Source: a virus. Taken from it: 64,000 nt of DNA. The position numbers were made by a program, and so were the translations under genes. Positions within the stretch are counted from its first letter, which is position 1; each line of letters begins with the position of its first letter. The notes below the pieces were generated by a model. That model saw nothing but the letters and a program-made list of their open reading frames with translations, was not told the origin of the DNA and ran no database searches. Of the stretch, positions 1 to 64,000 are shown in pieces. The DNA lies in the IMG/VR virus record IMGVR_UViG_3300021197_001653, positions 40,435-104,434 of that record; one strand, given 5' to 3'.

Positions 1-1
1 T

Positions 2-3000
2 GGTTCACAAACTACAATTTCACCTTTTAGTGAATTAATATATTTAGATAAAGGAGCTACATTGGGTGGTGGGGACACTAATGAAATAGTTGGTAGTATA
101 CCTTTAGTAAAAATTAATGTATTAGATGATAATTATACACATATAAAAGTATATGCTATAAAATATACATCTTATAATGAAATACCTTCTATATCTCTTA
201 TTAAAGATGAGGAAATAGATTCTTTTTCTAGTTATAGTTTTACTGATGATGGTAATAAAATTAGTGATTTAAGCACATCTGAATTTATATTTTTAGGATC
301 AAACCCTATTACACCTAAACATATAGAATCTAAAGATAATAGATTATTTGTTTCTAATTATACAGAGACAGCTTATGATTTAAATATAGATATGAGGGCT
401 TATGGTCATGATTCATTAGGTTCATCTAAATTATATACAGGTAATGTTTTATTTGTAAATAATGTATTAACAGGTAACTTTCAATCATTTAGCGCTGGTC
501 AAGAATTATCATCTTATAATTATAGTACTAAATTAGATGCTATTAATCCAAATTATGATACATATAAATATCAGAAGAATGGTTCTATAGTAGGTGGTGA
601 AGGTTTATATGTTACGTATGAATTAGTTCAAAAAGTATCTAGTCAATTACGTGGTAATATAAAATATAATAGATTCTTAAAAGATAATGAAATATATAGA
701 ATTGGTATTCAATTTTATAATAAATTAGGTCAAAAAACTGATGTTAAATGGATAGCTGATTTTAAAACTCCTTCTGGAAATTTACAAGGTAATTATAATG
801 TACTTAAAGTTGATATTAAACAAACTGAATTTAATGATTATATTAACTCATTAAACTTAACAGGTAATGATATACCTACTGGATATAAAATAGTAAGGGC
901 AGAAAGGAATATAAAAGATATGACAATACTTTGTCAAGGTTCTTTAACTGGTATGATGCTTCAGACAACACAAGATGCTAAAAATTATAATTATTGGAAA
1001 ACAGAGGTTAATAGAGCTAATCATTCTAAAAATGAGGTTAAATTACCTATACCATTAAGTAGAGGTTTTGTATTACCTTCTACAGAAACATCTTTATTTC
1101 CTACTTCTAATTTAACACAAATGAATGAAGGTAGGTCTGAAAAACTTGATGAAATATATAGAGATAATGATACTGATTATAAAAGACAACAATCTTGGCA
1201 ATATACTAAAATGATGCAAATGCATTCACCTGATATATTATTCAATACAGGTTTAGTATTTGGTAATGGTTTAAGTTTAAGAGTTAAAGGTATGGTTCAA
1301 CATACTACAACACATCATAGATATAATAAAATAAATACAGTTAGTAAATCTATTGTAGAAAATGATGTTTATTACAATATAAATAATTTAAGATCTAGAA
1401 GAAAAGCTGAATCTTTTGGTACGTTTGGACCAGTATATGATGGTGAAACGGATAATAGGACTGATTTTTTATCATATAATAGAAGATATGGTTATTATAT
1501 AAATGGTGAGAATGAAGATAATATTATATATGGTAGTCCAGAAATAACTGAGAGAGGACAGGGTACAACTGCTTATAATGGAGATAGTAGATATAATTAT
1601 ACAAATAGTTTAGAATCAGTTATATCAGACCAATATAAAGGTAGTAGTAGAGATGATGCTGCTATGGAAGGTATTAATAGTTTTGGTGAGAGGTGTTTAA
1701 CTATAGTTCTTGGTGCAGACAATTCTCTTGAAGCAGATAGACCTGCTATGGAAGATATTGTACCATCTAACATTGGTAATATAAACGGATTACTATTAAC
1801 TGAAGTAGTAAGACCAACATCTTATATTTATACAGGAGATATATATGGTGGTTTATCTGTAGAAGATAAATCTAGAACTACTTATATTGAGATAGGTCCT
1901 TATAATGATATTTCTGCTGTAGCTGAAGATATAGAGAACTGTGGTGATATATATGTACAATTATATAGATTTGGTAGACTATTAAAAACAGATACTGAAG
2001 TGTATGATCCTACAAAATTACAATTAACTGAAATTATAGAGCACCCTATTGAATCAACAGTTAACCTATTGAATAGAAATGATATTTCTTTATTAGGATG
2101 GGATAATAAATTTCAACCTAGATATGATGAGTTTCATAATTATAACAGAGTGTATAGCCAATTGTCTAATTTAATAAAAGCATCTACTGATTCATTTAAA
2201 TTTAAAAAAATAAATCAGTTTAGCACAAGAATTATATCATCTAAACTTAAAGTTCCTGGTGAATTTATAGATAGTTGGACAGACTTTTTAGAAAATGAGA
2301 CAATGGATTTAGATGGTAAATATGGTTCAATTAATAGTTTAATTAACGCTAATGATATGATATATGCTTTACAAGATAGTGCTATATCAAAATTAAGTAT
2401 TAACCCTAGGATTCAAACACAAGGTAGTGATGGCTTAGGTATTGAATTAGGTACAGGTGGTATATTATATGACTATAACTATATATCTACTAAATCAGGT
2501 ACAGTAAATAAATGGTCTGTTTTTAACACACCTTATGGGTTTTATTACTTTGATTTATTAAATAAGAGTTACAATAGGGTAAGTAAAGGTATAGAAAATT
2601 TATCTTCATTAAAAGGTTTACATGCTCATTTTCAAAATAATATAGACTATACGCAATTAATTAAAGATAACCCTTTATTACAACAAGGTGTTGTAGGTGG
2701 TTATAATAATATTAATAAAGAATCTTTTTTAACTGTATTACAAGGTAGTGAAAGTTTTACTATTGGATTTAATGATAAAAAAGATTACTTTACTAGTTTT
2801 TATGATTTATTACCTAACATGTATATAAATAAAGGTTTTAAATCTTTGCTTATTAATCCTGATAATAATAAGTTATATGATTTAGGTGAGGGTGAATATA
2901 GTAATTATTTTGATGTTAAATATCCTTCTTATATAACACTAATACTTAATCCTGAATCAGATTTAGATTGTATATTTGATAATATAGAGTTTAATTCTGA

Positions 3001-3265
3001 AATTTATTTAAACGATATAGATCAACCTAATAATACATTAACTCATATACAAGCATATAATGAATACCAAAATAGTGGTAAGATACCATTAATATTAGGA
3101 AGAAGTACAAATTTAAGAAGGAAATTTAGAAAATGGAGAGCTGATATACCTAGAGAAGGTAGGAATAGAATAAGAAATCCTTGGATATTTTTAAAATTAG
3201 AATTAGATAGTGAAACAAATTATAAAATGATATTACATGATATAGTTGTAAATTATACAGTATAA
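2..3265 (+). CDS. Large virion tail protein, 5' truncated by the window (muzzle-like candidate)
   Basis: The reading frame is open from base 2, so the gene starts outside the window; the TTG near position 62 is not a convincing start. At least 1087 residues are visible. The composition is that of a beta-rich structural protein: many Asn, Tyr, Ser and Thr, no signal peptide, no membrane span, no enzyme motif. The C-terminus is basic (RRKFRKWRADIPREGRNR) and ends with a short beta-like stretch. It lies directly upstream of the packaged-protein operon, where crAss-like phages encode tail barrel and muzzle proteins. The structural role is inferred from position, size and composition; the precise tail part is a guess. 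Confidence 0.55.
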   Translation, partial: GSQTTISPFSELIYLDKGATLGGGDTNEIVGSIPLVKINVLDDNYTHIKVYAIKYTSYNEIPSISLIKDEEIDSFSSYSFTDDGNKISDLSTSEFIFLGSNPITPKHIESKDNRLFVSNYTETAYDLNIDMRAYGHDSLGSSKLYTGNVLFVNNVLTGNFQSFSAGQELSSYNYSTKLDAINPNYDTYKYQKNGSIVGGEGLYVTYELVQKVSSQLRGNIKYNRFLKDNEIYRIGIQFYNKLGQKTDVKWIADFKTPSGNLQGNYNVLKVDIKQTEFNDYINSLNLTGNDIPTGYKIVRAERNIKDMTILCQGSLTGMMLQTTQDAKNYNYWKTEVNRANHSKNEVKLPIPLSRGFVLPSTETSLFPTSNLTQMNEGRSEKLDEIYRDNDTDYKRQQSWQYTKMMQMHSPDILFNTGLVFGNGLSLRVKGMVQHTTTHHRYNKINTVSKSIVENDVYYNINNLRSRRKAESFGTFGPVYDGETDNRTDFLSYNRRYGYYINGENEDNIIYGSPEITERGQGTTAYNGDSRYNYTNSLESVISDQYKGSSRDDAAMEGINSFGERCLTIVLGADNSLEADRPAMEDIVPSNIGNINGLLLTEVVRPTSYIYTGDIYGGLSVEDKSRTTYIEIGPYNDISAVAEDIENCGDIYVQLYRFGRLLKTDTEVYDPTKLQLTEIIEHPIESTVNLLNRNDISLLGWDNKFQPRYDEFHNYNRVYSQLSNLIKASTDSFKFKKINQFSTRIISSKLKVPGEFIDSWTDFLENETMDLDGKYGSINSLINANDMIYALQDSAISKLSINPRIQTQGSDGLGIELGTGGILYDYNYISTKSGTVNKWSVFNTPYGFYYFDLLNKSYNRVSKGIENLSSLKGLHAHFQNNIDYTQLIKDNPLLQQGVVGGYNNINKESFLTVLQGSESFTIGFNDKKDYFTSFYDLLPNMYINKGFKSLLINPDNNKLYDLGEGEYSNYFDVKYPSYITLILNPESDLDCIFDNIEFNSEIYLNDIDQPNNTLTHIQAYNEYQNSGKIPLILGRSTNLRRKFRKWRADIPREGRNRIRNPWIFLKLELDSETNYKMILHDIVVNYTV

Positions 3266-3296
3266 TAATATTTATTATAAATAAACTATAAATAAA

Positions 3297-3328
3297 TTTG
3301 GTTTATTCAATAATTTTTAGTATATTTG
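3297..3328 (+). promoter_or_regulatory. Bacteroidota-type promoter
   Basis: TTTG (3297-3300), a 20-nt spacer and TATATTTG (3321-3328) match the Bacteroidota housekeeping consensus TTTG...TAnnTTTG. It lies in the gap between the tail gene and the packaged-protein operon, with transcription expected to start about 3335. It would be read by host RNA polymerase and is one of the best host clues in the window. Confidence 0.7.
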
Positions 3329-3378
3329 CAGTTCAATTATAGAATTTAAACTCATTTTATAAAATTTAATTAAGTTAG

Positions 3379-3413
3379 TATAGGGGTATTATAATAAATA
3401 TCCCTATATTTTT
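3379..3413 (+). terminator. Strong intrinsic terminator or attenuator just before the packaged-protein operon
   Basis: A 12-bp stem (TATAGGGGTATT with AATATCCCTATA, one G-U pair), a 6-nt loop and a run of five T. It ends 11 nt before the ATG at 3424 and lies downstream of the promoter at 3297-3328. It can terminate the tail-gene transcript, but it would also stop transcripts from that promoter after about 75 nt unless read through. Confidence 0.65.
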
Positions 3414-3423
3414 AAAATAAGAT

Positions 3424-5304
3424 ATGAAAAATAAATATTTAAATGAATTTAATGAAGGTGGAAAACACTCTCAAAATCCTTTAGGTGGGATACCTCAAGG
3501 AATTGGTAGTAATGGTAAGCCTAATTTAGTTGAACAAGGTGAGACATCCTTTGATAGTAAAAATGGTAAATACATTTTTAGCGACAGTTTAGAAACAAAT
3601 GACATTATGAAAATAGATTTAATTAGCGAGTTTAATTTACCTAAATATATTAAGGGTAAATCTTTTTCTGAAGCTAGCAAAGCTATTAATAATAAGTTTA
3701 AAGATAGAAATGATAAAGCGTCTTTAAATACACAAAAAGAATTATTAAATAGACTTACAGAAGCCCAAGAATATACTAAAATGCAGAAAGCATTAAAAAA
3801 TAATTCACAAGAGGTACCTGATAATATGAATGGGGTTGTTCCGGAAGGGATGAATCAATTCAATGAAGGTGGTTTTTCTAATTTTATAAAAGAAAATGGT
3901 GAAGGTATTGCTTCTGCTGGAAGCGGGGCATTAAAGATGATTGGTAATTTAAGTGGCGAGGGTGTTTCAACTAATGCTGCATCTGCTGGATTATCTGGGG
4001 CTGCTGAAGGTGCAATGGCTGGAGCTGCTTTAGGTCCATTAGGAGCTATTGGAGGAGGTATATTAGGAGGTGTAACAAGTTTAATTGGATCTGGTAAAGC
4101 TAAAAAAGAGCTTTTAGAGAAAAATATGAATGATACACAAGGTTTTAGAAATGACAAATTAAATACATTTAAGTATGGTGGTAGTTTAAGATCTAATAAA
4201 TATGCATTAGGAGGTCAAATAGATCCTAATGATAGTAGAATTCCTGAATATGCCCAAGGTGATAAAAGATTTGAAGGTGTGCCATTTAGAAGTAATAGGT
4301 ACGAAAGGTTATTATCTGATATAAAGAAAAAACATAATACTTCAATTGATACAAGTGGTGTAAGTGATTTATATAGAGCGGCACCATTAGCTAAATCAGT
4401 ACAAGGTGGTTCACCAAGTGCATTAGGAACATATAGAGATTTACTTATGAAAGGTCGTAAAGGTAGACCAGAAACAACCCCTATTACAGAAGCTGATATG
4501 AAATTAGATCTTTTAAAGGGTATTAATAGCACAACATCTAATTCATTTAGAAATGGTGGATCTATATCATCATTAAAACCATTAACAACAAAAGAAGATT
4601 TACAATTTAGAGCTAATCCTTTAGATAATTTAAATACACCCACTTTACAAGGTAGACCATCCCCTGAATTACCAAAAGAACAAAGTAATTTTAGAAAACT
4701 ATTAGGTCAAGGAGCTAGTTATTTAAAAGATAATGCACCTAAATTAGCAAGGTTAGCTCCTGTAGCTACGAATGCATTACAATTATCTAACTTAAAAAGA
4801 CCTCAACATGAATCTTTAAATAGATTAAATACTAGATATAAAAGAGATTTAGTAGATGAGAAGACTTTACAAAATTTAGTTAATGAACAATACGGCGGTA
4901 CAGCTGAAAAACTTGCTAATGCAGCAGGTGGCTCAACAAGTGGGTTGAGAGCTAGTTTATTAGGAGCTCAATTAAACAAATCAAAAGCTTTATCAGATGC
5001 TTTTTCAAGAGCTGATCAAAATAATAGATCTGAAAATGAATTATCTCAAAAATTTAATTTAGGTGTTGATAAAATTAATTTACAACAAGATAATTTAGAA
5101 GGTGATATAAATGCTAAGAATAGAGGATCATTTGAAAGTAATAAGTCTAAATTAATATCCCAACTTGGTACTGATGTGGGTCGTATTGGTAAAGAAGCTA
5201 GTCAAATGGCATCAGTAGCTAAAATGTTTGGTTATACTTGGGATGGTAAATTCATGAGAGATAAGAAAGGTAAAATAATTAACCTTAATAAAGGAACTAA
5301 ATAA
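3424..5304 (+). CDS. Putative packaged/ejected virion protein with Gly/Ala-rich hydrophobic segment
   Basis: 626 residues, first gene of the packaged-protein operon. Around residues 185-225 is a Gly/Ala-rich hydrophobic stretch (GAMAGAALGPLGAIGGGILG) of glycine-zipper type, typical of proteins that insert into membranes during DNA ejection. A short motif of the form aromatic-x-x-G-G recurs at residues 9, 146, 249-253, 260-264 and 375-379. The C-terminal third is Gln, Asn and Lys rich and probably helical. Its stop codon overlaps the next ATG by one base (TAATG). By position it corresponds to the cargo genes preceding the RNA polymerase in crAss-like phages. No enzymatic motif was seen. Confidence 0.55.
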   Translation: MKNKYLNEFNEGGKHSQNPLGGIPQGIGSNGKPNLVEQGETSFDSKNGKYIFSDSLETNDIMKIDLISEFNLPKYIKGKSFSEASKAINNKFKDRNDKASLNTQKELLNRLTEAQEYTKMQKALKNNSQEVPDNMNGVVPEGMNQFNEGGFSNFIKENGEGIASAGSGALKMIGNLSGEGVSTNAASAGLSGAAEGAMAGAALGPLGAIGGGILGGVTSLIGSGKAKKELLEKNMNDTQGFRNDKLNTFKYGGSLRSNKYALGGQIDPNDSRIPEYAQGDKRFEGVPFRSNRYERLLSDIKKKHNTSIDTSGVSDLYRAAPLAKSVQGGSPSALGTYRDLLMKGRKGRPETTPITEADMKLDLLKGINSTTSNSFRNGGSISSLKPLTTKEDLQFRANPLDNLNTPTLQGRPSPELPKEQSNFRKLLGQGASYLKDNAPKLARLAPVATNALQLSNLKRPQHESLNRLNTRYKRDLVDEKTLQNLVNEQYGGTAEKLANAAGGSTSGLRASLLGAQLNKSKALSDAFSRADQNNRSENELSQKFNLGVDKINLQQDNLEGDINAKNRGSFESNKSKLISQLGTDVGRIGKEASQMASVAKMFGYTWDGKFMRDKKGKIINLNKGTK

Positions 5305-7115
5305 TGGCTAATAGATATACAAATATAACAACTTCTCAATATGATCCTATGTCGTTACAGGAATTAATGGCTGCTCCATCTTATTTAAGGAAGCAACATG
5401 ATGATTTAGAATCACAAGCTAGTAAATTAGGAATAATTGATTCTAATAGATTGGATGTAGATAATGAGTTAGTTACAGGGGAAATAGGTAAATTTGAAGA
5501 AGGTGTAGGTTCTTATGTAGATCAATTAGCTACAGAAGGTTTTAATCCTACTAGCAAAAGAGGTTTATATAAACTAGCTAAACAAAGAAGAGATTTATTA
5601 TCACCTGAAGGTTCAATAGGTAAAGCAAAAAAAAGTTATGATGCTCATGCTAAAAATAAACAGGTTCTTTCTAAAATGTATCAAAGTGGTAAAATTAGTA
5701 AAGATAAATATGAATTAGGTATAGCTAAATCATTACAAGATTATACTAATACTGGTGGTATTGCTAATCAAGGTGTTTATAATGACTTTAATGCAGTTAA
5801 GGATACGGATGTTATTGAGAAGGCCAGAAAGGTAGCTTTAGATATACAAAGGAATCCTAAAATATTAGAATCATTTGGTCTTATAAAAAAAGGTGATAGA
5901 TATTATGATATTAAAACTAGAAAAGAATATACTCAACAAGGAGCTATAAAATTTGGAATTAAAAATACATTAGCGTTAGATCAAGATGTAATGTCTGATT
6001 TAAATCAGAGAGAACAATTAGGAATGCTTGGTGATAATACAGCTAGTGATTATTTAAATACATTAGGGTCTTTAGATGAAGTAATATACTCTAAAAATAA
6101 ACAAACACAAACTAGACGTGGTTTCTTTGATCCTTTGGAAATAGCCGCTAAGAAGAAAGCATTAGATAAAGCATACGAGACTAAAAATGTTGATTTTGAA
6201 GGGTTTGTTACTGGAAAACAAGTAATATATGATGAAGATTCAATAAATGATTTACAAAGGATAGTAAGTGGTAAGACACAAATTGATGAAACTAAATATG
6301 TAAATCATGGTGATGCATCTTTCTTATCAGCAATAGCAGATATATTTTCAGGTAAAGCACCAAAAAAACCTATAGTATTTAAGGAATTAAGTGGTGAATT
6401 AAAAACTAAAACTGAAAATATATTTAATGGTTTAAAAAGAACAGGTGTGCTTAGTGAAAATGCGTTAATAAATGATAAAGCTACACTTAAAGCTGTTGTA
6501 AATTATATGCAAAATAACCAAGCTGTTGTAATACAACCAAATCTTATTAAACATGGTGATGTGCTTAAATCTGAAAAAATTGGTAAAGACATTATTAATA
6601 ATGCTTCTAGTAGAGAGTTTTATAATACTAAAACTGGTAAAATAATGACATATGAAGATATGATAGATAAAGGTTACCTTACTGCTGAGAAAAATGATAA
6701 TTATAAAGCTACAACATATAGAGGTAGTTTAGGTGCAGATAATATGTATTCATTAAAAGTTCCTGCACATGCAAGAGCTGGTTATATTACACCACATGTA
6801 CTAAATATAAAAGGTCAAGAGTTTTTAGTTCCTGGTAGTAGATCTCAATTAAATAGTCAGAAACATTTAATGGATTCTAAATTTAATAGAGTATTCCAAA
6901 AATTAGCTACTCAACCTGGTTTACCAACCAATTTTCAATGGAAAGATCCACGTAATCAAAAAATTAGAGACGTTGAAATAATGAGATTATCTAAAACGAG
7001 TGAAGAATATCAAAAATATGGAGCACCTTACTTAATGAATATAGATGGTGTTTTAAAACCAATTAGCGAAGGTATTTTTAGAAGAATGCAAGCTGATTTA
7101 AATATGCAAAACTAA
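5304..7115 (+). CDS. Putative packaged virion protein
   Basis: 603 residues, translationally coupled to both neighbours by one-base overlaps (TAATG at each end). It is soluble, Lys, Asp and Asn rich, and predicted mostly helical in the N-terminal half, with no membrane segment and no recognisable catalytic motif. Its place between a glycine-zipper protein and the megaproteins of the RNA polymerase operon suggests it is packaged with them in the capsid or tail. The function is otherwise unknown. Confidence 0.5.
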   Translation: MANRYTNITTSQYDPMSLQELMAAPSYLRKQHDDLESQASKLGIIDSNRLDVDNELVTGEIGKFEEGVGSYVDQLATEGFNPTSKRGLYKLAKQRRDLLSPEGSIGKAKKSYDAHAKNKQVLSKMYQSGKISKDKYELGIAKSLQDYTNTGGIANQGVYNDFNAVKDTDVIEKARKVALDIQRNPKILESFGLIKKGDRYYDIKTRKEYTQQGAIKFGIKNTLALDQDVMSDLNQREQLGMLGDNTASDYLNTLGSLDEVIYSKNKQTQTRRGFFDPLEIAAKKKALDKAYETKNVDFEGFVTGKQVIYDEDSINDLQRIVSGKTQIDETKYVNHGDASFLSAIADIFSGKAPKKPIVFKELSGELKTKTENIFNGLKRTGVLSENALINDKATLKAVVNYMQNNQAVVIQPNLIKHGDVLKSEKIGKDIINNASSREFYNTKTGKIMTYEDMIDKGYLTAEKNDNYKATTYRGSLGADNMYSLKVPAHARAGYITPHVLNIKGQEFLVPGSRSQLNSQKHLMDSKFNRVFQKLATQPGLPTNFQWKDPRNQKIRDVEIMRLSKTSEEYQKYGAPYLMNIDGVLKPISEGIFRRMQADLNMQN

Positions 7116-10100
7116 TGGAAGATGAATTTGACATAGAAAATTTATACCCTGAATTAGACCCAGCTACATTATCTAACCCAGATAATGTTTCTTCTATTAT
7201 ACAATATAATAGTAAACTTGGGGAATCTCAATATGATGATGGGTTTTTAGCACACTTACATCAAGATGAAGGTGATATAGATACCGCTTTAAATTCATAT
7301 AGAGCTAGTAAACAATCTGGTTGGGATCAATTAGGTAATTCATTAGGTAGACTTACTAATATTATACCAGAAGCTATTGGTGGGATTGCATCAGCATTTG
7401 ATTTTGAAGATTATTTTAATTCTAATCAGGAAGTTGGTAACTGGTTAACTACAATGATGGATGAATGGAAAGAAACTACAACTGAAGCTTTACCAATATA
7501 TAGAGAAAATCCTGGTAAGTCATTAGATTTTGGTGATTCAGGATGGTGGTTTGAAAACGGTTCATCTTTAGTTAATTCTATAGGTGGATTTGCTATATCT
7601 GGTGGTGTTATAACCAAAGGGTTAGGTGGTTTAAGTAAACTTTCTAGAGTTGATAAGCTAGCTAAAATGATAGGGGGAGTAAATAAAGCTAATAAAGTAG
7701 GTCAAGTTGCTCAAACAGCTACTACAGCTACAATGCTTAACCAAGCTGAATCTATAATGGAAGCTACCCAAGTATTTGATTCAACATATAAATTTGAATT
7801 TGATAAATTAAGTGCTGCTAATGATCCAGATGCTGAATCTAAAGCTAAACAAAAAGCTGCTGATGCCGCTAAATTAACTATTAATGCTAATAGAGCTAAT
7901 ATAATTTTAAATTTATCATCTGCTAATTTATTTTTAAAAGCACCTAAATTAACAAGCAATATACTTAAAAAGGAAACATTTAGAAGTAATTTAACTAGAG
8001 GTGGTGTTGAAGGTGTTCAAGAATCAGCTGAGGAAGTTATAAATTTAATAGCTGGTGATATAGGTAGAGCTTTTGGTGAAGATAAAGATTATAGTTTAAG
8101 TGCGGTATTAAATAATTTAAATGCAGCTGAAGCTACTGAAGCAGCCTTATTAGGTTTTATAGGTGGTATGGGTCAAACTGTTATCACAAAAGAAGGTGTT
8201 AATAGACTTAATAAAACTATTGATCCTGATACAGGTGAAAAAATATCAGTTAGAGATTATAATAAAAAACAATATGATCAACAACAAGAAATAATACAAG
8301 AATATGATGATAATGCTAAGGAAAATAATATTAAAACATTTACAAATGCATTTGATAGTATAAAAGATAATTTGATATTACAAAAAGCTTATAAAAAAGC
8401 TATTAAAAATGAAGATAATGAAGAGGCTCAGAGACTAGCTAATTTAACATTAGGTGTCCAATCATTTCATGCTTTTAAAAATGGTACTACTGAAAACCTT
8501 ATTAAATTATACGAAGAATTAAAAAAAGGCCCTCAGAAAGAGGGAATGGGTGAAGATTATAAAGAAAAAGCTTCTGCTGCTATTTCTAATATTAAAAAAT
8601 TAGAAAAATACTATAATTTTTCACAAGAATTTGCTAATAATAAAGAGGTATATCTTAATAGGAACATAGATGTAGAATTAACTAATGAACTTAATAATTA
8701 TAATAATTTATTAACAGAAAAAGAAGGTGATTTAAATAGTAAAATAGAGCATAAGTTAAAATATAAGAGATATGCTAAATTAAACTTTCATCCTCAAGAT
8801 AGACCTAAAATAAGCCCAACTCCTGTTACTGCTAGTGATTTAGATACTGAAACAGAAAATGTTTTAAAAAATAAGTTTAAATCTACTATAAAGAAGTTAC
8901 CTGAGTATAAAGCCTATGTTGATACTCAAAATAAGATTGATGATATATTATCTAAAATTGATAAAAATGACAATGATTTTAATAAAATAACATCTGATAA
9001 GTATCAAACATCTTACAAAAAGAAGATTGAATCTATTGATAAAGCTATTAAAAATTCTATTGATAAACAACAAGCTAAAGTAGAAAAAGAAATTAAAACA
9101 GAAGAAGCGGAAGCAATTAAAGAGGAAGAAAAAGCTGTTAGAGCAGAAAAAGTTACTACCCAAGCAGTTGATGCTGAAACAGAAAATATTACAAATGATG
9201 TGCATAAAGCAGTCTCTAACTTAAAACCATATGATATTTTTACTATACCTGAAAGCCTTAGTGCTACACATGCAGGTAAACAATTTTATTTAGATGGTAG
9301 TTCATCAACAGATGATATAAAAGTATTAAAAGATACTAATACTGGAAGTAATATTATTATTGAAGTACCTACTTATAAGAAAACTCAAGCTAATAATTAT
9401 GATATAGATGATTATGCTACATCTGAAGGTGGTGATATTAATAGAGTAGTTACAAATAATGAAAATACTTTAGATACTAATCCTGATAAAATAGGTAATG
9501 GTTCTAAATTAATAAGTACTGATAATAAAGGTAAAGCGTTTGATTTTATCAAAAAAGATTATGCAGCTTATTTAGATTATGAAAAAGAACCTATTGATAA
9601 GATTGGAACTATTGTAAAGTTCAGTTTAAATACAAACGATTTAAAGAATCCTAAATGGACAAAGGCTACGGCATTATATAAAAAAGGTATTAATACCTTA
9701 AATGATACTGAAATTGAATATTTAATAGATTATTTACCAATTGATGCTGTACTTACAGATAAAATTAAGGCTCCTATTGAAACTATACCTACTACTGAAC
9801 AAGATCCAGTTAGATATATCAACAGTTCTAGAATATTAAGAAAGAATATTATTAACGAATTAATGAATGGTAAATCTCTTAATGAGCTTAATACAACTAT
9901 TGAAGGTCAATATGAAGGTGTTTTAAAAGTTGATGAAAAAGTTGATGGTAAGGTTCTTGAAAACTCCATAATGGACTTACATTTCTTAAAAGGTAAAAGT
10001 AAGGCTGATAAAATTAAAACAATTAAAGAAAATATAGGTGTTGTTAATGATAATGGTGATATTACATTTGTAAATGGTGCAAAAGTACCAATGAAAGTTA

Positions 10101-11281
10101 GTTCTAAAGGTGAATTTTACTTAAGAATGCCAATGGCAAACGGTAAACCTTTCTATTTAAAACTAAATAGTAAGAAAATATCTATTGATCATGCTTCATT
10201 ATTACATGATTTATATTCTGTTAGAATAAATGATACTGACTTAACTAAATCTACAAGAATTAATGAGTTAGAACCATCACTAGCATCTAAAATTAATAAT
10301 GTTTTAAAAGATGAGGTTAATCTTATAGGGACTAAAGGTGATTTAACAATAAAAGATGTTATTGACTTTTTAGTATGGGATGGGGCTAAGTCAATTAAAT
10401 CTAGAATTAAATTAGAAGGTACTGGAACTGAAGGAGGAAGGCAATTTATATATGGTAATCCTGGTTTAAATGGTGCTATAGTTAATAAAGGTGAGGTTAT
10501 TAATAAAGAAAATTTTACTAATTGGCTAACTTCTGATAAAAGATATTCAATATCATTTAAACCTAAGAAAGGTCAACAATCTAAAGCTAGTATATCTATA
10601 AATGATAAATATTTAGAATACTTATTAGATAATAAAATATTAAATACAAACGCTGTTGTTGGTGAGAATAATCCAACTTTTCAAGGTTTTACAACAATTT
10701 ACTTAAATAGTAATGGTATAGAGAAATCCAAAGTATCGCCAAAGTTTGATTCTAAAGTAGATGGTGATTCTGATGATTTAGTTAGTAGAATTGTAGGTTC
10801 AAATACTTATCTTGCATCTATTAAAAGTGGTAGGCTGTTTTCAGTAAATAAAAATATTGAATCTCTTCATACTAGAATAATGAGTAATGCAGAACTAGTT
10901 AGTAGTGTAGTTAAAGATAATAAGATAATAGATCAATTTGAAAAAGAAAATAATGCGGATGACTCATTTGATTTATTTCAAGATAGAGTTCTTGTAAGTT
11001 TAACTAGATATAGTGCACCAACTCCTAATTTAAAAGAAAAACTTGAAATTAAAGAAGTACAAAAAAAGAAAGAGAAAATAATACCTAAAGATGAAGTTAA
11101 TGTTTCTGATAGATTAATACAAGATTTAACAATACATTTAGCAACAGCAGGATTACTTAGATTAGATAAACAGTTTGAAAAAACATCTAAGAAAGGTAAT
11201 AAAGCATTATTTGAATATTTAAAAAATATAGCTGATTCTAATAAAGAAGATATAGCTGCAATTATTAAAAAATGCCAATAA
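7115..11281 (+). CDS. Large packaged virion protein with membrane-active and coiled-coil segments
   Basis: 1388 residues. The N-terminal third has Gly-rich amphipathic or hydrophobic stretches (about residues 144-172, and AALLGFIGGMGQ near 340-355). A very charged coiled coil follows around 615-690 (runs of E, K and A). The rest is Lys, Asn and Asp rich without a known motif. It starts inside the stop of the previous gene and ends 3 nt before the RNA polymerase gene. Its context, next to the polymerase that crAss-like phages carry in the virion, suggests co-ejection into the host. This is an inference; no homologue could be searched. Confidence 0.55.
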   Translation: MEDEFDIENLYPELDPATLSNPDNVSSIIQYNSKLGESQYDDGFLAHLHQDEGDIDTALNSYRASKQSGWDQLGNSLGRLTNIIPEAIGGIASAFDFEDYFNSNQEVGNWLTTMMDEWKETTTEALPIYRENPGKSLDFGDSGWWFENGSSLVNSIGGFAISGGVITKGLGGLSKLSRVDKLAKMIGGVNKANKVGQVAQTATTATMLNQAESIMEATQVFDSTYKFEFDKLSAANDPDAESKAKQKAADAAKLTINANRANIILNLSSANLFLKAPKLTSNILKKETFRSNLTRGGVEGVQESAEEVINLIAGDIGRAFGEDKDYSLSAVLNNLNAAEATEAALLGFIGGMGQTVITKEGVNRLNKTIDPDTGEKISVRDYNKKQYDQQQEIIQEYDDNAKENNIKTFTNAFDSIKDNLILQKAYKKAIKNEDNEEAQRLANLTLGVQSFHAFKNGTTENLIKLYEELKKGPQKEGMGEDYKEKASAAISNIKKLEKYYNFSQEFANNKEVYLNRNIDVELTNELNNYNNLLTEKEGDLNSKIEHKLKYKRYAKLNFHPQDRPKISPTPVTASDLDTETENVLKNKFKSTIKKLPEYKAYVDTQNKIDDILSKIDKNDNDFNKITSDKYQTSYKKKIESIDKAIKNSIDKQQAKVEKEIKTEEAEAIKEEEKAVRAEKVTTQAVDAETENITNDVHKAVSNLKPYDIFTIPESLSATHAGKQFYLDGSSSTDDIKVLKDTNTGSNIIIEVPTYKKTQANNYDIDDYATSEGGDINRVVTNNENTLDTNPDKIGNGSKLISTDNKGKAFDFIKKDYAAYLDYEKEPIDKIGTIVKFSLNTNDLKNPKWTKATALYKKGINTLNDTEIEYLIDYLPIDAVLTDKIKAPIETIPTTEQDPVRYINSSRILRKNIINELMNGKSLNELNTTIEGQYEGVLKVDEKVDGKVLENSIMDLHFLKGKSKADKIKTIKENIGVVNDNGDITFVNGAKVPMKVSSKGEFYLRMPMANGKPFYLKLNSKKISIDHASLLHDLYSVRINDTDLTKSTRINELEPSLASKINNVLKDEVNLIGTKGDLTIKDVIDFLVWDGAKSIKSRIKLEGTGTEGGRQFIYGNPGLNGAIVNKGEVINKENFTNWLTSDKRYSISFKPKKGQQSKASISINDKYLEYLLDNKILNTNAVVGENNPTFQGFTTIYLNSNGIEKSKVSPKFDSKVDGDSDDLVSRIVGSNTYLASIKSGRLFSVNKNIESLHTRIMSNAELVSSVVKDNKIIDQFEKENNADDSFDLFQDRVLVSLTRYSAPTPNLKEKLEIKEVQKKKEKIIPKDEVNVSDRLIQDLTIHLATAGLLRLDKQFEKTSKKGNKALFEYLKNIADSNKEDIAAIIKKCQ

Positions 11282-11284
11282 AAT

Positions 11285-14200
11285 ATGGGAAAAATATGTA
11301 ATAGACTTGCTGTAACTAATAACCAGCATTCAGAACTATTTAATACTTTACTTAGTATTGCTAATAACAATGAAGAGTTAGCAGATGAGTATTATGCTTT
11401 TTTTAAGAGTGAAAGATTTATTAATGATTTTGGTGATTATCAAGATCAATATACTAATTTTGATGCTGCTAATTTAAAAATTAGTGAAAAAAGATTAGAT
11501 ATTAATCATGAACCTAAGTTATTTCTTGATAAAAAATATAATAGTTATTACTATAAGAATAAACATCATAAAAAAGTATATTACCCTAGTAGTACTAGAA
11601 ATTTAAATGTATATTATTCAAGTGAAGCTATTGACTCTATATCTAAAATTTTAGCATTAGACTTTTTAAAACCAAGAATAGGTGATGATTTTAATGATTT
11701 AAATCTAAATAAAGAAAAAGGTAGATTAATAGATAGTATTAAAAATAAATTAGAGTCTAAAATTAAAGAACTTAAATCAGGCCCTAGTATTATAGAAAAA
11801 ACTAAAGGTGGGGTATTAGAATTAACATTACCTCACTTAAATGAATGGGTTAAGAATGTTGAAGATTATTATAAATCTATTAATTTAAACTACGTTGAAA
11901 CAACTGAACAAGATGATGTTGATGAAGATACATCAGCCCCTGGTCATGCATATGGGTTATCTTCTTTTGAAAAGAATTCAAAAGATAATGTTACGAGTAA
12001 TATAAAACTTAGACTTTCTTTATTGCAACATGGGACAGAGGTGGATTATTTATTTTATGAACCTATATTAATATCTTTTGATGAAGTCAATAGTTCTTTA
12101 CAGAAAACTTTAACTAATAGTATTGCTTTAATGAAAAATGGTCAACAAGAAGACTTGTTTGAAATATATAAGCAAGAGATACATACATTATCATTAAAAA
12201 AACCTTATTTAAAATCTTTAACAGCTCAATTAGATAATATTACTGATATTAATTTAAAGTCTCAATTTGTAAGAGCATTTAATCTAGATAAAAATAATTT
12301 TATAGGTACAATATATGATATAACTAAAGACAATATTATTGTAGATGTATTAAATTTATCTGATGTTGGCTCTAAAACCAATATGGTTAAAAATAACTGG
12401 ACATATTCTTTTATTAAAACTGTATCAAATTCTAATCTTGAGATTGATGAGGCATCTATTACTAAGATAAATGATATAGAATCTGCTTTTAAAGGATTTT
12501 ATGGTGATAAAAATAGTGGTTTTAGAAAAGATGTATATAAAGGTACTGTAAACCTAGAAAGGGCTAGTGATGAAATTAGAAATATATTAAATGACTTAGG
12601 TATAAATACAACTGAAAATGGATTTAATCATTATTTAGATGGTTTAGAAACTAGTACAGCTGATAAAGATTTAAGAATAGAAAACTTAAGTAATTTATTA
12701 TCTAGTGTTAATTATTTATTTAAGAGTTTAAAAACTATAACTACTAAGAATTATAAAGATATTTTAAATAGTCAGAATGAAATAACAAACTTAGCTAAGG
12801 CTGAGTCATTCTTTATTTCAGAAGGTTCTGACGCATCTATATTTTCAGTAGGTAAATCTAAATGGGTTTATTCTAACCCTTCTTACTTATCTAATAAGGT
12901 AAAAGAATGGAATAAGGATATTACATATTTAGATAATCATTTCAATGCTAGTGAATTTAATAAAGGTTCTCATTATATGTCTACCATGTTAAACACTCCT
13001 AGTTTAGTTAAAAATCTTACTTTAAATGTATTTAATTCACTGCAAGTAAAAAATGACGCTGTCAATGCTAGTGATGGTAAAACATTATCTAAGAATGATG
13101 CACTTGCAGATTCATATAATAAAATATTAGGTTATAAAAAACCAGGTGGGAAGTCTTATTTTAATACTCCTACACCAGCAGATAAATCAACTCAATATCA
13201 AATAGGTATTCCTAATGAGCTAATGGTGGAAACTAATGCTTCATTTGATAGAGATACTAATCAAGTTGTTATAAATGATTCAGCTTATGAAATATTAGTA
13301 AGCTATATTGTATCTGAACATAATAGAATGAGAAAAGTTCAGAAGGAGATTGATTCTGGTACAACTACAATGATAGAGCATTACCATATAGGTAGAAAGA
13401 ATGGTATTAAGTTTCAAAGTATTCCTGAATTAAACCATGATAATTTTAAAAACTTAGGTTTTAATTTTGAACTATATGGTGAGAGTGGAGAAGTTTTAGA
13501 TATTGATTTAACTGTTGAAGCTAAAGCTCAAATTAAAGAATATATTAAAGATATAGTATCTAAAAACATTAAAGTTTTTTATGATACATTATTTGATAAG
13601 AAGTTGTTATCATATAATGCAGATGGTGTGATTATCAATAAAGGTATTGACAGTAGTATATGGTCTTCATATGATTCTAGATTTAGACCATTAAAGGTTG
13701 CGTCAGATATATTTATAAATGGTTTAATATCTCAGATAGAATATTCTAAAATGTTCTCTGGTGATGTAGCTTATTATAAAAATGCAGATGATTATAAGAA
13801 AAGAATACCTGCTACATATACAGATGGGTTGCAGTTATACACGCAATCATATGATAACCCTGTTGATCAAAATAAAGAAAATTATTTTAACATTGCTGTT
13901 ATCAATAATGTAGTAGTAAAAACACCTTATTATGAAGAATTAGTAAAATTAGTAGGTGAAGATATAGCTAGTAAATATTCTGACATTAACTCTACTGATG
14001 CACAAGCATGGATTACTCCTGAAAGATGGAAGTTTTTAATGGTAAGGTTAGGTAAATGGTCAAATGTACATGATTCAATTTATGACAAGTTTAATAACCC
14101 AAATGCTGAATATACTTCTACTGAATTAAAACAAGTAGCACAACCCTTAAAAGGTGTGTATTTTGAGATTAATAATGGTGTACCTGTTTACTTAAAGTAT

Positions 14201-17200
14201 TCACAAGCTGTATTAGTTCCTAATATGGTTAGAAATAATAAAGGGTTGCAGACATTAGTTAATAAAATGAAGGATGCTGATATACAAGAACTTATTACAA
14301 TTGATGGTGTAAAAGTTGGTGCAGCAAAACCTGTTAAAACTCATACTGATGAAGGTATTGTTTTAAATAACTTTGAATTAACACCATATCAATTAAAGAA
14401 TAGTGGTTGGAAACTTCAACAAGATTTACCTATTAAGACATTCAAGTTAACTGAAGTAGGTTCTCAGATTCAAAAGAATATATATGCTGGTTTATCAAGT
14501 AATTTAGATAAAACATTTGATGTTAATGATATTGAAATGAGTGGTTCTGAATTAATAGAATACATTAATAATATAGTAGCTCAATTATCTAATAAAGGTA
14601 AGGATAGATTCACAAAGGAATTTGATGTTGATGATAATAATAAAATCAATAATATAGACGCTCTTACTGATACACTATTAGATGAATTAAAAACTAGAGG
14701 TGCTTCTAAAAATGTCATACAAGCATTAGAAAGTGGTATTACCCCTTATGCTATACCTGGATATCAGCAAAAAATACAGAATGTATTTGCATCTATTGTA
14801 TTAAAGAGATTAGTTAAAATTAAGACTAATGGTGGTTCATTTATTCAGATGTCTAACTATGGTTTAAATAAAGATGAAGCTGATAATAAAGGTGTTATAT
14901 GGACTCCATGGGCTAAGGAAACTACACATGAATATGAGGTTATAGGTGAAAAGAATGGTAGACAGATAATTAGACCTGCTGGTATGTTAATCAGTGGTAG
15001 TTTAATAGCTAAATATATACCTAACTATAAGAAATATAGTACTGCTCAATTATTTGGAACAAAAGAGAATGATTATAAAGATGCAATGATAGATAAGAGA
15101 ATTCTAGATTCAATAATAGGATATAGAATACCTAATCAGCATTTAGCGTCTAATGATGCATTAGAGGTTGTTGGTATATTACCAGAAGAAATGGGTGATA
15201 CTGTTATTGCTTATACAGGTATTACAACTAAGACTGGTAGTGATTTTGATATTGATAAGATGTATCTAATGATTCCTTCAATTAAAGCTATAAGAAAAGA
15301 TGGTGACGTATCTAAATTAAAGTATGTAGAAGATGAAGGTCTTAGTTTGGAAGATCAATCATTAGCTCAGTTACAAAATAGTTTAATTCAAGCTTATAAG
15401 GCTGTTATATTAAATGAAAATGTGATTGAAGATGTAATGACACCCATTGATTTTGATTTTATTAAAGATGATATATTAGATTTATTTCCTAAAGATCCTA
15501 TTGAAGCATATGATACATTTAATATCAATAAAGATGTAGATTTAAAATATGAATTTATGGCTGGAAACGCTGGTATTGGTCAAACTGCAAATATGCTAGT
15601 TGATCATAACAGAGGGTTAATGGCTGATATATATTTAAATGATACTGATATTGGAATGGGTTTTAAAAATGATAAAGGTTTCACTACATTTGACACAGAA
15701 TACTCTGAAGTATTAAATGAAATAAAAGACCCTAAATTAAAAAGTATTAAAGTAGCACATTCTTTATCTGCAATAATGAATGGTTACGTTGATATAGCTA
15801 AAGATTCATATATAACAAGAGGTAACTGGACTACACAAACAGCTAATGTTGGATTTATGTTAATAAGAGCTGGTGTACATCCATTTAAGGTGAATGCTTT
15901 ATTAGGACAACCTATTATTAGAGAGTATGTTGATTTTATAACTAACTCAGAATCTAAGATAATTAATGAAACTAGTAATATTAAAGATAAGTTTAAACAA
16001 GAACAAATAAGAAAATTATTAGAAAACGATACATCAATAATTACAATTAATGGTATATCATTAACTAAACGTAAGATATATAAATTAGTAGATAGTAAAC
16101 CAACCCTTAATAAATTAGCTACAATATTTAAATTAAAAGAAGCTGATGAAGAAGTGTTAGATTTATATAAGCATTTAAAGTCATTAGATAAATTATTTGA
16201 AGATACTAAATCTGCTAATGCTAGTAACTTATCATTAAAAGATCTTAGATACAATGTAAAGAATCCTAAGTCTGCTAAGTTACAACCTGAGATATTAAAT
16301 TGGTTCTATGAATTAGTAGATAACTCTAAGAAACTAGTGGAGAACATTAATGCATCTAAAGTTGATGTGAATGGTTACGGTAAGAATATTGGATCTTTAA
16401 TTGTTACAACTAATCTAATAAATAAATTATTAAATGAGAAAGAAAGTGGTAGTTTTATGGGGTATGCTTCAAAGCTTCATTATAATAATGAACCAACAAT
16501 ACTAGGGGCTTATACTGAGAATTCAGTTAATTATATTAAAGATGTAATGCAAGCTAATCCATTATTTTTTGCTACGGCTAATCAGTCAATAATTAATACA
16601 TTTAATGATATTTCTAAGAGTATTACTAATGAAAATTTAATGAATCCTAAACTAGCTGATAAATTAGAAAAAGATTTTTATTCATATTTATTAAGTGGTT
16701 TTGAACCATTAAAAACTAGCCAAGAAGAGAAAGAAGATTTAATAAATAATTTACCTGATAGATTAATGGCTTATTCTAAAGAAAATGAAAACTTATTCAT
16801 AAAAGAATTAGATATTAAATTAGGGGATGATAGTATTTTTTATATTACAATGAATAATAAGAAAAAAACTCCTGAATATCAAACTGAATTAACAAATGCA
16901 TGGTTAGATTTAATAGTTGAAAATAAAAAATTAGGTAATGATTTAATTAAATATTCTTATTTAACATCTGGATTTAAAATGAATATAAATCAGTTTTATA
17001 CTTATATACCATATCAATTCTTTGCTGAAGGGCATATAGATGAGTATATTAATGAAACATTATTTGAGTTGAGTAATTCAGATATATCAGATAAACAATT
17101 TAGTACACAATTCTTTTCTCATAATATTACTGATTACCAACTTGTAGGTAAAATACATGGTAGTCAATTGAATAAAAAAGGATTATCTAATCCAGCAGGT

Positions 17201-17707
17201 GTTATTTTAGAACCTAATGAAAACTTCAAAGGTGTTAAAGAATATTATGTATATGAAGTTAGTAGTGAAGTTGAAGGTAAAATAAAGAAAAGAACATTAT
17301 TATTTAAACTATTAGGTTATGATAAAGATAATGCAGCTATTTTAAAAAGAGTACCTGTTCATGGTAAGAAAGATTCAAAAGGACATAGGATAGTAGAATG
17401 GTCATTTGGTAATGAAATAACTACAAAAGACAATGATATATTAATACAACCTACCACTGAAAATTTACTTGAATTAGAAAACCAAATAGATGAAAGATAT
17501 AATCCTGATAAAACCAAAGAAGATGATTTTGAAAATATGTCTGATTTAGATGAGAATATAACACAAGAAGTAAAAGAATTATGGGCTTTTCATTCCAAAG
17601 TAATATTAGAGAAACATAGTAATGTTACTATACAAGATTTCGCTGATATTGTAAATAAGAATGATAAGGAAGAAGTAGAAAACTGGATAAAAAATTGTTA
17701 TGAGTAA
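11285..17707 (+). CDS. Virion-packaged DNA-dependent RNA polymerase (crAss-like, single chain)
   Basis: 2140 residues. The sequence TKTGSDFDIDKMY places a DFDID motif at residues 1320-1324. In the crAss-like virion RNA polymerase (gp66 of Cellulophaga phage phi14:2, about 2180 residues) the aspartates of this motif bind the catalytic magnesium between two double-psi beta-barrels carried on one chain; this class is structurally close to eukaryotic RNAi polymerases. Size, motif position and the flanking giant genes agree with that family. It would be injected with the DNA to transcribe early phage genes. The N-terminal ~1000 residues are Lys and Asn rich without clear motifs. The gene overlaps the next one by 8 nt. 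Confidence 0.85.
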   Translation: MGKICNRLAVTNNQHSELFNTLLSIANNNEELADEYYAFFKSERFINDFGDYQDQYTNFDAANLKISEKRLDINHEPKLFLDKKYNSYYYKNKHHKKVYYPSSTRNLNVYYSSEAIDSISKILALDFLKPRIGDDFNDLNLNKEKGRLIDSIKNKLESKIKELKSGPSIIEKTKGGVLELTLPHLNEWVKNVEDYYKSINLNYVETTEQDDVDEDTSAPGHAYGLSSFEKNSKDNVTSNIKLRLSLLQHGTEVDYLFYEPILISFDEVNSSLQKTLTNSIALMKNGQQEDLFEIYKQEIHTLSLKKPYLKSLTAQLDNITDINLKSQFVRAFNLDKNNFIGTIYDITKDNIIVDVLNLSDVGSKTNMVKNNWTYSFIKTVSNSNLEIDEASITKINDIESAFKGFYGDKNSGFRKDVYKGTVNLERASDEIRNILNDLGINTTENGFNHYLDGLETSTADKDLRIENLSNLLSSVNYLFKSLKTITTKNYKDILNSQNEITNLAKAESFFISEGSDASIFSVGKSKWVYSNPSYLSNKVKEWNKDITYLDNHFNASEFNKGSHYMSTMLNTPSLVKNLTLNVFNSLQVKNDAVNASDGKTLSKNDALADSYNKILGYKKPGGKSYFNTPTPADKSTQYQIGIPNELMVETNASFDRDTNQVVINDSAYEILVSYIVSEHNRMRKVQKEIDSGTTTMIEHYHIGRKNGIKFQSIPELNHDNFKNLGFNFELYGESGEVLDIDLTVEAKAQIKEYIKDIVSKNIKVFYDTLFDKKLLSYNADGVIINKGIDSSIWSSYDSRFRPLKVASDIFINGLISQIEYSKMFSGDVAYYKNADDYKKRIPATYTDGLQLYTQSYDNPVDQNKENYFNIAVINNVVVKTPYYEELVKLVGEDIASKYSDINSTDAQAWITPERWKFLMVRLGKWSNVHDSIYDKFNNPNAEYTSTELKQVAQPLKGVYFEINNGVPVYLKYSQAVLVPNMVRNNKGLQTLVNKMKDADIQELITIDGVKVGAAKPVKTHTDEGIVLNNFELTPYQLKNSGWKLQQDLPIKTFKLTEVGSQIQKNIYAGLSSNLDKTFDVNDIEMSGSELIEYINNIVAQLSNKGKDRFTKEFDVDDNNKINNIDALTDTLLDELKTRGASKNVIQALESGITPYAIPGYQQKIQNVFASIVLKRLVKIKTNGGSFIQMSNYGLNKDEADNKGVIWTPWAKETTHEYEVIGEKNGRQIIRPAGMLISGSLIAKYIPNYKKYSTAQLFGTKENDYKDAMIDKRILDSIIGYRIPNQHLASNDALEVVGILPEEMGDTVIAYTGITTKTGSDFDIDKMYLMIPSIKAIRKDGDVSKLKYVEDEGLSLEDQSLAQLQNSLIQAYKAVILNENVIEDVMTPIDFDFIKDDILDLFPKDPIEAYDTFNINKDVDLKYEFMAGNAGIGQTANMLVDHNRGLMADIYLNDTDIGMGFKNDKGFTTFDTEYSEVLNEIKDPKLKSIKVAHSLSAIMNGYVDIAKDSYITRGNWTTQTANVGFMLIRAGVHPFKVNALLGQPIIREYVDFITNSESKIINETSNIKDKFKQEQIRKLLENDTSIITINGISLTKRKIYKLVDSKPTLNKLATIFKLKEADEEVLDLYKHLKSLDKLFEDTKSANASNLSLKDLRYNVKNPKSAKLQPEILNWFYELVDNSKKLVENINASKVDVNGYGKNIGSLIVTTNLINKLLNEKESGSFMGYASKLHYNNEPTILGAYTENSVNYIKDVMQANPLFFATANQSIINTFNDISKSITNENLMNPKLADKLEKDFYSYLLSGFEPLKTSQEEKEDLINNLPDRLMAYSKENENLFIKELDIKLGDDSIFYITMNNKKKTPEYQTELTNAWLDLIVENKKLGNDLIKYSYLTSGFKMNINQFYTYIPYQFFAEGHIDEYINETLFELSNSDISDKQFSTQFFSHNITDYQLVGKIHGSQLNKKGLSNPAGVILEPNENFKGVKEYYVYEVSSEVEGKIKKRTLLFKLLGYDKDNAAILKRVPVHGKKDSKGHRIVEWSFGNEITTKDNDILIQPTTENLLELENQIDERYNPDKTKEDDFENMSDLDENITQEVKELWAFHSKVILEKHSNVTIQDFADIVNKNDKEEVENWIKNCYE

Positions 17708-20700
17708 GATAAGTTGTATAAATATAAATAATAAGGAATATAAGGCTTTAGTAGAGGATAGTAATCTATCACCTATTGTAGTTGAATTTAAGATTGCTAA
17801 ATGGCAAAGTGAGACAGGTTTAGACAGGTTTCCTTCTAAAGATGAATTAATGTCTTTTGATGGGGTTAGTTATAATTTAAAAGCTGTAGATATATTATCT
17901 TCTGATAAGGCTATACAAGTCTTTAAAAAGGGTAATAAGAACAACTGGGAGTTATCTAAAATTCTTACAGAGCTTCAAATACCTAAAGAGCAGAAACAAC
18001 TTATATTAGATAAGGGTTTGACTAATAAAGATGAAATCATATTAGCTTTATTAGCTGATAATAGTTTTGCTGTTGAAATTAATATTGCTACTACTAAATC
18101 AGCTAATAGTGTGGATGATTATGATACAGCCTATGAGCAGCAGTATGGTCAAGGAGATATTGTAGGAAGTAATACACAGCATTACTCAAATTTAACAGTT
18201 CCAGGTGGTATTAATTATACAGAAAATGAAATATCTACACCTGCTATAACACCTAATATTAAAGGTCATGCTCAATTTAGTACTAATCAAGGTATCGGAT
18301 GGTTTAGGAGCGATGAACAAAAAGAAGATTCTAATTTAAGTATAGAAAAAGGACGTTTAATAGATAATAAAATTTATACTAAAACTCGTAGAATACTAGA
18401 ATTACAATCTGATTTATTTCAGAAAGGTAGAGATTCTAAGTTATTAGTTGGTGAGAGGTCAATAGATGGAGGTGGTACATTTAATATAAAAGATCATGAA
18501 TACAAAAGAAGTATAAATGGTGAATTTAGTGTAAGATCACCTGAAGATGGTTCTGATACTGTTGAAGATGGTGGTATTGTAGTAATAAAAAATATTTCAG
18601 AATCAGAATATTTTGATGCATTAAGAACATTAAATAATACTAATGAAGATAATCAATTTCTACAACTTTTAAATAAAAAAGGTAATTGGGTTAATTTCTT
18701 TATTCAATCTATAGTACAAGATAGTATTAAGAAAGGTTATAAAAAAGTATTATTTCCTACAGGTAATACTGCTGCTACTGTTGAAGGTCATACTACTATA
18801 GCTGATGATATAAAGAATACAAATAAAATAATAAAGATATTAGAAGATAATAAAGTAGAAAAAAATCCTGATGTTGAATCACCTAGGCAAGCTTATAGAT
18901 TTAAAATAAGTGAACATAATGATTATAACTATGCCGCAACACAATCTGAAGCTGAAGGAGATAGAAAAGCTAAAATTGATTACTTAAAATATAGAAATAA
19001 AGAAAGAAAAGAACAAGGTGTTGAAAAACTTGCTCCAATTGAAGCTTTTTATAATAATAAAGTAACGAGAACACTTGATAAACTATATGCAGTAAATAAA
19101 ATTACTGATAAATATGGTAACACTTGGAATGAAATAGATTTATCTCAAGATATAAGTCAAACGATATTATTAAAAGATTTATTAAATGAGAATATAAAAG
19201 ATAGAGTATTTGAAAATAACGTTACAACCCCTACATTTAATAATGATCCTAATTTAAGAGGTGATTTTGTAAAGACTATGAGGTTATTATTTAACAATAA
19301 GACATCTAATGTAATGGCTACAGATGTTTTAGAGAACATATTGAATAATTTTGAGGATATATCTGATATATCTAAACCAGTATTGGAAAAGGTCTTAAAA
19401 AAACTACAGGTAACTAATGCTAAGGTTCTATTTGTTGGTCAAAGTAAAATGGCTACTGAAGGAGCTGTAATGCAATATAACCCTCATGATAAGACAATTA
19501 GAGTTTCTAAGAAGTTTTTAACAGGATTAGATCCTAAATTTTTAAGTAGAGTGTTTATACATGAGGTAGTGCATAGTGTAACCCACCATGTAATAACCAA
19601 ACCTACCACAATGGAAGATAAGATATTTGGTGATTTCATCAAGAAGTCTTATGACTACTATAAATCTAAAATAGACAATGCGGATTCATATAACGGTTTC
19701 AAAAATATTGATGAGTTTATGGCTGATTTCTTTACTGATAAGGATTTTGCTAATAAAATTAAAGAAGTTGATAAGAAAAATAAAAATAAATCGTTTTTAT
19801 CAAAATTAATATCATATCTTAAAACATTATTTGGTATAAATAAAAATGAAACTCCTGCTTATAATAAAGTAATGGATTCTATTTTATCTAATGCTAAAGT
19901 TGATGTATTAAACAAGAATTGGAATGATGTTGTTTTTGAAAAGAACATAACTGAAATTCCTGCTTACTACAAGTTAGGTAGTATTGATAAAAAATTAAAT
20001 TATTTTATTGATGGTATTAAAGATAATTTAGAAGAAAATATTAGAAATTATGATAATCTTATAAAGAAAGTTAAAAAACCTCAATCAATTAAATTATATA
20101 ACGATAAACTAAAAGAATTATTATTTCATATTAATGAATTGGATGAAGGTAATAAATGGCAAGGTATTTCTTTATTTGTAAATCAAATGAATAATAGTAT
20201 TAATTCTCTTAAAGCAAAACTTCATACTGAAAACTTTCAAAATAAAGATGTAGTAACTACTATTAATCTATATAATAAGTATTTAGAATCATATGATATT
20301 ATTGAAGATATAAGACAATTTCTATCCGACACTAAAGCAGAAATTAAAACTGGTAAAGAAAATATTCCAGTTACTCTTGAAGATATTATAGCAATAAATG
20401 ATGTATTAGAAGAAGCTAGTGGTCAATATAATGGTTTAAAAGGTGATGTATTTTCATATCTTAAAAAAGCATTCATTGAAAAGTATAATAAAAAAGAATA
20501 TGCTACTGAAGTATTATATAAATATAGAAAGAAGCTAGGTAAACAATATAAAGATTTAAAGATTACAGAATCTAAAAAATCTTGGGTTGCTAAACAAATG
20601 AATGGTCCTTATAAAGAAGAGATTGCTCAAAAAGTAAAAGAACATGTAACTGGTATTGTAGAAGATCATGCATTTGATATAACAACAGCTACTGCTGTAA

Positions 20701-23093
20701 TGAATACTAGTATTAATACTAATTCAAAGTTAGTTCAGATGTTACATAATTTAATTGCTAAAACTAGAGATGTAATTATAACAAAAACTAGAAAGAAGGA
20801 TTTAGATTTAATTTCATTACATGATAAATTTATTAAAGATAAAGGTAATAAAAAACCTTCTGCTTTATATAGTGAATTAATTGAGTATGATAAGGTTAGC
20901 GATAATTATTATCTAAAAGGTGAATATTCAATTAAGTTTAAACAAGAACATGATAAACAATTTAATAAATATATTGAAGAACTTAAAGAAATTGCAACCA
21001 ATAAAGGTACTAATTCTGATGAATATAAATATTACTTTGATAATTCTAATTTTAACAAATGGTTAAAAGATAATGTTGTTAAACAAGGTGATGTAGAAAG
21101 ACCTTCTAATAAATGGAAAAATGATTTATCTAAGTTGTCTAATATAGAAAAACAAGTATTAAATGAATTTACAAGTATTATTAAAGATACACAAAAGAAA
21201 ACATTTAAAATAAATAGTTTAATTTCTAGACCTTTAAAAGGTGCTGTATATATGAAGTTACCATCTATTACTAAGAAGGATTTAGAAAGAGCTCTAGAAG
21301 GTAATATAAAGGGTTTTTATAAAGACAAAATAAAAGATTTAACAAAAGTTAGAGTTGATGATATTGGTTATGAAACTAAACTAGTTAAAATGAATAATAA
21401 ACCACTTAATAATGTTAAGATTAATTTTAGAGGTGATTTATCTAGTGACCAACAATCTTTAGACCTATTTACTATAATGGCTTTGGAATATAAAAATGGT
21501 ATTAATTATGAAGAAAAACATAAACTTGAAAATGATGCCCATATATTAAAAGAAATAGCTAAAAATAAGAAATATTATGTTACATCTGCCGCTAGTAGGG
21601 TTCCAATTTTAGGAGCTCATATAAAGAGAAATAAAAGACTTATACAAGATGGTTCTACGAGTAATACTTATAAAAGAATTAATAGCCTTATAGAGTCTAA
21701 TGTATATGATATTTTACATAAAAATTCTGGTAAAATAGGTAAATACGATGTAAATAAAATTATTGGATTTGTAAATGGATGGACGGGTGCTGTTGGTATG
21801 ACATTAAATGAAGTTACAGCTACAGCCAATGTATTAAATGGTAAAGCTCAATTATTTTTAGAAGCTATATCAGGTTCACATATTAAAGCTAAATCTATTG
21901 CTAAAGCTGAGAAATTATATTTTAGTAATTTAGGAGAAATCGTAAAGGATATAAAATCACCAGTTAAAAGATCATTTACTAATCAACTTACTGAAATGTT
22001 TGATACATTTGGTACAGTTAGTGTAGGTCAAAAACAAGCATTTATTAAAAACACAATGATAAAAGCTATTGGAAACTTTGGGTCTGGTCAATTTATGCAA
22101 GATTCAGGTGAACATTGGATGCAATCTGTATTAACAATGGGTGTTTTAGATAGTGTAAAAGTAATGAATTCAGATCATAACTTTATTGATAAAAATGGTA
22201 AAGTGGTTAAAACTGAAAAAGAAGCTGCTTCATTATTAGATATGATATCATTAGTAAATGGTGAATTAAAAGTTAGTAAAAAATTCTTATATACATCTCA
22301 TACACCTAATGTAGCATATAATGAAGGTGGTAAAGAATTAATAGATAAGTTTCTTAAAAAGAAAATATTTGATACAATGGGAGCGTATGATGTTAATATG
22401 CAACCTGAAGCTCAAAGACATGCTTTTGGTAAATTAACTTTAATGTATCGTAAATTCTTAGTTCCAATGGGTGTAGCTAGATATAGAGGGTTTAGTACAT
22501 TTAATAAATCATATGATGAGTTAAGACCAGAACAAAAATTTTTCTCAGAAGCATTACAAGAATATGAAGAAGGTTATTATACTTCAGCATTAAGATTTGT
22601 AAGTACAACTGCTTTACCTGCTCTAAAAGAACTTAATTATAAAATAATAAAAGAAAACTGGAGTGAACTTACTGATTATCAGAAGAAGAATATTCATAAA
22701 GCAGTTACAGAAGTAGTTATTACAGCTGTCTTATTACCTTTATTATCTATAATATTACAATCAATGGCAGATGATACTGAAGATGATGAATTTTTATATT
22801 TTTTATTATTAGAATTTAGAAGATTAGAATCTGAATTGTCATCATATAGAAATTTAAGTGAGCAATGGAGAATATTAGAGTCACCAATTCCTTCAGCAAG
22901 AATGGTTCAAAACTCAAGTAAACTTATACTTAGATTAATCAATCCTAGTCAATGGGGTGAAAGGTATAAATCAGGTACAAATAAAAATATGTTTAGAATA
23001 AAAAGGGAAGTTGAAAGATTAACACCAATTTTAAATTCAAGAAGTATTACTTATAAAGATAAATATAATTATATGTTAAAAATGGTGCAATAG
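17700..23093 (+). CDS. Giant packaged virion protein with zincin metalloprotease-like domain
   Basis: 1797 residues. HEVVH at 621-625 followed by Glu in DEFMADF (671-677) is a zinc-metalloprotease (zincin, gluzincin-like) signature: two His ligands, the catalytic Glu and a downstream Glu or Asp ligand. The N-terminal part has an NTAATVEGHTT segment near 358-368; the middle is a long Lys-rich helical region. A hydrophobic segment near 1676-1696 (VVITAVLLPLLSIIL) could insert in a membrane. It overlaps the RNA polymerase gene by 8 nt and is the last gene of the operon. Probable roles are processing of co-packaged proteins or cutting host proteins after ejection; the choice is open. Confidence 0.6.
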   Translation: MSKISCININNKEYKALVEDSNLSPIVVEFKIAKWQSETGLDRFPSKDELMSFDGVSYNLKAVDILSSDKAIQVFKKGNKNNWELSKILTELQIPKEQKQLILDKGLTNKDEIILALLADNSFAVEINIATTKSANSVDDYDTAYEQQYGQGDIVGSNTQHYSNLTVPGGINYTENEISTPAITPNIKGHAQFSTNQGIGWFRSDEQKEDSNLSIEKGRLIDNKIYTKTRRILELQSDLFQKGRDSKLLVGERSIDGGGTFNIKDHEYKRSINGEFSVRSPEDGSDTVEDGGIVVIKNISESEYFDALRTLNNTNEDNQFLQLLNKKGNWVNFFIQSIVQDSIKKGYKKVLFPTGNTAATVEGHTTIADDIKNTNKIIKILEDNKVEKNPDVESPRQAYRFKISEHNDYNYAATQSEAEGDRKAKIDYLKYRNKERKEQGVEKLAPIEAFYNNKVTRTLDKLYAVNKITDKYGNTWNEIDLSQDISQTILLKDLLNENIKDRVFENNVTTPTFNNDPNLRGDFVKTMRLLFNNKTSNVMATDVLENILNNFEDISDISKPVLEKVLKKLQVTNAKVLFVGQSKMATEGAVMQYNPHDKTIRVSKKFLTGLDPKFLSRVFIHEVVHSVTHHVITKPTTMEDKIFGDFIKKSYDYYKSKIDNADSYNGFKNIDEFMADFFTDKDFANKIKEVDKKNKNKSFLSKLISYLKTLFGINKNETPAYNKVMDSILSNAKVDVLNKNWNDVVFEKNITEIPAYYKLGSIDKKLNYFIDGIKDNLEENIRNYDNLIKKVKKPQSIKLYNDKLKELLFHINELDEGNKWQGISLFVNQMNNSINSLKAKLHTENFQNKDVVTTINLYNKYLESYDIIEDIRQFLSDTKAEIKTGKENIPVTLEDIIAINDVLEEASGQYNGLKGDVFSYLKKAFIEKYNKKEYATEVLYKYRKKLGKQYKDLKITESKKSWVAKQMNGPYKEEIAQKVKEHVTGIVEDHAFDITTATAVMNTSINTNSKLVQMLHNLIAKTRDVIITKTRKKDLDLISLHDKFIKDKGNKKPSALYSELIEYDKVSDNYYLKGEYSIKFKQEHDKQFNKYIEELKEIATNKGTNSDEYKYYFDNSNFNKWLKDNVVKQGDVERPSNKWKNDLSKLSNIEKQVLNEFTSIIKDTQKKTFKINSLISRPLKGAVYMKLPSITKKDLERALEGNIKGFYKDKIKDLTKVRVDDIGYETKLVKMNNKPLNNVKINFRGDLSSDQQSLDLFTIMALEYKNGINYEEKHKLENDAHILKEIAKNKKYYVTSAASRVPILGAHIKRNKRLIQDGSTSNTYKRINSLIESNVYDILHKNSGKIGKYDVNKIIGFVNGWTGAVGMTLNEVTATANVLNGKAQLFLEAISGSHIKAKSIAKAEKLYFSNLGEIVKDIKSPVKRSFTNQLTEMFDTFGTVSVGQKQAFIKNTMIKAIGNFGSGQFMQDSGEHWMQSVLTMGVLDSVKVMNSDHNFIDKNGKVVKTEKEAASLLDMISLVNGELKVSKKFLYTSHTPNVAYNEGGKELIDKFLKKKIFDTMGAYDVNMQPEAQRHAFGKLTLMYRKFLVPMGVARYRGFSTFNKSYDELRPEQKFFSEALQEYEEGYYTSALRFVSTTALPALKELNYKIIKENWSELTDYQKKNIHKAVTEVVITAVLLPLLSIILQSMADDTEDDEFLYFLLLEFRRLESELSSYRNLSEQWRILESPIPSARMVQNSSKLILRLINPSQWGERYKSGTNKNMFRIKREVERLTPILNSRSITYKDKYNYMLKMVQ

Positions 23094-23120
23094 GCATCGT
23101 TCATAGTTAAAGGGTCTAAA

Positions 23121-23158
23121 AAAAAGGATAGTGTCAATTAAGATGCTATCCTTTTTTA
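23121..23158. terminator. Bidirectional terminator between convergent arms
   Basis: AAAAAAGGATAG pairs with CTATCCTTTTTT across a 14-nt loop. The A-run and T-run flanks make it work on either strand. It sits 28 nt after the stop of the plus-strand operon and 50 nt beyond the end of the last minus-strand gene, exactly at the convergence point of the two arms. Confidence 0.8.
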
Positions 23159-23207
23159 TGTTTAATATAATTACAATTATTAAACTCTGCGTATTCTTTT
23201 TCTTTTT

Positions 23208-24113
23208 TTACAATTCTCCCTGTGTGCGATTTTTTTCTTTTCTAACATGTGTTTTATACAATGTATAAAAATTTCCTGTATAATATTGTTTAATATTTTT
23301 ATAATTCTCAATCATGAATTTACAGAATAATGGATGTTTATTATAGTTACTAACTAAATTCATAAACGCATTCATAAAGAACATTTTTACTTTATATTTA
23401 TCAAGTTTTATATGGTCTGGATGACCTATAATATATTTTGTTAATGTATCTATATATAATCTATCTGTAACAGCTCTTAACTTATCTACAAAATCTAGTT
23501 GTAAAAAATTATCATCAATTATATTATAAAAAGTTATCTCCCATACATAATTATATTCTGAGTTATCACCACTTTTAATAATATTCATTAATTGATAATG
23601 ACTTTTAATATATCCCCAATTTGGTACAGGGCTTTTATATTTTATGTCACCAAGTTCTAATTTCCATTTAACTAAATTTTTAGATACTATAGCTAAATCT
23701 TCTTCAATACCATCTTTTCTATCAATAAGTTCATTTGTACAATGTTTTCTTAATATATTGTAACCTTTTACATCATGACACCATTTAACCATGTTAATAT
23801 GGTTATAAACAATTGGTATTCTTTGTATTGCAAATTGTAATCTTGATGGTATATGTTTAAACGTTTTATTATTACTTGCAGTATATAATAATAAATCATG
23901 TAATGTGTCTTGTGCTGAAGCATTGTGAATTACTACCTCTTTAGTTCCTTTATAAAATCTAGATGATATATCACTTAATGGTTTCCCATAACCACGTAAG
24001 CCTAAATATGTTTTAATATAAGGTATATCACTGTGATTAGCTATTATTTCTAGCCTTTTTACAGGAAAATTAGGATCAATATTATTTATTACTGCGTCTC
24101 CTATTATTAACAT
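23208..24113 (-). CDS. Hypothetical protein, last gene of the minus-strand arm
   Basis: 301 residues, soluble, Ile, Lys and Tyr rich, with no motif I recognise. A cluster of aromatic and His residues occurs in the middle (VYNHINMVKWCHDV, VPNWGYIKSHYQ). It overlaps the preceding 90-aa gene by 7 nt and follows the SF2 helicase gene in the same transcription unit. A role in DNA replication or repair is possible only from the neighbourhood. Confidence 0.6.
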   Translation of the reverse strand: MLIIGDAVINNIDPNFPVKRLEIIANHSDIPYIKTYLGLRGYGKPLSDISSRFYKGTKEVVIHNASAQDTLHDLLLYTASNNKTFKHIPSRLQFAIQRIPIVYNHINMVKWCHDVKGYNILRKHCTNELIDRKDGIEEDLAIVSKNLVKWKLELGDIKYKSPVPNWGYIKSHYQLMNIIKSGDNSEYNYVWEITFYNIIDDNFLQLDFVDKLRAVTDRLYIDTLTKYIIGHPDHIKLDKYKVKMFFMNAFMNLVSNYNKHPLFCKFMIENYKNIKQYYTGNFYTLYKTHVRKEKNRTQGEL

Positions 24114-24379
24114 TTTTTTTCAATTTGTTTAAGTTTTTTATATATTTCTTTTTTAATTTGTTTTTTAGAATAAATACTTTTTAAGTATAACATTCTAATT
24201 TCTACATGAGCTATCTCTTGTTCAACTTTAGTTGATAAATCTTTAGTAGGTTTATTCATCTGTTGTGTTAAAATAAGGGCTAACTCTTGAAGTTCCTCAA
24301 TTGTTTTTGACATATTAAATTCTTTTGAATTTTTATCAAAAATACTCTCTGTTCTTTCTAACAAGTTTTTTCCAAACAT
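24107..24379 (-). CDS. Small coiled-coil hypothetical protein
   Basis: 90 residues as drawn (ATG at 24379, overlapping the helicase stop by 22 nt), or 68 residues from the internal ATG at 24313 (MSKTIEELQEL). The second start leaves the upstream gene free and begins directly with the predicted helix. The protein is almost entirely charged amphipathic helix (heptad-like EELQELALILTQQ, then a Lys-rich tail). No function is recognised; it may be a partner of the helicase. Confidence 0.55.
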   Translation of the reverse strand: MFGKNLLERTESIFDKNSKEFNMSKTIEELQELALILTQQMNKPTKDLSTKVEQEIAHVEIRMLYLKSIYSKKQIKKEIYKKLKQIEKKC

Positions 24380-25557
24380 TCGTCAATATTTTTATAATAT
24401 ATAATTTCTCCTATCATTTGATAATATGATATCATAGCATCAAACCATATTTTTTCTTGTGTATCTTCAGTTACTATAATATATACATGACCTACTTTAT
24501 TATTATCTCTAAGTCTACCAATTCTTTGTAATAAATCTTCACTATTACTATAATAAGACATTACTATACAATTATCTAAATTATTTAAATTAGCACCTTG
24601 TTTTAATTTCTTAAAACTACCTATCGTATCAATTAATCCACTATTAAACTTATTTTTAATATATTCATTTTGTGATTCAGTATTAATATGAGATACTACA
24701 TTTGGAGTAACATTTAATAATGATTGTATAGAATTACTAAATATAATAGATTTAGTATCTAATTTATACAATAATTTACTAACTATATCAATTTTAGATG
24801 GTAAATCATATAATAATCTAGCCCTTTCATTTCTAGATTTATTAAATTCCCTTAATCTATCTGGTTCTGTTGGAGCAAAAAAACTTTTATTATATCTATC
24901 TTGCCAATATTGATAAGACCTAGCTTCTGTAATTGAAAAATTTCTATTACCTTTTTTAACATCAATTGTTTTAGTAGTTGTATCTAATTTATGCCTTATA
25001 ACATGTATTTTTAAATCTCTAGTTGTTTCATCCTTTAAAGAATCTTTTAAAGTATAATTAAAACAAATTGGTGCTATTCTTTTTAATAAACCACCTTTTG
25101 TTACTACTTTATCACCTATTATATAACTAGTTGATTGTTTAACCTTGGCAGTTAAACCAATTATAGCTTTATATTTATTATTAAAGAAAAACTGAGAATA
25201 ACTAGGTGTTAAACCATCTGGTATTTCATCACATATAACTAAACCTAACTCTCTATTATGAATTTTATAAGCTTTTTGATAACAAGCAAATTGTAAATTA
25301 TAGTCTTTTAACACATCTCTTTTAAATATTAGATTATATTTAGCTATTTCTCTTAATAAATCTTCTTTTCTATCTTTTACTTCAGCTAAGAATAAATGAG
25401 TGATAGATTTATCAAATGGCATTGTATATAACGCATGTAATGCAATAAATGTTTTACCTAACCCTGTTACTATTTGACATGTGCCTTTTTTTCCAGCTTT
25501 TAACCAACACGCTAGAGCTTTTCTTTGAACTTTTTCTTTTTTGTGTATACTTTTCAT
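24358..25557 (-). CDS. SF2 DExH-type helicase
   Basis: 399 residues. Walker A is TGLGKT at 31-36, motif II is CDEI at 109-112, an SAT-like turn follows (LTAK near 134), and motif VI is QRIGRLRD in the C-terminal lobe (near 340-347). These define a compact two-lobe SF2 helicase or translocase of the kind many phages use for recombination-dependent replication or DNA unwinding. There is no extra nuclease domain. It lies downstream of the ribonucleotide reductase genes, beyond a terminator hairpin, so it may have its own promoter or be read through. Confidence 0.8.
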   Translation of the reverse strand: MKSIHKKEKVQRKALACWLKAGKKGTCQIVTGLGKTFIALHALYTMPFDKSITHLFLAEVKDRKEDLLREIAKYNLIFKRDVLKDYNLQFACYQKAYKIHNRELGLVICDEIPDGLTPSYSQFFFNNKYKAIIGLTAKVKQSTSYIIGDKVVTKGGLLKRIAPICFNYTLKDSLKDETTRDLKIHVIRHKLDTTTKTIDVKKGNRNFSITEARSYQYWQDRYNKSFFAPTEPDRLREFNKSRNERARLLYDLPSKIDIVSKLLYKLDTKSIIFSNSIQSLLNVTPNVVSHINTESQNEYIKNKFNSGLIDTIGSFKKLKQGANLNNLDNCIVMSYYSNSEDLLQRIGRLRDNNKVGHVYIIVTEDTQEKIWFDAMISYYQMIGEIIYYKNIDECLEKTC

Positions 25558-25645
25558 AATTAATGTATAATAATGGTATTGCTATACCTATTAATATGTA
25601 TATGCAAGGTATGATTAATATTAGTATTTCTTTTATAATATTCAT
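25454..25645 (-). CDS. Possible small membrane protein overlapping the helicase start
   Basis: 63 residues. The first 30 form one strong hydrophobic helix (ILILIIPCIYILIGIAIPLL), followed by a Lys, Ser and Arg-rich tail that lies inside the helicase gene in another frame (103-nt overlap). The hydrophobic part alone occupies the free space between the nrdA terminator and the helicase. Phage arms often hold such one-helix proteins, but the long overlap keeps this uncertain. Confidence 0.35.
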   Translation of the reverse strand: MNIIKEILILIIPCIYILIGIAIPLLYINYEKYTQKRKSSKKSSSVLVKSWKKRHMSNSNRVR

Positions 25646-25663
25646 AATAATTCTTTTTTTAAT

Positions 25664-25693
25664 AATAAGGGGTAAATAAAAATACCCCTTATT
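25664..25693 (-). terminator. Terminator-like hairpin after nrdA
   Basis: Perfect 11-bp stem AATAAGGGGTA / TACCCCTTATT with an 8-nt A-rich loop, 20 nt after the nrdA stop. The minus-strand downstream tract is AT-rich but not a clean U run. Two other hairpins in the window (60625 and 61684) use almost the same stem. Confidence 0.55.
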
Positions 25694-25712
25694 ATATCAT
25701 AAAATAAAATTT

Positions 25713-27350
25713 TTAAGCTTCACAGCTTACACACTCATTAATTTCTCTAGCAAAAGATTGTGCGGAACTTTGACTAAATTGATAATAGAGTGTTTTAATA
25801 CCTTCTTCCCAAGCATAAAGATATAATTTGTTTATTTCTTTAGCTGATACAGAAGGATGTATCATTAAATTTAAGGATTGAGACTGATCAATGTATTTTT
25901 GTCTCTGTGCTCCTTGAAGTATAAGCTCTTTCGGGCTAATCTCTATAAAAGATTTAAATACTTCTTTGGTAGGAAAATCCAAGTGTTGAACTGAACCATC
26001 ATTTTTAAGTATAGTTTCCCATACTTTTGGTGTATTTAAGTCATACTTTTCTAGTTCTTCAACTAACTTTGTATTTCTATATACTGTCTTAATTTTTGCT
26101 AAATCCTTAACAAAATAATTAGACTTAATTGGTTCAATACCCATAGATACTTGACCTAGTATAAATGAGCTTGATTTAGTTGGAGCTACTGCTATTAAAG
26201 TTGTGTTTGCAAAACCTTCACGGATTGACTTATAACCTAAATATTCAGTACACCATTTAGATGTATTATCAGTTTTTTCTTTCAATGTTGAAAACACATC
26301 ATGATTAAACTGTTTAGCTGCTAAATCTTCAAAACCTATAAGGTTTTCCTGTAAATAAGAATGATATCCTAAGACACCTATACCTATTGCTCTATGATTC
26401 TTAGCGAATCTCCAAGCTCTTTTCATCCCTGGCATATGTTCAGATTTTTTAATAAAATCTTCAATAACCGCGTTTAAAAATAAAGTATATGTTTCTATAG
26501 CATCGCATTTCTTAATATTCTCCCAATGCAATAAATTTAATGAACCTAGACAGCACACGAACGAATTGTAACTATCAGTAGGTAATTGTATTTCACTGCA
26601 AAGATTACTCGCAGTAATATCTAACCCTAATTCCTTATAAGGGGAATTATTATTAGAATTATCTTTAAACATGATATAAGGGAATCCAAATTCACTACGT
26701 CTTTGAATAACCTTAGCCCATATTTTTCTTTTATTTTTATCACCATTTTTCATGGATTGCATCCATTCATCTGTGACTGTTACACCATATTGTAAATTTT
26801 GAATAGGGTTACCTTCTGTACCTATATCTAAAAAGTCTAGTATGTCAGCATGTTCAACTGGTAAATATACAGCACAAGCTCCTCTACGGGCTTCTGCTTG
26901 TTTACACACGTCAATTATACTATCATATATTTTAGCATAGTGGATTGGGCCATCAGCTTTACCACCTATAGATATTGAAGACCCCCTTGGTCTAATATTA
27001 CCTAAATACATAGATGTACCACCACCATATTTAGACATCATTCCTATTTCTCTACCAGCGTTTAATATACTATCCATTGTATCATCTACATTAGAACCAT
27101 AACAACTAATTGGTAAAGCTTTTTCATATCCAAAATTACACCAAACTGGTGTTGATAATGAGTAATATCCTTTGGACATATAATATTCAAATTTTTCAGC
27201 AAAACCCTTTATATTTAAAATCCTTTCAGCATATACTGCTATATCTTTAATTCTTTGTTCTGGAGAGATACCACCTTTTAGGTAACCTCTAGATAAGAAT
27301 TTTCTACTTTCATCATTTAACCAATAATATTTTTTATATTCTTTCTTCAT
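25713..27350 (-). CDS. nrdA: Ribonucleoside-diphosphate reductase large subunit (short class I NrdA)
   Basis: 545 residues from the ATG at 27350; an upstream in-frame TTG at 27371 would add 7. It reduces ribonucleotides to deoxyribonucleotides together with NrdB. Visible features are the active-site Cys83 (ISCYGSN), NLCSEI at 249-254 (the Asn-Cys-Glu catalytic trio), Cys266/267 as the partner region, a Tyr pair near the C-terminus (TLYYQ) and the C-terminal CVSC (540-543) that exchanges electrons with thioredoxin or glutaredoxin. At about 545 residues it is roughly 200 shorter than bacterial NrdA and has no N-terminal ATP-cone, so it should lack dATP feedback inhibition. It sits next to nrdB. 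Confidence 0.92.
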   Translation of the reverse strand: MKKEYKKYYWLNDESRKFLSRGYLKGGISPEQRIKDIAVYAERILNIKGFAEKFEYYMSKGYYSLSTPVWCNFGYEKALPISCYGSNVDDTMDSILNAGREIGMMSKYGGGTSMYLGNIRPRGSSISIGGKADGPIHYAKIYDSIIDVCKQAEARRGACAVYLPVEHADILDFLDIGTEGNPIQNLQYGVTVTDEWMQSMKNGDKNKRKIWAKVIQRRSEFGFPYIMFKDNSNNNSPYKELGLDITASNLCSEIQLPTDSYNSFVCCLGSLNLLHWENIKKCDAIETYTLFLNAVIEDFIKKSEHMPGMKRAWRFAKNHRAIGIGVLGYHSYLQENLIGFEDLAAKQFNHDVFSTLKEKTDNTSKWCTEYLGYKSIREGFANTTLIAVAPTKSSSFILGQVSMGIEPIKSNYFVKDLAKIKTVYRNTKLVEELEKYDLNTPKVWETILKNDGSVQHLDFPTKEVFKSFIEISPKELILQGAQRQKYIDQSQSLNLMIHPSVSAKEINKLYLYAWEEGIKTLYYQFSQSSAQSFAREINECVSCEA

Positions 27351-27444
27351 TAATCTCTCTACATTTATCAATTATATCTTCTTTTAATTCATCTGTCAAT
27401 GTTTGTAAAGGAAGATTAATAATCCATTCTTCAAAATTTTCCAT
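27334..27444 (-). CDS. Small acidic ORF between nrdB and nrdA
   Basis: 36 codons starting at ATG 27444 (MENFEEWIINLPL...) and ending inside the start of nrdA, overlapping it by 17 nt if nrdA starts at 27350. The start lies one base after the nrdB stop region. It fills the otherwise empty gap in the nrd operon and codes for an acidic amphipathic helix. Translational coupling is plausible; whether it is a protein is unproven. Confidence 0.4.
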   Translation of the reverse strand: MENFEEWIINLPLQTLTDELKEDIIDKCREINEERI

Positions 27445-27445
27445 A

Positions 27446-28420
27446 TTAAAATAAGTCATCTTCTGTTATACTTTTAGATTTCTTATTATAATCAATAGAT
27501 TTTTTATAAAAGAAATCCCCTTCTTTTGTTGATTTAATTTCTACATCAAACCATAGTGTAGGTTCAAGTAGTTCTACATTTATTTCAAAAATTGGTTTCA
27601 TTCCAATCTTAGCCAAAGAATTATTAAATCTATTTTTAATAAATTCTTTAATAACATCTTTTGATAAGAATTCTAATTCACCTTTTTCAAATATCCAGTC
27701 TAAGATACCACATTCTGCAATATATGCTTTATTACATGCTGAATAAACTAACTTATCAAAATCATCATCAAACCATTCAGGGTTTTCTTTTTTAATAATA
27801 TTAATTATTTCTGCACCAAAATTACCATGGATATCTTCTTCTTTTGAAGTAGCTTCAACAACGTTACTAATACCTTTAAATAAATTTTTTTCTTTATTAA
27901 AAGACATCATTATTAGAAATTGACTAAATAAAGAAACATGTTCTATAAATAAACTAAATAATAATACACTTTTAGTGTACATTTTATCTGATTTACTTCT
28001 AGTACCGTCTAAATATTTGGCTAAATACTTAATCCTACCTTGAATAGCAGGTTCATTTATTACATCTTTAAATTTATCTTCTAAACCTAATATACGTAAT
28101 AGACGAGCATAAGCATCTTTATGTCTTACTTCTGATTCAGCAAATGTCATTCCAACATCGCCAATCTCAGTAATAGGCATTCTTTTATACATATCTGCCC
28201 AAAATGTTTTAACGTTAACTTCTATCTGTGCGATAGCTAGCATAGATTTTTCTATAGCTGATCTTTCAACGTCATTAATATTAACTTTAAAGTCATTTAT
28301 ATCAGATGTGAAATTAAATTCATCATCTATCCAATATGAATGTCTGATTGCATCTTTATATTTTAGCAAATCAGGATATTCATATGGTAATATATTAACT
28401 CTCTTTTTAAATATACTCAT
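27446..28420 (-). CDS. nrdB: Ribonucleotide reductase small subunit NrdB
   Basis: 324 residues, ferritin-like radical-generating subunit. The iron and radical signature is clear: E97-x-x-H100-x-x-x-Y104 (ESEVRHKDAY) matches E115/H118/Y122 of the E. coli protein, Glu67 (AQIEVNV) is the likely first carboxylate, and EEDIHG near 192-197 belongs to the second metal set. The tyrosine is retained, so a class Ia/Ib-type tyrosyl radical is expected. It is upstream of nrdA in the same transcription unit. A fairly standard phage nrdAB pair with gene order B then A. Confidence 0.93.
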   Translation of the reverse strand: MSIFKKRVNILPYEYPDLLKYKDAIRHSYWIDDEFNFTSDINDFKVNINDVERSAIEKSMLAIAQIEVNVKTFWADMYKRMPITEIGDVGMTFAESEVRHKDAYARLLRILGLEDKFKDVINEPAIQGRIKYLAKYLDGTRSKSDKMYTKSVLLFSLFIEHVSLFSQFLIMMSFNKEKNLFKGISNVVEATSKEEDIHGNFGAEIINIIKKENPEWFDDDFDKLVYSACNKAYIAECGILDWIFEKGELEFLSKDVIKEFIKNRFNNSLAKIGMKPIFEINVELLEPTLWFDVEIKSTKEGDFFYKKSIDYNKKSKSITEDDLF

Positions 28421-28469
28421 TCTTATTTTTGTTTTTACAAAAACAATTTCTTACCTCTTTTCAGAAATT

Positions 28470-28940
28470 TTATTTTCCTGTACTTCCAAAACCACCATCA
28501 TCTCTAATACTGGGTCTTAAAGTTTCAACTTCTTCCCAATAAGCATTTTGTGTTTTCTCAAAAAATATTTGGGCAACTCTATCCCCCTCTTTATAAGGGA
28601 AAGGGGATAATATTAATTCACTATTTACTTCCTCCTCTATATAAGAGACTACATCTCTAGGGATAGCTTCAAATTTAATCATCCATTCCCCTCTGTAATC
28701 AGAGTCTATTTGCCCTGGGCTATTTTGCATAACCCATCCTTTTTGTGTAAAACTGCTTCTTGGTACTATAACACCTTTATAACCAATAGGAATCTCTGTA
28801 GAGAACCCTAATTTTATAGTAGCTAAATTATCTTTAACAATAACTTCTCTAGCAACAACGTCATAACAAGCTGCTTGTTTTGTACTTTTTTTTGGTAATA
28901 CAGAATTAAGATCTAATTTCTTTATCTTTATCTTTATCAT
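28470..28940 (-). CDS. dut: dUTP diphosphatase (trimeric dUTPase)
   Basis: 156 residues from the internal ATG at 28940 (MIKIKIKKLD); a longer start at 28979 would run 74 nt into the upstream gene. All five motifs of the homotrimeric family are present: ACYDVVA (24-30), PRSSF (60-64), NSPGQIDSDYRGEW (73-86), GDRVAQIFF and the C-terminal arm RDDGGFGSTGK. It hydrolyses dUTP to dUMP, keeping uracil out of phage DNA and feeding dTMP synthesis. It lies 49 nt upstream of nrdB, forming a nucleotide-supply group. Confidence 0.95.
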   Translation of the reverse strand: MIKIKIKKLDLNSVLPKKSTKQAACYDVVAREVIVKDNLATIKLGFSTEIPIGYKGVIVPRSSFTQKGWVMQNSPGQIDSDYRGEWMIKFEAIPRDVVSYIEEEVNSELILSPFPYKEGDRVAQIFFEKTQNAYWEEVETLRPSIRDDGGFGSTGK

Positions 28941-29496
28941 CTTTTGTGTATATATATTTTGATATATTAAAAGTTTCATTTTCTTCTTTCATAATGTCTG
29001 TTAATTCAGCATCATTAGATATAGAAACTTTTAAATCTTTTTCTATTTTTCTTTTTAATTTTTCATCTTTAAATAAAATTTGTTTAACTTCCAATAGAAA
29101 ATTTATTGCATTTGGATTATACTTATATATATTAGAATAAAAATCTAATATTAATTCTTTACCATCTTTTTTATATTTTGAATATTTACCAAGTTTAAAT
29201 TGGTTATATTCATGCATATATTCTTCTGGGAATTTAAAAATATAAAGGACTTGGTCATTCATATCTATTAAATCAACAAAATATTCATTATTGGTAATTT
29301 CATGTTCATATTTAGTGTATTCAGGAGTCTTAAATGAAAAATCATGTTGTATCATTATACAATCTTTGTATTTTCCTAAATCGTCAAATATGTAAGTATT
29401 AACTAAATTCTTGTAAAATTTCTTTTGGAAACCAACTAATTCTGATAATAACGGTAATAAATATGTTTTAGATTTATTATATCTAACTTTTCCCAT
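28906..29496 (-). CDS. Hypothetical protein
   Basis: 196 residues, no recognised motif. The N-terminus is basic and aromatic (MGKVRYNKSKTYLLPLLSEL), the middle has a beta-like hydrophobic core, and the C-terminus ends in a very charged tail (KDDKDKDKEIRS) that overlaps the dUTPase start by 35 nt. It begins 3 nt after the nuclease gene, so the two are probably co-translated. The general look is of a conserved phage protein of unknown role. Confidence 0.6.
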   Translation of the reverse strand: MGKVRYNKSKTYLLPLLSELVGFQKKFYKNLVNTYIFDDLGKYKDCIMIQHDFSFKTPEYTKYEHEITNNEYFVDLIDMNDQVLYIFKFPEEYMHEYNQFKLGKYSKYKKDGKELILDFYSNIYKYNPNAINFLLEVKQILFKDEKLKRKIEKDLKVSISNDAELTDIMKEENETFNISKYIYTKDDKDKDKEIRS

Positions 29497-29499
29497 TTA

Positions 29500-30510
29500 T
29501 TACTTATCTATCTTGATGTACTCATCATACATATTAATAACACCATCACTTTCATAAATATTTTTTTTCATATTAAATATTTTATTATCGTAATGCCATT
29601 TAATTTCTTCAATTAATGTATCTAAACCTTTATAAGAGTATCCAAAATTTGTTGTAAAACCTTTTAAAGCAGCTTTATGCCACTTATCACTAATAATAAA
29701 TACACATGGTATTCTTTCATAGCGTGATATATATAAAAATTTAAATGGTAGTAATTTATAACCTTTTAATTTAAACTTTTTTTTAATATGATTAAATGCT
29801 TTTTGATATATTGCTTCTTGCAAATAATATCTCCATTTTAAATAACTTGTTGTAAATTCTGAAATATCACCTTGTCCGGTTTTTAAATCAATAATTTGTA
29901 CAGTTTTGTTATCATGATCTATTAATAGTTTATCAATTATACCTCTAAATTTCATATTATTATATGTTAAGGTAAATTTATATTGGTTATGATTCTCTAA
30001 ATCATTAATTAAAATATGTTTTGAGTGTTTATGTGTTAACAGTATATCTGCTAGTTCATTCCCTTTAGCTAATTCTTCTGTAGTTAATAAAATTTTTGTT
30101 TTAGATTTATACTGAGCTTTAATATAATTTATAAACTCTTTATTTTCTATATAACCTATCAAGGTTTCTTCTTTAGCTCTTTTCCAGAAATTATTAGCTT
30201 CAATTATGTTTAAAATTTGTTTTTTACTAGGTATTTTATTATAGTTCTCAAGTAACAAATCGGCTAACTTTCCTAAAGTTGCGGTTGGTTTCTTACCATC
30301 AAATACAAAATACTTAGTTTTAAAAGCTGACTTATCCAATAATAAATCATCTACTAATGCGCCCATAAAAACAGCATTAGATTTAACTTTTGTTTTGTGT
30401 ATTAATGCTCTAGGTCCATTTCTGTCGTAATCAGAAGCTCTACTATAACTTAATACTAATTCATCTACTTCATTTGAGCTTGTATAAAGCTCGTCCAATT
30501 CTTTATTCAT
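29500..30510 (-). CDS. PD-(D/E)XK nuclease (RecB/Cas4-like)
   Basis: 336 residues. The active-site pattern is D193 (FRGIIDKLL) followed by D208-L209-K210 (IIDLKTG) and a downstream helix with Gln, Glu and Tyr (YYLQEAIYQ, about 229-237), as in RecB-type nucleases. No Cys cluster for an iron-sulfur centre is visible, unlike Cas4. Such proteins act as phage exonucleases for recombination or DNA processing. It is grouped with a RusA-type resolvase a few hundred bases upstream in the operon. The N-terminal 60 residues (SYSRASDYDRNGP, then VFMGALVDDLL) fit the family helix that precedes the core. Confidence 0.8.
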   Translation of the reverse strand: MNKELDELYTSSNEVDELVLSYSRASDYDRNGPRALIHKTKVKSNAVFMGALVDDLLLDKSAFKTKYFVFDGKKPTATLGKLADLLLENYNKIPSKKQILNIIEANNFWKRAKEETLIGYIENKEFINYIKAQYKSKTKILLTTEELAKGNELADILLTHKHSKHILINDLENHNQYKFTLTYNNMKFRGIIDKLLIDHDNKTVQIIDLKTGQGDISEFTTSYLKWRYYLQEAIYQKAFNHIKKKFKLKGYKLLPFKFLYISRYERIPCVFIISDKWHKAALKGFTTNFGYSYKGLDTLIEEIKWHYDNKIFNMKKNIYESDGVINMYDEYIKIDK

Positions 30511-30521
30511 ATATTGTTGTT

Positions 30522-30782
30522 TTATACAGCAGTTAATTTTGCAATGTATAAATCTGTAAAAATATCTTCTAATTTATTAGAACATTTTAATTGTGTTTCA
30601 ATTACAGAATCATTAGATGTAAAATTCTCTATTGCATTATAATAATCTACTTTTTCAGAACATTTAATTCTTAGTAAATTATATTCATGTTTCTGGGTTA
30701 ATAAAACCACTTGTTTATATTCCATATCGTTAAATACAGTCATTGATAAATTTAATATTTCTTGATATAATTCTTTATTCAT
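30522..30782 (-). CDS. Small hypothetical protein
   Basis: 86 residues, soluble, Asn, Leu and Glu rich, probably helical; no motif recognised. It is spaced 2 nt after the RusA-like gene and 11 nt before the nuclease gene, so it is clearly part of the recombination operon. It could be a small accessory protein of either nuclease. Confidence 0.55.
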   Translation of the reverse strand: MNKELYQEILNLSMTVFNDMEYKQVVLLTQKHEYNLLRIKCSEKVDYYNAIENFTSNDSVIETQLKCSNKLEDIFTDLYIAKLTAV

Positions 30783-30784
30783 AT

Positions 30785-31252
30785 TTAAAATAATTTTATA
30801 TAGACACCTGGATTATCTTTATCTACAGAGTAAAAAGGTTTTTCCCTTATATTTTCTGCAGTTGGTAATTCACCATCTATTGTCATGGGTACAGGAAATA
30901 CATATTTAACATTATCATCTTCAATAAAATCATGTGCTGTAAATAAATCTTGTATAATTTCAACACTATTACTAAAATCAAATAATCTTTTACTATTTCT
31001 TACCTGATGATATCCTATAAATATAGGATCACCCTTATCTTTTTTCATTTCCATAAAAGAATTTCTCAATTCTTCTATTTGATTAGGTCTGCTTTTATCT
31101 ACATAACCTTTTATAATTTTTTTACCAGAATTAAAATGTTGTATACCTTTACTTCTAATATATTTAGACACAGTAGGGGAATGAAATATCCCCCTTCCGG
31201 TCTTAATTTTAGAATTTTTTAAACTTGGCACATTTCCTGATATGAAAATCAT
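30785..31252 (-). CDS. RusA-family Holliday junction resolvase
   Basis: 155 residues. The RusA pattern is present: an N-terminal GNVPSLKNSK segment, FDFSNSVEIIQDLF at 91-104 with Asp92, Asn95 and Asp102, and DFIEDDNVKY at 108-117. The Asp residues line the metal site of this family, which cuts four-way junctions during recombination and replication. The Lys-rich N-terminal half fits DNA binding. It heads a group with an unknown 86-aa protein and the PD-(D/E)XK nuclease. Confidence 0.85.
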   Translation of the reverse strand: MIFISGNVPSLKNSKIKTGRGIFHSPTVSKYIRSKGIQHFNSGKKIIKGYVDKSRPNQIEELRNSFMEMKKDKGDPIFIGYHQVRNSKRLFDFSNSVEIIQDLFTAHDFIEDDNVKYVFPVPMTIDGELPTAENIREKPFYSVDKDNPGVYIKLF

Positions 31253-31282
31253 ACTATTAAAAATTTCTCATAAACTTTGTTT

Positions 31283-31669
31283 TTAAAAACGTGGTTTTGC
31301 ATAATCTGCAAAGTCACCAGATTCAATGACTTTAACGGCATCTTTGTCGCCAAAATAAATCTGAGCTTCAATTTCTTCACCATTATCCAATATTACTGGA
31401 ATAGTTGTTCTTTTATACCATGAACCATCATGATTTTCAGGATCATATCCTTCTAATCTATCTACTCTTGGTAACTGAGATTCAGATACATTATACACTT
31501 CCACGCGTACGTTACTAATTTCTTCATTTTTGGTAACAAAAGGTATACCACTTGCTGTAAGTTTATACTTTTCTTTTGTTAATCCACTACTAATAAGTTT
31601 TGAATCACCTAAAACAGGGTTATTTGAATAACCCTTTCTTAATGTTCCATAAACTGCTATTTTAGCCAT
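31283..31669 (-). CDS. Gamma-glutamylcyclotransferase-like protein
   Basis: 128 residues, the full length of a GGCT/AIG2-like domain. The substrate loop is YGTLRKG (7-13), the catalytic Glu is E73 in RLEGYDP, and Tyr85-Lys-Arg (SWYKR) closes the pocket. These enzymes release 5-oxoproline from gamma-glutamyl amines or isopeptides. With the amidoligase and amidotransferase genes just upstream in the operon it probably removes or edits gamma-glutamyl linkages made by them. The active-site Glu is intact, in contrast to the related gene at 38796. Confidence 0.85.
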   Translation of the reverse strand: MAKIAVYGTLRKGYSNNPVLGDSKLISSGLTKEKYKLTASGIPFVTKNEEISNVRVEVYNVSESQLPRVDRLEGYDPENHDGSWYKRTTIPVILDNGEEIEAQIYFGDKDAVKVIESGDFADYAKPRF

Positions 31670-31671
31670 AA

Positions 31672-31812
31672 TTATTTATTTTTTATAAAAATTTTCATTG
31701 TTCTATTATTATCCTGTAATTGAATTTCATCAATTTCCATAGACATATTAATATATTGACGACCTTTTTCATCAATTATTTCTATTCTAGTTACTTTTGT
31801 TGTGTTTACCAT
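31672..31812 (-). CDS. Small hypothetical protein
   Basis: 46 codons from ATG 31812 (MVNTTKVTRIEIIDEKGRQY), beginning inside the last codons of the uracil-glycosylase-like gene (7-nt overlap) and ending 2 nt before the cyclotransferase gene. The alternating pattern (TRIEIID, YINMSMEID, MKIFIK) predicts a four-strand beta sheet. It fills the gap exactly, which supports it as a real coupled gene; the function is unknown. Confidence 0.55.
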   Translation of the reverse strand: MVNTTKVTRIEIIDEKGRQYINMSMEIDEIQLQDNNRTMKIFIKNK

Positions 31813-32510
31813 TTTATACAAAAATCTGAACCATTATTTTCTGTTATTATTTCATTAATTTCTTTAAAATGATTACAATCCCACTTATTTATTTTTTTTA
31901 TATTTTGTGGGTTAGATGCTTCTAATATATAATTAGAATCCTCATTTATAAATTGTTTGAAATATTGAGCTTCTTCACCCCATAAACAATATATTATTCC
32001 GGTTCTATTAGTACTTAATGCTTTTATAATTTCTCTCGTAAAGTTTCTCCAATGTAATAAATTAGAGCCACTTTTATCCTTCTCTACAGTCATTGCTGCA
32101 TATAGAGGTAGTACACCTTGGTTTGTCCAATTTTCTAAAGTAGTATCAATATTTAATCTAAAACCATTATATTGAGTTTCCTCAATCGTTTTTTCTATTT
32201 GATATGTTGCATTTTCAAAACCAACAAATATATTATCCCTTTGTGCAAATGGTATCCCTGTATTAACATTATCATTATAAGGTTCTTTTCCTAATATAAC
32301 CACTCTAACTTTATAAAAATTAACCAATTGAAATGGTTTAAATATAACGTTTTTTTTTTGTGGATATAACATTCTAGATTTATAACTTTCATTAAGGAAT
32401 ACCATTAAATTATGCATATAAGTGGATGTTAATAATATATTTAAATAATGAGTCCATTCTTTAAAAATATCTCTATAATCTATGTCTAATTTATAAATAC
32501 TTTTATTCAT
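31806..32510 (-). CDS. Uracil-DNA glycosylase-fold protein with altered active site
   Basis: 234 residues with the layout of family 1 Ung. VVILGKEPYND (70-80) matches the water-activating loop VVILGQDPYH, NWTNQGVLPLYAAMTV (127-142) matches the uracil-recognition strand, a CLWG strand (175-178) follows, and ASNPQNI (198-204) sits where HPSPLS belongs, followed by a C-terminal HFKEIN that matches HFSKTN. Every key residue differs: catalytic Asp to Glu, recognition Asn to Tyr, catalytic His to Asn. It may have lost uracil excision and gained another base or a binding role. It overlaps the amidoligase gene start by one base. Confidence 0.75.
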   Translation of the reverse strand: MNKSIYKLDIDYRDIFKEWTHYLNILLTSTYMHNLMVFLNESYKSRMLYPQKKNVIFKPFQLVNFYKVRVVILGKEPYNDNVNTGIPFAQRDNIFVGFENATYQIEKTIEETQYNGFRLNIDTTLENWTNQGVLPLYAAMTVEKDKSGSNLLHWRNFTREIIKALSTNRTGIIYCLWGEEAQYFKQFINEDSNYILEASNPQNIKKINKWDCNHFKEINEIITENNGSDFCIKW

Positions 32511-34489
32511 TATATTATAGTTCTATTATTATAGTTTTCAACAAATATATTAATTGCTGTTTGTGAGCGAGCATGTGAAGTAGACCATGTTAATATATTA
32601 TCTAAAGTCCTTGTAGCTTCTCTTGAAATAGGTCTATTTAAAGTGAATCTATATATACCACCATTGTTTTCTAACTCATATTCATTTTCCCCTCCACGTA
32701 CAGAACGTAATATAATTCTTCTTCTAGTAGCTCGAGTTGAAGTATTTGTTGGTTCACGCCTACTAGTTCCATAACCACGCGCAGTACCTCTTAGCATTCG
32801 TTGCACCGCTGATGGGTTTTCTGCACCAAATGATTCAAAAGTAAAACTTGGAGGTTCACCTACTAAATCATTTATAACACCTTTTTTTTTAATATAATCA
32901 TTATTTATACCTTTTAAAGTTTTAAGTTCATCCTTAGTATATAATCCCTTATTAATATAAGGTTTTACTTTTTGTAATGAGCTATTACCCCATGGTATAC
33001 GAGATTTATATTTAAAATCATTTTCTTCAGCTATTAAATCTCCAGAAGCTGTTTTTCTAAAAAAATATTTTTTTCTTATATCCATGTAATTAGTAATATC
33101 TCTATATAGACCAGAGCCACCATTTATATTATAAACATTACTAATAATATCATGTAATGATAATGTTGTAAATGTTTGAGGGGTTGTTAATATATCTGTT
33201 TGATGTTTAATTGTAAAATTAACAATACCTGCACAAATATACATATAGTTCATTACTTTATTTATATCAGTAGTAGGTGTATGAATTCTAAATTCAACAG
33301 TTTGTTTATTACCAAATAATAAAGGTATTAAATTAACCCAATAATACCTACTTCTAATATTCCATTTACTTCTTCCTTCTGGGTCAGATGGGTGAGAATG
33401 AACATTTTTTAATTGAGAATCTACATCTGAATAATTTTGACCCATAGATAAATATTTATATAAAATGGAAAAATTTTTACGTATATCATCTACGTTATCC
33501 ATTATTGGGTCCATTAATAAAATTGTAGATTTAACATCTAAAGGTTTAGTATAATGTTTTCTTTTTATACCATAGTTATATTTTTTATGTAAAGGAAACA
33601 TTTCAAAAATATTATCCTGTAAAATATATAACATTTTATATAATGCTAAAAAGAATTTTTCTGTTCTAGGTATATTACCTAAATGTAAATGAAGAGAACA
33701 ATTATTATCATACTCTGTTTTATTATTTAATTCTTCTACACAATCTATAACGGTTTGTAAACCTTTATTACCTTGTAATGGTATTGTAACATACTCTAAA
33801 CCTCTAATACTCCCATCTCTTAAAGGTATTAAACCTAAATTATTAGTTATAGATGGTGATATAGTACCACGCACTGTTTCAAATTCTAAACCAAAAGTTA
33901 AATCCCCTATTAAAGGACCATACTTACTAACATTATTAGTTATAGTAGGTTTATAATTTTGTTTATACATTTTAATATAATCAGTCATTATATTTCGTGA
34001 ATCATAACTTAATCCACGTTTATAATCTTGATTACACTCTCCAATTTTGTAAAATTGAATAGAATCTACTTTGTTTCTATCATAATACATATTGTCATAC
34101 ATACTTATCATAAATCTTGTATTACTTTTCAGTAAATCATCATTTACAATATTATATGTATTTCCGTCATATCTAACTCTAGTATCATAATTGTTGCTAT
34201 CCAACAAAGAAAAAGAACCTAAAATAGGCTCTTGTTCTTCATTAAATGCTACAATACCTTTGATAACATAAACGTTAGCGCTAATAACATATCTTTTTAC
34301 ACTATGATCATATACTAAACGACCACTATTTAATCTAATATGTTTATTTTCTTCTGGTATTAAATAGCAATCTCCAGAATTTTCAATTGTAATATCCCCT
34401 ATTAAATAATAAAGATCTTTTACTTTTTTACATTCTTTTTTACTAACTTCTTTACCAGAAACTGTTGTTACTAATTTTTTCATTATCAT
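32510..34489 (-). CDS. Amidoligase (COOH-NH2 ligase, Amidoligase_2-like) with N-terminal extension
   Basis: 659 residues. The catalytic domain begins near 190: GLEFET (200-205) supplies metal-binding Glu residues, RDGSIRGLEYVT (224-235) a second acidic patch, and CSLHLHLG (264-271) the His-x-His strand; a VEFRIH-type strand follows near 395. This is the glutamine-synthetase-fold amidoligase pattern, ATP-dependent ligation of a carboxylate to an amine. The first 190 residues look like a separate beta-rich domain, and the Arg-rich C-terminal part (RGTARGYGTSRREP, RATRRRIILR) may bind nucleic acid or an acidic target. It is next to a class II amidotransferase, a second amidoligase and an ATP-grasp gene. 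Confidence 0.82.
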   Translation of the reverse strand: MIMKKLVTTVSGKEVSKKECKKVKDLYYLIGDITIENSGDCYLIPEENKHIRLNSGRLVYDHSVKRYVISANVYVIKGIVAFNEEQEPILGSFSLLDSNNYDTRVRYDGNTYNIVNDDLLKSNTRFMISMYDNMYYDRNKVDSIQFYKIGECNQDYKRGLSYDSRNIMTDYIKMYKQNYKPTITNNVSKYGPLIGDLTFGLEFETVRGTISPSITNNLGLIPLRDGSIRGLEYVTIPLQGNKGLQTVIDCVEELNNKTEYDNNCSLHLHLGNIPRTEKFFLALYKMLYILQDNIFEMFPLHKKYNYGIKRKHYTKPLDVKSTILLMDPIMDNVDDIRKNFSILYKYLSMGQNYSDVDSQLKNVHSHPSDPEGRSKWNIRSRYYWVNLIPLLFGNKQTVEFRIHTPTTDINKVMNYMYICAGIVNFTIKHQTDILTTPQTFTTLSLHDIISNVYNINGGSGLYRDITNYMDIRKKYFFRKTASGDLIAEENDFKYKSRIPWGNSSLQKVKPYINKGLYTKDELKTLKGINNDYIKKKGVINDLVGEPPSFTFESFGAENPSAVQRMLRGTARGYGTSRREPTNTSTRATRRRIILRSVRGGENEYELENNGGIYRFTLNRPISREATRTLDNILTWSTSHARSQTAINIFVENYNNRTII

Positions 34490-34497
34490 CTTTATAA

Positions 34498-36366
34498 CTA
34501 ATCTGTTTGTTCTACTCCCATTATTTCTTGAGTCCCTATCATGAAAATATTCAATACTTCAATAGCTTTTTTAGCTTTTGGATTATCTTCAAATTTCTGT
34601 AGTTTTTCTAAATACATAGGTGTAGCTTGGAAAGATTCATTAAATATATTTTCTAATAAATTATCTAATAACTTATCCTGTTCTTTTTTAGTTTTCATTT
34701 TTTCTTCATTGACTATAGATTCCTCAACATTCTTTAATATATTACTATCTTCAAATTTAACGAGATCAATAACTTTAGGATTCTTTTTAGTACGTTGATC
34801 ATTTCCATTTTCGTCAAGAAGATCTTTACATATAGACATGTTAATACAATTACCTTTATCTATAGTATATATTCTATCAGCACCCAATGGTGAAATAGTA
34901 CCATTATATATTTCATTATTATAATATATAAGTTGTTTATTATTAGCTGCATCCATTATATCTATATTTATAACAGGATGTTTAGCACAAGCAGATAAAG
35001 CCATAAAATCAAATTCTCTACCTATTTTTTTCATATCTAAACATGCGTAATAATCAAAAGGTGTTTTAATATGAACACCTTTATGTAAATATTGTATATA
35101 ATCTCTAATACTAACATTAAAAGGATCTCCAAATAATAAAGGTATATAATCTTTTCTTATAAACTCTTTTGAAATTGCTGGAAAATTTTTCTTAGTAAAC
35201 GCCTTATTAATTAATGATTTGAAATACTGTTCAGAAGCAGTATAATCATCACCTAATTTATAGAATCCATAACCTTTAATATAAATAAACATACCATCAA
35301 GAAGAGTACCATTTCTTCTATACCGAAAGTTTTTAAAGACACTACGTTCTTTAATATCTCCAGATTTAAATACAGGTTTTTCTTTATGTATGTTAGATTC
35401 ATTTTTAATCTTAACACTTGAATTTTGAGAGTTTATTTCACTGTCTAAATTCATTTGGTGTTGTGTTCCAGCAGCCTCCATAAGCCTATTATTATGATGA
35501 TTACAATTACGAGGACGCGCATTTCTCCCATAGTTAGTATGTGATCTAGTATTGGGATTAGAGGCATGATTTTGCCAACGCTCCTCTCTTTTAATAACAG
35601 ACGTTGTTGTCTTTTTTATAGTACCGTTTACAACTTTATAAACTCTATTATGAGGAACTGTTTCAATATCTTTTTCTATACCACCTATAGTTATTAAACT
35701 ATCTTTTATTGATGAAATATACATACTGTGTTTATTCTCTTTCCAAATAAATAATGGTCTTTCTTCAAAAACACCGTCCTGTGTATAATTTTTTAATAAT
35801 GATGCTCCGTGATACATATATAATGCATTAGGTTCATTAGTGTTAGTAAACATTAAAGCAGCAGCACCATTATAATCATTTAATGGTTCAAATCCTTTAC
35901 TTTTATAAATACATTCTAATAATAATTCACTATCAATTTTCTCCCTTGTACTATGAACAGTAGTATGTTTATTTTCAACAACTGTTGGTGCACGCAATTC
36001 AACTTTATATTTAGGGGCTAATTCTTTATGATTTAATAATGTTCCATTGTGAACACCAATAAATTCATAACCTTCTTTTCCCCCACCAAAGCCAAAAGGA
36101 TGAGCATTATCTTCGCTTTTACTACCAACACTACTTGCTCTTGTGTGCCCTATTACAACAGGATATTTTTCAGGTAAAGGATAACCTTTATTTACTACAA
36201 AATCTCTATATACTTTGTTTGCATAAGCACCTATATAAACCTCACCGTCAACAGTAACCCCACAAGAGTCAGTTCCACGCTTTTCATTTAATACACCTAG
36301 CATATCAAATTTCATTTTATTAAACTTTTTAGGGTCTTTACCAGCCCATCCGAATATTCCACACAT
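34498..36366 (-). CDS. Class II glutamine amidotransferase with large unknown C-terminal domain
   Basis: 622 residues. It begins MCGIFGWAG, so after Met removal Cys2 is the nucleophile of an Ntn-type glutaminase. KRGTDSCG (29-36), GHTRASSVG (about 73-81) and HNGTLLNH (near 109-116) are the other class II signature loops. The glutaminase releases ammonia from glutamine. The remaining ~370 residues carry no known synthetase domain; the ammonia acceptor is probably one of the neighbouring amidoligases or a novel domain in this chain. It lies 8 nt upstream of the amidoligase gene and 7 nt downstream of the second amidoligase gene. Confidence 0.85.
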   Translation of the reverse strand: MCGIFGWAGKDPKKFNKMKFDMLGVLNEKRGTDSCGVTVDGEVYIGAYANKVYRDFVVNKGYPLPEKYPVVIGHTRASSVGSKSEDNAHPFGFGGGKEGYEFIGVHNGTLLNHKELAPKYKVELRAPTVVENKHTTVHSTREKIDSELLLECIYKSKGFEPLNDYNGAAALMFTNTNEPNALYMYHGASLLKNYTQDGVFEERPLFIWKENKHSMYISSIKDSLITIGGIEKDIETVPHNRVYKVVNGTIKKTTTSVIKREERWQNHASNPNTRSHTNYGRNARPRNCNHHNNRLMEAAGTQHQMNLDSEINSQNSSVKIKNESNIHKEKPVFKSGDIKERSVFKNFRYRRNGTLLDGMFIYIKGYGFYKLGDDYTASEQYFKSLINKAFTKKNFPAISKEFIRKDYIPLLFGDPFNVSIRDYIQYLHKGVHIKTPFDYYACLDMKKIGREFDFMALSACAKHPVINIDIMDAANNKQLIYYNNEIYNGTISPLGADRIYTIDKGNCINMSICKDLLDENGNDQRTKKNPKVIDLVKFEDSNILKNVEESIVNEEKMKTKKEQDKLLDNLLENIFNESFQATPMYLEKLQKFEDNPKAKKAIEVLNIFMIGTQEIMGVEQTD

Positions 36367-36373
36367 GTTTTAA

Positions 36374-37186
36374 TTATTTATTTATTAAACTTTCTTTTTT
36401 GATAATTTCTATTTCTTTTAATAACGATATAGATTCTTCTTTATCATTATTATCAATACAATTTTTTATTCTACTTTCCAATCTAGACAGTATACTGTTT
36501 ACAGTACCTGAATTAACTAATTCAATAGCTTCCATTGTTTTATCAAAGGCCCATTTCATTAACTCGTCACTACCAATCCAGAAATTAGATAATGTTCTAT
36601 ATTCAACACCATATTCTTTTATTCTGAAACAACCAGCTTTACCATACATTTCTCTACGCCTATCATCAGGATCTAATGTGATAGATTCTAAACCTAAAGT
36701 CATGTCCATAGCATATATGATTTTCTCACTAATTTCTAAGTCTGGGTTTTCAAATCCAATATGGATATGACCACCCGCAGTTCTTAAACTACTTTTAGGA
36801 GAAGGCGGGTTATTAGGCTCTTTCAAATATACATTAAAATCTGGGTCACATCCAAACATTTTTGCTTGTTTTGTATTTAAATACTTTTTATCAAGCTCAT
36901 TAGATGCTGATATATCTAATGTACAGTCAAATTGCTTTGCATGTAATGTAAGATAATCTAACACATAATTAATGTTATCTGTAAATTCTAAACGAGTCGC
37001 AGAAGGTGGTATATTAAACTCAACCATTACATTATCTTCTTGAACAGCATGTCCATCTACACTAATTGATTTAGGGGTATGTTTAGTACCTCCTATTAAT
37101 CCTTCAGCAGAGATAATTTCATCACCTCGTTTTAAGAATATTTCTGGGTCACAACCTAATGTAACTTTGTTTACTAATTTTTTCAT
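36374..37186 (-). CDS. phiEco32-type amidoligase (COOH-NH2 ligase type 2)
   Basis: 270 residues. GCDPEIF (11-17), the acidic stretch EDNVMVEFN (50-58), a second FGCDPDFN (111-118) and AGGHIHIG (137-144) are the metal- and ATP-site signatures of the amidoligase family first described in phage phiEco32. It is a different branch from the 659-aa protein downstream. Expected reaction: ATP-dependent formation of an amide or isopeptide bond. Its leader (37187-37215) contains the repeated TTTCACAAAAA tract, and it is followed by the class II amidotransferase after 7 nt. Confidence 0.85.
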   Translation of the reverse strand: MKKLVNKVTLGCDPEIFLKRGDEIISAEGLIGGTKHTPKSISVDGHAVQEDNVMVEFNIPPSATRLEFTDNINYVLDYLTLHAKQFDCTLDISASNELDKKYLNTKQAKMFGCDPDFNVYLKEPNNPPSPKSSLRTAGGHIHIGFENPDLEISEKIIYAMDMTLGLESITLDPDDRRREMYGKAGCFRIKEYGVEYRTLSNFWIGSDELMKWAFDKTMEAIELVNSGTVNSILSRLESRIKNCIDNNDKEESISLLKEIEIIKKESLINK

Positions 37187-37215
37187 TTTTTTTGTGAAAT
37201 TTTTGTGAAAATTTT
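37187..37215 (-). promoter_or_regulatory. Repeated TTTCACAAAAA leader
   Basis: Read on the minus strand, the bases before the phiEco32-type amidoligase ATG contain two tandem copies of TTTCACAAAAA. One more copy, preceded by the same AAAAA, stands just before the ATG at 42397. It could be an A-rich translation enhancer or a protein-binding site; AT-rich chance similarity is possible. Confidence 0.3.
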
Positions 37216-37217
37216 TA

Positions 37218-37940
37218 CTATAATAAATATGATTGTAACAATTTAGTTATAAATGTTACTGTTTCCTCTGGGCAATCATCATGTTCTGGATGACCCTGTA
37301 TACACATTTGTCCTCTGCTAAATAATATTATTTCAGGTTCTAAAAATCCATGTGGTAATTTAACATCTTTATTTGCACCATTTAAATAAACATTACTGTT
37401 AAAAACTTTAGACCATGCTAATAAATCCCAATTACTAGAAGGTACATTAAAAGGAAACATCATTTGATGATGCGTTGATGATATCTCAAAATTTGCAATA
37501 ATATGACTTTCTAACTTAGAACTTATTAAATGTTTTTTTTTATGATTTTCAACATGTTGAATTAATTTACCACCATTCATAACTGTTATAAATTGAGCAC
37601 CTCTACAAATACCTAACATTCTAACACCTGAACCATTAAAAGAATGATATATTCTTTCTTCTTTTTTATCTCTATTAATATCAGTAACAGTATGAGCACC
37701 TTGTTGTTCTCCATATAATTTAGGGTTTACATCAGCACCCCCTGTAAAAACAATAAGATTAAATGCTCTATAAGGCATACCATCACTTGCTTTTTCTTCT
37801 GCTATATATTCAGAAAATGTAGTAACTCTAGTAATTTTATAAATTTTATTTAAAAAATCTATATATGCTTTTGATTCACCATCACTAATTAGAATTTTAA
37901 TTGATTTTTTTTTTCTTGTGATTATTTCTTTCTTACTCAT
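37218..37940 (-). CDS. Class I glutamine amidotransferase-like hydrolase (peptidase C26 type)
   Basis: 240 residues. FTGGADVNP (65-73), the nucleophile elbow GICRGAQ with Cys112, STHHQ (155-159) and the GHPEH dyad (His217, Glu219) form the gamma-glutamyl hydrolase / PuuD pattern. This family cleaves gamma-glutamyl bonds. It overlaps the ATP-grasp gene by 8 nt, so maker and breaker of the same linkage may be co-translated. A second member with an equally complete triad is at 44000. Confidence 0.85.
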   Translation of the reverse strand: MSKKEIITRKKKSIKILISDGESKAYIDFLNKIYKITRVTTFSEYIAEEKASDGMPYRAFNLIVFTGGADVNPKLYGEQQGAHTVTDINRDKKEERIYHSFNGSGVRMLGICRGAQFITVMNGGKLIQHVENHKKKHLISSKLESHIIANFEISSTHHQMMFPFNVPSSNWDLLAWSKVFNSNVYLNGANKDVKLPHGFLEPEIILFSRGQMCIQGHPEHDDCPEETVTFITKLLQSYLL

Positions 37941-38790
37941 TATTAAACTTTTTTAACAACATTTTTGGAATCTCTTCAATATATTTTTGTTTAGTTACAT
38001 CACCAAATGAAGGCGCTGAATTAATTTCAACAATAATAAATTGAGGATCACTACGTAAATTCCCTTCTTTATTTCTAGAGCCCTGGATTCTTAAATCTAC
38101 AGCTCCAAAATCTAAACCTACAGAGTTTAATGCTTTTACTGATTCTTTTACAACTGTTTTCCAATTAGTTGGTCTATCAAAATCAGAGTTACTTTCTAAA
38201 ATCCAAACAGAATTAGAATCATTTCTAAACCATTTAGCATTTTCAGGAGTATCCTTTTTCATCATTTTTCTACAAGTATAAAAACAACCGTCTTTATTTA
38301 CATGCAATCTATATTCTCTGTTATAATTATGAAATTTTTCAAAAACATAATTTGTTAACGTTTTACCTTTACTCCAATTTTCTAAAGATTCAAGGTTATC
38401 GTGTTTTATATTACCTCGTCCTCTACTTCCAAAATTACTTTTTGAAATTATTGGAAAAGGTGTTTTATCAGTACCTACTTGTGATTGTAACTCTTGTACA
38501 ATTTGAGTAATATTATTACCCCTTGTCCATATTGCAGTTACAACTTTATTATCTTTGAAACATTCTTTCATTAATAATTTACTACTACTATTTTTAATAG
38601 CAGTTACGGTATTTAACTCTACTCTTTTACCACCATTATTGATGGTATCAGGTATTTTAGTAGTTGAACCGAATCTAACTACTGATTTAAAAGGTAATAA
38701 GGGCAACTGTTTACCATTTTTACTTCTTAAATCTGAGTGAGAAGGGTGTCTACTTCTAATTTGTGGTCTAAATGCTGTTATTTTTTGCAT
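37933..38790 (-). CDS. ATP-grasp ligase (RimK / phiEco32-like)
   Basis: 285 residues. An N-terminal RFGSTT segment (45-50), the ATP-binding lysine strand ISKSNFGSRGRG (about 115-126), and the metal site VEINSAPSFG (Glu255, Asn257) are typical of RimK-like ATP-grasp enzymes. They activate a carboxylate as acyl phosphate and couple it to an amine, often adding amino acids to protein termini. Relatives occur with amidoligases and amidotransferases in phiEco32-type phages. It overlaps the C26 hydrolase gene by 8 nt and follows the second cyclotransferase-like gene by 5 nt. Confidence 0.85.
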   Translation of the reverse strand: MQKITAFRPQIRSRHPSHSDLRSKNGKQLPLLPFKSVVRFGSTTKIPDTINNGGKRVELNTVTAIKNSSSKLLMKECFKDNKVVTAIWTRGNNITQIVQELQSQVGTDKTPFPIISKSNFGSRGRGNIKHDNLESLENWSKGKTLTNYVFEKFHNYNREYRLHVNKDGCFYTCRKMMKKDTPENAKWFRNDSNSVWILESNSDFDRPTNWKTVVKESVKALNSVGLDFGAVDLRIQGSRNKEGNLRSDPQFIIVEINSAPSFGDVTKQKYIEEIPKMLLKKFNNE

Positions 38791-38795
38791 GATAG

Positions 38796-39197
38796 TTATA
38801 TATAATTTTTAATTCCTGTTCTTAATGAATGTTCTTTCCAATCTCCATAAATTAATTTTTTAAGTTTTGAAGTATTTTTATTATACACATATACTAATGT
38901 TCTACCAAAAGGTGTTTGTATAATTTTTCTATTGAATGTATTTTTATCAAGGTCTTTTTTACTAATGCAACCTTTTTGTGCATTTATAACCTGTTTTATA
39001 ATTGAAGGTTTAACTTCATATACATCCATCACAATAGATGTTCTTCCATCTAATGTTATAGCTGGTTCATCTGATTTTAATTTAAACATAGAAAATTCAG
39101 GTTCAGTAGTATAACTACCAATATGTTTAGATTCCCCTAATTCTTTATTTAATTTTAATCCTTTCATAAAAGGACCATAAAAAGCTATTTTTGTCAT
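38796..39197 (-). CDS. Divergent gamma-glutamylcyclotransferase-like protein, catalytic Glu replaced
   Basis: 133 residues with the fold layout of the 128-aa gene at 31283. AFYGPFMKG (5-13) takes the place of VYGTLRKG, GESKHIG (21-27) the place of GDSKLIS, and a C-terminal LVYVYNK the place of AQIYFG. At the position of the catalytic Glu73 of that gene it has Gln74 (INAQKG). It may bind gamma-glutamyl groups without cleaving them, or use another acid. It is co-transcribed with the ATP-grasp ligase. Confidence 0.6.
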   Translation of the reverse strand: MTKIAFYGPFMKGLKLNKELGESKHIGSYTTEPEFSMFKLKSDEPAITLDGRTSIVMDVYEVKPSIIKQVINAQKGCISKKDLDKNTFNRKIIQTPFGRTLVYVYNKNTSKLKKLIYGDWKEHSLRTGIKNYI

Positions 39198-39203
39198 TTT
39201 TTT

Positions 39204-40232
39204 CTAAAGAGACATGTTTATAACATTATCCCATAATTTTTTTGATTCGTATATACCATTTTTTTTTATTAGATCACTAAAATCTTTACACTTATATTGT
39301 GAAGGTATTTCTACCTGATAAAAACCAAATTCTATAGCTAATTCTTTTCCAAATTTTCTACCCCAATTTATTTCTTTATCATAATCATTATCATAAAATA
39401 TTAAAATTTCATCAAATCTTGATTTTAGTTCTGTAATAATTTGTTTTTTGGGTTTTACACCCTCTGCTTGTAATGATATAGCTGGTATCCCCAACACTTC
39501 ATTTATAGCCATTACATCTTTTAATGATTTAGTAATTATTAATTGACTACCTTTTTTAGGTAATTGTGCCCAACCTTGCCATACAGAACTATCATGGTTA
39601 TTTAACCATTTATAATTTTTACTAAAAGGTTGATAAATTTTATATGTAGGTTTTCCATCTTTATATTCTGGAAAACAATACGCATGTTTAGATGCTAGTA
39701 TTGGTTTACCATTTATAAAAATATAAGATATTTTTTCTACATTATATTTAATTAAAGTTTTTTTTGATATTCCAAAATTGTACCAGTATACATAATCTTT
39801 TAATGTAAACCCTGTTGTTTTTCTACCAATTTTGAAACTTTTAGCTGTATCTAATAAATCATCTCTGTTTTCTTTGTCAATTAAGGATATATCTCTAACA
39901 GTTTTTTTATTAATATTTCTTACAATAAATTTATGATCTATACCAAAATCTATAGCAATTTTACTCATTGCATCAAAAAAACTTAATCCAAATTTAATTT
40001 GTACAAATTTAATACAATCCCCACCACCTAATCTAAAATCATTAAAGCATACTTCACCATGTCTACTTAAAAAGTATCCAAAAGAAGGTTTCTTATCATC
40101 TAATAGAGGTGATTTTAATGCTGTATTTAATATAACATCCTTTTTTGAATAAAGTTTATATATATCAATATCAGAAATTTCTTTTAATAAACCATCTTTG
40201 CTTACATATGTAGCATTTAAATTTATTGTCAT
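39204..40232 (-). CDS. DNA primase, TOPRIM type
   Basis: 342 residues from ATG 40232. A 24-codon longer reading would run through the terminator hairpin at 40255 and into the SSB-like gene, so it is rejected. The N-terminal FNDFRLGGGDCIKFV (63-77) resembles the zinc-binding CHC2 domain without its Cys and His ligands. TOPRIM motifs are ITKSLKDVM (233-241), FYDNDYD (279-285) and KDFSDLI (316-322); the usual Glu of the first motif is replaced by Ser/Lys, as in some phage primases. It makes RNA primers for the replisome with DnaB and PolB. Confidence 0.82.
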   Translation of the reverse strand: MTINLNATYVSKDGLLKEISDIDIYKLYSKKDVILNTALKSPLLDDKKPSFGYFLSRHGEVCFNDFRLGGGDCIKFVQIKFGLSFFDAMSKIAIDFGIDHKFIVRNINKKTVRDISLIDKENRDDLLDTAKSFKIGRKTTGFTLKDYVYWYNFGISKKTLIKYNVEKISYIFINGKPILASKHAYCFPEYKDGKPTYKIYQPFSKNYKWLNNHDSSVWQGWAQLPKKGSQLIITKSLKDVMAINEVLGIPAISLQAEGVKPKKQIITELKSRFDEILIFYDNDYDKEINWGRKFGKELAIEFGFYQVEIPSQYKCKDFSDLIKKNGIYESKKLWDNVINMSL

Positions 40233-40245
40233 AATATTATTTTTT

Positions 40246-40274
40246 AATAAAAAAACAGGGGAATAATCCCCTGT
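40246..40274 (-). terminator. Intrinsic terminator between SSB-like and primase genes
   Basis: On the minus strand ACAGGGGA / TCCCCTGT, 8 bp with a 4-nt loop, followed by seven T. It ends 14 nt before the primase ATG and would reduce primase expression relative to the upstream SSB-like gene. Confidence 0.75.
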
Positions 40275-40288
40275 CTTATTAATTATTA

Positions 40289-40903
40289 TTATAGTGTTGT
40301 CCAATCAGTAGTTGTACCAGCAGCGGTTGGACTTGTTATATCCATTCCTGAAGCAGGTAAACTATCATCATCTGCAACAACTCTAATCATTAAATCATTA
40401 GCACCTTCCCTTAATTTAGTAGAACCGTCTTCACTAGCTCGTTCAATAAAGTTAAAATATCTAAGATTTAAATAACCTTTTTTACTTGGATAATCTTTAG
40501 TTCCATAAGTAACAAATACGTTAAATTTGGAATCACCAGCATTATCACCAATTATTTTAAAAAGTATATCGACAATACTTTTTGGAGTCATCCCAGCTGT
40601 ATCAGGGTATTTGTATGTAGGTCCTACTACAGCTCGTGCTATATGTAAAACCCTACTTATTTCCCTTTTTGCAGCTACTTTAACTTGCTCCTCAGTTTGT
40701 CCATCTCTTTTTGTTGGATAATTAAACCAACCTGTTAATAATCCACCATCATTATCTTTTACAATTAATTTATAAGGTGAATTTGTTTCTGGCTCACCAG
40801 GTTTTCTAACATCAACTGATATAGTGACATTTTTTGCTACCCCTGCTGCTCCGTTATTAAAAATTGTAGTTTCCTTGAAATCTTTCCCATTTAAATCAAA
40901 CAT
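40289..40903 (-). CDS. Putative single-stranded DNA-binding protein
   Basis: 204 residues, beta-rich, with no enzymatic motif. Charged and aromatic strands fit an OB-fold (VTISVDVRKPGEP, GWFNYPTKRDGQ, FNVFVTYGTKDYP, LNLRYFNFIERA). The C-terminus is acidic and Thr-rich (VADDDSLPASGMD... ending DWTTL). The assignment comes mainly from position between the recombinase ATPase and primase genes and from being cut off by a terminator, suggesting high expression. It shares an unusual 31-nt leader with the ATPase gene. Confidence 0.5.
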   Translation of the reverse strand: MFDLNGKDFKETTIFNNGAAGVAKNVTISVDVRKPGEPETNSPYKLIVKDNDGGLLTGWFNYPTKRDGQTEEQVKVAAKREISRVLHIARAVVGPTYKYPDTAGMTPKSIVDILFKIIGDNAGDSKFNVFVTYGTKDYPSKKGYLNLRYFNFIERASEDGSTKLREGANDLMIRVVADDDSLPASGMDITSPTAAGTTTDWTTL

Positions 40904-40931
40904 CCGTCATCATTCCGTCCATAAACCATCC
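40901..40931 (-). repeat. Leader element copy 1, before the SSB-like gene
   Basis: Read on the minus strand, the 31 nt ending with the start codon begin GGATGG, contain ATGGACGGA and then ATGATGACGGATG. The same arrangement precedes the ATPase gene at 41737-41767. The purine-rich, G-rich composition stands out against the A/T-rich leaders of all other genes. Confidence 0.6.
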
Positions 40932-40980
40932 TCGTTTTAATTCTTCCTACTTTATATATCCTATAAATTCTTTATAGTGA

Positions 40981-41739
40981 TTATATAAATATTTTTGACC
41001 AATCTACTGTAATCTTACCTGATTGATCAGATTCTGCAACCACTAACTCTTTATCTTTTAAATGTTCACTTCTTGAACCTGATAATAAGTTTTGTGATGC
41101 TGCAAAATTAATTATTGTTTTATTCTCTTTTCTATAGAGATACCCAACACTGTCTACTTTTGAACAAAGAATTGAAGACATTCTACCTGTTAAGGCTAAA
41201 CCTCTTTCATTCATTTCTTTGCCATTTTCTTCAACTAATTTATCTTTAACATGACCCATTATTAATAATGTATCACATATTGATTCTAAATCATTTATTG
41301 TTTGGGATAAAGCTAGTCTAGTATATCTATAACCTGCACCGTTAGGTAAATCTGTTACATCTAGACCTTTCCAATTTCGTCCCATTGTTGTATCTCTATA
41401 CATCTTATTAGCTAATGGTAATACTATATCTTCTAATGCTGTTACTGTATCTATTGCTATGTATTTATAAACATAACCTTTTTTTTTCATGTTAGCATCG
41501 TTAATACTATTAATTAACTTTTTTAATGTAATAATAGGTAAACATTTGTCTATATTAGATTGATGAATCACATCATATTTTAAGGCATCAACAAAGTTGG
41601 TTCCTTCTTCTAAATCTATAATAAGACAATTGTCTAATCCTGCTAAAGCCGTAGTCTTACCCATTTTAGGTTGACTAAAGATAATCATACTTTTAGGATT
41701 AACTCTATTAGCTTTAATTTTTACTTGTGGTAATTCCAT
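40981..41739 (-). CDS. RecA-like P-loop ATPase (Sak4-type recombinase)
   Basis: 252 residues, single RecA-like core. Walker A is FSQPKMGKTT (21-30), followed by DLEEGTNF (about 41-48). The Walker B strand is YIAIDTVTAL near 90-99, and IMGHVKDK (about 160-167) is the sensor strand. This is the AAA/Sak4 pattern of phage annealing or strand-exchange proteins that load with SSB. It lies directly upstream of the SSB-like gene and has the same leader element, pointing to matched expression. Confidence 0.8.
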   Translation of the reverse strand: MELPQVKIKANRVNPKSMIIFSQPKMGKTTALAGLDNCLIIDLEEGTNFVDALKYDVIHQSNIDKCLPIITLKKLINSINDANMKKKGYVYKYIAIDTVTALEDIVLPLANKMYRDTTMGRNWKGLDVTDLPNGAGYRYTRLALSQTINDLESICDTLLIMGHVKDKLVEENGKEMNERGLALTGRMSSILCSKVDSVGYLYRKENKTIINFAASQNLLSGSRSEHLKDKELVVAESDQSGKITVDWSKIFI

Positions 41740-41767
41740 CTACATCATCATCCGTCCATCTCCATCC
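41737..41767 (-). repeat. Leader element copy 2, before the Sak4-like gene
   Basis: 31 nt ending with the start codon, beginning GGATGG, with ATGGACGGATGATGATG and an ATG-ATG-ATG-TAG mini-frame whose stop precedes the gene's ATG. See the copy at 40901. Confidence 0.6.
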
Positions 41768-41774
41768 ACTATTT

Positions 41775-42242
41775 TTATGTGGTTATAAATTCAGAGTATC
41801 TTATATTACAATTAACAAAACCTTGACCTTTAAAAGTACGACTAGGTCTAGTTGTAATTATATCTTTAAATCCAAATGAATAAAAGTTTTCACCATGAAA
41901 ATTATCTTTCCTTATGTTTGGGCAATATATAAAACTTAATGATCTATTTTTAGTTTTTAATGTATCTTCCAATTCAATAATTTTAGTAAATATGGTATTT
42001 ATTTTTGTTTCTGGATAATAGAATTTAACTAGTTTAATTATATCATCTAGTGAACGATATCTTCTTGCACCACAATGTCTACCTCCTCTAGTGTATACTG
42101 TTGTATTCTCACCTGTGGTAAATATTGTTTCTTTTATAATCTGTTCAATACTAGATACTTCAATATCTCTAAATTTAATTTTCCTACATTGAGAGTAATA
42201 TTGTTCAACATCCTCTCGTGTTATTACTTCTCTTTTTGTCAT
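41775..42242 (-). CDS. Hypothetical protein, member of a three-copy family
   Basis: 155 residues. The core GGRHCGARRYRSLDDIIKLV ... ELEDTLKTKNRSLSFIYCPNI resembles parts of the proteins at 51661 (130 aa) and 53760 (160 aa): an Arg-rich start, an R-S-x-x-(D/E) helix, about 25 residues of helix, then a strand ending with Cys. The other two copies lie inside the dnaB intron. No known domain is recognised. Position upstream of the Sak4 gene does not reveal the role. Confidence 0.55.
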   Translation of the reverse strand: MTKREVITREDVEQYYSQCRKIKFRDIEVSSIEQIIKETIFTTGENTTVYTRGGRHCGARRYRSLDDIIKLVKFYYPETKINTIFTKIIELEDTLKTKNRSLSFIYCPNIRKDNFHGENFYSFGFKDIITTRPSRTFKGQGFVNCNIRYSEFITT

Positions 42243-42262
42243 TTTTTTATAATATGATTAAA

Positions 42263-42397
42263 TTATACAAATAACCATTTCTTTTTATTTTTATTAGTAA
42301 AACGTGTTACTTTACGTTTTTTTTTACTATATATTTTTCTCTTTATCAATCCAATTGTTGTAATATGTAAATATAGTTGTCTTCTTGTGTTACTCAT
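42263..42397 (-). CDS. Small strongly basic protein
   Basis: 44 codons from ATG 42397 (MSNTRRQLYLHITTIGL...), with a Lys/Arg-rich second half (KRKIYSKKKRKVTRF, NKNKKKWLFV). It fills the gap between two genes and has the TTTCACAAAAA leader seen before the gene at 37186. The charge suggests nucleic-acid or membrane binding; the function is unknown. Confidence 0.5.
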   Translation of the reverse strand: MSNTRRQLYLHITTIGLIKRKIYSKKKRKVTRFTNKNKKKWLFV

Positions 42398-42416
42398 TTT
42401 TGTGAAATTTTTACGT

Positions 42417-42740
42417 TTATATTAATGTTGATAAATAAGCTCCTAGCACAAACCCAATTGTACTAGGTATAGGAAAAATATAATTCTTTCCTAAATTACT
42501 TACATATTTATTTCTATTTAGTATTCTGCTTTCTACTTGTTTGTATACAAAATACATACCTGATAATTTTAAAGCATTAGACATACTAATATCTTTTAAA
42601 AATAAAGCTACAAATGCAATTACAATACCACTAGTAACCCCAAATAAGAAGTTTACTATAACATGTTGTAATATTTCTGTCCAAGATACATCTTTAGCAT
42701 CTAAAACATTTCTCTTTTTACTTAAAAATTTATTTTTCAT
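42417..42740 (-). CDS. Small membrane protein (possible holin-like)
   Basis: 107 residues with a basic N-terminus (MKNKFLSKKRN), and two to three membrane helices (VIVNFLFGVTSGIVIAFVALF, about 27-47; a weaker one near 56-66; and TIGFVLGAYLSTLI at the end). Size and topology fit a holin or an inner-membrane accessory protein. It overlaps the neighbouring gene by one base (TAATG) and belongs to a chain of four overlapping small genes. Confidence 0.5.
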   Translation of the reverse strand: MKNKFLSKKRNVLDAKDVSWTEILQHVIVNFLFGVTSGIVIAFVALFLKDISMSNALKLSGMYFVYKQVESRILNRNKYVSNLGKNYIFPIPSTIGFVLGAYLSTLI

Positions 42741-42916
42741 TATAATTTTTTATATTTTCCTATTGGGAATATTTTTCTAAAATGTTTTTTGTGCATAGGA
42801 TTAAACGATATTATAGGATGACCTTCTGCCATCCCTATCCAATTAGGAAACATCATTATAATCACTATAGGATTACCTTTATATTTATCATATAATTTTC
42901 TATTTAATATTGTCAT
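42740..42916 (-). CDS. Small hypothetical basic protein
   Basis: 58 residues from the ATG at 42916, which overlaps the stop of the DUF3307-like gene by one base (TAATG). A longer start would run back into that gene. Short hydrophobic stretch (PIVIIMMFPNWIGMA) followed by a His and Lys-rich tail (NPMHKKHFRKIF). It may be membrane-associated; unknown. Confidence 0.5.
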   Translation of the reverse strand: MTILNRKLYDKYKGNPIVIIMMFPNWIGMAEGHPIISFNPMHKKHFRKIFPIGKYKKL

Positions 42917-43260
42917 TATAAATATGTTATTAATCCAAATAATATACATAAATGTAATATTTGGTCTATTGCTGTCCAATTAATCATTTGCCTTTCATTC
43001 TTACCTTTAGGTAATAACATATCTATTAAGAAATGACTAGTACCATTAAGTGTTATAATAGCTAATATTGAACCATATTCATAATTAAAATACAATAAAA
43101 GACATGTGAAAAATATAGTAAAGGGTAATATATTAATTAACATATGCTCCATTACAGCACTTAATCCCTCTATATCTCTACCCTTTCTTCTAGCAACATG
43201 TCTTGGTTGTAATACCCAATCAAATAAGAAATGAAGTATTACTAATAATATATATATCAT
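42916..43260 (-). CDS. DUF3307-like membrane protein
   Basis: 114 residues. It begins MIYILLVILHFLFDWVLQP followed by RHVARRKG, the typical start of DUF3307 proteins: a membrane helix with a His-x-x-x-Asp pair and a conserved Gln-Pro. Two further helices carry conserved His residues (ITLNGTSHFLIDMLLPKG). The family is found in Bacteroidota and their phages and is of unknown function. It overlaps the upstream gene by 4 nt (ATGA). Confidence 0.7.
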   Translation of the reverse strand: MIYILLVILHFLFDWVLQPRHVARRKGRDIEGLSAVMEHMLINILPFTIFFTCLLLYFNYEYGSILAIITLNGTSHFLIDMLLPKGKNERQMINWTAIDQILHLCILFGLITYL

Positions 43261-43988
43261 TTTATTTGTTTTACAAAATTAATTAATTTATTTTGATTAC
43301 AGTATGATGATTCATTATACTTCCATATTGAAATTACATCATTAACAGACAAGCATCTTTTATTCATTAATAAATAATTTTCAGCATTTTCTTTTTTACC
43401 AAAAATATATTTTTTATCACATAATAAACTATTAGTATTAGCTGTACTTGTGTAATAACTAGTTGCTTTATTAGCGATAACATAATACTTATTACCTTTA
43501 AACATAGGTACACCATCATTTGTTATAAATAATGGTTTTAATACTCTTTTAGCATATTTTATTAGTAAACCAGCATTTTCTTTAGTTGAATTATTCTCTC
43601 CTAACCATAACCTAATTGAATTTTTTATAATTTCAAATCTTTTTATTACTTGAGTATAACTTGGTCTATTTTTTAATACATCACCAATAGTAAATACTTC
43701 ACCATCACTAAGTCTTTTAATTGAATAAATTTTCATACCAGATTTAATAAGTTTATCAACAAATTCATCTGTATAACCTTCCATTATATTTTCAATAATA
43801 GATGGTGATGTTTTTCTATTTAATGATAATATTTCATAATCTTTTTCAATCACTTCTTCCCAAAATTCTGGATGATCACTACATATTAATGTTTTATCTG
43901 GTGTGGACCAAGCAATAATATTTATATCATTTATATACCCTAGCTGCGGAGAACCAGGGTATATTTTAATTAATCTATATTTTTTCAT
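43257..43988 (-). CDS. Hypothetical protein, YPGSPxLG phage family
   Basis: 243 residues. The N-terminus KYRLIKIYPGSPQLGY, then SDHPEFWEEV, and SIKRLSDGEVFTIGD (near 90-104) form a pattern I associate with proteins common in Bacteroidota phages, sometimes in several copies per genome. The middle holds a predicted helical segment; Cys occur near the C-terminus. No enzyme motif. It starts 11 nt after the second C26 hydrolase gene. Confidence 0.6.
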   Translation of the reverse strand: MKKYRLIKIYPGSPQLGYINDINIIAWSTPDKTLICSDHPEFWEEVIEKDYEILSLNRKTSPSIIENIMEGYTDEFVDKLIKSGMKIYSIKRLSDGEVFTIGDVLKNRPSYTQVIKRFEIIKNSIRLWLGENNSTKENAGLLIKYAKRVLKPLFITNDGVPMFKGNKYYVIANKATSYYTSTANTNSLLCDKKYIFGKKENAENYLLMNKRCLSVNDVISIWKYNESSYCNQNKLINFVKQIK

Positions 43989-43999
43989 GATTCTTTTAT

Positions 44000-44725
44000 T
44001 TAAGCCTTCACCATTACTTCAATTGGATTTTTAACACCTATTAAATTAATTATTTGGGTTATAGCAAAAGGGCAGTTAAACTCTTCGGGGTGATATTGAA
44101 ATGCTAAAATTGGTAAACTTTCATGTCTGAAAGCTTCAACAATAGTTAATACCTCACCATTTTTTTTAAATTTTTTAGCAACTAAATGTTTATGATCATG
44201 TAATGAATTACAACCTTGATATACAGCAGTGTGACCAATACCAATTAATCCATCTCCTAACTTTTTAACAGCTTGATGATGTATTGTATTAATTTTAATC
44301 TCTTCATTATCTTCTGTAATCATAGTTTGATTAGTAGATACTCTATCATCTCTATCTTGTTGATGACCAATAATATGTTGGTATAATGACCCACCAAACA
44401 TTACATTTAATGATTGCATACCTCTACATATCCCTATAATAGGCTTTTTAGCATCAATAAATGCTTTTGCTATAGTCATGTCCATAAATTCATAATGGGC
44501 ATTAGAACGACCTGTTGCAGGATGAGGTGCCTCCCCATATCTAATAGGGTTTACATCTGCCCCACCAGGTATTAATAATACATCACAAGTATCTACTATT
44601 TCTTTAGGATTATCACTAGGTGTTATTAATCTAGGTATTCCAAAAAGACCTACAAAATTCATATAAGCTGTTGATTGACCTACTTTTCCATTAAAACTGT
44701 CTGCGTAAATTGCTATTATTTTCAT
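44000..44725 (-). CDS. Class I glutamine amidotransferase-like hydrolase (PuuD/C26 type), second copy
   Basis: 241 residues. LIPGGADVNP (51-60), nucleophile GICRGMQ (Cys100), TIHHQ (147-151) and QYHPEEF (His212, Glu214) give a complete catalytic triad. It is closer to bacterial gamma-glutamyl-GABA hydrolases than the copy at 37218. Expected reaction: hydrolysis of gamma-glutamyl amides. It stands about 5 kb from the ligase cluster but in the same direction. Two C26 enzymes in one phage suggest two different substrates. Confidence 0.85.
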   Translation of the reverse strand: MKIIAIYADSFNGKVGQSTAYMNFVGLFGIPRLITPSDNPKEIVDTCDVLLIPGGADVNPIRYGEAPHPATGRSNAHYEFMDMTIAKAFIDAKKPIIGICRGMQSLNVMFGGSLYQHIIGHQQDRDDRVSTNQTMITEDNEEIKINTIHHQAVKKLGDGLIGIGHTAVYQGCNSLHDHKHLVAKKFKKNGEVLTIVEAFRHESLPILAFQYHPEEFNCPFAITQIINLIGVKNPIEVMVKA

Positions 44726-44748
44726 GTTTATTTTATTTATTTTATATT

Positions 44749-45186
44749 TTAATACTGTTTAAGCTGAATATTTAATAATTTCTCTGGTAAAAATTTTTCA
44801 GGGCATGTCAAAAAGAGTGTTTTACCCCAATCGATATATTCTGTAGCATCTTCATTACTTTTTTTACCATAATCTTTATATTGAATTTGGACATAAGGTT
44901 TTTTAATAGAATCATCTATTTTAATTCTTATGTTTTCTATATCACACTCAATATATTTATAATAATCATTAACTTTGGCAAACATTTTTACCTTGTTTTC
45001 TTTCTTTGTTGAACTATTCCAACTTGCAGCTATTAAGAAATAACTACCATTTGAAGATGTTGTTTTATGTTGATCATTTACCAATTGTCTTAATTCAAAT
45101 GATTCTGTTATATAAATATCTTTTGTTGAATAATGACAAGATGTAAATAATCCTAATATTAATATTAATTTAAATAATGTTTTCAT
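44749..45186 (-). CDS. Putative lipoprotein
   Basis: 145 residues. A basic start, a hydrophobic helix and a lipobox (LFTSC, Cys17) form a lipoprotein signal; the mature part is soluble and beta-rich. Being made by a lytic phage it could sit in the cell envelope and block superinfection or act in lysis. There is no further motif. It is followed by the phosphoesterase gene after 6 nt upstream in the operon. Confidence 0.6.
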   Translation of the reverse strand: MKTLFKLILILGLFTSCHYSTKDIYITESFELRQLVNDQHKTTSSNGSYFLIAASWNSSTKKENKVKMFAKVNDYYKYIECDIENIRIKIDDSIKKPYVQIQYKDYGKKSNEDATEYIDWGKTLFLTCPEKFLPEKLLNIQLKQY

Positions 45187-45191
45187 AATAT

Positions 45192-45716
45192 TTATCTTTT
45201 AATTCCTAACTCCTCTAATGTTTTTGGTATATAATCTATTTGTTCACATGATACACCAATATACCTATCATCTTTAGTACCTTTATGTGTATCTCTAGTA
45301 TTAGATATTGTTTCTTTAACTACACTATATTCATGTAAATGAGCATGTATATTTTTAGAAACCCTATATTCTAATTCTTGAGGATGTATTGGGCAATGTG
45401 TTAAGAATACACCTTTATAACGAACCATTGAAGCTACTGACTTAACATATTTTAATAATTCTGGTATATGTTTAGCTTCATCATGATTACCCAGTATTAC
45501 TTTTTTAATACCATTCATTTGATCTAGATAAAAATACCACTTATCTGTGTGCATTGTTATATCCCCCATTAAATAAGTTACATCTTTTTTATGAACTACT
45601 GAATTATGTTTTTTGATTATATATTCAGCCATCTCAAAAGAATCTTTAAAACCTCTTCTTTTAGCACATGATTCATGTCCAAAATGATGATCTCCTATAA
45701 ATCTTACAATACTCAT
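45192..45716 (-). CDS. Calcineurin-like metallophosphoesterase
   Basis: 174 residues with all signature blocks of the family: GDHHFGH (8-14; Asp9, His11), YLMGDI (near 48-53), LGNHDE (about 75-80), THCPIH (near 106-111) and HAHLHE. It is of the small phage or bacterial type that cleaves nucleotides or phosphodiesters; the actual substrate cannot be read from sequence. It neighbours the nicotinamide and PRPP genes and could process nucleotide or NAD-derived compounds. Confidence 0.8.
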   Translation of the reverse strand: MSIVRFIGDHHFGHESCAKRRGFKDSFEMAEYIIKKHNSVVHKKDVTYLMGDITMHTDKWYFYLDQMNGIKKVILGNHDEAKHIPELLKYVKSVASMVRYKGVFLTHCPIHPQELEYRVSKNIHAHLHEYSVVKETISNTRDTHKGTKDDRYIGVSCEQIDYIPKTLEELGIKR

Positions 45717-45720
45717 TTTT

Positions 45721-46008
45721 TTATTTTTTTAGTTGTTTTTTTCTTTCTTTCATTAATCCCATATAAGTACCAAAAGCACCACCTCCTATGTGTCCTATAA
45801 GAGGTAGTATTTTTAGTTCTAATATTGAATCAACACCAATTGCAACAGCCACTAACCATGATACACCTATACCTATACCTGTAAGTATAGATGGTAGTAC
45901 CAATAATTTACTAGTATATATTACATTTAAGGTTCTTAACCATAAAAATGCACTTTGACTAATAAATACAATTACTGCTAGTTCCAAATTTGATAAATTT
46001 TCAAACAT
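45721..46008 (-). CDS. Small three-helix membrane protein
   Basis: 95 residues. Hydrophobic helices lie at about 8-27, 36-58 and 66-84, with a Lys-rich cytoplasmic tail (MKERKKQLKK). The first two have conserved-looking Arg and Asn (LWLRTLNVIYTSK). It lies 4 nt from the NAMPT-like gene, so it may belong to that unit, for example a carrier for a nicotinamide-type precursor; a holin is the alternative. Confidence 0.5.
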   Translation of the reverse strand: MFENLSNLELAVIVFISQSAFLWLRTLNVIYTSKLLVLPSILTGIGIGVSWLVAVAIGVDSILELKILPLIGHIGGGAFGTYMGLMKERKKQLKK

Positions 46009-46012
46009 AGTT

Positions 46013-47554
46013 TTAATTATTTTTTATTCTATCTCTAATTTCAAAGAGACTTACTTGATTATATAATTGTCCATCTTGGAATATTACTTTAAGTTCACCT
46101 TTAGCTTCAGATTCCCAATCTTGTTCATTTAATAGAACATACTTACCATCTGTTTCAATAACTGATAATAAACCTTTAGCTGATTTCTTAGAACCATCTC
46201 CAGTTTTAGGGTCTTTAAATATAGATTTACCTACTTTGATAATATCTGGCATTCCTGATGAACATACATTTTTAAAACATTCCTTTTTAAATTCTACATA
46301 TGTAGCTTTAAAAGCTTGACCATGGCTATCTCTAGTATTAAATTGATAAGTAAAACTACCAATTCCAGCTACCCAATTAATAGAAGCAAAACCTTTATCC
46401 ATTAATCTTTGGCAGATTTGATTAGCTCTATCATAAGTAATAGCATCACCATATATTAATCCTACATGTTCATCTAAAAGTTTAAAACCTTTTTCTGTTT
46501 CTGTAGTACCAAATATTTCAGATAATATTTCAATAGCACCTTTATGTTCAGGTGTATCAGGTATATTTTTATAATCACCACAAATAATATCTACTGGATT
46601 ACCACTATCAGGTCTAAATACTACTTTACCATTTCTAGCCATAATAGCTTCTTTTCTCTGAGGAACTACTTCTGTTAAAAATTTCCAGAAATCAAATCCA
46701 TCACAAACTATTGAAACAATACCTGTTGGAAACTTTTCTAAAATAGCATCTAAATAAGCTAATTCTTCTCCATCTTTAGGATTAAAATAAGCACATTGAA
46801 CTGAATGTTCTGTTGCAGGGACACTAGTTTGTACTAAATTAAATTTATCCCAATCGTTCTGACCTGAATCATAATAATATTGAGCATCTAAATAAGATGA
46901 AACTGTATCTCCACCACTAAATGATGTATCGTGCCCTAAACCTATTGAACTTGATGCTTCCCAACCAAAGTCTCCTCTGGCACTAAAATCATGTCCTTGA
47001 AATTGAACAAAATCAGTATTACCTACTGTTTTTATTGCATAATCTTCAAATAATAATCTATAATCATTAGCTATAGTAGCTGTAGTAACTTGATGCCATA
47101 TTTCAGATGACATATAAGTTTCTAAGTAATTGGTTAACCAATAACATTTTGGATCAGTATTATACATTGTCATGTATGGTACTCCAAATGGCACTTTAGA
47201 ACCCTCTGGTAAACCTTTGATAACTAATGGTAAATAACCTAATTTATGTAAATAAGATAAATGATCTACAGCATATTCAGCACCAGTGAATGATGTTAAT
47301 TGCTTTTTAATAAAATTCATTACATCATCATGTGGTAAGTCAAAGAAATCTTGAAATTTATCTTTCAATAATCTCACTAGTCTTTGTTGACCAAATGATA
47401 TTACATAATCTTTATTAGGTCCTTTATAATGTTTACAATGTCTTGCTGTTGCATTACTATACACAGTTACTGTATTAGATGGATACATTTGTCTATGAAA
47501 CAATTTATATGCGTCTAATAATAATACTATTAATCTTAAGTGTTCTCTTTTCAT
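46013..47554 (-). CDS. Nicotinamide phosphoribosyltransferase-like enzyme (NAMPT/Namat type)
   Basis: 513 residues, full length for the family. HDFSARG and the loop SFSGGDTVS (about 190-220), TEHSVQ (near 248) with the family His, FRPDSGNPVD (near 319) for the phosphoribosyl group, and a Gly-rich GIGSFTYQ region are all present. Classical NAMPT joins nicotinamide and PRPP to NMN. In the phage NARP1 pathway a NAMPT-like enzyme (Namat) instead joins nicotinamide to ADP-ribose pyrophosphate and gives NAD+ directly. A PRPP-synthetase-like partner is encoded about 1.1 kb upstream in the same operon. Confidence 0.88.
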   Translation of the reverse strand: MKREHLRLIVLLLDAYKLFHRQMYPSNTVTVYSNATARHCKHYKGPNKDYVISFGQQRLVRLLKDKFQDFFDLPHDDVMNFIKKQLTSFTGAEYAVDHLSYLHKLGYLPLVIKGLPEGSKVPFGVPYMTMYNTDPKCYWLTNYLETYMSSEIWHQVTTATIANDYRLLFEDYAIKTVGNTDFVQFQGHDFSARGDFGWEASSSIGLGHDTSFSGGDTVSSYLDAQYYYDSGQNDWDKFNLVQTSVPATEHSVQCAYFNPKDGEELAYLDAILEKFPTGIVSIVCDGFDFWKFLTEVVPQRKEAIMARNGKVVFRPDSGNPVDIICGDYKNIPDTPEHKGAIEILSEIFGTTETEKGFKLLDEHVGLIYGDAITYDRANQICQRLMDKGFASINWVAGIGSFTYQFNTRDSHGQAFKATYVEFKKECFKNVCSSGMPDIIKVGKSIFKDPKTGDGSKKSAKGLLSVIETDGKYVLLNEQDWESEAKGELKVIFQDGQLYNQVSLFEIRDRIKNN

Positions 47555-47555
47555 G

Positions 47556-48452
47556 TTAAAAATTATAAATTAGAAATTCAGATATATGCATTGGTTTCAT
47601 CATTAAATGTTTTACATTCTCTAATGTAGCATGTGTATCATCTATTAATGTTACTTGATGTTTTTTTAATTTGTAAAATTGACGCAAATTTTCAAGCATT
47701 TCTGCTTTATGTCTACCAGAATTTACAAAATGTCTACGATCTTTTGGTATATTATAATGTTTATCTAACCATTTCATTTTTTCAATATAAGAAAATGAAT
47801 TTGGTATAGCTGATAAAATATACAATTTATGTTTTGCTGGGTCTAAAGCATTTAATTTATCTATCACCATTTGTACAGGTGGTAAATATTTAAATAATTG
47901 ACTGTTAACAAAATCTATTTTACCATTTATTTTAGGTAAAGTAGTTAATGCAGCTAATACACCATCCATATCTATAAAAATATGTTCATGTGTAAAAAAT
48001 TCTATAACTGATATTTTATTAACTAAATTAGATAATATTTGAAATTGGGCATTTTCTTTTGCAGATTTTTCTATAATAGCTTCAACAGGAACTTTTCTTT
48101 CCCTAATTGAATTTCTTTTTAAACACACTTCAATAGGTGTTTTAATATGTATTAATTCTACATAATAACCTTTTTCTTGAAGCATTTTTATAATTCTTGT
48201 TGTATAAGAATTATTAATACCTCCACCGTCCATTATCAATTGTATTTTTTCATCTGATAATAAATTCATAACTTTTTCAGCTTTCTTAACACTCCATTCA
48301 TGAAGTAAAAAAGCTTTATTTGGGTTATAATCTTTATGAGATTCCTTATATGCATCTGCTGACACAATCTTATAATCTCTTACATTATCTTCCACATTAA
48401 GCCAGGAACTTTTACCTGCTAATGGAAGACCCATTAAAATTTTTGCTTTCAT
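47556..48452 (-). CDS. Polynucleotide kinase/phosphatase-like protein (P-loop kinase plus HAD)
   Basis: 298 residues in two domains. The N-terminal P-loop is GLPLAGKS (8-15), and Arg-rich ERKVPVEAI (118-126) acts as lid. The C-terminal HAD-type phosphatase has DMDG (161-164), SAIP (near 215) and LIDDTH (near 275-280). Kinase first and HAD second is the order of T4 polynucleotide kinase-phosphatase, used to repair cut tRNA or DNA ends. Alternatively it phosphorylates and dephosphorylates nicotinamide or nucleoside compounds, since it sits between the NAMPT-like and PRPP-synthetase-like genes with only 1 nt spacing to the former. Confidence 0.75.
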   Translation of the reverse strand: MKAKILMGLPLAGKSSWLNVEDNVRDYKIVSADAYKESHKDYNPNKAFLLHEWSVKKAEKVMNLLSDEKIQLIMDGGGINNSYTTRIIKMLQEKGYYVELIHIKTPIEVCLKRNSIRERKVPVEAIIEKSAKENAQFQILSNLVNKISVIEFFTHEHIFIDMDGVLAALTTLPKINGKIDFVNSQLFKYLPPVQMVIDKLNALDPAKHKLYILSAIPNSFSYIEKMKWLDKHYNIPKDRRHFVNSGRHKAEMLENLRQFYKLKKHQVTLIDDTHATLENVKHLMMKPMHISEFLIYNF

Positions 48453-48459
48453 TTTTTAT

Positions 48460-48618
48460 TTATTTTTTAATCCATTTATTAAAAACTACGGGATAATTCT
48501 TAACATTATCAACACTTTTTGGTGTTTTACCACATTTACATTTTGGTATTGACATTGCAAATCGTTCTATTTTTATTATTTGTTTACAACAAGTATATAA
48601 TCTTGGTTTACCATACAT
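48460..48618 (-). CDS. Small Cys-rich (zinc-ribbon-like) protein
   Basis: 52 codons from ATG 48618. Cys10-Cys11 and Cys27-x-Cys29-Gly (YTCC..., PKCKCGK) suggest a minimal metal-binding knuckle, with a basic tail ending KWIKK. It occupies the gap between two long genes, starting 1 nt after the PRPP-synthetase-like stop and ending 7 nt before the kinase gene. It may be an RNA- or protein-binding helper. Confidence 0.5.
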   Translation of the reverse strand: MYGKPRLYTCCKQIIKIERFAMSIPKCKCGKTPKSVDNVKNYPVVFNKWIKK

Positions 48619-48619
48619 A

Positions 48620-49474
48620 TTAAAACATTTTTATAATTTCTAAATTTTTAGGCATACCTTTAATTATATCAGAACCACCTTTTTCTCTAACTTCTTGATA
48701 ATGATAAGTATCAAATTTACTATTAGTTGTAAATACTTTATCAAAATAATTAGTAACTGGATCATTACCTAAATCTTGTACAGTCATATGACTTACAGCT
48801 AAATAGAGTTTGCCCACGTTACAATCTTTTAACATAGTAGCTAATCCTTTAAAAGTACCACCATATACAGATATATCATCTATAATAAGGATATCTTTAC
48901 CTCCAAAATTAATTCTTGGTAAATTTTGACTTAATTTAGTTTTACCATCTTTATCATAAGTACGTGACTTACTTGCAGAAGCTGTTTCCCCCTTCCAATC
49001 TAACTTTTCACAAAGTTTCATTAAAGGTTTAAATCCACCCGCATCAGAAGACATTAATATTAAACTTTCTACAAAATCTTTTTTTGAACCTTTAATATCT
49101 TTAGCACGTTTAATCATTACTCTTTTAATAAAATCACTGTTATCAATAATCTCTACATTATCCATCATAGCTTCTACTACTTCAGGATTATGTGGATGAA
49201 ATATCTTGAAATTAGCGTTTATCCCATTAAGAAATTTACATACTAATTTTAAACCACTTGATTCTCCTGTATTAAATCTTCTATCTGCTTGAGCATCTAA
49301 TAAATTTGGTATGATTATAGTAGGTTTATTTTTATGTACATTCCAATAAGCATCCACTGCTTGATTTAAGTGCCATAAACTTTCATAACCATTTATTCTA
49401 AATGAATTATTATGTAATCCAACAGATATATTATTTACATAACTACTCCCATCTGGGTATTTGTTTATTTCCAT
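48620..49474 (-). CDS. PRPP-synthetase-like enzyme (candidate Adps of a NARP1 pathway)
   Basis: 284 residues. IPNLLDAQADRRF (55-67) matches the PYxPxxRQDR loop region, FHPHNPEVVEAM (93-104) the pyrophosphate-transfer segment, and DILIIDDISVYGGTFKG (about 195-211) the ribose-phosphate loop. Bacterial PRPP synthetases (about 315 aa) are longer. In NARP1-encoding phages the enzyme of this annotation, Adps, pyrophosphorylates ADP-ribose made by NAD+-destroying defences. With the NAMPT-like gene it could regenerate NAD+. The alternative is plain PRPP supply for NMN synthesis. Confidence 0.82.
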   Translation of the reverse strand: MEINKYPDGSSYVNNISVGLHNNSFRINGYESLWHLNQAVDAYWNVHKNKPTIIIPNLLDAQADRRFNTGESSGLKLVCKFLNGINANFKIFHPHNPEVVEAMMDNVEIIDNSDFIKRVMIKRAKDIKGSKKDFVESLILMSSDAGGFKPLMKLCEKLDWKGETASASKSRTYDKDGKTKLSQNLPRINFGGKDILIIDDISVYGGTFKGLATMLKDCNVGKLYLAVSHMTVQDLGNDPVTNYFDKVFTTNSKFDTYHYQEVREKGGSDIIKGMPKNLEIIKMF

Positions 49475-49475
49475 A

Positions 49476-49643
49476 TTAATTTATTGTTTTATTTACCATT
49501 CTTATAAATCCTCTTATAAAACATAAGAGACTTAATATTTTCATATCAGCTCCATAAAATATAATTCCTAATGTATAAAAAGGCATTATAACAAACGATA
49601 CCGCTGTTATTACTATCCAAGCTAATATTTCATATATATTCAT
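49476..49643 (-). CDS. Small membrane protein
   Basis: 55 codons from ATG 49643. One or two hydrophobic helices (ILAWIVITAVSFVIMPFYTLGIIFY, then ILSLLCFIRGF) and a short basic tail. It fits exactly between its neighbours with 1-nt gaps, which argues that it is a real gene. Confidence 0.5.
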   Translation of the reverse strand: MNIYEILAWIVITAVSFVIMPFYTLGIIFYGADMKILSLLCFIRGFIRMVNKTIN

Positions 49644-49644
49644 C

Positions 49645-50208
49645 TTAAGTCATTTTAATTCTTAATTTTTTAATTGTTTTATGACAATACTTTATTTGGT
49701 GAATACAATCATGTATTGCATTATGTTTCTCACCAACAAATTTCATATTCTTCTTTATTTCTGGTATCATACAGCTTGTAGTTCTAACATCACGTTCTAA
49801 CCAAGTATTCCAAAAGGCATTGAATGTGTATCCAATACTTTTTCTATACCAACCGTTTAATATACCAATGTCAAATCTGTTTGAATTACCCCACACTTTA
49901 ATTTTTTTATTGTCTTTAAGACTATTAAAATATTTTTGGAATTCTATACCAACTTCAACATATGTATTTTTACTTTTAGATAGCTTTTGGAACAAAGTTT
50001 CATTTGTTCTGTGCCACCATGCTAATGTACCTTTATCAAATTTATACCCATTTTTTATTTGATGGTCTAAATTAATAGACATCTCAAACACATTCTTAGA
50101 TATATCACCTGTATTTATATTAAAAGGTACAGCTGCTATTTGGATTATAGCACAACCAGGCTCTCTACCTGCTGTTTCTATATCCAGCATTAAATCTGTA
50201 TACTTCAT
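49645..50208 (-). CDS. DEDD-type 3'-5' exonuclease
   Basis: 187 residues. Asp9 and Glu11 (LMLDIETAG), WGNSNRFDIGIL (near 107-118; second Asp), and HNAIHDCIHQIKY (near 162-174; third Asp with His one turn before) give the DEDDh layout of RNase T / Rv2179c-like exonucleases. It is a stand-alone exonuclease, not the PolB proofreading domain. Possible roles are RNA or ssDNA end trimming. It follows the dATP/dGTP hydrolase gene by 3 nt. Confidence 0.82.
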   Translation of the reverse strand: MKYTDLMLDIETAGREPGCAIIQIAAVPFNINTGDISKNVFEMSINLDHQIKNGYKFDKGTLAWWHRTNETLFQKLSKSKNTYVEVGIEFQKYFNSLKDNKKIKVWGNSNRFDIGILNGWYRKSIGYTFNAFWNTWLERDVRTTSCMIPEIKKNMKFVGEKHNAIHDCIHQIKYCHKTIKKLRIKMT

Positions 50209-50211
50209 CTC

Positions 50212-50532
50212 CTACTTCAAATTTTTATCAATATATCTGTCATCCATATCTTTTCTGAATAGATGCATATATGATAGGAACATTGCATTACATAATATAT
50301 GTCCAACATGTTCTATTTTACTCTCTGGGTCATTGTCTTCACCGTCTATAAACGCATTTAAATGCCTTTGTAGGCTCTCACACGTTTCAGTGATACTAAC
50401 CCCTTTCTTCCAATTATTTGGGCTGTATTTCTTAGCTCCAAACATTAGTACTTTAATCATTGGTTCCATAGCTTTCCAGCTTATCAATGACCATTTTAAC
50501 TTACCTTCATTAAATCTATCTCCTTGCTCCAT
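50212..50532 (-). CDS. dATP/dGTP diphosphohydrolase-like (DUF5664, MazG-related)
   Basis: 106 residues. GDRFNEGKLKW (4-14), MEPMIKVLMFGAKKY (22-36), NNWKKG and a helix LQRHLNAFIDGEDNDPES... HVGHIL form the all-alpha DUF5664 domain, in which Glu and Asp residues hold magnesium. Members hydrolyse dNTPs such as dATP and dGTP; in diaminopurine phages the relative is MazZ. No PurZ-like gene is visible in the window, so ordinary nucleotide-pool control is more likely. Confidence 0.72.
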   Translation of the reverse strand: MEQGDRFNEGKLKWSLISWKAMEPMIKVLMFGAKKYSPNNWKKGVSITETCESLQRHLNAFIDGEDNDPESKIEHVGHILCNAMFLSYMHLFRKDMDDRYIDKNLK

Positions 50533-50544
50533 TGTTAAAATTTA

Positions 50545-50582
50545 TAAAAAATATGCAAAGGCTACTTAAAACCCTTGCATAT
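50545..50582 (-). terminator. Terminator after the 35-codon ORF and dnaB 3' exon
   Basis: Minus strand ATATGCAA-GG / CC-TTTGCATAT with one mismatch and a 10-nt loop, followed by TTTTTTATAAATTTT. It lies between the helicase unit and the dATP/dGTP hydrolase gene. Confidence 0.6.
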
Positions 50583-50593
50583 TATATATTTAT

Positions 50594-50701
50594 CTAGTAA
50601 TTGTATCTACTAGCTCTTTTCCAAATCATTCTAGGGGTATTTCTATATAACCCAACGATTCTGTTTTTAAAATAATTATCTCTAATTTGCGGTGTTACCA
50701 T
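50594..50701 (-). CDS. Small basic ORF
   Basis: 35 codons from ATG 50701 (MVTPQIRDNYFKNRIVGLYR...), Arg and Tyr rich, starting 5 nt after the dnaB stop and ending before a terminator. It could be a DNA-binding peptide. The neat fit supports it, but its size leaves doubt. Confidence 0.4.
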   Translation of the reverse strand: MVTPQIRDNYFKNRIVGLYRNTPRMIWKRASRYNY

Positions 50702-50705
50702 TTAT

Positions 50706-51653
50706 TTATCTTATTGTATTTACAAAATCATAAACTTGTTTCATATTTACTTCATCTTTTGGTAAAGGTAGCTCTTTAAAGTAATTCACTGCACCATCAA
50801 AATATAATGGGCAGATAGTACCAGCACCGCCTTCTCTACCACCTAAAATTTCTAAGAATCTAATATTATCTTTAAAAAATCTAATATCATAATCTTTGTA
50901 TTCAGGTATTTCATGTCTAAAAGGATTAAATAATCCTAATATAACATCAGCATCTCTCTGGGTAAGTTTACAATCCCCTAATCCATCTAAACTAGGTTTA
51001 AGCTTGTTAGCTTTAAAATTATCTAAACTCTCTTGAGAAGATGCTTGCTGTTGTATTACTACAAGTGAATATTTATATTTGTTACGTAGTCTAATTAAAT
51101 AATCTGACGATAATTTAACAATAGATGCATGTAAACCCATTTGTTTACCATCTATACTCTCCGTGGAGATTAAACTAATATGGTCAATAAAAACCATAAC
51201 ATATTCATCTGGATCATTTGGTTCATAATAATCATCAATCTCTTTTTCAAAGAGCTCACCTGTTTTATTATTTACAAATTCAACTTTCTTAGTATGTTGT
51301 GTTCCATTATTAACCGCATATTCTCTAACAAATTTATATATACCTGTTGGATTTCTAATATCATCAATGAATTCAACTATTTCTTCAATTTTCTCAAAAT
51401 AAGGTTTATATTTCTCAATAACTTCTAATACGTTATCTGGTAATACATTATCTTCCTTGGTACTTCTTAAATCTTTAGGTGCTATTCTTATTCCCTCTTT
51501 TACATAAAGTATATTAGAGAATGCTGATAACATTTTTTGTTCTTTAGACATCTCTAAAGTAAAATAAAATATTTTTAATCTTATGTTTAAGTCGTTATCT
51601 ACGACTTGTTGAATAGTATTATACAGATAAAGCCAATCAGCTATCTGCGTTTT
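50706..51653 (-). CDS. dnaB: Replicative DNA helicase DnaB, 3' exon
   Basis: 315 codons and stop, beginning KTQIADWLYLYN, the second half of the Walker A motif. It holds the rest of the RecA-like motor: FYFTLEMSKEQKM (catalytic Glu), Walker B VMVFIDHIS, and the VVIQQQAS strand. It has no usable start of its own: the only upstream start-like codon (TTG 51656) would give a protein without a P-loop. Joined to 55228-55398 it makes a 372-residue helicase with an intact ANSKVGKT motif (residues 52-59), the normal short form in crAss-like phages without the N-terminal DnaG-binding domain. Confidence 0.85.
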   Translation of the reverse strand, partial: KTQIADWLYLYNTIQQVVDNDLNIRLKIFYFTLEMSKEQKMLSAFSNILYVKEGIRIAPKDLRSTKEDNVLPDNVLEVIEKYKPYFEKIEEIVEFIDDIRNPTGIYKFVREYAVNNGTQHTKKVEFVNNKTGELFEKEIDDYYEPNDPDEYVMVFIDHISLISTESIDGKQMGLHASIVKLSSDYLIRLRNKYKYSLVVIQQQASSQESLDNFKANKLKPSLDGLGDCKLTQRDADVILGLFNPFRHEIPEYKDYDIRFFKDNIRFLEILGGREGGAGTICPLYFDGAVNYFKELPLPKDEVNMKQVYDFVNTIR

Positions 51654-51660
51654 CAATTTG

Positions 51661-52053
51661 TTACTTATTAAATATAGAATTGTATAGATTTTCTAAATAC
51701 TCTGGTGTATATTTACCATAATTTGAAAATCTAAAGGTGTTTTTATACCTATTAGTTACTCGTTCTTCAGATACACACCAAAATTTATGTTTATGAGTAT
51801 ATTTGAAAAACACTATATTTTTAATATCAGGGCATCTATATGCTCTAAATTGTTGTGATACTAAGCATTCCATTAATAATGCTTCACTCACACCTTTAAA
51901 TCTATATAATTTAAATAAATCTCCAAAAGTTCTTCTTGCATATATTTTATCATCATTTTTAAAAAGTTTAAATTTAAAATAATCTAAAACTACATTTCTA
52001 GGTCTACTTGGGCATTTATTATTTAAGTCCTTTATTAATTCTTCTTTATTCAT
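51661..52053 (-). CDS. Intron-carried hypothetical protein, three-copy family
   Basis: 130 residues, last gene in the intron; its stop codon is 7 nt before the 3' splice site. The region YARRTFGDLFKLYRF ... FRAYRCPDIKNIVFF resembles the cores of the proteins at 41775 and 53760 (Arg pair, helix, strand ending in Cys). No homing-endonuclease motif (LAGLIDADG, GIY-YIG, HNH) is seen. It may be phage cargo captured by the intron or a new type of mobility protein. Confidence 0.55.
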   Translation of the reverse strand: MNKEELIKDLNNKCPSRPRNVVLDYFKFKLFKNDDKIYARRTFGDLFKLYRFKGVSEALLMECLVSQQFRAYRCPDIKNIVFFKYTHKHKFWCVSEERVTNRYKNTFRFSNYGKYTPEYLENLYNSIFNK

Positions 52054-52127
52054 TTTTTTCTATATTTAATTGGTTCAGTCATTTCTGCTGAACTCTATAA
52101 TTTATAATAAAAAAATATAAAAATTAA

Positions 52128-52769
52128 TTAATCAACACAATTTAATAACCATGTTTTAATAGTATTACCACTGTTGCTATTTATAGCTGTTTCATGAGAG
52201 TCTGTTAACTCTTCTAACCCAGTATCAACAATACTAAAACGATTATGATTTGTATTTGTAGATAACACTGCCATACAACTAGTGTTCTCTTTAATTAATT
52301 CAAAACAAGTTTTAGATATATGTGTTGTTAATTCACGTCTTTCCTCTGCATTTATAGTATTAAACCTTTGACCAAAGTTATAAATAGATGTAGAAAAAGC
52401 ATTTAAATTATATATTTGATTTACACCACAACTAATCTCTGAACCACTTAAAGATAAACTGGGGCTAGCATTATAATTTCTTCTACCAACATTATATGTG
52501 ATATCAAAATCATATGCACGACCTACATCCATATTAATAACAAGCGCTTCTTTAATAGAATCTAATGTTGGATTAACAACAGGTTCTTCTACTACTTCCT
52601 CAACAATTGCTTGTCTAATTTCTTCAAATAATTTCTTTGAATAAGAAGCTATTTTATTCTTATCATTTTCTATATTATACATATCTCTTGTACTCCCTAA
52701 TATAATATAAGGATTACCTTTTGTTAATGCATAATTTTTAGCATTAATACAAGTTACTTGTTTTGCCAT
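52128..52769 (-). CDS. Intron-carried hypothetical protein, in the P9 loop
   Basis: 213 residues, soluble, Asn, Ser and Thr rich, with an acidic linker (IVEEVVEEPVVNPT, about 55-68) between two domains. The C-terminal domain is predicted alpha/beta (NVGRRNYNASPSLSL, SCGVNQIYNL, EERRELTTHIS). No recognised motif. The gene is enclosed between the two strands of the P9 stem, suggesting insertion into a terminal RNA loop where it does not disturb the ribozyme. Confidence 0.55.
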   Translation of the reverse strand: MAKQVTCINAKNYALTKGNPYIILGSTRDMYNIENDKNKIASYSKKLFEEIRQAIVEEVVEEPVVNPTLDSIKEALVINMDVGRAYDFDITYNVGRRNYNASPSLSLSGSEISCGVNQIYNLNAFSTSIYNFGQRFNTINAEERRELTTHISKTCFELIKENTSCMAVLSTNTNHNRFSIVDTGLEELTDSHETAINSNSGNTIKTWLLNCVD

Positions 52770-52828
52770 TTTAATTAATTTTTTAAATTTTTATTGTTTA
52801 TATTTATAGTTCGGACTGTCTCATCAAC

Positions 52829-53086
52829 CTAACTACACATACATGTATTGTCTCCTCCACATTTACATTCATTAGGTTGCTCATTGTCAGTCTCTACACC
52901 GTTTTGTAATTTTTTTAATATTAAATATTTAATATCCTTAAAAGGAGTATCTTTTTCAATATCCTTTTTTACTAGAGATATTAAATAACCAATATCTTTA
53001 TTATCAATTGACGGCACGGGATTGTCTTTAATTTTGTCATTTTTTATGACACTTTTAACTTGCTCACTATTTTTATCGCTAGTCAT
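52829..53086 (-). CDS. Doubtful ORF overlapping the intron core
   Basis: 85 codons (MTSDKNSEQVKSVIKND...). Its DNA contains the Q box, P6, R box and most of P8 of the group I core; the stop codon itself lies in the 3' strand of P8. The Cys-rich end (CKCGGDNTCMCS) is therefore explained by ribozyme sequence rather than by metal binding. A short real protein could still be coded here, since its helical middle looks protein-like and it overlaps the upstream gene by 4 nt (ATGA). Confidence 0.3.
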   Translation of the reverse strand: MTSDKNSEQVKSVIKNDKIKDNPVPSIDNKDIGYLISLVKKDIEKDTPFKDIKYLILKKLQNGVETDNEQPNECKCGGDNTCMCS

Positions 53087-53721
53087 TTTATTCTAGGTAT
53101 TAATAAATTTCTTTGTAATTCTGCATATTTTTCAGATTTACTTACCATTAATTTAATAGTACTTATCGTTAACTTATTTTTAGAAACAGGTTTAAATAAA
53201 TTATTTATATAACCATTTGTATTCAATTTGTCAATAAATTGATTCCAGCTTCTATATGTATAAAAATGATTTAGTCTATTATTTACAGGTACAACATCCA
53301 TACTATTACGAATACTTGAACCACCACTTGAATAATGGGCTAATAAAATAGCATTATATGGTTTCACACCATTATCTATCAAATCAACCATTTTAACTAA
53401 TATTTTCTTTAATGTTCTAGTTCTAACATACCTACATAATTTAAAAAAGATTCTTTGATTTTTATTTTTAAATTTAATTTTACTTTCAAATATAAAACTT
53501 TCTTCTTTAATATTATGCAATTGCATTATTTTATCAAATTTCTTAAATAAAGTAATTAATAAAGTACATTCTTCTTTACTACCTGTAAATTTATGAATAT
53601 GGTGATTTTGATAACCATCACTACAATTCATATACATATGTATACTATATACATTACCACTACGCCATTTATTATTACACGATGATGGTATTCTAGTCAT
53701 TTTTGTTAAACTTGTTGCCAT
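53083..53721 (-). CDS. Intron-carried hypothetical protein
   Basis: 212 residues, very basic. Cys and His occur in the first 45 residues (SSCNNKW, MNCSDGYQNHHIHKF); a Lys/Arg-rich helix follows (CRYVRTRTLKKILVKM, about 105-120). The overall charge suggests nucleic-acid binding. It is not a recognisable HNH or GIY-YIG enzyme, though the N-terminal HHIH cluster could be tested as a degenerate His-Me motif. It lies between the P4 5' strand and the Q box of the intron core. Confidence 0.55.
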   Translation of the reverse strand: MATSLTKMTRIPSSCNNKWRSGNVYSIHMYMNCSDGYQNHHIHKFTGSKEECTLLITLFKKFDKIMQLHNIKEESFIFESKIKFKNKNQRIFFKLCRYVRTRTLKKILVKMVDLIDNGVKPYNAILLAHYSSGGSSIRNSMDVVPVNNRLNHFYTYRSWNQFIDKLNTNGYINNLFKPVSKNKLTISTIKLMVSKSEKYAELQRNLLIPRIK

Positions 53722-53759
53722 TTTTTATTTTTTTAAAGAGTTTCCCCGTTAGCTAATAT

Positions 53760-54242
53760 TTATAAATTTAATTGATCATTTCGTATATCAATTAATTGAT
53801 TATACGAAATACCATCCACTCCTACTTTCTCACCAAAGTATTTTTTACTATAATTGGTGATGAAATTTTTTCTACAAGGATTATCCTTACTAAACCCACC
53901 TACAACAACAAACTTATTTACTTGGGTACACCATACTAAATAGCATCTATTATCATGATTTAATTCTGCTACTATTCTGATTACTGCGTCAATAGTTGTT
54001 ATTGGAAACCTACTTCTAACGATAGAAGTTAATTCAGATATAGACCTACTTGATGATCTATTACATTGAATATTACCATTCTTGTGATATGTGTTTGGTC
54101 TTTTTTCTAAAAATTGTCTTAAGAAACTTTTTCTTGTCTTTGTTAATGGAATATCTGTTTCATTAACATAAATTATTTTCGTGATAGTTTTCATTCTTAT
54201 TATTAATATTAACCTCCAAAAATATCTAATAACTTTTTTCAT
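53760..54242 (-). CDS. Intron-carried hypothetical protein, three-copy family
   Basis: 160 residues from ATG 54242, or 144 from the more likely ATG 54194 (MKTITKIIYVNETDIPL), since the extra 16 residues are an unrelated hydrophobic leader. Core: NGNIQCNRSSSRSISELTSIV ... IVAELNHDNRCYLVWCTQ, alignable by eye with the protein at 41775 (GGRHCGARRYRSLDDIIKLV ... IIELEDTLKTKN...FIYCPN). No catalytic motif known to me. It lies just before the P4 element of the intron. Confidence 0.55.
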   Translation of the reverse strand: MKKVIRYFWRLILIIRMKTITKIIYVNETDIPLTKTRKSFLRQFLEKRPNTYHKNGNIQCNRSSSRSISELTSIVRSRFPITTIDAVIRIVAELNHDNRCYLVWCTQVNKFVVVGGFSKDNPCRKNFITNYSKKYFGEKVGVDGISYNQLIDIRNDQLNL

Positions 54243-54271
54243 GTTATTTATTTAAAAGTTAGATTGTTTAT

Positions 54272-55177
54272 TTATTTTTTTATTGATGCATATGCTTCTG
54301 GCATCACACTTCTTTCTGCAAAATTTATAAATGGTTCTACTGCTTCCGATTTTGTTTTAGATAAATCAGCTATAGCTTCTTCCATTAATCTTCCTTTTTT
54401 TTCTTCTTTGGAATTCTGAGTTTTAAGATTATTTTCTTTTGATACTTCTTTTTCTATTTTTTTTTCATTTAATACATGTTCTCCAGGATTAAAATGATAT
54501 ACATTTATTGTATTTTTGGAATTATTATTAACATACGAGTATTGCAATTGAAATCCTAATCTTTCAACAAAATCTTTTGCGGTACTTTGGTTATCTGTAA
54601 TATGTGCAATTTTTGCAGCTCTATCAACATTTAAATGATCAAAGATAATTTTATAATCACTTATTATTAAATTTTTATATCTACAATATACACCACTACT
54701 ATTCTCAAAGTTAAATAATATTTGACAACCACAACAATCTGAATGTGGTGTTTGTTTAAATAAACTTATACCCGGTCCATTATTTTTAAATATTGATAGT
54801 TTACCATTAGAATCTTTTATACGAACAAATGAGGTATCACTAATACTTATTTGACTACTTCGTGAATTTGAATTTGTTACTTTTAAATGTCTTTGATACC
54901 ACGGTTCATTTAATACCATATCATTTTCATTTATTATTCTATTTATTATAACGCCATCAGATAGTTTTAAACCTTCTCGTATATGAAATGCCCATGAATA
55001 TGTATATAATTCAGTTATAGGATGTTTAGAATTAGCAGGCCGACTACCTTTTTTATTATTTTGAAAAAAATAATATAGATTATTTAATTTAATTACATGA
55101 CCTATTGTATATGTGCCATTAATACTTCCTTCTACATGTATCTGATCATTATCTGATAATTTTTCTAGTTCTTTCAT
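54272..55177 (-). CDS. Intron-carried hypothetical protein, first gene of the intron
   Basis: 301 residues, starting 50 nt into the intron. N-terminal part is beta-rich (VEGSINGTYTIGHVIKLNNLYYFF); the middle carries HSDCCGCQILF (near 151-161), a possible metal site; the last 80 residues are a charged coiled coil (EKKIEKEVSKENNLKTQ, SKEEKKGRLMEEAIADL). The function is unknown and no homing-endonuclease motif is visible. It occupies the P1-P2 side of the intron. Confidence 0.55.
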   Translation of the reverse strand: MKELEKLSDNDQIHVEGSINGTYTIGHVIKLNNLYYFFQNNKKGSRPANSKHPITELYTYSWAFHIREGLKLSDGVIINRIINENDMVLNEPWYQRHLKVTNSNSRSSQISISDTSFVRIKDSNGKLSIFKNNGPGISLFKQTPHSDCCGCQILFNFENSSGVYCRYKNLIISDYKIIFDHLNVDRAAKIAHITDNQSTAKDFVERLGFQLQYSYVNNNSKNTINVYHFNPGEHVLNEKKIEKEVSKENNLKTQNSKEEKKGRLMEEAIADLSKTKSEAVEPFINFAERSVMPEAYASIKK

Positions 55178-55227
55178 TTTTTATAATCTTTTTTCCATAT
55201 ATATTACTATATACAGGGGCAAAATCT

Positions 55228-55398
55228 ACCCACTTTACTATTCGCTGTTATAAGATAATATTTACCTTTTTCTATACCAGGTAATTCATTTTCAAATCTT
55301 GGTAAACCCCATGGTATACAATTTACCTTTCCAGATAGAATTCTATTTTTTCTATCTACTAAATTTTCATAAACTCTACTATATAATGTCTTTTTCAT
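55228..55398 (-). CDS. dnaB: Replicative DNA helicase DnaB, 5' exon
   Basis: 57 codons from ATG 55398 (MKKTLYSRVYENLVDRKNR...), ending GKYYLITANSKVG. The segment VNCIPWGLPRFENELPGIEKGKYYLI is the usual approach to the P-loop in crAss-like helicases. The unspliced frame continues only six residues to a TAG. The start at 55398 is preferred over upstream Mets because those lie within the previous gene (20-nt overlap as it is). The helicase unwinds DNA ahead of PolB and works with the primase at 39204. Confidence 0.82.
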
Positions 55399-55567
55399 AT
55401 ATTTTTTCATACAATATTTTAAGATATTCATTTTGTGCATGAATATCATATTTTCCTTTATTGTTAATAAATTGTGCTTTATTAACTTTTCTTCTACTTA
55501 ACGACGGTATAACTATATATTTTTCAGTATGATATACCGTTTTTATAAATTCTTCTAATGTTAACAT
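55379..55567 (-). CDS. Small hypothetical protein upstream of dnaB
   Basis: 62 residues, basic, helical N-terminus (MLTLEEFIKTVYHTEKY), followed by SRRKVNKAQFI and a Glu/Lys-rich end. It overlaps the dnaB start by 20 nt and follows the putative loader gene by 4 nt, so the three are likely co-translated. Unknown. Confidence 0.5.
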   Translation of the reverse strand: MLTLEEFIKTVYHTEKYIVIPSLSRRKVNKAQFINNKGKYDIHAQNEYLKILYEKIYEKDII

Positions 55568-55571
55568 AATA

Positions 55572-56180
55572 TTAATTTATTTGAGATGTCCAATCCTTAC
55601 TATTATCCATACCTATTTCATCTATATATGCTGATAATCTAGAAGATTCTTCTTTATTAATATTTTGTTTAAATATAAAATATTCTGCGTTTTGTAAAAA
55701 TGTTGTATTACTATTAAATTCAAGCAAATATAAATCTGCTGCTTTTAATATATCATTAAAACTATAGCTAGGATTTTCTTTCATCCATCTAGTAAGCTTT
55801 TGCTTACATGTTTTTGGAGTACCCATAGAACCTGCTTTTAGACCTTTCCATTTATGTCTATATTCATCAATTCTATCATCTATTTCCTGGTTTATTACTC
55901 TTTTAGATTTTTTTATAATCTTCTTTTTTTTATTAAAAGATATATCAATATCAGTAATAAGAAATTCTAATAAATCCATAGATTTACTTCTAAGTATTAT
56001 TATTTCTTCTGAATCTTTTTTAATTATTTTGATAAATTTATTTTCTTCTAATTTTTTTATACTTATATTTATATTTCCATTATCTTTCTTCATATAAAGA
56101 TTAATAAGAAATATGAATTCTTCAACTGAAAGTTCAAATTCTTTTAATATATTAAAATTTAATATAAAACTTTCTTTCAT
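55572..56180 (-). CDS. Putative replication initiator / helicase loader-like protein
   Basis: 202 residues from ATG 56180; a start at 56234 would overlap the upstream gene. The first 80 residues look like a winged helix (two helices, then IKKLEENKFIKIIKKDSEEIIILR). The C-terminal block HKWKGLKAGSMGTPKTCKQ followed by RWMKENPSYSFNDIL (about 115-150) has a conserved appearance. The gene is two genes upstream of dnaB and downstream of polB. Loader or origin-binding function is inferred from this position and the wing. Confidence 0.45.
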   Translation of the reverse strand: MKESFILNFNILKEFELSVEEFIFLINLYMKKDNGNINISIKKLEENKFIKIIKKDSEEIIILRSKSMDLLEFLITDIDISFNKKKKIIKKSKRVINQEIDDRIDEYRHKWKGLKAGSMGTPKTCKQKLTRWMKENPSYSFNDILKAADLYLLEFNSNTTFLQNAEYFIFKQNINKEESSRLSAYIDEIGMDNSKDWTSQIN

Positions 56181-56202
56181 GTTGTTATTTATATTTTTAT
56201 GC

Positions 56203-56373
56203 TTAATATAAAGGTTCATCAATATCTTCTTCAAGCGGGACTAGACCTGTTGGTTTACCATCAGCATCTACTTCACAATATTTACACTCTGAAGATTTAA
56301 AATAACCTTTCTTTTGTGAAATAACTTCTTTACTACCAAAGCATTTCGGGCATAATTCTTTATTTTTATTCAT
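56203..56373 (-). CDS. Small zinc-ribbon protein
   Basis: 56 residues from ATG 56373. CPKCFGS (8-14 region) and CKYCEVD form two Cys-x-x-Cys knuckles about 20 residues apart, a classical zinc ribbon, followed by an acidic tail. A longer start overlaps the next gene. Such small ribbons in phage replication arms often bind RNA, DNA or polymerase; the target is unknown. Confidence 0.6.
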   Translation of the reverse strand: MNKNKELCPKCFGSKEVISQKKGYFKSSECKYCEVDADGKPTGLVPLEEDIDEPLY

Positions 56374-56374
56374 A

Positions 56375-56581
56375 TTAAAATATATCACTCATTTTAAGAG
56401 TGAATTTTTCTGACTCAAGTATTTTGAATTCCTTAGTATAGGCTAGTATTTCTTCAATACTAACATCTATATTAAAATATATTTTTATTTTTTGTGAAAC
56501 TAAAAACGGGTTAAGGCTATCACAACTTGAGATTACTAAATTAATAATAAATTTTCTTTCTGAATATGTTATTTTATCCAT
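56375..56581 (-). CDS. Small hypothetical protein
   Basis: 68 residues, three predicted helices, no motif (MDKITYSERKFIINLV...). Overlaps the polB stop by 8 nt and touches the zinc-ribbon gene, so it is probably coupled to polB. It could be a small replisome factor. Confidence 0.5.
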   Translation of the reverse strand: MDKITYSERKFIINLVISSCDSLNPFLVSQKIKIYFNIDVSIEEILAYTKEFKILESEKFTLKMSDIF

Positions 56582-58544
56582 TTACGATTGGATTTATTAA
56601 TTTGTTAGTTTCATTATAATAATAATTATAATGTAAATCATATTCTTTTATTTTGTGAACATTATGTAATTCACATTTATAACCAGCTTCAATATTACTC
56701 TCTCTATCTTTAGGTTCAACTTGCACATCTTCAATACCATACATAAATATGTTTGTTTGAAGAGGGCTTAACAATGCTAATTTAGCAGTGTCAGTCATCA
56801 TATTCTTTTCAAGAGGTGGTAATTTTTTAATTAACTGATTACCTGTTTTAGATATATAGTATCTATTTACTCTACCTAAAGGATTATCTATTATCTTTAT
56901 ACCATTTATAACTCGTTCATATAATTTATTGCGACCTTTTGACTTGTTACCAATACAGAAATCAAATATTCCGTAATTTTTACAATCTTTTCCAAAATTA
57001 TAGTCGCCCTTGAGAGTTAAATGGTTGTTAATAGTATTTTCAATAGGTATACCATTAATAAAATAATTAGCCGCAGCTAATGATACAATTCTTTTACTAT
57101 GGTTTTTATGATAGTCTCTATCTATCTCATAAGCACCTTTAAATTTAACATCACTATCAGATATAACGTTAATATAATTATTAACATCACGCATTATTAA
57201 TTTTTTACATTCTTGTGCTTCCAATGCAATACCTGATAATTTTTCCATTTTTTTACATACTTCATCAACTAAGTGTTTTTCACTTCGTTTAATAATATAT
57301 GCTGCACCATCTGTATTTTCAAATATTGGTTTGCAATACGATGTAGCATCTACTACCCATTCTGTTAACATAGTTAATAATAACTGACCATTGATTGTAA
57401 TAGCTAATTGCCATTTAGGGTCATATAAATAAGCATATTTATCTTTACTCAAACCATATGCACTATTAAGAATAATCTTTAATACATAATTTCTAGGGTC
57501 TGATTTAGGATAAGTCTTTCTTTCTTTATAAAATCCTTCATACTTTTCACTAAATACCTTTTCTGGTATATGTTCTGGATGTAATTTGTTTTTAAATGAT
57601 AAATGAGGGTAATATGAAGCAAAATCCAAATCGTAAATCATATATTCATCGTTAGATTCATATATACCTGGTTTACTAAATGAATGAAGCCCACCTTCAC
57701 CATATTCTCTTTTAACACTTAAATATTCTGTTGAATATTCTAATTTGGTTGAAAAACCTTCACTGTTTTTTTTCCAAACAACATTTTTAAAATAATCTAA
57801 TACTTCTATATTTTGTTTATGCTTAAAGCTAATATATGGAAATATAATATCATTGATTGGTATACGATATCTATCTGTACGCATTTTACGTAGATTTTTA
57901 TAACTTACACCCATATCTTTTGATAAATATTTACCAAATACTTCTTTAGCAATCTTTGTCTCTGAAGCATTAATTAAATTAAGACCTTCTAGATTAGAAT
58001 AGAATTGTCTAATAGCAATGTGTTTAGTACTTAACATAAAAAATTTATGTGTAGCATCTAAATCATTACGACAATAACTTCTTACAACGTCCATCTCTGA
58101 TTCTTTGAGAATACTACCTACTGCATAAGGCAGGTCTTCTATATTGTGCATTCTCATGGCAAATTCAAGCCATTTAAGAGAGGTTCTCTTATTTTTGTTA
58201 TCATAGTGCCATATTCTATACAAATCAAGCTGAGGTATTTTAACTAAATTATCCCATATACTACTATATTCTGCTTCAATAACATTTTGAACTTCCTTAT
58301 AAATATCGTAAGAACTCCAATTTTTATTGTTTTTTAATATAGTATTATGTAATACTGGATAATCAAAGTTAACATTGTTAAAACCTATCAACTGTAACTT
58401 ATCTTGTTCAAGGAACATCCTAAGCTCCTCAATTTCATTCATTCTATCACTAATTTCATATTCAATATACTTATTAGTACTCAAATCTTTAAAACTAGCT
58501 AAGAAAAAATTAGGATACGTTTCTAAATCGTATATATACATCAT
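56574..58544 (-). CDS. Family B DNA polymerase with 3'-5' exonuclease
   Basis: 656 residues, compact. Exonuclease motifs: YDLETY (Asp6, Glu8), FNNVNFDYP (55-63) and YCRNDLDAT (157-165). Polymerase motif A is DLDFASYYP (305-313, catalytic Asp307), motif B is KIILNSAYG (356-364), and motif C is ENTDGA (409-414), where the first Asp of the usual DTD is Asn. No protein-priming TPR insertions were recognised. It is the replicative polymerase of the phage, in one unit with the loader-like gene, zinc ribbon and DnaB. Confidence 0.9.
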   Translation of the reverse strand: MMYIYDLETYPNFFLASFKDLSTNKYIEYEISDRMNEIEELRMFLEQDKLQLIGFNNVNFDYPVLHNTILKNNKNWSSYDIYKEVQNVIEAEYSSIWDNLVKIPQLDLYRIWHYDNKNKRTSLKWLEFAMRMHNIEDLPYAVGSILKESEMDVVRSYCRNDLDATHKFFMLSTKHIAIRQFYSNLEGLNLINASETKIAKEVFGKYLSKDMGVSYKNLRKMRTDRYRIPINDIIFPYISFKHKQNIEVLDYFKNVVWKKNSEGFSTKLEYSTEYLSVKREYGEGGLHSFSKPGIYESNDEYMIYDLDFASYYPHLSFKNKLHPEHIPEKVFSEKYEGFYKERKTYPKSDPRNYVLKIILNSAYGLSKDKYAYLYDPKWQLAITINGQLLLTMLTEWVVDATSYCKPIFENTDGAAYIIKRSEKHLVDEVCKKMEKLSGIALEAQECKKLIMRDVNNYINVISDSDVKFKGAYEIDRDYHKNHSKRIVSLAAANYFINGIPIENTINNHLTLKGDYNFGKDCKNYGIFDFCIGNKSKGRNKLYERVINGIKIIDNPLGRVNRYYISKTGNQLIKKLPPLEKNMMTDTAKLALLSPLQTNIFMYGIEDVQVEPKDRESNIEAGYKCELHNVHKIKEYDLHYNYYYNETNKLINPIVNG

Positions 58545-58572
58545 CTTCTTTCTTCATCTTCTATAATTTTAA

Positions 58573-58605
58573 TAAAAAGCATGGGAATACTATGACTCCC
58601 ATGCT
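58573..58605 (-). terminator. Intrinsic terminator before polB
   Basis: Minus strand AGCATGGGA / TCCCATGCT, 9 bp with a 10-nt loop, then TTTTTATT. It separates the small-gene group at 58.6-60 kb from the polB unit, which must have its own promoter or read-through. Confidence 0.75.
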
Positions 58606-58629
58606 AAAATAAACAATTACTATTGCAAA

Positions 58630-59088
58630 TTACTCTTCCCCATCGGTTGAAGGTTCTTGGCTAGTACCTTCAGGATTTAAAGCATTTGCATAGTGCTGTG
58701 GTAATTCACTAATTTGTGCTATTAAACCAACTAGTTTATTAGCTTCTTGAGTGAATTCTTTCATTTTTTTGTTCTTAGCTTTTTGCATCTCAGCTTCTTG
58801 TTGTTTAATACAACGATCATAAGCTATTTTTGCTACCATTAATGCTTTAGCACCGTCTTTAAAACGTTTAGCTAATGCCTCTTCTTCTTCTTTGTAAACT
58901 TCCTGCATTAATGTAGGAACACTACTAGAATTTAATTGTTTAACAGGTTTAATGTTACCTTCTCCTTGGAAAATAGTACTTAAACCTTCCATTGCTTTAC
59001 TAAAAGCATCTACAATTTTCTTTGTTTCTTTACTTTGATTGTTTTGAGAACTGTTTTCTCCTTGCACATTTTCTTTAACTTCTGACAT
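58630..59088 (-). CDS. Hypothetical helical protein
   Basis: 152 residues, acidic ends and a Lys/Glu-rich helical centre (KEEEEALAKRFKDGAKALMVAK, about 68-89), then KKMKEFTQEANKLVGLIAQ. Disordered start (ENVQGENSSQNNQ) and tail (TSQEPSTDGEE). It lies alone in front of a strong terminator, suggesting high expression. Possibly a DNA-organising or scaffold-like protein; not recognised. Confidence 0.55.
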   Translation of the reverse strand: MSEVKENVQGENSSQNNQSKETKKIVDAFSKAMEGLSTIFQGEGNIKPVKQLNSSSVPTLMQEVYKEEEEALAKRFKDGAKALMVAKIAYDRCIKQQEAEMQKAKNKKMKEFTQEANKLVGLIAQISELPQHYANALNPEGTSQEPSTDGEE

Positions 59089-59479
59089 GTTTACTAAATT
59101 TTAAATTATGATTATTAACTGTACTTACTATTGATTTCATTTGAGCTTCAAAACATAATTGTTTAAAGTCAAAATTAAGTTCATCTATACATTCATTGTA
59201 TAAATCTATCTTCGCATTAGAATAATTACCACCATATTGCGATCTATTTAATTCTAATGATTCAATTACACCATCTATTACTAAACATTCAATGTTTTTC
59301 ATATTTATACCTGCGCCACTAGGTTTAAATAAATTATGTTTAGCGTGACGTCTTAATAATGTGTAAAATTCACCTTTTGTTATTTCACTAACATTAAATG
59401 ATAGTCTATTTTTATATGCAAATAAGCATAATGCTGGTATGACTACTCTTAATTCTATTTTAATTGCTTGTTTATTCAT
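59075..59479 (-). CDS. Hypothetical protein
   Basis: 134 residues, basic alpha/beta (MNKQAIKIELRVVIPALCLF...), with LLRRHAKHNLF near 46-56 and a C-terminal helix. It overlaps the next gene by 14 nt and starts 15 nt after the tRNA gene. No recognised motif. Confidence 0.5.
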   Translation of the reverse strand: MNKQAIKIELRVVIPALCLFAYKNRLSFNVSEITKGEFYTLLRRHAKHNLFKPSGAGINMKNIECLVIDGVIESLELNRSQYGGNYSNAKIDLYNECIDELNFDFKQLCFEAQMKSIVSTVNNHNLKFSKHVRS

Positions 59480-59494
59480 TGTTTATTTTTTTAG

Positions 59495-59568
59495 TGGACC
59501 CAGAGAGATTTGAACTCCCGACCCTCTGATTATGAGTCAGATGCTCTAACCAACTGAGCTATGGGTCC
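59495..59568 (-). tRNA. tRNA with CAT anticodon (Met, or lysidine-type Ile)
   Basis: 74 nt cloverleaf on the minus strand: acceptor GGACCCA / TGGGTCC, D-arm AGCTCAGTTGGTTAGAGC, anticodon stem TCTGA / TCAGA around CTCATAA (anticodon CAT at 59534-59532), T-arm with GTTCAAATC, discriminator A, no encoded CCA. The body resembles elongator Met and tRNA-Ile2; Ile2 requires lysidine and would read AUA, a frequent codon in this AT-rich genome. It stands between two protein genes with 6-15 nt spacing. Confidence 0.92.
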
Positions 59569-59575
59569 TTGATTA

Positions 59576-59899
59576 TTAACTAACCACGCCGTTTTTAGGT
59601 GATAAACCAAAATCATGAACTAATTCTCTTTTATTTTTAGCAGCTATTGCATTAAAGATAGTAGTGATTGATTCTCTTAAATTAACATTTTTGTCTATAA
59701 CAAAATTTCTAATACCTCTTTTATTCTTTCCAATTCTAGCTTCAGTAATAATTCTACCTCTAGCTTTATTAAATTGATTTTTTTTACTACATAAAGCTAT
59801 TGATACTGTAGCAGTACTTTCATCTTTACTTGTTACTAACCCCATAGTAAATTTATGATTACTTCTTGTTGTTCCGTGTTTAAAAATTACATCACTCAT
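59576..59899 (-). CDS. Hypothetical basic protein
   Basis: 107 residues, Lys/Arg rich, beta-rich N-terminus (FKHGTTRSNHKFTMGLV, STATVSIALCSKK) and RGRIITEARIGKNKRGIR. It could bind nucleic acid. Ends 7 nt before the tRNA. Confidence 0.5.
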   Translation of the reverse strand: MSDVIFKHGTTRSNHKFTMGLVTSKDESTATVSIALCSKKNQFNKARGRIITEARIGKNKRGIRNFVIDKNVNLRESITTIFNAIAAKNKRELVHDFGLSPKNGVVS

Positions 59900-59929
59900 G
59901 ATATTTCTATTTTAATTGTTTAATTTAAT

Positions 59930-60157
59930 TTATGTTCCGTATTCAAGTTTTAAATGTTCATCTAATGCAATATCTAATTGGTTATCTAAATGAGCATATT
60001 CTACATCTGTAAAAGGTTCTTTTTTATGAAGTATTGTAAAATCTTCAACCAGTATCATTACATCATCTGATGACATTGTACTCATTATTAAACGTTCTAT
60101 TAATAATAAATTTGATAAATCATCAGTAGTATAATCAATATCTTTTATATAACTCAT
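59930..60157 (-). CDS. Small acidic hypothetical protein
   Basis: 75 residues, mostly helical and acidic (MSYIKDIDYTTDDLSNLL..., AHLDNQLDIALDEHL). It is the first gene after the 540-nt region at 60158-60697 and may be transcribed from there. Function unknown. Confidence 0.5.
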   Translation of the reverse strand: MSYIKDIDYTTDDLSNLLLIERLIMSTMSSDDVMILVEDFTILHKKEPFTDVEYAHLDNQLDIALDEHLKLEYGT

Positions 60158-60274
60158 AATTATGTATTCTTTTTTTTAATGTTTTTAAAGCATTATAATA
60201 TATTACATTATACATACATATTAAAACAATATTAACTTTCTTTAAAGCTTATTTAAAATGTCTTATAAGGGTAT

Positions 60275-60314
60275 GTGAAAGCTCCTCAGCTTAACCTGTT
60301 AGGAGCACGTTCAC
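60275..60314 (-). ncRNA. Structured hairpin element in a long gap
   Basis: GTGAA pairs with TTCAC, then GCTCCT with AGGAGC, then CAG with CTG closing a 6-nt loop: a 40-nt stem with small internal loops, G/C-rich in very AT-rich surroundings and without a U tract. On its 3' flank on the plus strand a minus-strand TATTTTTG box (60321-60314) could be a Bacteroidota -7 element, with TTTG at 60341-60338 (16-nt spacing, short). The gap 60158-60697 otherwise holds only the 48-codon ORF, a terminator and AT-rich repeats. Confidence 0.45.
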
Positions 60315-60445
60315 AAAAATATTTTTAAATAGCTATACAAATAAATATATATATAATATTATATAATATATATACTATTTCTTTTGTTACTTTTCTTTGT
60401 TGGTGTTATTAGTATAAAAATAATTATACATTATAACTAAATATA

Positions 60446-60592
60446 TTATATTACATCACGTAATAAATTGTGCCTAATATGAGCACCTAATTCATTATCA
60501 TTTGGAAACTTTTTAGCTATTTGCTTTAAGCGACTTAATGATATATCTTCCTTTACTTTTGAATGAGTCTGGTGTATTTTATTTTTCTCCAT
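60446..60592 (-). CDS. Small basic ORF in the 60.2-60.7 kb gap
   Basis: 48 codons from ATG 60592 (MEKNKIHQTHSKVKEDISL...), Lys/His rich, predicted helix-turn-helix-sized (SRLKQIAKKF, then ELGAHIRHNLL). It follows a terminator by about 30 nt. It could be a small regulator; not recognised. Confidence 0.5.
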   Translation of the reverse strand: MEKNKIHQTHSKVKEDISLSRLKQIAKKFPNDNELGAHIRHNLLRDVI

Positions 60593-60613
60593 TTCTTAAT
60601 TATTAATTGTTTA

Positions 60614-60652
60614 TTTTTATAAAAAATAAGGGGATAGAATTACCCCCTTATT
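60614..60652 (-). terminator. Intrinsic terminator
   Basis: Minus strand AATAAGGGG / CCCCTTATT followed by TTTTTTATAAAA, between the 119-aa gene and the 48-codon ORF. The stem is nearly the same as those at 25664 and 61684. Confidence 0.75.
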
Positions 60653-60697
60653 CTACGACAGCTAAAAACACAGGTGTTTAACACCCATTATTTAAAT

Positions 60698-61057
60698 TTA
60701 TACGTTTAAAGTTATTGTTGGATCTTTTTTTTCAGGATTTAAAATATTTCTAAAATCATCAAGAACCATTGCAATTATTATTTCTCTATACTCAGGTGTC
60801 ATTTCTGACCAATGAATACAATGTATTGCTCTATATATATCTAATCTATCTTGCGGTATAATAATATTAGATACTTTTGCACATTCATTAACAGTACATA
60901 AACTAAACCATTTATCTACTTTTAACATATTTTGCAAAGCATGTGCTGTAGTTTGTTTTTGTATATTAATACTATTTTGTTTTAATATATTATCTACATT
61001 ATTGTATAATCTATCAAAACTATTAGATTTTATTAATTGTAATCCAAATGCTTTCAT
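60698..61057 (-). CDS. Hypothetical conserved-looking phage protein
   Basis: 119 residues, helical. CTVNECAKVSNIIIP (54-68) and IHCIHWSEMTPEYR (near 77-90) have the look of a conserved family core, with Cys and His residues that could bind a metal. It overlaps nothing and lies 2 nt after the 144-aa gene. Role unknown. Confidence 0.55.
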   Translation of the reverse strand: MKAFGLQLIKSNSFDRLYNNVDNILKQNSINIQKQTTAHALQNMLKVDKWFSLCTVNECAKVSNIIIPQDRLDIYRAIHCIHWSEMTPEYREIIIAMVLDDFRNILNPEKKDPTITLNV

Positions 61058-61059
61058 TA

Positions 61060-61494
61060 TTAATATCTTTTAGTTCTATGTTCAAATATATTTAACTTAA
61101 TTGTATTTTTAATTAATTTTGGCCTATAGTTACTTCTTGGTGCATACATTGCTTGAATACCATGTGGTAGACTATATGTAAATTTAATTGTTAACTTGTC
61201 TAAATCAATTGTAGTTATTATACCATCTTTAACATCCTTAATGAATTGTTGTGGTATAGCAGGTAAACCTCCCATTCTATCATCATTAGTGGCAACTACT
61301 TTATGTAATTGTTTATTTGACATGAATGTATTTAATCTAGATATATCTTTAGAGTTTTTAACACATTGACATAACTGATTGTTATTTTTCCAAATATAGT
61401 AATCTTTATCTATTAGTTTAGATGTAATTAAAATATAATGCAATCCGTTAATTGTTAATAACTTACAAGGTCTATTTAATTTAGTTGATTCCAT
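61060..61494 (-). CDS. Hypothetical basic protein
   Basis: 144 residues, Lys/Asn/Arg rich, beta-rich N-terminal half (CKLLTINGLHYILITSK, DYYIWKNNNQLCQC), basic C-terminus (FEHRTKRY). It follows the terminator at 61514. No recognised motif. Confidence 0.5.
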   Translation of the reverse strand: MESTKLNRPCKLLTINGLHYILITSKLIDKDYYIWKNNNQLCQCVKNSKDISRLNTFMSNKQLHKVVATNDDRMGGLPAIPQQFIKDVKDGIITTIDLDKLTIKFTYSLPHGIQAMYAPRSNYRPKLIKNTIKLNIFEHRTKRY

Positions 61495-61513
61495 TATTTT
61501 TATTTTTTAAAGG

Positions 61514-61553
61514 GTGAAAAAAAGTCTTAATACTAATAATATTAAGACTTTTT
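61514..61553 (-). terminator. Intrinsic terminator
   Basis: Minus strand AAAAAGTCTTAATA / TATTAAGACTTTTT, 7-nt loop, followed by more T. It lies 130 nt downstream of a second terminator; the intervening 61557-61680 is AT-rich with no gene or clear promoter. Confidence 0.75.
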
Positions 61554-61678
61554 ATAATTTGATCTTATTTTATTTTTTTTAATTATTATATATAATTACT
61601 TATACTGGATCTTTATTCCTGTACATATTGGCTAGATTTAAAAATTTATAATAAATGTTGATATTTTTTAAGGTTTTT

Positions 61679-61713
61679 AAAAAAATAAAGGGTAAATTAC
61701 TCTACCCCTTATT
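61679..61713 (-). terminator. Intrinsic terminator after the spanin-like gene
   Basis: Minus strand AATAAGGGGTA / TACCCTTTATT with one G-U pair, followed by seven T. It closes the membrane-protein unit at 61.7-64 kb. Confidence 0.78.
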
Positions 61714-61760
61714 ATACTACTAATAAGTAGTTTTTTGCCGACCCACTTACCTCCCTTATA

Positions 61761-62123
61761 TTATTCTGATACCGCAATACTAAGTATTATTACTAATACT
61801 AAAAGTATAATTACAAATATCATAACAGTGTAAAAAATACCACTATAATTATCTATTTTATATTCTATTTTATTAGTGGTGGGGTTTATTAATAATATAT
61901 CTTTATACTTTGTTATATATGTTTTATATACAATAGTATCTTTCTGAATATAATTTAGATCTTTTCTTGATAATACATCACTATAACTTTTTACTTCTTT
62001 TGTAATTACTTGTAAATTTTTATTAACACTTTTTGTCGTTATCACATTATCAGATACTATATTACTATTTGAACATGATAATGTTGTTAATGATATAATA
62101 ATAATTAATATATATTTTTTCAT
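61761..62123 (-). CDS. Candidate unimolecular spanin (lipoprotein with C-terminal membrane helix)
   Basis: 120 residues. The N-terminus is a lipoprotein signal with lipobox (LSCS, Cys17), the middle (about 18-92) is a soluble Lys, Thr and Ile-rich stretch, and residues ~96-118 are one strong membrane helix (FYTVMIFVIILLVLVIILSIAV). A protein anchored in the outer membrane by lipid and in the inner membrane by a C-terminal helix is the architecture of u-spanins, which fuse the two membranes at lysis. It is the last gene of a membrane-protein unit. Confidence 0.5.
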   Translation of the reverse strand: MKKYILIIIISLTTLSCSNSNIVSDNVITTKSVNKNLQVITKEVKSYSDVLSRKDLNYIQKDTIVYKTYITKYKDILLINPTTNKIEYKIDNYSGIFYTVMIFVIILLVLVIILSIAVSE

Positions 62124-62126
62124 TGT

Positions 62127-62888
62127 TTATTTAATTAAAGTTCTTATTCTACTATCATCAGCTACTTTATCCCAAGCTGTTACCACAACACCATATACTT
62201 TACCACCAAAATTAAATGGTGCTATAATAATAGGATCTAATGGTTCAGGTCTTGGTGATTTAAGTTCTGGCATGTCTTTTTTTGTCTCTACAGGTTTAGC
62301 TTCATTTCCAATTTTAACAATTGATTTACCTTTAAAATCAAAATGACTTAATGGTGCTACAATATTAAAATAATTAGCTAAATTAACATCCATTATAGCT
62401 TCATGTTTACTATTTTTATCAAACATAAAATTATTTGCTTTTGGGAATGTAACACGTTCAGTCATATTTTCAGCTATTGTGCCTAAATGTGACTTAAATG
62501 ATTCTAATTCATTAATGTTTTCTTCTTCAATCGCTTTATCATAAAATGATAATGATGATATAATTAAATTATATTCATTACAAATATCATTTAATACATT
62601 ATAATTTACAACTACAAATGGAAAGAATAACTCAGTCAACATTGATAATGCTTGTTTCATAGCAAATGCACGTTGAGACTTTTCATTCTTTTCTTGAATC
62701 TCAGCGTTATTATACCTAACTTTCTCAATTGCTTTTTTAGTAACATTTTTAATACCAAAACTATCTAGTTTATCTTCAAAATTTGTAACTTCTTCAACTA
62801 TAACAGTCTTTTTCTCTGTAACTGGTCCATTTAATAATAATACATCAGGTTTAATTTTTTGTTTTTTTACTTTATCTACGATATTCAT
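62127..62888 (-). CDS. Hypothetical soluble protein in the membrane-gene unit
   Basis: 253 residues, helical middle (KSQRAFAMKQALSMLTELF) and a Pro-rich segment near 208-222 (ELKSPRPEPLDPII), then a beta-rich end. No motif. It starts 4 nt inside the end of the previous gene (62885) and is followed by the spanin-like gene after 3 nt. Confidence 0.5.
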   Translation of the reverse strand: MNIVDKVKKQKIKPDVLLLNGPVTEKKTVIVEEVTNFEDKLDSFGIKNVTKKAIEKVRYNNAEIQEKNEKSQRAFAMKQALSMLTELFFPFVVVNYNVLNDICNEYNLIISSLSFYDKAIEEENINELESFKSHLGTIAENMTERVTFPKANNFMFDKNSKHEAIMDVNLANYFNIVAPLSHFDFKGKSIVKIGNEAKPVETKKDMPELKSPRPEPLDPIIIAPFNFGGKVYGVVVTAWDKVADDSRIRTLIK

Positions 62889-63373
62889 GATAATTGTTTT
62901 TTATGTTGTTTTTTTAAATTCTTTATTCTAGTATTATATTCATTATTAATATAACAATATTTAACAATACTTTTTCTTATATTTAAAGCACCGTTCCATC
63001 CATTTCTGGCACTATAATCTTCTACGGCATTAAAATTTAACAAAACCAGTCCTATAAATCCTATTATACCAAAGACTATAACACTTGTATCTATCCAACC
63101 CTTACTAATTTCAGTTGTTGGAAGCCATGCTAAATAGTTATAATATGCAAAAAATATTATTAAATGTATTAATACATGTATAATAACAGAAACAACTGTT
63201 CCTTTTTGTAAAGCATTTAACATATCTTGGCTAAAACTATAATTTCTAGAATTTTGACTTTCTATTTTACAACAATTAAGTGAGTCAACTATTGTACATA
63301 TACCAACGAATGTAAATATCCCACTAAATACATATAATATTATTTTTAACCCTTCTAAGTTTTCTACTGTCAT
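62885..63373 (-). CDS. Membrane protein with four helices
   Basis: 162 residues. Hydrophobic segments near 10-28, 54-76, 88-112 region, with a Lys/Arg-rich cytoplasmic tail (RIKNLKKQHKKQLS). Cys pair NCCKIES after the first helix. It could be a holin or envelope factor; it overlaps the next gene by 4 nt. Confidence 0.5.
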   Translation of the reverse strand: MTVENLEGLKIILYVFSGIFTFVGICTIVDSLNCCKIESQNSRNYSFSQDMLNALQKGTVVSVIIHVLIHLIIFFAYYNYLAWLPTTEISKGWIDTSVIVFGIIGFIGLVLLNFNAVEDYSARNGWNGALNIRKSIVKYCYINNEYNTRIKNLKKQHKKQLS

Positions 63374-63384
63374 AATTATATAGT

Positions 63385-63846
63385 TTAAATTAAATTCATT
63401 ATTTCTTTAATAGCATACCATTCTGGTACAAATATATGTGTTAACGCAGTAGATAACGTTAATAAACCAATTATAAATATAATTCCGCCCACTATTAAAT
63501 ATATAAAACCATATGTATTATTTTCAGTAATGTATTCTTTTGGTAATTCTTTTACGTATCTTATTTTTTTAAAACGTATTGTAGATAATATTAATAATAT
63601 AATACCTATTATAAATGGTAATAAATATGCAACACCTTCAATGAATTTTAATTTAACTATAATAGCAAATCCTTCTTCTGCCATTGGTGTTACTTTATCA
63701 ATAGTATTATTAAAACCATCGATTATTTTATCGGAATATTTATCTATAATCCTTTCAGTTTGTGTTGTTGTAATATCGTTTTTCTTTTCTTGAGCATTTA
63801 ATGTTAACCCAAGTATTACAAATATTGTAAATAGTAATTGTTTCAT
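63385..63846 (-). CDS. Exported membrane protein with signal peptide
   Basis: 153 residues from ATG 63846, where a clean signal peptide begins (MKQLLFTIFVILGLTLNAQ); an upstream start at 63897 would place 17 charged residues before it and collide with the 44-codon ORF. After a periplasmic part (about 20-70) come two membrane helices (LLPFIIGIILLILSTI and YLIVGGIIFIIGLLTLS). Cleavage after LNA is plausible. Function unknown; possibly part of the lysis or superinfection-exclusion group. Confidence 0.55.
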   Translation of the reverse strand: MKQLLFTIFVILGLTLNAQEKKNDITTTQTERIIDKYSDKIIDGFNNTIDKVTPMAEEGFAIIVKLKFIEGVAYLLPFIIGIILLILSTIRFKKIRYVKELPKEYITENNTYGFIYLIVGGIIFIIGLLTLSTALTHIFVPEWYAIKEIMNLI

Positions 63847-63851
63847 TTTTT

Positions 63852-63986
63852 TTAATTTAAATTTATACTGTCTCTTAAAATAATTATAATAATCCATATA
63901 TTAAATATAGGGATTATACTAAATATAATAGCAAAGATAAATGTTTTTTTATCATATCCATATTGGAACTTTTTTATTGTACACAT
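63852..63986 (-). CDS. Small membrane protein
   Basis: 44 codons from ATG 63986, with an in-frame stop just upstream. A basic start (MCTIKKFQYGYDKK) and one long hydrophobic helix (IFAIIFSIIPIFNIWIIIIIL). It ends 5 nt before the ATG of the next gene, supporting both starts. Confidence 0.5.
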   Translation of the reverse strand: MCTIKKFQYGYDKKTFIFAIIFSIIPIFNIWIIIIILRDSINLN

Positions 63987-64000
63987 TAATAATATTTATC

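Follow-up and report, generated by a model that had tools for sequence, protein, structure and literature searches.

A candidate NARP1 operon with a kinase-phosphatase gene between Adps and Namat in a crAss-like phage

Gene organization of the locus

The analyzed DNA, termed the window in this report, is a stretch of 64,000 nucleotides from an IMG/VR viral record of 104,434 bp. Four open reading frames occupy positions 46013–49474 on its minus strand. The first (48620–49474, ATG start) encodes a protein of 284 aa with a PRPP-synthetase fold and is a candidate for the ADP-ribose pyrophosphate synthetase Adps. It is followed by a 52-aa ORF (48460–48618) without a Pfam family and by a gene of 298 aa (47556–48452), which combines an N-terminal P-loop kinase with a C-terminal HAD-like phosphatase. 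The last gene (46013–47554, 513 aa, ATG start) is a candidate for the nicotinamide ADP-ribosyltransferase Namat. The initial annotation described a PRPP-synthetase-like and a NAMPT-like gene of these lengths in one operon. Both ORFs are present as described, but the intervening kinase-phosphatase gene had been overlooked. The two candidates are not adjacent: 1065 nt separate them, and the two other ORFs fill this gap.

The intergenic spacings are 1, 7 and 1 nt, and thus the four-ORF locus reads as one operon. A promoter scan shows no excess over shuffled sequences (35 versus 39.7 ± 6.6). The best matches of the terminase and the portal protein of the record, among the matches listed, are from crAss-like phages; within the same list, the portal matches that of Cellulophaga phage phi14:2, a member of the Steigviridae, at 56.7%.

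The Namat candidate

The family matches of both outer ORFs are far beyond chance. The 513-aa protein matches the nicotinamide phosphoribosyl transferase family phrog_448 with an E value of 2e-157 and passes the cut-off of NCBIfam PRK09198 (441.7 bits, cut-off 405). The closest solved chains are those of SPbetaL1 Namat (9W5X and 9W5W, E 7e-119), followed by 9KE8 (2e-95) and human Nampt (e.g. 6E68, 5e-50). SPbetaL1 Namat is 46.7% identical over 473 aligned residues, and 18 of its 20 NAD+-contact residues are identical in the candidate.

The helix of the selectivity clamp has the Namat signature GSX-Φ-X-Φ-X-Φ-TRD with aromatic residues at positions 3 and 7 (PMC12774641). The candidate shares this signature with SPbetaL1 Namat in the form GSFTYQFNTRD (residues 399–409; 46328–46360, minus strand), with both aromatic residues in place. 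The two changed contact residues belong to the clamp: Arg40 is replaced by Lys41 and Tyr396 by Phe405. Lys41 is located in the clamp loop RHCKHY (47426–47443, minus strand). In this loop the stacking residue is either Arg or a residue that follows Lys or Tyr (PMC12774641). Here Lys41 is followed by His42, which could stack in the loop.

Among homologues the motif was counted in a relaxed form, which begins with G[SA], ends with [TS]RD and tolerates one residue of slack. The 98 Adps-linked homologues comprise 93 distinct sequences plus near copies, and a Namat-type alignment retrieved most of the 98. Position 3 is Phe or Tyr in all 98 and position 7 in 81 of them, the others having His (7), Met (7) or Cys (3). 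The motif is absent from all four phage Nampt references (D484, PMBT1, Karma and L9-6; NARP2-like or salvage type). These share the superfamily and the catalytic core with the candidate, but they carry a GGG-type motif without an aromatic clamp. Karma has a cytidyltransferase gene beside Nampt and L9-6 encodes NadM at a distance of about 4.7 kb, whereas no cytidyltransferase or NadM gene was seen near Nampt in D484 and PMBT1.

In a maximum-likelihood tree, built by a quick search with long branches flagged, all five Nampt references are separated from the window protein by a branch with an SH-aLRT of 100. The window protein lies on the same side as SPbetaL1 Namat. PDB entry 9KE8, which is labelled Nampt, also falls on the Namat side despite its motif GAQTYQRNTRD.

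The Adps candidate

The 284-aa protein matches the ribose-phosphate pyrophosphokinase family phrog_619 (E 5e-31) and remains far below the NCBIfam cut-offs for Prs (e.g. TIGR01251, 54.6 bits versus 113). Its AlphaFold2 model, calculated from a 40-row alignment, has a pLDDT of 92.8. All 50 PDB matches listed for this model are PRPP synthetases (query TM-scores of 0.65–0.72). The structural alignments give identities of 15–20% to them, and such divergence would also suit an enzyme for another phosphorylated sugar, neither ADP-ribose nor ribose-5-phosphate. This is very improbable given the repeated linkage to Namat and the invariance of residues of Prs chemistry. The invariant residues of the 40-row alignment, whose rows were chosen by us, include Asp64, His95, Asp144, Lys169, Arg171, Asp199 and Asp200, which we take to be the catalytic and ligand residues of Prs.

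The phosphate loop is changed. Residues Asp199–Phe208 read DDISVYGGTF (48851–48880, minus strand; coordinates computed from residue numbers), and the corresponding loop of E. coli Prs is DDMIDTGGTL. The TGGT loop is missing from the candidate and is found in none of 90 Namat-linked Adps proteins, 89 of which have Phe after the Thr or Ser of the loop. As there is no published Adps structure (PMC12774641), the loop change is our own signature, and it was drawn from genes picked for their nearness to Namat. Loss of TGGT is only suggestive of a preference for ADP-ribose over ribose-5-phosphate.

In the Adps tree the Prs references form one clade (100/99, branch 1.25). The window protein belongs to a separate clade of 14 Namat-linked rows (100/100). 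Adps of Mycobacterium phage DyoEdafos, a tested enzyme that was included in the trees together with its Namat, adjoins Prs (86/87, long branches). Adps as a whole is thus not demonstrated to be a single clade apart from Prs.

Probable assignment to the NARP1 pathway

In the NARP1 pathway, cleavage of NAD+ by a host defence NADase of the TIR, SIR2 or SEFIR type would release nicotinamide and ADP-ribose. The latter is predicted to be pyrophosphorylated with ATP by the 284-aa enzyme, giving ADPR-PP, and the 513-aa enzyme would convert ADPR-PP and nicotinamide into NAD+ and pyrophosphate. NAD+ would be rebuilt in this way without an NMN adenylyltransferase. The initial annotation saw no such enzyme in the window, and this holds for the whole 104,434-bp record, in which neither the PF01467 profile nor a phage NadM protein query finds a match. 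The negative result is of moderate weight, since parts of the genome may be missing from the record and the PF01467 profile overlooked a NadM that is annotated in Aeromonas phage L9-6.

The same profile is positive in 14 of 14 control genomes. Cells therefore own NMNAT-superfamily enzymes, and a host enzyme could complete NAD+ from NMN made by a true PRPP synthetase and a true Nampt. Such ordinary salvage would agree with the superfamilies of both proteins. Furthermore, SPbetaL1 Namat makes NMN from PRPP as well, with about half the activity of human Nampt (PMC12774641), so that use of PRPP by the Namat candidate is possible. However, the clamp residues and signature are of the Namat type, the protein stands apart from Nampt in the tree, the phosphate loop of Prs is replaced, and the loci of the four phage Nampt references (~11 kb each) lack an Adps homologue. 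Ordinary salvage is thus improbable.

At the level of sequence the NARP1 assignment is supported by gene order, the Namat signature, the NAD+-contact residues, the Adps loop and the tree positions. The phylogeny with known NARP1 phages that was proposed in the initial annotation places the window Namat with that of SPbetaL1 and the window Adps far from Prs, but DyoEdafos Adps beside Prs. The outcome named there as refuting the assignment, a position among true PRPP synthetases and NAMPTs, did not occur. The further argument, that ordinary NAD+ salvage is of little benefit to a lytic phage, counts for nothing as evidence. Taken together, the locus is very probably the NARP1 operon of a Crassvirales phage, and we infer an anti-defence role for the pair.

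As in the window, one operon of SPbetaL1 holds both Adps and Namat. This comparison rests on Namat (9W5X and 9W5W; PMC12774641). The window differs by the 52-aa and 298-aa genes between the two, by Lys in the clamp loop and Phe in place of Tyr396, and by its Crassvirales phage. The layout Adps, accessory gene, Namat is also found in DyoEdafos. According to the available part of PMC13232231, DyoEdafos Adps and Namat rebuild NAD+ in vitro, and its middle enzyme RyDEP converts cADPR signals into ADP-ribose, which feeds NARP1. RyDEP is a RyR-domain glycosidase whereas the middle gene of the window encodes a kinase-phosphatase; PF02026 gave no match in the 104-kb record (a search without a working control). 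Additionally, DyoEdafos has a separate polynucleotide kinase after Namat, unlike the window. In Pseudomonas phage Adele the accessory gene encodes a macro domain and lies downstream; it is proposed to release ADP-ribose for NARP1, and the available part of PMC12846349 names no kinase-HAD fusion.

The kinase-phosphatase gene

The 298-aa protein scores above the Pfam cut-offs of Zeta_toxin and AAA_33 and matches the polynucleotide kinase family phrog_505 (E 3.5e-13). NT5C matches its C-terminal half below the cut-off (E 6.5e-4). The Walker A motif GLPLAGKS (48408–48431, minus strand) is conserved as GLPxxGKS in four of five aligned rows, the window included, and reads ALPGAGKT in the fifth. HAD motif I, DMDG (residues 161–164; 47961–47972, minus strand), is present in all five. 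AlphaFold2 produced a low-confidence model from a two-row alignment (pLDDT 43.7).

In a viral contig of 173 kb (L116) the gene occupies the same slot between Adps and Namat. Leptolyngbya phage Lbo-JY46 and two Lak phages of Prevotella also carry it close to Namat (full-length in 2 of 15 Lak records examined). In each of these four lineages, the window included, Namat lies at most 1.4 kb from the full-length gene. A supposed lack of Adps in the two Lak phages was rejected, as a whole-record search located one in both, outside the 19-kb Namat stretch. Between the window and L116 the kinase-phosphatases are 58.7% identical, compared with 29.9% for Adps and 46.3% for Namat. The gene thus appears to have reached the same slot independently of Adps and Namat. 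A search of genome_contigs with the kinase alignment found no relatives. In viral_contigs, single-protein queries found none for Namat or the kinase and two for Adps; alignment queries gave more.

The order of a kinase followed by a HAD phosphatase is that of T4 polynucleotide kinase-phosphatase (Pnkp), although at the profile level the window protein resembles the phage polynucleotide kinase family only modestly. The pair may be NARP1 and the middle gene unrelated, merely sharing the operon and acting in Pnkp-like RNA end-healing of host tRNA cut by an anticodon nuclease. DyoEdafos has a polynucleotide kinase and an RNA ligase near NARP1, and weak kinase relatives are found elsewhere in five NARP1 loci (L013, L072, L084, L088 and L113). 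Streptomyces phage TunaTartare has a weakly similar kinase near an RNA ligase and tRNAs, with no Namat within 6 kb. The window gene, on the other hand, lies close to Namat, as in the other three lineages, and no RNA ligase was found in the record with PF09414 (control positive in 6 of 14) or PF09511 (a search without a working control). The apparently independent move into the same slot also argues against RNA repair, which is possible but rather doubtful. The recurrent position alone slightly favours an accessory of the NARP1 pathway, which might supply or recycle ADP-ribose or clear phosphate by-products.

The slot between Adps and Namat in other phages

The slot was surveyed in 90 linked loci; this census and the tree are based on the best 80 contigs. 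Small HAD-like genes are present in 18 loci, macro-domain genes in 8 and deoxyribosyltransferase-like genes in 7. HNH genes in 6 of the 90 indicate that some insertions are mobile. The small proteins were termed HAD-like by eye from DxDxT, T, K and DD motifs, and the definition of the family used position. For five of them the best Pfam matches are below the cut-off (PF00702, E 0.045; PF08282, E 0.0064). A profile comparison of the HAD half of the kinase-phosphatase with this family gives a probability of 9%, and what they share is motifs and position.

These slot contents lead us to infer that a third enzyme, which would process phosphate or ADP-ribose, is often part of NARP1. A more specific proposal, to which we give not quite even weight, is that NARP1 often has three steps. 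A phosphatase encoded between Adps and Namat would keep ADP-ribose available; as a rule this would be a small HAD-like protein that stands alone, and in the window the kinase-HAD fusion. It could strip phosphate from 2'-phospho-ADP-ribose, which arises when the same defence NADases cut NADP+. Alternatively, it might recycle ADP-ribose-1''-phosphate and the cyclic phosphate from decay of unstable ADPR-PP, or pull the Namat reaction by removing pyrophosphate. Macro-domain, NADAR, RyR and deoxyribosyltransferase-like slot genes would be alternative suppliers of ADP-ribose.

The middle gene matters more than the pair. Should a dedicated third enzyme be encoded in the slot, two-enzyme models and reconstitutions of NARP1 miss one step, and addition of a single purified protein makes it testable which metabolite limits NAD+ recovery. 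With the pair itself, an anti-defence pathway described only recently would be known from crAss-like phages as well, a group found very commonly in the human gut. The Adps-Namat pair also occurs in cr111_1 and cr126_1, both crAss-like phages of human faecal origin, so that the pathway is open to study in Bacteroidetes systems. Both have a HAD-like gene in the slot, and both are outside the set that defined the HAD family.

Organization of the operon and source phage

The four genes are transcribed from the minus strand (49474 to 46013) in the order Adps candidate, 52-aa ORF, kinase-phosphatase, Namat candidate, with intergenic spacings of 1, 7 and 1 nt, respectively. Both members of the PRPP-synthetase-like and NAMPT-like pair named in the initial annotation are present; the small ORF and the 298-aa kinase-phosphatase between them had not been described.

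The terminase and portal genes, so named by PHROGs, lie in the same record outside the window, which covers positions 40435-104434. Among the matches listed, the portal is closest to Cellulophaga phage phi14:2 (56.7%; 121 records match) and the terminase to uncultured phage cr111_1 (42%; 149 records match). Since these best listed matches are both crAss-like phages and phi14:2 is classified in Crassvirales, Steigviridae, we call the window phage a Crassvirales phage on the basis of these two genes. Its host is probably, by inference, a Bacteroidetes bacterium.

Outside the window, the gene immediately before the terminase (L005:12155-13582, same record) encodes a GroEL-like chaperonin (phrog_5725, E 2.9e-101). 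Within the window, amidoligase, glutamine amidotransferase-like, COOH.NH2 ligase and S6-glutaminyl-transferase-like genes cluster on the minus strand (32510-38790 and 44000-44725) near a peptidase C26 gene. Perhaps this cluster is a pathway of peptide or cell-wall modification.

The Namat candidate

The NAD+-contacting residues of the Namat of phage SPbetaL1 and a signature separating Namat from Nampt have been described (PMC12774641). Eighteen of the 20 contacts are identical in the 513-aa window protein. The differing contacts are Arg40, which corresponds to Lys41 (followed by His42), and Tyr396, which corresponds to Phe405. In Namat proteins with Lys or Tyr at the first clamp position the next residue stacks (PMC12774641); by inference, His42 could take this part after Lys41.

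After removal of five duplicates (L002, L027, L028, L036, L083), 108 Namat/Nampt loci were compared, a biased sample drawn mostly from a search with a Namat-type alignment (its best 80 matches), with Nampt references from the low-identity end of the match list. An Adps homologue is present in 98 loci, all of which carry the relaxed signature (F/Y at position 3). The ten loci without Adps comprise six with the signature, four of these on contigs under 7 kb, and four Nampt references that lack it. A tree of 103 proteins was calculated by a quick search after 13 rows that were duplicates or short had been removed and three PDB chains added, including 7YQO, which we take to be Xanthomonas campestris Nampt. 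Five Nampt references are on one side (support 100) and the window protein is on the other, nearest to that of a viral contig (L033); long branches were flagged. At sequence level the contacts and the tree support the proposal that the NAMPT-like gene encodes Namat and not Nampt. PDB entry 9KE8, labelled Nampt, is located on the Namat side of the tree, yet has no aromatic clamp (GAQTYQRNTRD).

The Adps candidate

Among the matches listed, phage proteins share 25–31% identity with the 284-aa Adps candidate. Ten viral-contig loci hold relatives, nine at 55–67% and one at 34% identity. The positions invariant in 40 aligned Adps-like rows, chosen by us, include residues expected of Prs chemistry. 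The structure model is confident (pLDDT 92.8) and the structural matches listed are PRPP synthetases; a predicted fold does not distinguish between substrates.

The loop holding ribose 5-phosphate in Prs is of the TGGT type (DDMIDTGGTL in E. coli Prs, DDIISTGGT in PDB chains 4TWB, 1U9Y and 3LPN) and reads DDISVYGGTF in the window protein. TGGT is found in none of 90 linked Adps sequences (10 duplicate loci dropped), and 89 have Phe following the Thr/Ser of the loop. In the Adps tree the window protein belongs to a different clade from the one formed by the Prs rows. The Adps of Mycobacterium phage DyoEdafos, with published activity, branches near Prs with moderate support, and for this reason the evidence for Adps is weaker than that for Namat.

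The Adps of another locus (L112:7254-8894) consists of two ORFs (156 and 150 aa) flanking an ORF that by eye resembles a homing endonuclease, as though an intron or intein had split the gene.

NMN adenylyltransferase and probable assignment to NARP1

The initial annotation had seen no NMN adenylyltransferase in the window. Searches with PF01467 and with a phage NadM protein extend this to the whole 104,434-bp record, in which neither gave a match. PF01467 was detected in 3 of 16 phage records, two of which (the L031 and L116 contigs) carry NARP1-like loci; it missed the NadM annotated in phage L9-6. The NadM query found itself and part of a gene of phage Karma and missed the annotated enzyme of an Acinetobacter record. 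Because of these two misses, our confidence that the enzyme is absent from the record is moderate.

Judged by sequence, the Adps-like and Namat-like pair very likely belongs to NARP1. By analogy, an anti-defence role of the pair is likely.

NARP1 recurs among Crassvirales, because the window-phage portal is matched in 8 of 22 NARP1-like records (some weakly; many of the others are short) and a Namat homologue was found in two of five named Crassvirales genomes (cr111_1 and cr126_1, not phi14:2, cr108_1 or PhiCrAssBcn22). The literature searched, with subscription papers largely missing, contained no report of NARP1 in crAss-like phages.

The kinase-phosphatase gene

The N-terminal half of the 298-aa protein belongs to the P-loop kinases (Zeta_toxin/AAA_33 kind), and the C-terminal half shows HAD motifs and matches NT5C below threshold. 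Relatives similar along most of the protein are present in a 173-kb viral contig (L116), Leptolyngbya phage Lbo-JY46 and 15 Prevotella Lak records (two examined); none were found among genome contigs. Bar one weak match, the gene is absent from 10 NARP1 contigs with close Adps, some of which may be fragments.

The order in L116 is Adps-kinase-Namat as in the window, with an overlap of 8 bases and a gap of 6 bases. In Lbo-JY46 the gene precedes Namat by 1.4 kb and four annotated genes; Adps is downstream. In Lak-A2 and Lak-B2 it lies one gene after the Namat-like gene and Adps is elsewhere in the record. Identities between window and L116 are 58.7% for the kinase-phosphatase, 29.9% for Adps and 46.3% for Namat (35.3%, 32.6% and 44.4%, respectively, for Lbo-JY46). 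As the kinase-phosphatase is more similar to that of L116 than Adps and Namat are, the simplest reading is that it entered the same slot independently of them.

Genes between Adps and Namat in other phages

The slot was surveyed in 90 linked loci, each with an Adps longer than 200 aa; 10 duplicates were removed and a few near copies remain. It holds a small HAD-like gene in 18 loci, a macro domain in eight (L041, L042, L049, L073, L088, L096, L011, L016), a nucleoside 2-deoxyribosyltransferase-like gene (Nuc_deoxyri_tr2-like, PF15891) in seven (L030, L041, L042, L045, L091, L098, L104), HNH genes in six, DUF1937 in two (L068, L078) and a kinase-HAD in two, window included. A NADAR domain (PF08719, E 3e-48) is present in one locus (L048:3734-4207) and a RyR domain in DyoEdafos. 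Where Adps and Namat are 250 bp or more apart (54 loci), families other than HNH occupy the slot in 33.

NADAR enzymes remove ADP-ribose from nucleic acids. The PF15891 and DUF1937 genes are possibly N-glycosidases acting on ADP-ribose compounds. The macro family has six further members at other places in these loci, several of them immediately next to Namat; a macro-domain neighbor of NARP1 has already been interpreted in one phage (PMC12846349), and RyDEP was reported in a preprint (PMC13232231). No HAD or kinase-phosphatase in NARP1 operons was found in the literature searched, without the term HAD and largely without subscription papers.

The slot of a close relative (L026:5347-7783) contains a calcineurin-like phosphoesterase (PF00149) and two ORFs that are homing-endonuclease-like by eye, the second without a Pfam match.

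The small HAD family

Nineteen of the 21 family members detected in the loci lie between Adps and Namat, one of them next to an Adps truncated at the end of its contig. Compared with the background (27 of 231 ORFs) the binomial p is 3e-16, which is not a fair test, as the family was defined from the same 19 slot ORFs and relatedness was ignored; the count shows just two further HAD homologues elsewhere in the loci. Genomes outside the family definition are a fairer test, and in 3 of 3 examined the HAD is in between Adps and Namat or beside Adps: cr111_1 and cr126_1, both gut crAss-like phages, have the order Namat-HAD-Adps, and in Lak-A2 the HAD directly precedes Adps. In the 18 loci the order is Adps-HAD-Namat 13 times and Namat-HAD-Adps five times.

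The median pairwise identity of the small HADs is 32%. Comparison of the window HAD half with them by hhalign gave no support for kinship (probability 9%). Both this result and the fact that position alone does not show function count against the idea of a third enzyme. The chances that the third gene is part of the NARP1 pathway are about even, and this membership is the most useful point to test.

In Prevotella phage Lak-A2 the HAD-Adps pair (L129:5926-7259) is far from the Namat-X-kinase-HAD cluster; this phage thus has both kinds of phosphatase and a split NARP1.

Follow-up and report, generated by a model that had tools for sequence, protein, structure and literature searches.

A gene-carrying group I intron in the Walker A motif of a viral dnaB helicase gene, with a core that appears to be dual-coding

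An insert in the Walker A codons of dnaB

The window analyzed here, a stretch of 64,000 nucleotides from the IMG/VR virus record IMGVR_UViG_3300021197_001653, a crAss-like phage, carries on its minus strand a dnaB helicase gene broken inside its Walker A codons by an insert, 93% of which is taken up by six cargo genes (Table 1). An earlier note on this DNA, made from the letters alone, had read the helicase frame as stopping after ANSKVG at 55228 and resuming with KTQIADW at 51653; joining the two exons in frame does restore ANSKVGKT and gives a single DnaB-like helicase. In profile comparison, the match of exon 1 alone to PHROG 19 is weak (E = 0.033) and that of exon 2 reaches E = 1.2e-7, with 68-78% identity between exon 2 and its viral-contig relatives. 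An exact empty site is provided by the related contig L003, whose dnaB runs uninterrupted through the insertion point (...AATAGTAAAGTAGGT/AAAACACAAATAGC, with the slash at that point) and is nested among intron-bearing relatives on the DnaB tree. Related inserts occupy the same dnaB nucleotide in about twenty relatives, including the cultured Cellulophaga phage phi14:2. They range from 1157 to 3574 nt, and all those listed terminate in G; the 5' exon end GGGT and the final G proposed in the note are present in the window. Misassembly of the 3.6-kb block is ruled out because inserts ending at this nucleotide recur in numerous independent contigs and in an isolate, phi14:2, and an intein by the many stops and frame changes in the insert, which leave no stop-free protein insertion in the exon frame.

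Table 1. Features of the split dnaB gene and its insert (window positions, except for phi14:2)
Feature	Position	Strand	Description	Basis or relatives
dnaB exon 1	55228..55398	-	57 codons, MKKTLYSRV...ANSKVG; 3' end GGGT	in-frame joint with exon 2; aligned with uninterrupted homologues
Group I intron	51654..55227	-	3574 nt; final nucleotide G (51654)	L003 empty site; same-site relatives; covarying core
dnaB exon 2	50706..51653	-	315 codons, KTQIADW...; first letters AAAACG	PHROG 19 and viral-contig relatives
P1	55217..55231	-	exon GGGU (55231-55228) with GCCC (55220-55217); U.G at splice site	
P10	55224-55221 and 51653-51650	-	strand UUUU with exon 2 AAAA	covaries in relatives
P2 hairpin	55195..55216	-	9 bp, GUAA tetraloop	folds in 15/15 relatives
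P3 5' strand	54420-54417	-	CUCA, inside 301-aa cargo ORF	
P4 and P5 5' strands	53734..53749	-	P4 ACGGG 53749-53745; P5 53738-53734	
Element Q	53011..53030	-	P5 3' 53030-53026; P4 3' CCCGU 53020-53016; P6 5' CCGU 53014-53011	
Element R	52872..52902	-	P6 3' 52902-52899; P7 5' GACUG 52892-52888; P3 3' UGAG 52883-52880; P8 5' 52879-52872	
Element S	52814..52832	-	P8 3' UUAGGUUG 52832-52825; J8/7; P7 3' CAGUC 52818-52814	
P9.1-like hairpin	52073..52093	-	GUUCAG-CAGAAAUGA-CUGAAC	relatives: identical loop, differing stems
Cargo ORF, 301 aa	54272..55177	-		L002 (213 aa), L014 (505 aa), L035 (370 aa)
Cargo ORF, 160 aa	53760..54242	-	R-S-x-x-(D/E)-L motif family	L001, L002, L005, L020, L027
Cargo ORF, 212 aa	53083..53721	-	P5 loop	L001, L005, phi14:2
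Core ORF, 85 aa	52829..53086	-	DNPVPS...QNGVETDNEQP; through P5 3', P4 3', P6, P7 5', P3 3', P8 5'	
Cargo ORF, 213 aa	52128..52769	-	P9 region after P7	structure model and viral match
Cargo ORF, 130 aa	51661..52053	-	last loop; R-(R/S)-(S/T)-F-x-D-L family	L012, L014, L023, L026, L061, L062
Predicted phi14:2 dnaB splice junction	13149/15766 (record positions)		GTGGGT/AAATCACAA	

A complete and covarying ribozyme core

Comparison of 12-17 introns revealed a complete group I core (P1-P8 and P10), in which P3 and P7 follow the pseudoknot order relative to P4-P6 and P8, with compensatory changes in P3, P4, P5, P7, P8 and P10. Across P4-P8 in 16 introns, 98.6% of cells are paired and 8 pairs show double changes; such pairing was reached in none of 500 shuffles and drops to 27-45% in slid versions. 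P4 is paired in 100% of cells and P5 in 98.8%, both with double changes, and RNAalifold recovers P4, P5, P6, P7 and P8 unprompted. P3 forms 47 of 48 pairs (1/20000 shuffles). The last pair of P7, A-U in nine and G-C in seven of the 16 introns and broken in none, has flipped at least five times on the DnaB tree, on both sides each time. All 15 introns compared have P1 with the U.G pair at the splice site, as well as a P10 of 3-6 bp that covaries with AAAAC/AAAUC exons; in L028 and L039 the P10 strand is GAUUU and exon 2 starts with AAAUC. The P2 loop is of the GNRA type in 14 of 15 relatives.

Every core element of the window is intact and paired. The P1 and P10 pairings drawn in the earlier note are present, and P4, P7 and P8, which it also drew, are supported by the covariation over 16 introns; the details of P9, like the 5' strand of P3, were placed in the window by comparison and inspection. 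Together with the exact empty site, the terminal G and the splice-site U.G pair, the covariation supports the view, already put forward in that note, that a group I intron splits dnaB in its Walker A motif, and this intron presumably splices actively. Its P4-Q region resembles, we presume, that of T4 td, and subgroup IA2 is the closest in look.

The covariance search with Rfam RF00028 that had been proposed as a check returned no match in the window or in the whole 104-kb record. In the shortest relative, L020, it gave a match of 30.9 bits (E = 1.2e-5), below the gathering score of 50, which speaks for a group I intron. The model misses the window intron because genes split the core into gene-sized loops that it cannot span, and the negative outcome reflects how that model is built rather than the chemistry.

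A reading frame through the core

The 85-aa core ORF overlaps the 212-aa ORF by ATGA and ends at a UAG stop codon in the P8 3' strand. Although the P6 inserts vary from 30 to 201 nt, the Q-to-R distance is divisible by three in 28 of the 29 cores. An open frame is seen in 27 of them; the exceptions are L005, which lacks the ORF, and L035, which has a stop. Substitutions in the P6 insert are distributed 58/34/65 over the three codon positions, with position 2 avoided. These patterns make a strong and testable case that the ribozyme core is dual-coding. Should the core ORF not be a gene, its frame might simply go back to a single ORF that entered P6 in an ancestor, and the origin of all copies from one core, the highly variable insert protein and the two exceptions would all suit such a history; we consider it unlikely, since inserts of such different lengths stay in frame and nearly always open, and since their substitutions avoid codon position 2.

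Cargo genes and relatives

None of the window cargo scored above the cut-off against Pfam or PHROG or matched a solved structure, and no nuclease or homing endonuclease match was obtained among the window ORFs. For the 213-aa ORF, the structure model (pLDDT 85) predicts an SH3-like N-terminal domain and a weakly GNAT-like C-terminal domain; the N-terminus is DUF6501-like just below the cut-off, GNAT matches reach only E 0.01-0.1, and the best viral match is the phi14:2 protein S0A398 (E = 4e-18). A search with the alignment of this family, which has no conserved stretch, gained nothing, and fold comparison of the 130-aa ORF gave no convincing match. An 18-member protein family that at first passed for a shared cargo protein was rejected, since the motifs conserved in it are the ribozyme Q and R elements read as codons. 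The earlier reading of the insert as a group I intron stands, yet it had overlooked the six cargo genes, the coding core and the membership in an intron family present in many phages and several genes.

Among relatives, the cargo usually comprises 2-6 ORFs across several peripheral loops. It forms a mosaic from one phage to the next, and most of it resembles no known family. Three relatives encode a LAGLIDADG endonuclease (L027, L029 and, by inspection, L047). Between L047 and L048, dN/dS of the cargo is 0.11-0.55, which speaks for the cargo-bearing intron. In six contigs (L002, L005, L006, L047, L048 and L061), a second group I intron sits 9 nt upstream, so that a 9-nt exon is left between the two. 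Members of the intron family are also found in genes for primase and DNA polymerase, and no match to it was found in 84,980 prokaryote genomes. The open-access literature searched, the coverage of which is incomplete, offered no precedent among phage group I introns for a multi-gene cargo or for micro-exons, and a gene-carrying intron family with a coding RNA core looks unreported.

It is very improbable that the insert is a decayed, non-splicing intron and that the window dnaB no longer functions or has given way to a host helicase. Such decay would be in keeping with an insert of 3.6 kb and no Rfam match, and the search for a second, uninterrupted dnaB, also proposed earlier, found none in the 104-kb record; against it, the window core is intact, window exon 2 remains open and is 78% identical to that of L001, and exon 2 is strongly constrained between the intron-bearing L047 and L048 (dN/dS 0.037). 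Least probable of all is a nest of separate small introns or free-standing mobile genes, as a LAGLIDADG gene inside P7 of L027 and L029 and the second upstream intron of the six contigs might suggest, because the window insert has a single Q and a single R, its cargo borders coincide with the peripheral loops of one core (P2-P3 region, P5, P6/P8 and P9), and in L020 this core comes with no more than two ORFs.

Proposed mode of action

We are confident that a single group I intron, with a dispersed but complete core and six cargo genes, accounts for the split dnaB. For the helicase to be made, the intron would have to leave the mRNA. Its core is spread over 3.6 kb by the protein genes in the P2-P3 region and in the P5, P6/P8 and P9 loops. 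While ribosomes translate the P5-loop gene and the core ORF, they would hold P4, P6, P7 and P8 open, so that on any one transcript splicing should compete with cargo translation. A tentative extension is that ribosomes from the cargo genes unfold the dual-coding core and dnaB splicing waits for cargo translation to fall; if true, the frame through the core would act as a switch by which the phage passes from expressing accessory genes to replicating its genome. The intron family carries accessory genes that evolve fast and differ from phage to phage, at a site where imprecise deletion of the intron would kill dnaB, and the cargo may benefit the phage. The LAGLIDADG genes of some relatives would permit homing, and the window copy probably spreads by recombination or with the aid of another endonuclease.

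To judge by comparative signs, a self-splicing intron is able to take in an exchangeable load of genes the size of an operon, none of them for an endonuclease, and still keep its catalytic RNA intact. RNA catalysis and protein coding may share the same nucleotides, which can be tested. As one member sits in the cultured phage phi14:2, which is available with its host Cellulophaga baltica, direct tests can be made of splicing, of the RNA that is cut out and of how translation acts on the process. Being invisible to Rfam and to endonuclease-based searches, this class of introns is probably under-counted.

Comparison with known systems

The group IA2 introns of phages (T4 td, nrdB and nrdD; SPO1; Pf-WMP3) share with the window intron the P1-P10 anatomy, the P7 core and the placement of ORFs in loops. 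As a rule they have no more than a single ORF, which encodes a homing endonuclease (PMC3984707), whereas the window intron has six unrelated ORFs, distributed over several loops, and none is a recognizable endonuclease gene. Overlap of an ORF with a group I intron core has a precedent in principle (PMC3984707). In delta and zeta crAss-like phages, group I introns are described in core replication and virion genes, detected through their endonuclease domains, and dnaB is not named among the hosts in the parts of that report consulted (Yutin et al. 2021, PMC7886860); from that description, the endonuclease-free window copy would escape such detection. A dnaB intron of the gut crAss phages cr111_1, cr112_1 and PhiCrAssBcn15 is group I-like and lies in the same P-loop, but sits 4 nt upstream (AAGGT/AGGTAAA) with a single GIY-YIG gene and another core sequence. 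Phage HEG-islands differ in that endonucleases bracket the cargo, without an intron, and resemble the window intron in that cargo genes move with homing elements (PMC10448857).

The dnaB insert and its same-site relatives

The helicase gene dnaB of the window is divided by an insert of 3574 nt, and the coordinates that the earlier note had given for it (51654-55227) proved exact. When the two exons are joined, a single helicase frame with a whole Walker A motif is regained, as had also been proposed. An uninterrupted dnaB elsewhere in the genome, which that note had set against its own reading, was looked for across the whole 104,434-base virus record that contains the window, and no second dnaB was found. 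Of the named phages, two members of the Steigviridae (Crassvirales) have the nearest dnaB: Cellulophaga phage phi14:2, at 54.8%, and cr108_1, at about 49%.

In the IMG/VR contig L003 the gene is uninterrupted at the same place, and since the DnaB tree places this contig within the intron-bearing set, presence of the intron is polymorphic. Most gut crAss phages also have an uninterrupted dnaB. Other viral contigs carry inserts that stop at exactly this position in the gene, with G as the last intron nucleotide and exon AAAAC or AAATC after it; the fifteen inserts read end to end range from 1157 nt (L020) to that of the window, the longest. In the cultured phage phi14:2 the insert measures 2616 nt, its genes g025-g028 are intron cargo (ORFs in the peripheral loops), and in its record the annotated DnaB begins only at an internal ATG.

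Coordinates of features in the window and in related records
Feature	Record	Position	Strand	Remark
dnaB exon 1	window	55398-55228	minus	ends ANSKVG
dnaB exon 2	window	51653-50706	minus	begins KTQIADW
P3 5' strand CUCA	window	54420-54417		within 301-aa ORF
tRNA gene	window	59495-59568	minus
155-aa ORF	window	41775-42242		outside intron
dnaB insert	phi14:2	between 13149 and 15766
dnaB intron, cr112_1	L040	1166-2111
dnaB intron, cr111_1	L041	1160-2059
dnaB intron, PhiCrAssBcn15	L043	1166-2116
Intron of the window's family	L013	1-472		in distant dnaB
LAGLIDADG gene	L029	about 1690-2430		intron numbering
LAGLIDADG gene	L027	about 850-1600		intron numbering

A group I ribozyme core

The Rfam search of the window did not detect the intron, and the RF00028 match that the earlier note had put forward as a check was absent; the only gathering-level Rfam match is to a tRNA gene. 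The same model matches the shortest relative, L020, below its gathering score but on the correct strand (30.9 bits, E=1.2e-5). An unguided fold of core segments from 16 introns, aligned with the cargo removed, recovered P4, P5, P6, P7 and P8, arranged as in a group I intron. The named structure pairs 98.6% of cells in this alignment, compared with 27-45% when the partner is slid by 1-3 columns, and none of 500 shuffles equalled it on any measure. Two-sided changes occur in 8 of its pairs. The final P7 pair, A-U in nine introns and G-C in the other seven, is broken in none and has flipped at least five times on the DnaB tree. In P3, compared over 12 introns, 47 of 48 positions pair, and one shuffle in 20,000 does as well.

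The splice-site helices also follow the exons. P10 is formed by GATTT in the two introns with exon 2 AAATC and by TTT(T) in the others, for AAAA. L005, whose exon codon is GTT, has a correspondingly altered guide, GCCAA, which gives a P1 of 5 bp. P2 is a hairpin of 6-9 bp, nearly always with a GNRA-type loop. The empty site, core pairing and covariation therefore support the earlier reading of the insert as a group I intron, which very probably splices.

In L029 and L027 a LAGLIDADG gene has gone into the P7 3' strand, after the U and before the C that makes the expected G-binding pair (GATAGT...TCCGAAC), so that the most critical helix of the ribozyme core is divided in these introns.

A protein frame through the core

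Two core elements, Q (P5 3'/P4 3'/P6 5') and R (P6 3'/P7 5'/P3 3'/P8 5'), read as codons give the protein motifs DNPVPS and QNGVETDxEQP, which are common to nearly all relatives. The Q-to-R distance spans 30-201 nt among 29 non-redundant cores. It is nevertheless a multiple of three in 28 of them, and the frame is open in 27, the exceptions being L005 (short canonical P6, no ORF) and L035 (stop). Substitutions at codon positions 1, 2 and 3 number 58, 34 and 65 in six pairs of alignable inserts, a pattern that, as judged from sequence, is as expected for a protein under constraint.

The usual end of the core ORF is a UAG that the P8 3' strand provides six nucleotides 5' of element S (P8 3'/P7 3'). 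Its start in the window lies in an ATGA overlap with the gene of the P5 loop, and overlaps are present in 8 of 15 introns. Ribosomes leaving that gene would cross P4, P6, P7 5', P3 and P8 and halt before P7 3', a path on which cargo translation and splicing would compete.

Cargo genes

Six ORFs, with lengths of 301, 160, 212, 85, 213 and 130 aa, take up 93% of the window intron; relatives mostly carry 2-6, with 83-94% coding where fully read. The 72 ORFs of relatives fall into about a dozen families in varying combinations, plus several singletons. Pfam and PHROG searches matched almost none of the cargo ORFs, the exception of note being LAGLIDADG_2 in L027 and L029 (E about 1e-18), to which an ORF of L047 is similar by inspection. 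The window intron has no recognisable endonuclease.

The near-identical phages L047 and L048 share 98% protein identity in their dnaB exons. For cargo pairs dN/dS lies between 0.11 and 0.55, compared with 0.037 for dnaB, which marks them as real, fast-evolving proteins. Two genes of L047 are absent from L048, one for a LAGLIDADG protein in P8 and one of GIY-YIG type in the upstream intron, demonstrating recent turnover.

The window's 213-aa protein is modelled well (pLDDT 85) as an SH3-like domain plus a second domain, whose best solved-structure matches are weak (E 0.01-0.1) and include many GNAT acetyltransferases; the GNAT likeness is a lead only. Over its full length the protein has a strong match only to a 204-residue protein of phi14:2, equal in length to g028. 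By reading alone, an ORF 3' of the core in L018, adjoining another member of the intron family, resembles a GNAT acetyltransferase (RGFGIGT motif). The 155-aa ORF outside the window intron is weakly related to cargo of the R-S-F-x-D-L family, with E 3e-5 against the cargo of L020, so exchange may take place between cargo families and the phage genome.

Tandem introns and spread of the family

A second intron, nine nucleotides upstream after AGT, is present in L002, L005, L006, L047, L048 and L061, leaving a micro-exon of AAAGTNGGT or AAAATTGGT; with L047 and L048 near-identical, tandem introns occur in at least five lineages. RF00028 identifies this upstream intron as plain group I, at 96.5 bits in L005 and 99.5 bits in L048, where it has 302 nt and no ORF. 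The window has the downstream intron alone.

The Q and R patterns match 39 and 25 stretches of viral contigs, and R has no match in 84,980 prokaryote genomes. Other host genes include DNA primase (L017, PHROG E 4e-11) and DNA polymerase (L046 and L052, E to 1e-37), with candidate ATPase- or helicase-like genes in L019 and L032. In L012, L027 and L029 dnaB exon 2 is interrupted again, near residues 91, 161 and 285 as numbered in the joined protein.

Comparison with known introns

The gut crAss phages cr112_1, cr111_1 and PhiCrAssBcn15 also have a group I-like intron in dnaB, yet it is a different one, inserted 4 nt upstream of where the window intron sits. It carries a homing-endonuclease gene, GIY-YIG where typed, and the annotated DnaB of these phages begins at an internal start. 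The member of the window's intron family in L013 apparently ends at the site used by these gut-phage introns (TTG|AGGAAAAACA).

Group I introns of crAss-like phages are known, detected through endonuclease domains; in the passages considered dnaB is not named among their hosts, and the alpha-gamma group is said to be without such insertions (PMC7886860). According to reviews, the ORFs of introns are homing endonucleases that lie in loops and at times overlap the core (PMC3984707). Searches of open-access literature brought up no report of multi-gene non-endonuclease cargo in phage introns or of two phage introns flanking an exon of nine nucleotides. The intron is a known kind of ribozyme; what is new is that its family carries genes and has a core that is dual-coding.
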